Assembly: GCA_025782575.1 (NCBI GenBank)
Contig: JALGYY010000003.1
Span: 1 to 8,533, forward strand
Direction: 5' to 3'
Origin: a bacterium
GTDB taxonomy: Bacteria > Orphanbacterota > Orphanbacteria > Orphanbacterales > Orphanbacteraceae
DNA: 8,533 nt
Shown: one piece after another, positions 1 to 8,533 of the stretch
How the letters are laid out: every line of letters starts with the position of its first letter
Numbering within the stretch: position 1 is the first letter of the stretch
Position numbers and translations under genes: made by a program
Notes under the pieces: generated by a model
What the model was told of the DNA's origin: nothing
Database searches by the model: none
Seen by the model: only the letters and a program-made list of their open reading frames with translations

Positions 1-13
1 CGCGTATCCTTCC

Positions 14-39
14 AAGTTGTTGTGTCGTAACCACAACTT
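14..39. repeat. Inverted repeat, 7-bp arms
   Basis: The arms AAGTTGT (14-20) and ACAACTT (33-39) are perfect complements separated by 12 bases. The loop is too long and the arms too A+T-rich for a terminator, and no T-run follows. It could be an operator for a gene lying left of the window. The function is unknown. Confidence 0.35.
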
Positions 40-74
40 AGAACGGATGCGTGCTTGGCCCTCTTCCCTTTCTG

Positions 75-98
75 CTCAAAGGTGTCTAGACCTTTGAG
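75..98. repeat. Perfect 9-bp inverted repeat (operator or hairpin)
   Basis: The arms CTCAAAGGT (75-83) and ACCTTTGAG (90-98) are perfect complements around the hexamer GTCTAG. No T-run follows on either strand, so this is not a canonical Rho-independent terminator. The near-dyad symmetry would suit a dimeric regulator, or a transcript-end hairpin for a gene outside the window. Confidence 0.45.
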
Positions 99-649
99 AC
101 ATAGTTCAGGCTAGAGGTACGCTCCACAAGGCTGGCCCATGTTTTTCGCCTTCATGTTTCCCGGTGCAGTCTCTTCGCTCATTGCCCTTCGGCGCTTTCA
201 GACGTTTCGGCGAGAACTCGAGCGTGAGCGGTAGACCGACCAGGCGCCTATCTGCGGGGAGGCCACGCTGCGGGCCGTACGGAACCCGCGAACGGCCACG
301 CTTTCCCACGATCTCGAGTCCCCGTAACCCTCATGGATATTCCACCGTTGACCCGTTGACTGTGAAAACTCGATGATGGCCGAAGAGTCACGTTCTTCTG
401 GAAGCGATCGCCGAGCATACGAAGCACAAGCTCGGAATCTGTTGAATGTGCGAGTATCGGTATGATGTCGGCAGTCTACGCGGCCCCGGGTGGCGGGCAA
501 GAAGGAGCGCGCGCAGCCGGCGTGCATCCCAGAGATGGGCAATGGCCGCCACTTCAGCGCCGGAAGCGCCGAGGGGCGGAACGTCGCCATCGCAGCGGTC
601 AATTCATGAAGGCTGTTCAGCAGCTACAGAGAGTCAGAGGAGCAAAACG

Positions 650-1729
650 ATGAGAACGCTTACCGTCGCGATCGCGATAACTCTTGTCTTGACACCAGTG
701 GCGAACGTTGCTTTCGCGGATGATGGAAAAGGGCTAGGGGGTTTTTTCAATGCATTCGAACCGAACAAGGATCCGCAGCCCCCGGATAAGAGCGGTCAGG
801 AAAACAAACAGCCGGACGAAAACACTGGATCTTCCGAGCCGGCCAAGCCTCGTCCACTCACACTCGACGAAAAGATCGAGCTGCTGAATAAGCGGGTGGC
901 CTCCGCGGAGCGCCAGAAATCTCCCAAGCCACTGAAGAATGGGAGGGTGTCCCGTCGGCTCGCAGATGAGTACGGCAAGTACGTTGAAGAGTTCCGAAAA
1001 GAATCTCCCTTCGAAACGAACCGCCTGAAGCAGCGCTTCCGAGAGTTGAGCAAAGCGATGGAAAGCGCAATGAAACAGCTCGAGAAACATGAGGCAGAGT
1101 TCGGCAAGGGCAATATCGAACCCGGAAGCATCGAAGAACGTGCGTCAGTTCGTTTACTGAGTGATCGCTTGTTCCAAGTGAATCTTGCAGGAAACCGGAT
1201 GAAGTTGGAACAACTCCGCTGGGAGCGAGAAGCCAACCTGCCCGATCTAAGGATCGAGGTCGTCAATTCTACAGTCTCAATCGATCTTGACTACGAAGAA
1301 CGCGCGCCGGGCCAGCCGGAAAAGAAGCCTTCTCGTGGCGGAGGATTGATCGGAGGCATAAACAGAGTTACCGACGAAATGGACAGAGTCAATCAAGAAG
1401 GCAAGATGCTGAAGGCCTCTTTCCACGTGGAATTCGAAGTTGTCCTTGACCACGACGGAAGGAATATCCATCTGGAGGTAAAAGGCAGGTCGCAACCCAG
1501 CGTAGATGACGATATCGATGTCGGGAATAAACAAAAACTACGCGCCAATGCAGAATCCTTCGCAGTCAACCTGGCTACCTTCAACCAGAATTTAACGATC
1601 GATCACTATGAGCAACTGCGGGAAAAAGGGCATCTCGAAATAGATGCTTCAGGAGACATCTTTGGGAGTCTCGGTATATGGAAGGTGAACGGCAAACCAG
1701 ATTTGACGATTCGCCTGAAGGCTAGGTGA
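650..1729 (+). CDS. Exported coiled-coil protein of unknown family
   Basis: This encodes a 359-residue protein that I do not recognise. The start at 650 is chosen because AGAGGAG lies at 636-642, seven bases upstream, and because translation from there begins with a clean Sec signal peptide: basic MR, a hydrophobic core to about residue 17, and a likely cleavage after AFA at residue 23. The frame stays open upstream to 446, but that part is arginine-rich and has no signal. A low-complexity stretch rich in P, K, E and D covers about residues 30-70. It is followed by a highly charged helical region with coiled-coil character (about 75-195). The C-terminal third (about 205-359) alternates hydrophobic and charged residues as in beta strands, interrupted by a glycine-rich linker (SRGGGLIGGI). 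There is no lipobox and no C-terminal membrane anchor, so it is probably periplasmic. The neighbouring gene is on the other strand and seems unrelated. Confidence 0.8.
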   Translation: MRTLTVAIAITLVLTPVANVAFADDGKGLGGFFNAFEPNKDPQPPDKSGQENKQPDENTGSSEPAKPRPLTLDEKIELLNKRVASAERQKSPKPLKNGRVSRRLADEYGKYVEEFRKESPFETNRLKQRFRELSKAMESAMKQLEKHEAEFGKGNIEPGSIEERASVRLLSDRLFQVNLAGNRMKLEQLRWEREANLPDLRIEVVNSTVSIDLDYEERAPGQPEKKPSRGGGLIGGINRVTDEMDRVNQEGKMLKASFHVEFEVVLDHDGRNIHLEVKGRSQPSVDDDIDVGNKQKLRANAESFAVNLATFNQNLTIDHYEQLREKGHLEIDASGDIFGSLGIWKVNGKPDLTIRLKAR

Positions 1730-1872
1730 GTGTATTTCGTTCATCCGAACCTCAGCGCCGCTCTCGCCCTTGCTTGCGGATGGAAATTTCAAGCAGGCCC
1801 TTCAAGGCCGAGACGTCGGAATTATGAGAGCGTAGGCGAGCCGGTCGGCTGACCGTTGGGCTTCCGAGCGGC
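1730..1872. other. Convergent intergenic spacer with small hairpin
   Basis: This separates the convergent 3' ends of the exported protein gene and the selenoprotein gene. CGGTC (1842-1846) and GACCG (1851-1855) form a 5-bp stem with the loop GGCT. It lies about 20-30 bases past the selenoprotein stop on the minus strand. It has no following T-run, so it is at most a weak or Rho-assisted end signal. Confidence 0.3.
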
Positions 1873-2574
1873 TCAACGGGAGCCGGACTCCTCCAGGTGA
1901 CGCGCGATGGCCTCCTCCCACTCCGCGGGCTGGAAGTACATCGGTCCGACGCCGCCCTTGTAGGCAATGCGCCCGTCCGCCCCTACCAGGTACAGACGCT
2001 CCGGCATCCCGTTGTATGCGGTGGCCACGGCGTCATCCATCTCGTCGACGAGTGCGGGCATCTCGAGCGCGAGCTTCATCATGCAGGTCTGTCCGACATC
2101 GACCCGCTCGTTCATCGACTGGTGCTGGCGGAAGAGCACGCCGTCCTCCTCGTTGTGCCTGATCTGCCAGCCGTCAGTCGGGTGGATCTCCTTGATGTAG
2201 ATCACGTAGAACTCGACCCGGTCGCGGAAGCGGCGGTAGATGCGGTTGAGGGGCCCAGCCTGGACCCGGAACGGCGGTCAGGTGTAGCTTCCGAAGATCA
2301 ATGCGACTGGCCTCTCACCGCGGTGATCCGCGAGCTGCACGCGCTTGCCCTCGTCTGCCCCGCTGAGCGTGGGCAACGAGAAGTCGGGCGCGGGATCCCC
2401 CTCCTGCACCGACGCGGCCTCCCGGCCCATCAGCTCCACCACCATCTCGGCGGCCTTGGGATGCGACATGGCCTCGCGCAGCTCGTCCAGCGACAGACCC
2501 TGCATGCTCACGCCCCGGCTCTCAAGGTCCTTGCGAAGGTCCTCCATCATCCGGTCGACGTCGATCGCACTCAC
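1873..2574 (-). CDS. Deiodinase-like selenoprotein (TGA read as selenocysteine)
   Basis: One 233-residue protein starts at GTG 2574, with GGGAGG at 2581-2586 six bases upstream. TGA at 2280-2278 encodes residue 99. Residues 1-55 are a charged helical extension. Residues 59-98 look like a redoxin strand-helix start (GDPAPDF, then VALIFGSYT). The TGA is followed without a frame change by PPFRVQAG, giving FGSYT-U-PPF, the active-site signature of iodothyronine deiodinases (PF00837, thioredoxin fold). Downstream, the family landmarks continue in order: YIKEIHPTDGW (126-136), RQHQ (149-152), MPERLY (190-195) and DGRIAYKGGVGP (200-211). In vertebrate DIO1, Sec and two histidines in the corresponding EEAH and NHQN segments matter for catalysis; here they are Sec99, His131 and His151. 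Tyr97 replaces the Cys found in the DIO1 motif. Family membership and Sec coding are well supported. The substrate is unknown: thiol redox or reductive dehalogenation is possible, and thyroid-hormone chemistry should not be assumed. There is no signal peptide, so it is probably cytoplasmic. Confidence 0.93.
2251..2267 (-). promoter_or_regulatory. Bacterial-type SECIS hairpin within the coding region
   Basis: On the minus strand, ten bases after the TGA, GGGTCC (2267-2262) and GGGCCC (2256-2251) pair as six base pairs including one G-U wobble, around the loop AGGCT. An extra A-U pair would leave a GGC loop. Sixteen bases separate the TGA from the loop. Known bacterial SECIS elements lie just downstream of the UGA, with a short loop that has G near its 5' side, where SelB binds. 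This hairpin meets those criteria while also encoding the protein. I folded it by eye, without an energy calculation. Confidence 0.7.
2278..2280 (-). other. In-frame TGA selenocysteine codon (residue 99)
   Basis: The codon lies between ACC (Thr98) and CCG (Pro100). Deiodinase-family homology is continuous in the same frame on both sides, and Sec is the expected residue at this exact position. A simple nonsense mutation would rarely fall on that codon and leave more than 130 conserved downstream residues intact. Confidence 0.9.
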
Positions 2575-2580
2575 GGCTTC

Positions 2581-2586
2581 CCTCCC
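2581..2586 (-). promoter_or_regulatory. Ribosome binding site deciding a GTG start
   Basis: GGGAGG ends six bases before GTG 2574 on the minus strand. It favours this GTG over the internal ATG at residue 9, which has no comparable purine-rich site in front of it. Confidence 0.65.
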
Positions 2587-2722
2587 TCACTCCGGTATCC
2601 GCCTATGTTACTGCAGTCGTGGGCTCAAGGGATCCCCACGGCCCCGGACGCGGTCGTGCCGCCCGTACGGGGCACTGACGGCCATCAGGACCGCGAAGCT
2701 CACGTGTGGATGAGCATCATAG

Positions 2723-2980
2723 GGGTATGGCGTCTACGAGCAGGCGGGCGGCGGCTACCTGCTGCGAATCTTCGGCGCATTCGCAGCCATACTGCTGCTC
2801 GCATACCCGTTCGCCAGGATCGCCCGGCGCATGATCAAGAACGACCCGAACGAGATCACCGACGAGATGCGACAGCAGACGCGAGAGATCAACCGGCAGG
2901 TCATGGCTCCACAGCTGCGCATGATCGGCGAGTACTTCAAGCCGGGCTTCCACCCGTGGAAGTGCAAGTCCAGCACTGTG
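2723..2980 (+). pseudogene. 5'-truncated relic of a PF10118-like metal-dependent hydrolase
   Basis: The frame opens right after a TAG at 2720-2722 and reads GYGVYEQAGGGYLLRIFGAF, then a hydrophobic segment, then ARRMIKNDPNEIT, REINRQVMAPQLR and EYFKPGFHPWK. This order matches, from memory, the C-terminal half of the PF10118 metal-dependent hydrolase family: a DVYxxxGGGY-like start, a membrane-like helix, a K(K/N)DP segment and a PGFHPW-like end. The upstream half, where the family's histidine and glutamate motifs lie, is missing, and no start codon precedes the conserved part in this frame. After FHPWK (ending at 2962) the frame runs open to 3226, but the translation no longer looks conserved. 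I read it as a decayed fragment. A frameshift near 2725 is possible, because an ATG at 2710 in another frame gives MSIIGV. It is divergent from the selenoprotein gene. Confidence 0.6.
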
Positions 2981-3083
2981 CCCCGGGGGACAACTCAGAG
3001 TGTCTCGGTCACCCTAGGAAGCGAACTTCACACCACTCTGGAGCTACCCCGTTTCCGTGGACAGTTGAGCGCTGAGGTGGGCG

Positions 3084-3122
3084 TGTGTCCGGGGGTAACC
3101 GAAAGGGTCCGACCCCCACACA
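3084..3122. repeat. REP-like hairpin (GGGTC-C-GACCC core)
   Basis: TGTGT-CC-GGGGGT (3084-3096) pairs with ACCCCC-ACACA (3112-3122), giving 11 pairs with a 2-base bulge. The 15-base loop contains CC-GAAA-GG, a GNRA-type mini-hairpin. An overlapping dyad, GGGTC (3105-3109), C, GACCC (3111-3115), offers an alternative fold. Such GGGTC/GACCC palindromes are typical of REP elements moved by RAYT transposases. Assignment to that class is inference from form. Confidence 0.45.
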
Positions 3123-3195
3123 GACGTGTTGTTCCAGAGAAGTCCGGTCTGTCGCTGACAAGTGTCGTGGGCTGTGGGGGCTGCACTGTATGGTG

Positions 3196-3212
3196 TGAGG
3201 CTCGATGCCTCA
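3196..3212. repeat. Small perfect hairpin overlapping a second dyad
   Basis: TGAGGC (3196-3201) and GCCTCA (3207-3212) pair around TCGAT. A competing 7-bp dyad, GGTGTGA (3192-3198) with TCACACC (3229-3235), shares the left arm. Two mutually exclusive folds are therefore possible about 100 bases before the PEP-CTERM gene. No T-run follows. Confidence 0.3.
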
Positions 3213-3293
3213 GTGTAAATGCCTGAGATCACACCCGCTTTTCTGGGTCTCTACATTTCCCGGTTCCACCGTCAGACTGCTTGGCTTCGAGCG

Positions 3294-3299
3294 TAGAAT
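3294..3299 (+). promoter_or_regulatory. Possible -10 element (TAGAAT) of the PEP-CTERM operon
   Basis: TAGAAT matches the sigma-70 -10 consensus at five of six positions and would give a leader of about 32 bases before the ATG at 3338. No good -35 lies 16-18 bases upstream. I saw no sigma-54 GG-N10-GC pair aligned with it. Weak evidence. Confidence 0.25.
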
Positions 3300-3337
3300 G
3301 ATGGCGAAGGGCTCTACGATCGAAGCAGGAGAAATCA

Positions 3338-3940
3338 ATGCGCTTCGGGATCGCTCTCGTTTCACTTGCCGTCTTGTCGATTTCCCCGGCCGCAGAAGCC
3401 GTAACGATGGACTTCGAGTCGCTGGAGGTCATTGGTGGCGGAAATACGAGTGTGGGGGGGAGCTACACCGAAGATGGGTTTCTGCTAACTGAGATCACTT
3501 CTACCAATCCACACCTGCAGTTCTTCGAGACACTCAACCTAAACTATCCTGGATCGACTGCTCTGTTCTTCGGTGAGGACGGGATGGCTGCCCGACTCGA
3601 ATCAGTCAGCGGCTCCCCATTCGACTTTAGTTCGATCGAGCTGGCTCACATGGGGTCTGGTGGTGGGTCTATTGGTTTCACCGGTCACTTTGCAGCGGGT
3701 GGGACCATCTTCCAGGGCTTTAGCGTCCCTACTGGAGACCTGGAACTAGTCACGTTCACCTTCTCGGGGTTCGAGAATCTGAACCGACTCGAATGGACCG
3801 AGGAATTTCACAACGCGCACCAATTCGACAACATCGTGGTGAGTATCGTTCCCGAGCCCTCTACCGCACTTCTCCTCGCCTCGGGTCTGGTGGCGATGGC
3901 GGCGGGGCGGACGCGCCGGAACAACACAGGAAGGAGATAG
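3338..3940 (+). CDS. PEP-CTERM sorting-domain protein
   Basis: This is a 200-residue exported protein. The start at 3338 has AGGAG at 3327-3331, six bases upstream, and a Sec signal peptide (MRFGIALVSLAVLS, likely cleavage near AEA at residues 19-21). The body opens with TMDFESLEVIGGGNTSVGG and is rich in G, S, T, F and aromatic residues, as is common in beta-sandwich PEP-CTERM proteins. The C-terminus has the tripartite sorting signal: VPEPS (171-175), a hydrophobic helix (ALLLASGLVAMAAG), then a basic tail (RTRRNNTGRR). Such proteins are processed by an exosortase (EpsH/XrtA type) at the inner membrane and handed to the cell surface or matrix, often beside exopolysaccharide genes. No exosortase is in this window. 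The next gene starts 2 bases after the stop, so the two form an operon. The function of the body is unknown. Confidence 0.9.
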   Translation: MRFGIALVSLAVLSISPAAEAVTMDFESLEVIGGGNTSVGGSYTEDGFLLTEITSTNPHLQFFETLNLNYPGSTALFFGEDGMAARLESVSGSPFDFSSIELAHMGSGGGSIGFTGHFAAGGTIFQGFSVPTGDLELVTFTFSGFENLNRLEWTEEFHNAHQFDNIVVSIVPEPSTALLLASGLVAMAAGRTRRNNTGRR

Positions 3941-3942
3941 CA

Positions 3943-4728
3943 ATGCAGTTCTCTTATCTAGGAACGTGGATGATCATAGGGGTTCTCGGGGTTGCCGTAG
4001 CCTCTCCATGCGACGCCTCTGTTGGGACGCCGGTCCCAATGGACGTGATGGACGCGACGATCGTTGCTACGATCGCCCCCGCTGGGATCCTCCCCACGCC
4101 GACCGAAAACTCGGTTTCGGGACCCCTGCCGTTGACGCTCTCATACAGCCTTATAGTCACCAACGCCGGAGAGCTTTGTCTTGGAGATGGCATCGCGACG
4201 GCTGAACTGATTGGCGGAAACCTTCGGTTTCACTATGAGGGATCGATAACGGGAGGGATCGATTGCAATATTTCGATAAGAGTGAGCACGACAGCAACCG
4301 TCATTGAAGTGCCTGATGTAGGCGACCGTTCTACTCTTTTGTTGTCCACTCTTGAACTTCTGTCCAGCGCCTTCGTGAACATCGTCCCGAGCCCGGGGAG
4401 CGCGGGATTGGGAGGCCCATACGTCAGCTCCTTACTCGGGGGCGCCGTCAGTGGAGGCCTTTCTGCCAATCTAAGTTCCTCTCAATTGAACCATATGCTT
4501 CCGAGCGATACTGCGACGTTCAATTCAGCCGGTTTCGCAGCGGCTTTCGAACGACTCACCACCAGCGACGGGTCGTTCGACGAGACGTATGAACTGTCCA
4601 TCGCACTTCCGCCTCAGGCTCAAATAGCCGCTGTCCCGTTGCAGGTGGGATGGCTGGTAGCCGGTGTACTGCTGGGTCTTGGCATCAAATACGGTCCGCT
4701 TCGCGGACCGAAACAGGCCATTCTGTGA
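3943..4728 (+). CDS. Exported protein with VPL-type C-terminal anchor
   Basis: This encodes 261 residues. The start at 3943 has AAGGAG (3931-3936) six bases upstream; that site overlaps the end of the PEP-CTERM gene, so translation is probably coupled. The frame extends upstream inside the previous gene, but that part is a shadow. A hydrophobic N-terminus (YLGTWMIIGVLGVAVASPCDA) serves as a Sec signal; cleavage is likely after CDA, and no good lipobox surrounds Cys23. The body is rich in T, S, V, I and G, probably all-beta and surface-exposed. The C-terminus carries AAVPLQVGWLVAGVLLGLGI followed by KYGPLRGPK. This is a short VPL motif, one hydrophobic helix and a basic tail, similar in layout to VPLPA/IPLPA-type sorting signals. 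I do not recognise the body. It is probably deposited together with its PEP-CTERM neighbour. Confidence 0.82.
   Translation: MQFSYLGTWMIIGVLGVAVASPCDASVGTPVPMDVMDATIVATIAPAGILPTPTENSVSGPLPLTLSYSLIVTNAGELCLGDGIATAELIGGNLRFHYEGSITGGIDCNISIRVSTTATVIEVPDVGDRSTLLLSTLELLSSAFVNIVPSPGSAGLGGPYVSSLLGGAVSGGLSANLSSSQLNHMLPSDTATFNSAGFAAAFERLTTSDGSFDETYELSIALPPQAQIAAVPLQVGWLVAGVLLGLGIKYGPLRGPKQAIL
4692..4710. repeat. Perfect 8-bp hairpin in the tail of the coding region
   Basis: CGGTCCGC (4692-4699) and GCGGACCG (4703-4710) pair around TTC, inside the last codons of the VPL-tailed protein (encoding about YGPLRGP). It is strongly base-paired and lies at the end of a two-gene operon, but no T-run follows. 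It may act in transcript stability or Rho-dependent ending. Confidence 0.4.
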
Positions 4729-5127
4729 GAGCCGTTTCGAGTCTTGGGGCAGGCTCCTAGCCGCAACACCCCCGGCACCACACCACCCCCTCCACCCACG
4801 CCTGGAGACCAACGCAACCCGGGATGTGCCGTCCACCGAGAGGACACTCCGGCGTGTGGCAAGCACCACAGCGGAAACAGATCTTCGGCCAGAGGTTTCG
4901 ATTGAGCATGGCCATCGGGAGAGCAAGTAGCGTGCCGGGTCCTGGGAGCATCTAACGACCCGGGGGCGGGTGTGTGAACGGTGGGTCACGGGGAGTGACT
5001 TCTGGGCGTTCACACTCAGATGGACGTCGAAATTGGTGACTGCGATGATAGTCTTACGATGGCCCAGCGGATGAGCACCTGAACGGTTGGGTGGCCGATT
5101 CAAGACTAACGGACGAGGGATTCGCCA
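4729..5127. other. 400-base spacer with stacked inverted repeats
   Basis: No open frame here has convincing coding character. A C-rich stretch (about 4765-4800) is followed by an inverted repeat, CCGGGTC (4935-4941) with GACCCGG (4957-4963), then a two-tier hairpin at 4972-5015 (separate entry). TTGGTG (5033-5038) and TACGAT (5055-5060), 16 bases apart, are a poor but possible sigma-70 promoter for the PDZ lipoprotein gene. Confidence 0.4.
4972..5015. repeat. Two-tier hairpin: 9-bp outer, 5-bp inner stem
   Basis: The outer arms GTGTGAACG (4972-4980) and CGTTCACAC (5007-5015) are perfect complements. The inner arms GTCAC (4985-4989) and GTGAC (4995-4999) enclose GGGGA. An internal loop of 4 and 7 bases lies between the two stems. 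It sits about 110 bases upstream of the PDZ lipoprotein start. It could be a structured 5' leader, a small RNA, a mobile-element end or an operator. No class was recognised. Confidence 0.5.
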
Positions 5128-5724
5128 ATGCGCAGTTGGACTCTGCTTGTCCTCCTCTGCCTGTCCGCCTGCGCGAAGCCAACCCTCTACGAGAGTTGGG
5201 GGCAACATCTCGGAAAGTTACCCGAGGTCAGCGGGCGACTCGAAGATGTCTCGTTCCTTCTCGGTACCCCACCTTCTCGGTGCGAACCGGTAGCAGATGC
5301 CAGCCCGATCATCGGCGTCAATCTTGATCTCAAGCGCCCCGTGGTTCAGTCTGTTTCCTCTGGTGGCCCTGCCGATCAAGCTGGAATCGAAAGGGGAGAT
5401 ACGATCGAGTCAATTGCGGACATCGTGACTCCAACCACAAGCGCTGTAGTTAGCCAGATCAAAGAAGACGCTCGCGACAATGCTCCGCTTAGGGTGGCCA
5501 CGAATCGCGGAATCTACCAAGTGTTCCCGCGAATCCCCCACGTTGAGCAGTGCTACTGGGAGGTCCACGCTGGTGAAATCGGTAGAGCCGGCGGCACTGC
5601 GTCCGTGAGCCAGTACGGGGGAGCCGCTCGTGCAACCAGTTCGGTGTATCAACGGTTCTTCAGAACTTCATGCCGCATCCATGACGGATACGTGGCCTCA
5701 TGCCGGAGCAATTGGCAGCAGTAG
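5128..5724 (+). CDS. PDZ-domain lipoprotein
   Basis: This encodes 198 residues. The start ATG at 5128 has a GAGGGA purine tract (5115-5120) upstream and begins a lipoprotein signal (MRSWTLLVLLCLSAC); the lipobox LSAC makes Cys15 the likely lipidated residue. Lys-Pro at +2/+3 is not the Asp retention signal, so outer-membrane sorting by Lol is plausible. Residues about 58-120 form a PDZ-like domain: PVVQSVSSGGPADQAGIERG then DTIESI, the usual strand, GPAxxAGI loop and GD pattern. Before it, EDVSFLLGTPPSRC resembles the small LG-P motif of BamE-like proteins. The C-terminal part has three cysteines (EQCYW, TSCRI, ASCRS) that may form disulphides in the periplasm. There is no protease domain, so the PDZ part probably binds a partner protein. 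The next gene begins 40 bases downstream on the same strand. Confidence 0.85.
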   Translation: MRSWTLLVLLCLSACAKPTLYESWGQHLGKLPEVSGRLEDVSFLLGTPPSRCEPVADASPIIGVNLDLKRPVVQSVSSGGPADQAGIERGDTIESIADIVTPTTSAVVSQIKEDARDNAPLRVATNRGIYQVFPRIPHVEQCYWEVHAGEIGRAGGTASVSQYGGAARATSSVYQRFFRTSCRIHDGYVASCRSNWQQ

Positions 5725-5748
5725 ACCCGGCAGCCGAGCGCCCAAACT

Positions 5749-5761
5749 GTGGGTGGCCCAC
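5749..5761 (+). promoter_or_regulatory. Hairpin abutting the start codon of the nuclease-like gene
   Basis: GTGGG (5749-5753) and CCCAC (5757-5761) pair around TGG and end four bases before ATG 5765, where a ribosome binding site would lie. No Shine-Dalgarno sequence is seen. The hairpin could limit initiation, or translation may be coupled to or depend on the upstream gene. Confidence 0.3.
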
Positions 5762-5764
5762 GAA

Positions 5765-6238
5765 ATGATGCAGCAGACATTCGATTTCGAAACGCTGACC
5801 GGAGTAATTGAAGCGGCAAAGGCGGCAGCCAAGCGTTATCGGGAACTCACGGGAAAGCCATTGGGAATCACGGGGGAGATCGGGGAAGTTCTCACCGCCA
5901 ATCTGCTCGGTCTCGATCTCTCCGATGCCCGACAGCCCTGGTACGACGCTATCGGATCCGATGACCGGCGAGTCCAGATCAAGTCTCGTTGTGTCCTTCC
6001 GAACACGAAGCCTGGCCAGCGCGTCGGCCAGATTCGCTTCGACCACGAGTGGGACACCGTTGCTCTCATCCTAATGAATGAGGACTTCGAGCCAATTGAA
6101 GTCTGGGAAGCCAGGCGTGAACGAATCCAAGAAGAACTCGCCAAACCGGGCTCGAAGAGTCGAAACGAACGCGGAGCCTTGGGTGTGAGCAAGTTCAAGT
6201 CAATCGCCGAGATGAGATGGCCACCGAGCGGGAGATAG
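5765..6238 (+). CDS. DUF6998-like protein with PD-(D/E)XK-type motif
   Basis: This encodes 157 residues from ATG 5765; a second ATG at 5768 and a GTG at 5753 are alternatives, and none has a clear ribosome binding site. After a helical N-terminus (EAAKAAAKRYREL) come GITGEIGEVLTANLLGLDL (34-52), PWYDAIG (58-64) and RRVQIKSR (68-75). Glu38 or Glu41, Asp61 and the Gln71-Ile-Lys73 triplet fit the order of a PD-(D/E)XK restriction-endonuclease-like core, with QxK in place of ExK. WDTVALILMNEDFEPIEVWE (96-115) would be the following core strands. This layout agrees with my memory of DUF6998-type proteins, which are small and poorly characterised. Activity on DNA is an inference; the protein may be a nuclease, a restriction-type defence component or an inactive fold. 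There is no signal peptide, so it is cytoplasmic, unlike the lipoprotein 40 bases upstream. Confidence 0.75.
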   Translation: MMQQTFDFETLTGVIEAAKAAAKRYRELTGKPLGITGEIGEVLTANLLGLDLSDARQPWYDAIGSDDRRVQIKSRCVLPNTKPGQRVGQIRFDHEWDTVALILMNEDFEPIEVWEARRERIQEELAKPGSKSRNERGALGVSKFKSIAEMRWPPSGR

Positions 6239-6544
6239 GGCATCCAAGCTGCGTTTTCGCTCGACGTCCGTGTACGGGGCGTTATGTCAAGTCCCATCGG
6301 GGGCCTGCGGCGGGGATCCGATTTGTAGCTTGCCTGCGCGGGGGTGAGCGGCGGCGCGCGGGCTGGGAGGCCCGCTCCCGGGGTTGCGCAGCTTTCTGGG
6401 CAACCTGCTGGTAGATCGGCGGCTGGGCCGTGTCGAGCAGCACCACTTCGAATGGCATCGCGGCCGAGCTGCGAATACTCTCCGTCCAGGTCCACTGTTC
6501 ACGCGTTGATGGAATTTCGGGTTCTCGCGGGTCGGGAGGCTCTC
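6239..6544. other. Convergent spacer with a probable decayed helix-turn-helix segment
   Basis: This lies between the nuclease-like gene and the lipoprotein operon, whose 3' ends face each other. It is G+C-rich and has no intact gene. The only coding-like trace is on the minus strand at about 6350-6458 (separate entry). Confidence 0.4.
6350..6458 (-). pseudogene. Possible relic of a recombinase-type helix-turn-helix
   Basis: From ATG 6458 the minus strand reads MPFEVVLLDTAQPPIYQQVA followed by QKAAQPRERA. The pattern IYxxIAxxAxxLRxxG, normally followed by IAxxLGVxxxTV, occurs in helix-turn-helix segments of recombinases and transposon-linked proteins. Here the pattern breaks down after RERA into a proline- and arginine-rich run, as expected after a frameshift. 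The assignment rests on a short resemblance from memory. Confidence 0.22.
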
Positions 6545-6577
6545 GACCGCCTCGAAGGTCACCCGCGAGGTCCGGTC
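6545..6577 (-). terminator. Hairpin at the end of the lipoprotein operon
   Basis: On the plus strand GACCG-CCTCG (6545-6554) pairs with CGAGG-TC-CGGTC (6566-6577), making 10 pairs with a 2-base bulge and an 11-base loop. It begins on the last base of the stop codon of the third lipoprotein. There is no T-run on the minus-strand exit side, so it is a likely transcript-end or stability hairpin rather than a textbook intrinsic terminator. Confidence 0.45.
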
Positions 6578-6942
6578 TATTGGAATCGCCGGTGGATTTC
6601 AAGGTCGTCTGGAACACTTGAGAACCAGATGTAGCCATTGTAAATCCCGTCCTCATCGAAGAACACGAGGACGATTGCCAGTTGAATATCATCCGGCGTG
6701 CCAGTCTGGAATTGGTAGTTCCATAGAGACTGCTCTCCATCGTACATCGGAAGCCTTGCGCGACCCTGCCCGTCCGGTGGCCCGAGCACCTCCAACACCT
6801 GACCGAAACCGCTCTTTCCGACAACAAGCGAGGATTCGAGCCGATCCGTGGGTGGATGGGTCCCGCTGACAATTGGAATAGCGACACATCCGCCACACGC
6901 GAGAATCAACGCCGCAATGAAAACGAAACGTGTCCTGTCCAT
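6577..6942 (-). CDS. Small BamE/SmpA-like lipoprotein, third in tandem
   Basis: This encodes 121 residues, starting at ATG 6942, three bases after the stop of the preceding gene. The signal MDRTRFVFIAALILAC gives a lipobox ILAC with Cys16; GGC at 17-19 is a poorer alternative. The mature part shows the motif order shared by all three proteins of the operon: KSGFGQVLEVLGPPDGQG, then SLWNYQF, then IVLVFFDEDGIYNGYIWFSS. This strand-helix-LGxPxG-WxY-VFF pattern is like the BamE/SmpA fold of small periplasmic lipoproteins. Family membership is by layout only, and it need not act in the BAM complex. It has no strong ribosome binding site, so it probably depends on coupling to the upstream gene. Confidence 0.83.
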   Translation of the reverse strand: MDRTRFVFIAALILACGGCVAIPIVSGTHPPTDRLESSLVVGKSGFGQVLEVLGPPDGQGRARLPMYDGEQSLWNYQFQTGTPDDIQLAIVLVFFDEDGIYNGYIWFSSVPDDLEIHRRFQ

Positions 6943-6945
6943 TGT

Positions 6946-7290
6946 CTACCGAAGTGTCAGTCCGCCAGCATCTTGCATGCCGACGAGGCTGGAAAACCAG
7001 AAGTGTCCGTGATAGCGACCATTTTCGAAGAAAACCAGCAACATCTCTTGCTTGACAGGAAGCTCGAAGATCAGGTGATGGTAAAACCAAATCTCTTGCG
7101 TCGGTGACTCACCGCCAAGTCGCGAACCGCCGATTCCGTTCGGCTCGCCCAAGAGCGACTGAACCTGACTCTTCGATGAGACGTTGACCTCCATCCTTGA
7201 GAGCGGGTCGACTCGAATCAGGCTTCCGGTCGTTCCCGTGCTCATGCAGCCGGCCAGCATCGTGAGCAGCAGGATCACGAGCGCTTTCAT
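6946..7290 (-). CDS. Small BamE/SmpA-like lipoprotein, second in tandem
   Basis: This encodes 114 residues. Its ATG overlaps the stop of the first gene as ATGA (7290-7287), a mark of translational coupling. The signal MKALVILLLTMLAGC has the best lipobox of the three (LAGC, Cys15). Mature motifs are SSKSQVQSLLGEPNGIG, then EIWFYHH, then MLLVFFENGRYHGHFWFSS. The LGxPNG and EIWxY segments match the first protein closely, and the DNA encoding EIW is identical over 13 bases (7086-7098 and 7451-7463). The final WFSS is shared with the third protein. The function is unknown; the fold resembles BamE/SmpA. Confidence 0.86.
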   Translation of the reverse strand: MKALVILLLTMLAGCMSTGTTGSLIRVDPLSRMEVNVSSKSQVQSLLGEPNGIGGSRLGGESPTQEIWFYHHLIFELPVKQEMLLVFFENGRYHGHFWFSSLVGMQDAGGLTLR

Positions 7291-7652
7291 TGCTCCATGC
7301 CTGCTTCGTAGTCAGCTCCCCAATAGAGAAACCCATCGTAGAGATCACCCCTAAAGAAGATCAACAGTATCCGCATCTGGATGTCGGCGTATGCCACGTT
7401 CTTTGCGTAGTCGATCCGAACGTTGGAAGTCTTGGGCTGTTCCTGCCAATACCAAATCTCTTGGTGTCGGAAGGATGGTGGGAAGAAGGCTTCTCCCTGT
7501 GTGCCGTTTGGCTTTCCGTATATCTCTATGACGTCTGACTTGGTCGACGTGCCGAGCGTCAGCAGATCATCGACCTCTTCAATATGTCGAGTCATTTGAT
7601 TAGAAGCACAACCCAGGATTGTGAACAGAACGATTATGAGCGTTGTTCGCAT
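7287..7652 (-). CDS. Small BamE/SmpA-like lipoprotein, first in tandem
   Basis: This encodes 121 residues. The frame extends upstream to 7703, but ATG 7652 is preferred: it begins the lipoprotein signal MRTTLIIVLFTILGC (lipobox ILGC, Cys15), with GGCAGGAGG about 11 bases upstream. Mature motifs are STKSDVIEIYGKPNGTQG, then HQEIWYW, then ILLIFFRGDLYDGFLYWGAD. It differs from its siblings by an extra loop of about 15 residues (around NVRIDYAKNVAYADI) between the WYW and IFF strands. It is the first gene of a three-gene operon on the minus strand. Confidence 0.84.
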   Translation of the reverse strand: MRTTLIIVLFTILGCASNQMTRHIEEVDDLLTLGTSTKSDVIEIYGKPNGTQGEAFFPPSFRHQEIWYWQEQPKTSNVRIDYAKNVAYADIQMRILLIFFRGDLYDGFLYWGADYEAGMEQ

Positions 7653-7697
7653 GAGATCCGCAGCCTCCTGCCCATGCTTGCACCCACTGGTAACGGT

Positions 7698-7703
7698 TGT
7701 CAA
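7698..7703 (-). promoter_or_regulatory. Possible -35 element (TTGACA) of the lipoprotein operon
   Basis: A perfect TTGACA on the minus strand follows an A-tract (AAAAAA, 7704-7709) and lies about 46 bases before ATG 7652. No good -10 hexamer is found 16-18 bases downstream, so the promoter assignment is tentative. Confidence 0.28.
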
Positions 7704-8410
7704 TTTTTTCGGGGACAGGGATTACAAGCTGGGGATTGACCCAAGGTACGAGTACGGGCGTTGTTGGGTGTCCTGACTTTGACGGAGGGAGAAAAATGGA
7801 CTTCGCTGCCATCATCCTGAGAGGAGGACGATATGGCGAGGAATTCGGACAGCTCGTCTCCAACTTCGGCGGCCCGTGCGCGCACGGCCTCGGTGTGGTC
7901 CTCGAACACAACGAGCTGGCTCCAGTCGAGGTCGCCCATCCGCTCGTAATTGGAGTTGACCCAGGCCAGTGAGGCGGACCGGACGGGAATTCCCGCGCCT
8001 TCGAGCACGTAGAGCTGAATCGCCATGTCGCTGATGTGCTTCTTGAGCTTCGCCTTGCGCCCCGACTCTCCGTTCGAGGCCGATTTCACCTCGATCAGCT
8101 CCCAGGCCCCGGGGTCCGCTTCCGAGCGCTTCAGGATGTCCGCGCGAATCAGTACGCCGTGGTGCAGAAACGCGGCCTCGAAAAGGGCCGGAGCATCGCC
8201 TTGGAGCAGGCTCGCCGTTGCGTCCAGCGCCTCTTGCGGATGCTGGTAGTCCGCTGTGATCTCGACGCCGCCTGGGAACAGCCGGGTGACTTCGCGCCCG
8301 AACTCGATGCCGAAATCCATTCGGCGCTTTTCCGCGAGCGAGGGCTCCCGTCGGTCCTCGGGTCGATTGACGAGCAACCACAACCGGCGCTCGCAATGCA
8401 GCCCGGCCAT
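7700..8410 (-). pseudogene. Truncated DUF2779/Cas4-like PD-(D/E)XK nuclease
   Basis: The 236-residue open frame resembles the N-terminal domain of DUF2779 proteins, which usually run to about 500 residues. Visible marks are SRFMAGLHCERRLWL (the SRF codons lie just before ATG 8410), LFPGGVEI (44-51), LFEAAFLHHGVLIRADIL (76-93) and WELIEVKSAS (103-112). Asp91 and Glu107-x-Lys109 form the nuclease core, and AIQLYVL (130-136) the following RecB-type Q/Y motif. Cys6 would be the first iron-sulphur ligand of an AddB/Cas4-like cluster, but the C-terminal cysteines are missing. Family resemblance ends near residue 192 (about 7834), followed by an unrelated tail. At the other end, a stop codon lies four codons before the ATG, where the family would normally begin. 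I read it as a relic cut at both ends; a shortened working protein is less likely. Confidence 0.68.
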
Positions 8411-8423
8411 GAAGCGCGATGAT

Positions 8424-8471
8424 CAACGACAATTACTTCTGCCGGTCCAACGACAACTAGAATTGCCGGTT
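8424..8471. repeat. Two imperfect 24-base direct repeats
   Basis: Units begin at 8424 and 8448, each opening with CAACGACAA and closing with TGCCGGT; 18 of 24 positions match. The first unit begins at the point where resemblance to DUF2779 stops. Paired short direct repeats at a junction can be transposase binding sites at the end of an element, or operator repeats. No element is identified. Confidence 0.45.
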
Positions 8472-8533
8472 GCCTCACCCTCGATGCGGCCTGCCACCCT
8501 GCGGGGAGGGAGGGTCGGCACGGATGGTGACGG
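8472..8533. other. Right edge of window, no gene seen
   Basis: G+C-rich sequence with a purine-rich run (GGGGAGGGAGGG, 8501-8512). It is too short to assign. Confidence 0.3.

Follow-up and report, generated by a model that had tools for sequence, protein, structure and literature searches.

A predicted soluble deiodinase-like selenoprotein of bacteria, encoded across an in-frame UGA codon

Bacterial deiodinase-like selenoproteins have been in the literature since 2005, when four selenocysteine (Sec) and six Cys forms were described from the Sargasso Sea and a redox role was suggested for them (PMC1088965); the GOS study of 2008 counted 22 Sec and 21 Cys forms in the deiodinase-like family (PMC2398784). 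That such proteins had been noted before, as the initial annotation of the present locus remarked, is therefore correct. A 2026 review lists them as functionally uncharacterised (PMC13188914). Reviews tabulate the family motif as UxxC (PMC13188914, PMC9312934); in our view, however, this tabulated motif does not define the family, because membership in the 2005 and 2008 papers is based on Pfam00837, and the table of the 2008 paper gives no motif (PMC1088965, PMC2398784). Among the characterised deiodinases, Sec of DIO3 is surrounded by a network of hydrogen bonds formed by Tyr197, Glu200, His202, His219 and Arg225 (PMC7506546, PMC11592359), and in DIO1 and DIO3 a proximal Cys, located two residues N-terminal to Sec, resolves its oxidised form (PMC9141512).

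The gene examined here lies on the minus strand of a window of 8.5 kb, which is an entire contig (C19). The frame read from 2574 to 1873 starts with GTG, contains a sole internal stop, TGA at 2280-2278, and ends with TGA at 1875-1873; a purine-rich, Shine-Dalgarno-like sequence, GAGGGAGG, is found 7-14 nt 5' of the start codon (2581-2588, minus strand). The two same-frame segments parted by one TGA that had been reported for this strand are thus present base for base. With TGA read as U, the complete coding sequence specifies 233 residues, with FGSYTUPPF at residues 94-102 (Sec at residue 99) followed by KEIHPTDGW, FRQHQS, MPERLYLV and IAYKGGVGP; the deiodinase landmarks that the initial annotation had named (FGSYTUPPF, EIHPTDGW, RQHQ, MPERLY and YKGG) all occur in family order. 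Under the standard code the locus comprises a 98-aa ORF (2574-2278) and a 110-aa ORF from an internal GTG (2205-1873), and it is overlapped by an antisense ORF of 392 aa (1897-3075, plus strand). The first two had been predicted as products of automated gene callers, and an antisense gene as a possible one. The antisense ORF is very likely spurious, as the conserved protein is encoded on the opposite strand.

The joined 233-aa protein matches Pfam PF00837 (T4_deiodinase), the family to which it had been provisionally referred, with E = 1.7e-33 (116 bits against a gathering cut-off of 27, residues 53-221). The part before the TGA ends at profile position 114 and the part after it, which matches by itself with E = 4.7e-23, begins at position 115; the match therefore runs through the UGA unbroken. 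PF00837 is likewise matched by all 62 aligned family members. The best NCBIfam match is NF038285 (deiodinase family protein; 212.8 bits, residues 13-228), which falls below the curated cut-off of 250; this model has a longer N-terminal part than the window protein.

A scan of 84,980 species genomes for the DNA pattern GSx[T/S]-TGN-P, further residues and ExHPxDG, in which TGA, TGC, TGT and TGG were equally allowed, yielded at least 118 matching bacterial loci. Among the 118 loci listed, the TGN codon is TGA in 108 and TGC or TGT in 10, and eleven phylum-level groups (NCBI) are represented: Pseudomonadota, Chloroflexota, Planctomycetota, Myxococcota, Latescibacterota, Acidobacteriota, Armatimonadota, Poribacteria, Actinomycetota, Verrucomicrobiota and Gemmatimonadota. 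The resulting Sec share of about 92% among the matches listed applies to this motif-defined subfamily only, as distant Cys forms, for example a Mycolicibacterium plasmid protein, lie outside the pattern. That plasmid protein was the one distant relative found in phage, plasmid and viral collections, which held no close relative; a single-protein search of viral and genome contigs for related loci returned nothing, and it was the motif pattern that succeeded instead. A viral match with TGG (L208) was discarded as a 25-residue chance match. Within one Myxococcota order, 79 genomes were searched at the protein level, and 26 of them contained 35 matches in total. An internal TGA is present in all 35, the 18 closest relatives of the window protein in that search among them. 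Several Myxococcota genomes hold two or three copies of the gene. At one locus (G117:C238:16450-17707) two divergent genes for deiodinase-like selenoproteins are arranged tail to tail, with 16 bp between their matches. Three listed homologues (L125, L152 and L157) have long C-terminal extensions, with 256-389 residues from the Sec/Cys position on, and are possible fusions; an EF-hand fusion has been reported (PMC9402790).

Homologues extend beyond residue 98, so one observation that was proposed as a refutation of the selenoprotein, that close homologues end there, was not made. Among the matches listed, their ORFs terminate at or near the same point as the terminal stop of the window gene (1873-1875), with TAA, TAG or TGA, and recoding of UGA is confined to 2278-2280. 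In comparisons with six relatives, the codons 3' of the UGA are more conserved than those 5' of it and have dN of 0.19-0.33 against dS of 0.59-1.98. As dN is well below dS, the downstream part must be translated and useful.

Shortly after the UGA lies a putative bacterial SECIS upper stem-loop (2251-2267, minus strand), with a 7-bp stem, GGGUCCA/UGGGCCC, and a loop, GGC, from +18 nt after the UGA. Synonymous-codon shuffles of each gene served as the control for the folding energy of 48-nt windows in 101 listed Sec genes. Relative to this control, the energy is lowest where windows start between -12 and +12 of the UGA (mean z about -0.75, s.e. 0.12); elsewhere along the genes z is mostly between -0.4 and +0.4, so that the peak is at the UGA only. 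Of these 101 genes, 85% have a hairpin with a loop that begins 14-26 nt after the UGA and carries G within its first two bases; the synonymous shuffles predict 35% (z about 11), and none of nine Cys genes tested from the matches listed has such a hairpin. Compensatory changes affect two of the seven stem pairs among 14 close relatives, one of those two being unpaired in eight of the 14. When the hairpin region of the window alone was compared with dinucleotide shuffles the signal was absent (z = 0.55), and it took the synonymous-codon control across 101 genes to reveal it. An Rfam search of the window gave zero matches.

The bin that holds the contig (G000) encodes SelA (525 bits), SelB (379 bits), SelD (379 bits) and tRNA-Sec (72.7 bits), all above curated cut-offs. 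Its selD gene (L024, 1468-2529) is itself a selenoprotein gene, with an in-frame TGA at the active site (KAGUAAKH). The contig, however, is probably foreign to the bin, and the sel genes of the bin are therefore weaker evidence than the initial annotation assumed. The tetranucleotide correlation of the contig with the main genome is 0.32, compared with about 0.7 for most equal stretches, although a few long contigs are equally low. Ends of 114 bp are common to many of the main contigs, whereas C19 overlaps only C29 (112 bp), which is itself atypical; the shared end of 112 nt (8420-8531 of the window) is identical to the end of C29 in reverse orientation and contains a 23-nt imperfect direct repeat (8424-8446 and 8448-8470). 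The closest protein relatives are from Myxococcota, with up to 69% identity and group support of 100/99 in a tree of the listed matches, and the deiodinase-like gene is absent from the six other genomes of the bin's phylum. The window also encodes three tandem small lipoprotein-like paralogues (6577-7652, minus strand), one with a weak BamE match; a similar tandem set is found in a Myxococcota genome (G064) that also carries a deiodinase-like gene, and not in the kin of the bin. Further genes of the window encode a protein with a C-terminal PEP-CTERM sorting motif (3338-3940, plus strand) and a DUF6998 protein (5765-6238, plus strand; E = 6e-11). The simplest reading is that the contig is probably a mis-binned piece of a Myxococcota genome; the alternative is horizontal transfer.

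Mis-binning leaves the Sec assignment unweakened, because the Myxococcota relatives also decode Sec: the five nearest have tRNA-Sec matches of 66-74 bits. The expectation of Sec machinery in the source genome thus held for the bin and for close relatives, but the probable mis-binning means that for the host organism itself the machinery is inferred from relatives. Among 50 genomes with listed homologues, which are not independent of one another, a tRNA-Sec match above 53 bits is present in 34 of the 40 genomes with the Sec form and in one of the 10 with the Cys form (P = 1.7e-5, by Fisher's exact test); this threshold was set by eye above tRNA-Ser-like matches, which reach about 52 bits, and is stricter than the Rfam value of 47. 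In five loci (L182, L184, L200, L106 and L128) selA lies within about 4 kb of the deiodinase-like gene, and in three of them so does selB; the hosts are three closely related Rhodospirillaceae-type genomes, one Devosia-labelled bin and one Verrucomicrobia bin.

An internal TGA can be read in other ways. The standard code does stop the frame at 2278-2280, and if a nonsense mutation had made a pseudogene of the locus, the 98-residue fragment would be its product and the downstream part would be decaying; this is very improbable, given that TGA stands at the same codon in 108 of the 118 listed loci across eleven NCBI phylum-level groups, that the downstream part is the more conserved one, with dN well below dS, and that the fold, its active-site helix included, is encoded for the most part after the UGA. 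We consider it just as improbable that a sequencing or assembly error has hidden a Cys codon, TGC or TGT. The contig does come from a draft bin and Cys forms are known in 10 of the 118 listed loci, but TGA is carried by all 18 of the closest relatives and recurs in many independent genomes, which disposes of the error at 2278-2280 that had been raised against the initial annotation's own reading, and the window has a SECIS-type hairpin of the kind missing from the nine Cys genes tested. Least probable of all is a translation of TGA as Trp, as in genetic codes 4 and 25, or as some other residue: any sense reading would open the frame equally well, but the window gene and many homologues terminate at TGA, the non-TGA homologues among the matches listed have Cys and never Trp, and both the SECIS-type hairpin and the co-occurrence with tRNA-Sec speak for Sec.

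The recurrence of TGA, the hairpin, selection after the UGA, the co-occurrence with tRNA-Sec and a DIO-like predicted fold are together fitted only by a functional deiodinase-like selenoprotein, and they support the 233-residue bacterial selenoenzyme that had been proposed. On this comparative evidence the UGA at 2280-2278 is almost certainly a Sec codon. Comparison among homologues shows it to be followed by a SECIS-type hairpin and the entire 233-residue product to be kept by selection.

An AlphaFold2 model built from 62 sequences has a pLDDT of 93.8 and a pTM of 0.89; most of its fold, with the active-site helix, is encoded 3' of the UGA. Its best structural matches are DIO2 (9h48; Z 21.7) and DIO3 (4tr3; Z 21.2), which have the same fold at 29-31% identity; the next match has Z 17.2. 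AhpE and the Bcp/PrxQ peroxiredoxins, and thioredoxins of the TlpA/ResA type, share the fold and place their active residue at the same helix N-terminus, but they lack the DIO loop-D (HPxDGW) insertion and score lower (Z about 17). The window protein has FGSxT-U-PPF and ExHPxDGW in common with DIO2 and DIO3, as well as equivalents of His219 and Arg225. Unlike them it has no membrane anchor, its N-terminus being charged, helical and free of any hydrophobic stretch in both sequence and model, and its SECIS, unlike that of vertebrate deiodinases, is of bacterial type and inside the coding region.

All counterparts of the DIO3 network that we aligned are present: U99, E129 (codon 2188-2190, minus strand; DIO3 Glu200, part of the proton-relay network in DIO according to PMC7506546 and PMC11592359), H131 of HPTDGW (2182-2184; DIO3 His202), H151 (2122-2124; DIO3 His219) and R157. 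Position 151 is His in 25 and Pro in 81 of 111 listed homologues. The search pattern itself demanded E129, H131, P132, D134 and G135, so that the constancy of these five carries no independent weight; among positions free of this constraint, the same 111 homologues conserve Y126 (111), W136 (93), R157 (108), C164 (98), Y187 (101), P191 (109) and R193 (106). Cys164 (2083-2085, minus strand), in the helix 154-167, is the protein's only cysteine. The proximal Cys of DIO3 (Cys168) is replaced by Tyr97, the distal Cys is placed differently from that of DIO3, and Cys164 aligns with Leu in DIO2 and DIO3; Cys164 is thus a candidate to resolve the oxidised Sec in place of the proximal Cys. Cys164 is missing from each of the five listed homologues that do have a proximal Cys, L115, L125, L164, L174 and L178 (P = 1e-5); as members of a single clade, however, they represent one event. 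These homologues belong to Planctomycetota and Verrucomicrobiota and have GSCT-U/C-PPF, as in DIO1 and DIO3. A further difference is Val209 at the position of the basic residue of DIO3 (Arg275) and DIO2 (Lys241), a position that is not conserved among the listed bacterial homologues. As this is the residue proposed to hold the hormone carboxylate in DIO3, iodothyronine is an unlikely substrate.

We consider it very likely that one gene at this locus encodes the whole of a soluble, deiodinase-like bacterial selenoprotein of the PF00837 family with a predicted Sec/Cys redox cycle, a statement that covers no particular substrate. In the mechanism we propose, SelB with Sec-tRNA-Sec would bind the hairpin 11-27 nt after the UGA and insert Sec99 where the active-site helix of a thioredoxin/peroxiredoxin-like fold begins. 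Sec99 may be activated by a proton relay like that of deiodinases (Ser96, Thr98, Tyr126, Glu129, His131 and His151/Arg157) and would then attack a small substrate, either oxidised or halogenated. Cys164 would resolve the oxidised selenium by forming a Sec-Cys bond with it, and the enzyme would be regenerated by cellular thiols. The most likely activity is that of a Sec/Cys thiol-dependent reductase. As to the chemistry, reduction of a peroxide or other thiol-type reduction is somewhat favoured, reductive dehalogenation of a non-hormone organohalide is a reasonable but less probable prediction, and a reaction of neither kind is quite unlikely. Clustering of gene neighbours at the listed loci revealed no common partner except selA/selB in a few, and gave no hint of the substrate; SDR and Gfo/Idh neighbours were rejected as functional partners because they are common families.

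Two more specific enzymes deserve comparison. A peroxiredoxin-like selenoperoxidase of 2-Cys type, with Sec99 peroxidatic and Cys164 resolving, has a little less than an even chance in our judgement. It would account for the conservation of Cys164, for AhpC-TSA domain matches in 60 of the 62 family members (40.5 bits for the window protein, against a cut-off of 26), for structural matches to AhpE and Bcp at Z about 17, and for Ser96 at Sec-3 and Arg193, which fit the active-site Thr/Ser and Arg of peroxiredoxins. The AhpC-TSA match, however, reflects shared ancestry only, the peroxiredoxin motif PxxxT/SxxC is incomplete, with Leu92 in place of its proline at Sec-7, the DIO loop-D insertion is present, and the DIO structures outscore every peroxiredoxin. 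A strict deiodinase-type reductive dehalogenase that removes I or Br from a natural halogenated aromatic would suit the clear margin by which DIO2 and DIO3 are the nearest structures, the retained proton-relay residues and HPxDGW loop (with W136 in 93 and R157 in 108 of the 111 listed homologues) and the presence of UPPF instead of UxxC. Such an enzyme is nevertheless the more doubtful of the two, as the carboxylate-holding Arg/Lys of DIO3 and DIO2 is not conserved, dehalogenation genes do not recur among the neighbours of the listed loci, and these hosts would not be expected to contain thyroid hormone (PMC1088965).

The window gene belongs to a family known since 2005 and is not a new type of system. 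It shares with the Sargasso Sea and GOS deiodinase-like selenoproteins the Pfam family, the Sec form and a bacterial-type SECIS, and differs from them in sitting in a Myxococcota-like contig and in belonging to a listed subfamily that is about 92% Sec; a literature search of incomplete coverage found no paper on Myxococcota members. In contrast to the UxxC of the reviews, the window protein and nearly all of the 108 listed Sec loci have U-P-P-F, with a distal Cys 65 residues later. The distribution of the family among bacteria is much broader, and its dependence on Sec more consistent, than the literature that we found reports. What we add is modest: the scale of the family, near-universal Sec in the subfamily, the conserved distal Cys164, which is absent from DIO2 and DIO3, and the missing basic residue that holds the hormone.

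The bacterial family might even be the ancestral pool of animal deiodinases, a widespread Sec enzyme with the DIO relay in place and Cys164 resolving in most members, from which a Planctomycetota/Verrucomicrobiota lineage swapped Cys164 for a proximal Cys (GSCT-U/C-PPF, as in DIO1 and DIO3) and gave rise to a type from which animal deiodinases possibly derive. We regard this as a rather unlikely speculation, and a tree of homologues did not resolve the placement of the animal sequences. Standard annotation meanwhile loses a whole widespread enzyme family, its genes being split at the UGA and possibly shadowed by a false antisense gene. As soluble, Sec-containing relatives of the membrane-bound deiodinases, these proteins offer a way to ask what role the fold had before thyroid hormone, and near-universal Sec, a candidate resolving Cys at a new position and the lack of a hormone clamp set them apart in specific ways that can be tested.
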